Notes: generated by a model from the letters alone, not told the origin. Positions 1 through 5,589 are shown, counted from the stretch's first letter. The stretch: DNA of 5,589 nucleotides from Candidatus Eiseniibacteriota bacterium (GCA_025453925.1 JALOPK010000233.1:1-5589), one strand, 5' to 3'. Translations and numbers: made by a program.

Positions 1-924
1 GTCGATGCCGATGGTGAGTCTGAGGTATTCTACGGAACCGGAGCCCGCGACTCGGTGCCCGGCACGCTCTTCTGCGTGGATGGAAACGGCGACGAGCGAT
101 GGCGCTTCACCGGTGGATTCCGGGATGATCAGCCGAGGCCTTTCGAGCTCACCAACACGTTCAATGCCAGTGGTCCCTTCGTGCGTGATCTCGATCATGA
201 CGGGTTCAGCGAGGTCCTCGCGGTGTTCAACCACGCCCCATACTACGCGGGCCAGCTTGCCCTGCTCACCGTTGATGGCACGTATGTGAGCAGCTTCTGG
301 AATCGCGGCCATTTCTTCGCTGCTTCGTTGGGCAGCGACCTCAGGGCCATGGCGTTCGCTGATATCGATCACGATGGTCTCGACGAGATCCTGGCCGGTG
401 GGAGCAACAACGGCACGAACACGGCCGTCTTGGCGATCCTCGATCCGAGGGCAGTCAGAGGAGTGGGGCCACGCTCCCTCGCGGATACGCTCAATGCCGC
501 GTGGCAGAGCTATATCGTCTTCCCCGCCTGTCCGCCCCTCGAGCAGACGGCCGGCACCATTGCCAGACTGGGCATCGGCACCGTTCAGAACGTTCGCTGG
601 GAAGGCCAACCGGTAATCCGGGCCGAGTCGAAAGGGTGGCTACCCGATACCAGCTGGGTGGGCTTCACCTACCACCTGGACTACGACCTGCAGCTCGTGT
701 TCTTCAACATGGACGATCAGACCAAGAAGTGGATCCGCAGAGCGCGAGCACAGGGTCTCACCGATGCGGATGTCGACTCGCCCGAGTTCTGGCGGATGAT
801 GACCGACATCCGAGTCATCCCCGGAGATCCGCGGTTGCTGCTGCCCCCGGGCGAACCGGGCGCACGTGACGCGGCGGTCGCAACCCGACGCGACGGCACG
901 CAACGCGGAGGGGCGATACCGTGA
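1..924 (+). CDS. FG-GAP/VCBS repeat protein, C-terminal part (5' end outside window), paralogue of the next gene
   Basis: The frame is open from base 1, so the gene begins upstream; the GTG at 55 lies inside conserved sequence and is not the start. The visible 307 residues contain calcium-loop motifs of the FG-GAP/VCBS type: VDADGESE at residues 1-8, DLDHDGFSE near 62-70 and DIDHDGLDE near 121-129, each followed by a short hydrophobic strand. After about residue 150 comes a second conserved region (WQSYIVFP, then SPEF and VIPGDP near the end). From residue 1 the protein aligns without gaps, at least through ERWRFTGGFR, with residues 482 onward of the following gene, and it shares AGQLALL, YVSSFW and LDPR with it. 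By homology this part would be extracytoplasmic and bind calcium or a ligand. The missing N-terminus may carry a membrane helix and a protease-like domain as in the neighbour, but that cannot be seen. The last 25 or so residues are Arg/Ala/Gly-rich and go beyond the homologous end. Function unknown. Confidence 0.85.
   Translation, partial: VDADGESEVFYGTGARDSVPGTLFCVDGNGDERWRFTGGFRDDQPRPFELTNTFNASGPFVRDLDHDGFSEVLAVFNHAPYYAGQLALLTVDGTYVSSFWNRGHFFAASLGSDLRAMAFADIDHDGLDEILAGGSNNGTNTAVLAILDPRAVRGVGPRSLADTLNAAWQSYIVFPACPPLEQTAGTIARLGIGTVQNVRWEGQPVIRAESKGWLPDTSWVGFTYHLDYDLQLVFFNMDDQTKKWIRRARAQGLTDADVDSPEFWRMMTDIRVIPGDPRLLLPPGEPGARDAAVATRRDGTQRGGAIP
907..911 (+). promoter_or_regulatory. Shine-Dalgarno site for the Lon-like/FG-GAP gene
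   Basis: GGAGG lies 9 nt upstream of the GTG at 921, inside the end of the preceding gene. The GTG overlaps the upstream TGA (GTGA, 921-924). The site and overlap support this GTG as the start and suggest translational coupling between the two paralogues. Confidence 0.7.
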
Positions 925-3212
925 CCCCCTTGGAGACCGGGCCTTCCTCCGGGATCGATATCGCCTACTCCCCCACCCAACTCGACCGCATCCATGGGGA
1001 GCTGATCGCCTCGCTGCCTCCGTCGAATCCGAAGGCGGCGGTGATTCGCCTCATGGAGCACCTCGGGCGATTGCCCTCCGTTGCGGCACATCCCCAGACC
1101 CTTTACTTCCACGTCGCCACCCTCAGTGAGCTGTGCGCCCGAGTACTCACGCCGATACCCCTTTCCAACCATGTCGAGCTTCTCTGCAGCCTCGTGCGCA
1201 TCCTGGACTCGGCCATGCAGACCCCCGCCGCCAGACAAGTCACCGCGTTGCCCAAGGCTGCGTCGCGGCTCCGACTGCTCCTCGCCGCCGAGTACGCTCT
1301 TCGGGGCGCTCAAGGGGCCGCTCCTGTGACGCCTGGGTCCACCGTTGAGCCTGCAGATGCGGCCGACGAGCACGCCACTCGTCTACAGCGCCTGATGGCA
1401 TCCTCCGAAGGCCGGGAAGTCGAGTGGCCGCTGCACTTCCGTGAACCCGAAACCTGCCTCCCGCGGCACGCCATCCTGACGGTGCTCACGGATGGAGCTG
1501 CGATCCCGGGGCACTGCCGTGAAGGCTATCTGGCCGCATTGGAGGTCACGGTCACGCTGCGGGGGAGGCATGAGAAAGGCTGCGTGGTCAGAGGCAGGGA
1601 TGCGCGCGGCGAGGATGTGATCCTGGGAGATGAGTTCAGAGACCTGGTGCACGAGGCCGTTGACCGGGCGGTGGGGCTGCTGGGACCGTTTGCGCAGGAC
1701 AGAGTTCGAAGGCTCCAGGCCCTCGTTGACGTGACGCTCCAGAGTCCTGGGCTGGTGACCGAAGTGCACGGCCGTTCCCTTCTTCTGCCGCTCGTGCTGG
1801 TCCTCGTCCACGCAGTCGCCGAGCAGCTCAACCTGGCAGCCACGGTGAGCTGGGATGCGGGCATGGTCTGGACCGGAGACGTCGATGCCCACGGGAATCT
1901 TCAGTCGGTGGCAGGGCTTCCGGAGAAACTGGCGCGGGTGTACCACTCCCGCGCCGGCGGTTTCGCCTATCCCGCCGCGGACGACCTCGCACTGCGCAGC
2001 ACGCGACATGGCCTCTCAGGCCGGAATCGCGACCTACTCCTGCTCCCGGTCATCAATCTCGTCTACCTGACCGCGCCGGGCGGAGCCGCTACCATCAAGC
2101 CGAGAAGCCTGCTGACCAGGGGCGCCTTCCTGCTGCGAAAGGTCAGCAGGCCCTTGGGTATCGCAGGCACGATCGTGGTCAGCGTCTTTCTTCTCGCCGC
2201 GGCCTACGCGGCGCCGCGGCTCTCTTCCTGGCTCGACCGAACGCCCACTGCCGCGTTCGTGACGGCGGACAGCGCTCACATCGAGCTGCGCAACTCGAGG
2301 GAACGCACGCTGCGGGTCTTCCCGATTTCCCACACCAGCACCCCCTGGGCTGTTATCGCCGATCTCGAGGGTGATGACCGACACAATATCCTCGTCGGCA
2401 CATCGTGCTCGGATCCTGAGCCGGGCTCAGTCTGGTGTTATGACCAACGGGGGCGTGAGCGGTGGCGGTTCACCGGAGGGTTCCGCCCCGATGAGCCAGC
2501 TCCGTATGCGCTGGAGAATCGGTTCGCCGTGGCAGGCATCTCCTGTCATGACCTCGACCGCGATGGACGCGACGAGATCATCATCGGGCTCACGCACAAC
2601 CCCTACTTCGCCGGTCAACTGGCCCTGCTGCGATCCGATGGCAGCTACGTCTCCAGCTTCTGGCATCCCGGCCATCTCAGCCTGTACCGAGGGCCTGACT
2701 TTCGTGATGTCCCGCTGTTCGTTGATCTGGACCGTGACGGCTACGACGAAATCCTGATCGGCGCCACCAACAACAGGCTGAACCGGGCGGCGCTGATCGT
2801 CCTTGACCCTCGGAGCGTCAGGGGCAAGGGATACCAAGGACCCGGTGATCCTCCTGATCCTCAGTGGCAGAGCTACGTGGTGTTCCCCCGACTCGCCGAG
2901 GTGGAGGAGGCCCTCGACACGCCCAGGTTCCATGCGGGCATGCTGTCCATGGAGATGATGGACGGCCGCCCATTGATTCGAGTCAGCCTCATTGGCGCGC
3001 TTCCAAACTTGGGTCGCACGAATGTGTTCAACTACTGGTTGGACTTCGACTTGCGGGTCGTCAGGTTCTACTCGGGCGATCCCTTCAAGACTTGGGGAGC
3101 GTGGGCACTGCGCAAGGGCCTCCTGGACGTCGACGTTCGATCACCTGAGTTTGAGGGCTTTATGCGCCAGATCGAAGTCATCCCCGGCTCTCCGGAGTTG
3201 CTCAAGCCCTGA
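921..3212 (+). CDS. Membrane protein with Lon-like (S16) protease domain and extracytoplasmic FG-GAP region
   Basis: A 763-residue protein. Residues 1-130 are mostly helical and unrecognised; 131-165 look like a linker. Residues about 170-385 resemble the Lon protease domain: HGRS (283-286) falls where Lon has its serine motif DGPSAG, and TGDVDAHGNLQSVAGLPEKL (317-336) aligns without gaps to the Lon segment TGE...GGLKEKL, which makes S286 and K336 the candidate catalytic Ser/Lys pair. There is no AAA+ ATPase module (no Walker A). A basic stretch (K393 to R410) precedes one hydrophobic helix (about 412-431), so the N-terminal part should be cytoplasmic and the rest outside. Residues 479-625 carry FG-GAP-like repeats with calcium loops DLDRDGRDE (544-552) and DLDRDGYDE (602-610); the first loop (481-489) is degenerate. 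Residues 645-763 form a C-terminal domain shared with the upstream paralogue. An outside sensor controlling an inside peptidase is a plausible role but is inferred. The GTG start is supported by an SD site and the GTGA overlap. Confidence 0.85.
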   Translation: MTPLETGPSSGIDIAYSPTQLDRIHGELIASLPPSNPKAAVIRLMEHLGRLPSVAAHPQTLYFHVATLSELCARVLTPIPLSNHVELLCSLVRILDSAMQTPAARQVTALPKAASRLRLLLAAEYALRGAQGAAPVTPGSTVEPADAADEHATRLQRLMASSEGREVEWPLHFREPETCLPRHAILTVLTDGAAIPGHCREGYLAALEVTVTLRGRHEKGCVVRGRDARGEDVILGDEFRDLVHEAVDRAVGLLGPFAQDRVRRLQALVDVTLQSPGLVTEVHGRSLLLPLVLVLVHAVAEQLNLAATVSWDAGMVWTGDVDAHGNLQSVAGLPEKLARVYHSRAGGFAYPAADDLALRSTRHGLSGRNRDLLLLPVINLVYLTAPGGAATIKPRSLLTRGAFLLRKVSRPLGIAGTIVVSVFLLAAAYAAPRLSSWLDRTPTAAFVTADSAHIELRNSRERTLRVFPISHTSTPWAVIADLEGDDRHNILVGTSCSDPEPGSVWCYDQRGRERWRFTGGFRPDEPAPYALENRFAVAGISCHDLDRDGRDEIIIGLTHNPYFAGQLALLRSDGSYVSSFWHPGHLSLYRGPDFRDVPLFVDLDRDGYDEILIGATNNRLNRAALIVLDPRSVRGKGYQGPGDPPDPQWQSYVVFPRLAEVEEALDTPRFHAGMLSMEMMDGRPLIRVSLIGALPNLGRTNVFNYWLDFDLRVVRFYSGDPFKTWGAWALRKGLLDVDVRSPEFEGFMRQIEVIPGSPELLKP

Positions 3213-3267
3213 TCGCCAACTCCCGCACCGCCTCCAAGGATGCCTCAATCGCGTCGAATCAGTAAAC

Positions 3268-3320
3268 CTGACGAATGAATTGCTGTTTAATCGATTGAAC
3301 GATCGTTCTGACGAATGAAT
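3268..3320. repeat. 13-bp direct repeat CTGACGAATGAAT, 40-bp period
   Basis: Exact copies occur at 3268-3280 and 3308-3320, 40 bp apart start to start (close to four helical turns). The 27 bp between them hold two palindromes. The spacing resembles a protein-binding array, but a position between two converging 3' ends is unusual for an operator. Function unknown. Confidence 0.6.
3297..3308. repeat. 12-bp perfect palindrome GAACGATCGTTC
   Basis: GAACGATCGTTC is its own reverse complement and directly follows the 8-bp palindrome AATCGATT (3289-3296). It overlaps the second direct-repeat copy by one base. It could be a dimer-binding site or a short hairpin; no T-run follows on either strand, so an intrinsic terminator is not supported. 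Confidence 0.55.
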
Positions 3321-3473
3321 CGGATCCCTCTGATGCGACGGCGCGAATCTCTCCGGTAGAACAACACGCGCCCCTTCTCCAATGGAGGACCGTGCTCCGT
3401 CACAGCCGCGCACCTCCGACACGATGAAACGTGCTCTCAAGCGACGCCGTCCACATGCTGCGATGGAATGGCC

Positions 3474-3493
3474 GTCTCTCCCTGAGCAGAGAC
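3474..3493 (-). other. Weak hairpin downstream of the deacetylase gene
   Basis: GTCTCT (3474-3479) and AGAGAC (3488-3493) can pair across an 8-nt loop, starting 24 nt past the deacetylase stop on the minus strand. The stem is short and no T-run follows, so it may mark the transcript end only weakly or not at all. Confidence 0.25.
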
Positions 3494-3517
3494 CGTGAGT
3501 CACCGGCGGGAATCCGG

Positions 3518-4369
3518 TCATGAGAACCCGCGACCGCTCCCTGCGCCCATTAGCGGCGCGAAGGCCTCCCCCAAGGACGTGAACGAGTAGGTGTCAAGCA
3601 GCCAGTGGAGCAGTGATTCGAAGCGCCGCTGACGCCACAGCGTCACCCATCTCCCCGGTTCGACGCCCGGCGTCGGAGGGAGGGTGGCGAGCAGTTCCCA
3701 CGGGTGGAGATAGAACATCGAGGGCAGGCCCCGGCGCTCGTTGGCGCGCACCCAGAACCGGATCAGCCATCGCGGCCAGACCCGCAGGTACACGCTGCCG
3801 CCGTAGGGCATGCGCAGGAAGGGCGACGTCGTGGCGGGGATCTCCCAGAGACCGGGGGCCAGCTCGAAAGGCCCGCGGGGTGCCCCCGCCCAACCGGCCA
3901 TGGCGAATCGCGACGGCAAGAGACTGCTGTCGACTCGATACCCTCGCCGGGCCAGCACCTCGGTCATCCACCGCGTGTCGGGGCACAGGCCGAAGCTCGG
4001 GCCCCGGAAACAGACGGGCCGGATTCCGCAGGCCCCCGCAATTGCCGCCTCGGCCCGCTGCAGCTCTTCGTCGAACTCTTCGGGCGTGAGTTCGCACAAG
4101 GCCGCGTGCCCATGCGTATGGCAGCCGATCTCGTGTCCCGCCCCCGCGATAGCGGCTATGAGATCCGGAAACCTCTGCGCCAGTTCCCCGACGATGAAGA
4201 ACGTCGCCCGAATCCTTCGCTCCCCCAGCATGTCGAGGAGCCGCTCAGTGGGCTCTTGGATCAGCGAGATGGACGAATCCGCGCCGCCTCGGATCAAGAG
4301 CGGGTGATGCCAATCCTCGACGTCGATGGTGAGGGCGTGGAGGGTGCCGCGGAGAAGTCCACGGTTCAC
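3518..4369 (-). CDS. Polysaccharide deacetylase, NodB-type (XrtA/PEP-CTERM exopolysaccharide-locus family)
   Basis: A 283-residue carbohydrate esterase 4 (NodB fold) protein predicted to remove N-acetyl groups from a polysaccharide with a bound divalent metal. Visible motifs are TIDVEDW (14-20, first acidic/metal motif), ATFFIVGELA (55-64), GHEIGCHTHGH (78-88, with the metal-binding H84 and H88), FRGPSFG (121-127), DSSLLP (147-152) and LHPWEL (221-226, with the late-motif His). The DVED form of motif 1, the HPWE motif and the closing LLHWLLDTYSFTSLGEAF stretch are typical of deacetylases from exosortase-associated exopolysaccharide loci, which usually lack a signal peptide, as here. No exopolysaccharide or exosortase genes are visible. 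The GTG start lies inside a heptamer repeat and has no Shine-Dalgarno site. An in-frame TAA 6 nt upstream excludes a longer form, and the first conserved motif begins at residue 11, so there is little room for a shorter one. It sits 82 nt downstream of tsaB on the same strand and may share its transcript. Confidence 0.88.
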   Translation of the reverse strand: MNRGLLRGTLHALTIDVEDWHHPLLIRGGADSSISLIQEPTERLLDMLGERRIRATFFIVGELAQRFPDLIAAIAGAGHEIGCHTHGHAALCELTPEEFDEELQRAEAAIAGACGIRPVCFRGPSFGLCPDTRWMTEVLARRGYRVDSSLLPSRFAMAGWAGAPRGPFELAPGLWEIPATTSPFLRMPYGGSVYLRVWPRWLIRFWVRANERRGLPSMFYLHPWELLATLPPTPGVEPGRWVTLWRQRRFESLLHWLLDTYSFTSLGEAFAPLMGAGSGRGFS

Positions 4370-4513
4370 GGTTTACGGTTCACAGTGTGTAATGAGGGAA
4401 GAATGCTGGATGCTGTCCGCTTCAGGAATCCCTGCACGGCGAGTCGCTCCGCTATGCTCCGGAGACGGGGGGAGGCTGGCCCGACGGTGAACCGTGAACC
4501 CTAGACGGTGAAC
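4361..4513. repeat. Inverted pair of heptanucleotide (ACGGTTC) repeat clusters
   Basis: The left cluster is three tandem heptamers: ACGGTTC (4361-4367), ACGGTTT (4368-4374) and ACGGTTC (4375-4381). The right cluster holds the same unit inverted (GAACCGT at 4489-4495, variant GAACCCT at 4496-4502) and GACGGTGAAC twice (4483-4492 and 4504-4513), 21 bp apart, which is three heptamers. The longest exact inverted match is GGTTCACGGTT (4363-4373) with its complement at 4490-4500. About 100 bp lie between the clusters, including the palindrome CTCCGGAG (4457-4464). The unit could be a dispersed genomic repeat, a small non-autonomous element, or a transcript-level stem. The left cluster contains the deacetylase start codon; the right one is inside the tsaB reading frame. 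Confidence 0.7.
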
Positions 4514-5189
4514 TCGTACTCGCGCGCGGAAACGGAGGCACGGTCAGGTAGATGCCCTCAACGTCCTGCGGATTCCCCGGCTCCCCACTCTCGAGGCGGT
4601 GCCATGCAATGCGGGCGATGATCGCGGCCCGGGGGATGTTCGCCTCGGGCTGTGCGACAAGGGTGCCGGTCAGTCCGTCACACACCTCAAGGATCCTCAC
4701 CGCCGCGTCGCCGATGATGATTCCTTCCCCTGCCCACAGGCCATTGAGTTCCTCCGGACTCGCCATTCTCGGGGATATGCGTTCTCGCGGCGGAAAGACC
4801 GTCGTGTCGTAGGCCGAAAACGCGACATGCCCGGTACGCCGGCCGGACTCCTGAAGAACATAGACCAACGGACGGGCGTCCACCGCGGCCGCCATGGCCA
4901 GGGAGCTGGCCACCCCGAGCAGCGGAATCCGCCGGGACGCGGCGATCCCCTGCAGCATTCCAAGCCCGATTCTCAGGCCGGTGTACGATCCGGGTCCCAG
5001 CCCGGCGGCGCAGGCCGTCAGATCAGCAGGCGACACTTCGGCGCCGGCCAGCATGGAGGCGATGAGCCCCGGAGTGCGGGCGAGCATCCGCCGGTCCAAC
5101 AGCACCGTACATTCGTGGAGAACACCCGCGTCGGCCCACAGTGAGGCGGCCATCCACCTCGTCGAAGTGTCCAGCGCGAGGATCATCAT
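4452..5189 (-). CDS. tsaB: tRNA threonylcarbamoyladenosine biosynthesis protein TsaB
   Basis: A 245-residue protein of the ASKHA fold. TsaB is the inactive partner that scaffolds TsaD (with TsaE) to transfer the threonylcarbamoyl group to A37 of ANN-decoding tRNAs, in the cytoplasm. Diagnostic motifs are ILALDTST (3-10) and GLGPGSYTGLRIGLGMLQG (63-81), followed by GVASSLAMA (92-100) and a closing EGIYL (211-215), where the family normally has a YLR-type ending. The ATG at 5189 overlaps the tsaE stop (ATGA, 5186-5189), so the two are probably coupled; a second ATG follows at once. The tail from 216 on is Pro/Ser-rich, unlike TsaB, and residues 226-236 (SPSRVHGSPSG) are encoded by the heptamer repeat. 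After L215 a different frame reads DRASVSAREYEFTV and stops at TAG 4503-4501, so a one-base frameshift near 4545 is possible and the natural end may be 4501. Confidence 0.93.
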   Translation of the reverse strand: MMILALDTSTRWMAASLWADAGVLHECTVLLDRRMLARTPGLIASMLAGAEVSPADLTACAAGLGPGSYTGLRIGLGMLQGIAASRRIPLLGVASSLAMAAAVDARPLVYVLQESGRRTGHVAFSAYDTTVFPPRERISPRMASPEELNGLWAGEGIIIGDAAVRILEVCDGLTGTLVAQPEANIPRAAIIARIAWHRLESGEPGNPQDVEGIYLTVPPFPRASTSSPSRVHGSPSGQPPPVSGA

Positions 5190-5589
5190 GACCGAAGTCT
5201 CGCCGCGAGGCCCGGCGGCCCCGTGATGGTGATACGCCGGGCGTCATCTTCGATTGAGAGCGTCACGGTCCACGTCGCTTCAGGAAGATAGCCCTCGCCC
5301 CGCTCGGGCCATTCGATCACCAGAATCCCTTCGGGAGCCATGGCGACGATTTCTTCCGCGTCCCGCGGCCGACGGATGCGATAGAGATCCACGTGGTGCA
5401 TCTCCTTGGCCCCCTGGTAGGACCGCATGAGGGTGAAGGTGGGACTCAAGACATCCTTGGGATCGGCAAGACGAAGCCCCTCGGCAATCCCCTTTGCCAC
5501 GACGGTCTTCCCCGCGCCCAGGGTCCCACTCAGATAGACCACGTCGCGATCATGGAGAAGCCCCGCGATCCCTTGCCCAAGCTCGAGGG
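5186..5589 (-). CDS. tsaE: tRNA threonylcarbamoyladenosine biosynthesis ATPase TsaE (5' end outside window)
   Basis: The visible 133 residues cover nearly the whole of this small ATPase, which works with TsaB and TsaD in t6A synthesis. Motifs, counted from the window edge, are Walker A GTLGAGKT (21-28), SPTFTLMRSY (48-57), HVDLYRI (65-71) and VIEWPERG (90-97), all hallmarks of the family. The GTG at 5542 would give a 118-residue protein, but the frame stays open to the window edge and the upstream codons read LGQGIAGLLHDRDVVYLSG, which fits the usual TsaE N-terminus. The true start is therefore beyond 5589; judging by the family's usual length, only some 10-25 residues are missing. The stop overlaps the tsaB start as ATGA, a common tsaE-tsaB arrangement. 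Confidence 0.93.
   Translation of the reverse strand, partial: LELGQGIAGLLHDRDVVYLSGTLGAGKTVVAKGIAEGLRLADPKDVLSPTFTLMRSYQGAKEMHHVDLYRIRRPRDAEEIVAMAPEGILVIEWPERGEGYLPEATWTVTLSIEDDARRITITGPPGLAARLRS

Follow-up and report, generated by a model that had tools for sequence, protein, structure and literature searches.

A Lon-type S16 domain joined by one membrane helix to an FG-GAP propeller: a putative receptor protease whose relatives adjoin anti-sigma genes

The window, by which we mean the whole 5,589-nucleotide stretch of Candidatus Eiseniibacteriota DNA analysed here, carries a gene whose product combines a Lon-type S16 peptidase domain, predicted to be cytoplasmic, with a single transmembrane helix and an FG-GAP beta-propeller predicted to lie outside the membrane. 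Since a zinc anti-sigma factor is encoded next to its relatives, joined in two cases by a sigma factor, the receptor probably turns genes on by anti-sigma cleavage once its outer part senses a signal. We lean towards reading it as a transmembrane receptor protease that would cut the anti-sigma factor and thereby release an ECF sigma factor, a reading in which activity, substrate and ligand are inferred. At the level of sequence, the domain order, the predicted topology, the conservation of the active site and the operon linkage in relatives are established; proteolysis by the S16 domain, the anti-sigma factor as its substrate and what the propeller senses are inference only. The features of the gene and of the paralogue preceding it are as follows.

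1-924, + strand: 3′ part of copy A, the tandem paralogue; only propeller sequence is present, and the contig begins within this gene
921-924, + strand: GTGA overlap of the copy A stop and the copy B start, from the junction sequence
921-3212, + strand: copy B, gene for the S16, membrane helix and FG-GAP propeller protein, 763 aa, GTG start
948-1370, + strand: N-terminal helical region, residues 10-150, of no known family
1413-2105, + strand: S16 (Lon-type) peptidase domain, about residues 165-395, identified by profile comparisons, predicted cytoplasmic
1776-1778, + strand: codon of Ser286, in GRS, which aligns with the catalytic Ser of Lon
1872-1874, + strand: Thr318 codon (WTGD), aligned with the Thr of the Lon MTGE motif
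1926-1928, + strand: codon of Lys336, in LPEK, which aligns with the catalytic Lys of Lon
2154-2210, + strand: single transmembrane helix, residues 412-430, predicted N-in/C-out from hydropathy and the positive-inside rule
2241-3209, + strand: FG-GAP/integrin-like beta-propeller, residues 441-763, predicted extracytoplasmic, from Pfam and an AlphaFold model
2550-2585, + strand: calcium-type loop DLDRDGRDEIII, residue 544, from the sequence
2724-2759, + strand: calcium-type loop DLDRDGYDEILI, residue 602, with D602, D604, D606 and G607 invariant in alignment A1

The reading frame had already been proposed in the original prediction, whose coordinates describe a real gene; its GC content by codon position (0.69/0.48/0.77) is coding-like. 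The domains, their order and the topology of the 763-aa protein also came out as first read, on the evidence of the open reading frame, profiles and hydropathy. An orthologue in the same genus is 65% identical, and eight copies of the gene occur across three genomes of the window phylum. Scanning genome contigs and viral contigs with the window protein itself returned no full-length relatives. Residues 10-150 match no family in Pfam or PDB, and the comparison of N-terminal regions between the window phylum and a second phylum with relatives (that of genome G298) was borderline (hhalign E 0.011; best shuffle 0.033). In the window protein Pfam reports nothing but propeller families: it finds no AAA+ module, whose absence had been noted at the outset, and no SAVED or zinc anti-sigma domain. 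The cytoplasmic part contains no recognisable DNA-binding domain, and no signal peptide precedes the S16 domain.

Judged from profile comparisons, the S16 domain is a real but remote relative of Lon. Pfam does not report it when run on the window protein, and the Lon_C/S16 match that the original prediction had expected was therefore missing from this protein and appeared only once relatives were used; the claim of an S16 domain nevertheless stands, since a profile search does match Lon. Aligning 15 family members with 11 canonical Lon domains gave an hhalign E of 3.5e-9, against best values of 0.08 for 40 column-shuffled Lon profiles, 0.17 for unrelated alignments and 0.52 for a reversed profile. 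Window-phylum sequences alone matched Lon weakly (P 0.0023, probability 13%), and the match turned strong only after second-phylum relatives were added; the latter by themselves reach E 4.2e-9. The S16 regions of the two phyla were found to be homologous independently (E 3.2e-9), as were the propeller regions (E 5.4e-17), with shuffles at 0.03-0.1. A PDB search with a profile of seven window-phylum sequences placed Lon chains at the top (E 0.2), and the same profile also picks up Lon proteins in unrelated genomes; among the matches run through Pfam, nine have Lon_C as their best family, eight of these above the cut-off. With the 15-sequence profile, 48 of the 56 PDB chains matched by hmmsearch belong to the Lon family or to CalpL (best 8e-6): nearly all are Lon and CalpL accounts for two, the few weakest matches (near E 1) being unrelated. 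The CalpL match (7qda) is weak (E 0.021). One relative, in G239, exceeds Pfam's curated Lon_C cut-off (E = 1.7e-7).

Both motifs on which the S16 reading had first been built are present: the TGDVDAHGNLQSVAGLPEKL segment contains T318 and K336, and the HGRS motif upstream of it contains S286. The three residues are kept in 24/24 relatives checked and account for three of only 14 invariant columns in the 15-sequence alignment, in which the two phyla are about 15-18% identical. Around the serine, most relatives read GDSIG or GDSAG and Lon reads GPSAG. The window branch departs from Lon with GRSLLL and may for that reason have lost activity.

The only strong membrane helix spans residues 412-430, in agreement with the basic-then-hydrophobic helix noticed earlier, and net charge is +4 before it and +1 after. 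All seven window-phylum copies that include the helix region show the same charge bias. In the second phylum the helix was found in 11 of 12 proteins and the bias in 10 of those; the twelfth protein (L155) is shortened by masked bases. A conserved linker lies between the S16 domain and the helix.

The FG-GAP region scores over Pfam's cut-off in the window protein, as expected from the first reading, and an AlphaFold propeller model built from three sequences (pLDDT 69, pTM 0.70) matches propeller structures, among them integrin alpha heads. The DxDxDG loops said to follow the helix do occur, two of them clean (residues 544 and 602) and a third, at residue 481, degenerate. In G325 (L102 250-2091), as read from the sequence, a signal-peptide-like N-terminus, a von Willebrand-like segment and an Ig-like segment come with a propeller of the same family. 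An outside location of the window's propeller fits with this relative, since its propeller follows a signal-peptide-like N-terminus, and from the G325 arrangement the propeller is put down as a mobile, presumably outside, module. A propeller 27-30% identical to the window's, without an S16 domain, is encoded just after a rho-like gene on a contig of an acidobacterial MAG (L027 4491-5321).

The window's own sigma and anti-sigma genes are not visible, because its contig starts inside copy A. In the sister genome, contig G001:C170 carries, in order, genes for an ECF sigma factor, a protein of ~300 aa with an HxxxCxxC motif, the S16-propeller receptor and a type IX-secreted protein bearing a type IX sorting tail; the receptor gene overlaps the preceding gene by 14 bp. 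This is the only complete sigma/anti-sigma/receptor operon observed in the window phylum. In a separate lineage, contig G239:C51 has the order receptor, ECF sigma factor, anti-sigma factor. The frame of the G239 receptor (L207 4203-6395) is broken once, by an in-frame stop at 5721-5723, after which it continues through what remains of the propeller. The HxxxCxxC motif is found in 23/23 upstream partner proteins, which are without a membrane helix, and the best PDB matches of the partner-protein profile are anti-sigma factors: 3hug (which we take to be RslA), RsiW and DdvA. By these sequence criteria, the partner protein is a soluble zinc anti-sigma-type factor. Similar sigma/anti-sigma pairs are present in two further places: in G000 the contig breaks off within the anti-sigma gene, and in G002 the contig ends without an S16 gene having followed. 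Receptor paralogues outnumber sigma/anti-sigma pairs per genome in G000 and G001, and several paralogues may feed one pair in the window phylum.

A profile search detected the same anti-sigma family in 35/132 genomes of the second phylum, with a receptor-family gene directly downstream of the anti-sigma gene in 40/44 cases, counted as same strand and within 1.5 kb; over half lie within 25 bases. Two of the four exceptions are at contig ends and two are unexplained, and most of the larger gaps reflect receptors whose match began only partway along the gene. A full-length system also occurs in G173, outside both phyla by these searches. Relatives with an anti-sigma gene alongside come from at least three bacterial phyla. 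The gene 3′ of the anti-sigma gene in G298:C22 is recognised only by the wider family profile; the suggestion that it shares the N-terminal domain of the window protein was dropped, as against a profile of that domain it did no better than shuffles. The sigma position in this phylum (L150-L163) is taken by a conserved protein of ~360 aa, encoded first in the operon, for which the following is an example.

L151 10093-11187, - strand: gene for the ~360-aa protein, upstream of the anti-sigma gene

This protein has no Pfam or PDB match and no detectable similarity to sigma factors, and a hidden sigma factor at this position was not accepted (P 0.06-0.2). At the other end of the operon, the gene directly 3′ of the receptor carries a type IX (T9SS) tail in 9/10 second-phylum loci, compared with 3 of the ~133 other genes in those stretches (Fisher p about 4e-11). 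In L151 3990-6809 (-), L209 5283-6482 and L210 1255-2748 (-), the secreted protein beside the receptor ends, as read from the sequence, in dockerin-like repeats and not in a type IX tail.

It was originally proposed that an outside sensor is coupled to an inside peptidase. The invariant Ser, Thr and Lys and the anti-sigma neighbours support this proposal, which gains independent backing from those neighbours together with the ECF sigma factor in two lineages; proteolysis, ligand and calcium binding remain inferred. In the mechanism that we favour, the propeller outside the cytoplasmic membrane would bind a ligand or else a surface protein; the secreted protein whose gene adjoins relatives is a possible candidate. 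Binding would make the single-helix protein cluster differently or change its shape and so switch on the cytoplasmic S16 domain with its putative Ser286-Lys336 pair, which would cut the soluble zinc anti-sigma factor encoded in its own operon. The freed ECF sigma factor would then transcribe the operon and the surface cargo. Counting against this mechanism are the ~360-aa protein that is not recognisably a sigma factor, the GRSLLL motif, the unseen neighbours of the window gene, the excess of paralogues, the lack of an AAA+ unfoldase and the lack of any experiment. On the wider proposal, that one-helix receptor proteases in several phyla form a class in which the outward propeller has direct control of an inward Ser-Lys protease that destroys a separate soluble anti-sigma factor, so that outside signals reach transcription with neither the usual site-1/site-2 cascade acting on a membrane anti-sigma factor nor a second messenger, we are evenly divided.

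Other explanations may account for part of these observations. The most serious is that the S16 fold holds the anti-sigma factor and releases it on signal without cutting. RadA and ComM are non-proteolytic members of the wider S16 fold, which lends this idea some precedent, and the window branch has an altered motif after the serine (GRSLLL for GPSAG). A pure scaffold, however, needs none of the Ser, Thr and Lys that are invariant in 24/24 proteins from several phyla, and relatives retain GDSIG or GDSAG; we regard release without cutting as unlikely, though not negligible. A resemblance to Lon by chance, with the domain having another fold, would be in keeping with the silence of Pfam on the window protein and with a poor single-sequence AlphaFold model of the S16 region (pLDDT 34). 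It can hardly be maintained given a profile match at 3.5e-9 when shuffles reach 0.08 or worse, the match to Lon of the second phylum alone (4.2e-9) and a G239 relative above the Lon_C cut-off.

Two further readings keep the protease active and change its target. A membrane protease monitoring surface or type IX-secreted proteins, as quality control or cargo handling without signalling, would explain why a secreted cargo gene regularly adjoins the receptor gene; yet the S16 domain is predicted to be cytoplasmic, away from the exported cargo, and the fixed neighbour is an anti-sigma factor, which makes this reading improbable to us. We give slightly less credit still to a self-cleaving receptor, whose S16 domain would cut its own chain near the membrane to yield a cytoplasmic fragment that regulates transcription. 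S16-like Ser/Lys proteases are established as able to act in cis, and the S16 domain is tied to the helix by a conserved linker, but the cytoplasmic part is without a recognised DNA-binding domain and the partner that is conserved, an anti-sigma protein, is a separate chain. The reading we prefer remains cleavage of that partner.

In the closest characterised system, too, a Lon-type protease is encoded alongside anti-sigma and ECF sigma factors: CalpL, a Lon-domain protease found in type III CRISPR loci, senses cyclic tetra-adenylate via a SAVED domain and cuts the anti-sigma factor CalpT, freeing the sigma factor CalpS (PMC11417357, PMC12751052). By analogy, the window protein may work as CalpL does. 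It differs in that a membrane helix and an extracytoplasmic propeller replace the SAVED sensor, the S16 domain lies mid-chain and cleavage is only inferred. Of the Calp-type partners, the anti-sigma factor is found beside relatives and is not visible on the window contig; the ECF sigma factor is present in G001:C170 and G239:C51, and an unrelated ~360-aa protein stands in its place in the G298 phylum. The aligned Ser, Thr and Lys are common to the window protein and to Lon (LonA/LonB), which in contrast has an AAA+ module and no fusion to a membrane helix and propeller; Ser and Lys are about 50 residues apart in the window protein and 43 in Lon. The window protein is thus not CalpL, since it has no SAVED domain, nor Lon, since it has no AAA+ module. 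YlbL-type PDZ-S16 proteins are also membrane-anchored and without AAA+, but they carry a PDZ domain and no propeller, and their S16 domain is presumed to be extracytoplasmic.

Membrane anti-sigma systems such as RsiW and RseA have in common with the present one a zinc anti-sigma domain, an ECF sigma factor and an outside signal, whereas here the anti-sigma factor is soluble and the membrane sensor is a separate protein carrying its own cytoplasmic protease domain. FG-GAP propellers, including those of integrin alpha, are alike in their Pfam family, DxDxDG loops and modelled propeller fold; here the propeller is joined through one helix to a cytoplasmic S16 domain. In the PorXY-SigP control of type IX secretion in Porphyromonas, an ECF sigma factor is affected by PorA, a secreted protein whose C-terminus is a T9SS domain (PMC7712824); this control uses a two-component system and no S16 protease. 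We found no description of the S16-propeller arrangement in the open-licence literature, and the CRISPR-linked Calp system is the one case we found described in which a Lon domain acts on an anti-sigma factor. If our reading is correct, the Calp cutting logic would serve as a general receptor in several little-studied phyla, receptor proteolysis would be tied to surface and type IX-secreted proteins, and Calp would become one member of a broader group of sigma/anti-sigma/Lon switches whose sensors can be swapped. The reading makes direct predictions about substrate, active-site mutants and regulon.

The tandem paralogue had been omitted from the original prediction, to which the neighbourhood operon was not visible. 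The part of copy A on the contig is 46% identical to residues 484-763 of copy B, and the GTGA overlap makes translational coupling of the two copies likely; the same A-B tandem with the same overlap is present on contig G001:C182 of the sister genome. Two attempts to extend this neighbourhood failed: support for a decayed anti-sigma gene preceding copy A in G001:C182 was too slight (a single frame scored 69, and shuffles reached up to 60), and contig G000:C172, with a sigma gene and a cut anti-sigma gene, could not be joined to the window contig, as their ends do not overlap. Beyond copy B, the window encodes, on the opposite strand, the following gene.

3518-4369, - strand: polysaccharide deacetylase with DUF3473

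It is followed by genes at 4452-5189 (-) and 5186-5587 (-), which we take to be TsaB-like and TsaE-like, respectively, for tRNA threonylcarbamoyladenosine. A similar deacetylase gene also lies 3′ of the orthologue in G001:C209. Upstream of copy A in G001:C182, a gene pair was recognised by eye as similar to an MNT nucleotidyltransferase with a HEPN protein (L022 1777-2605, -).
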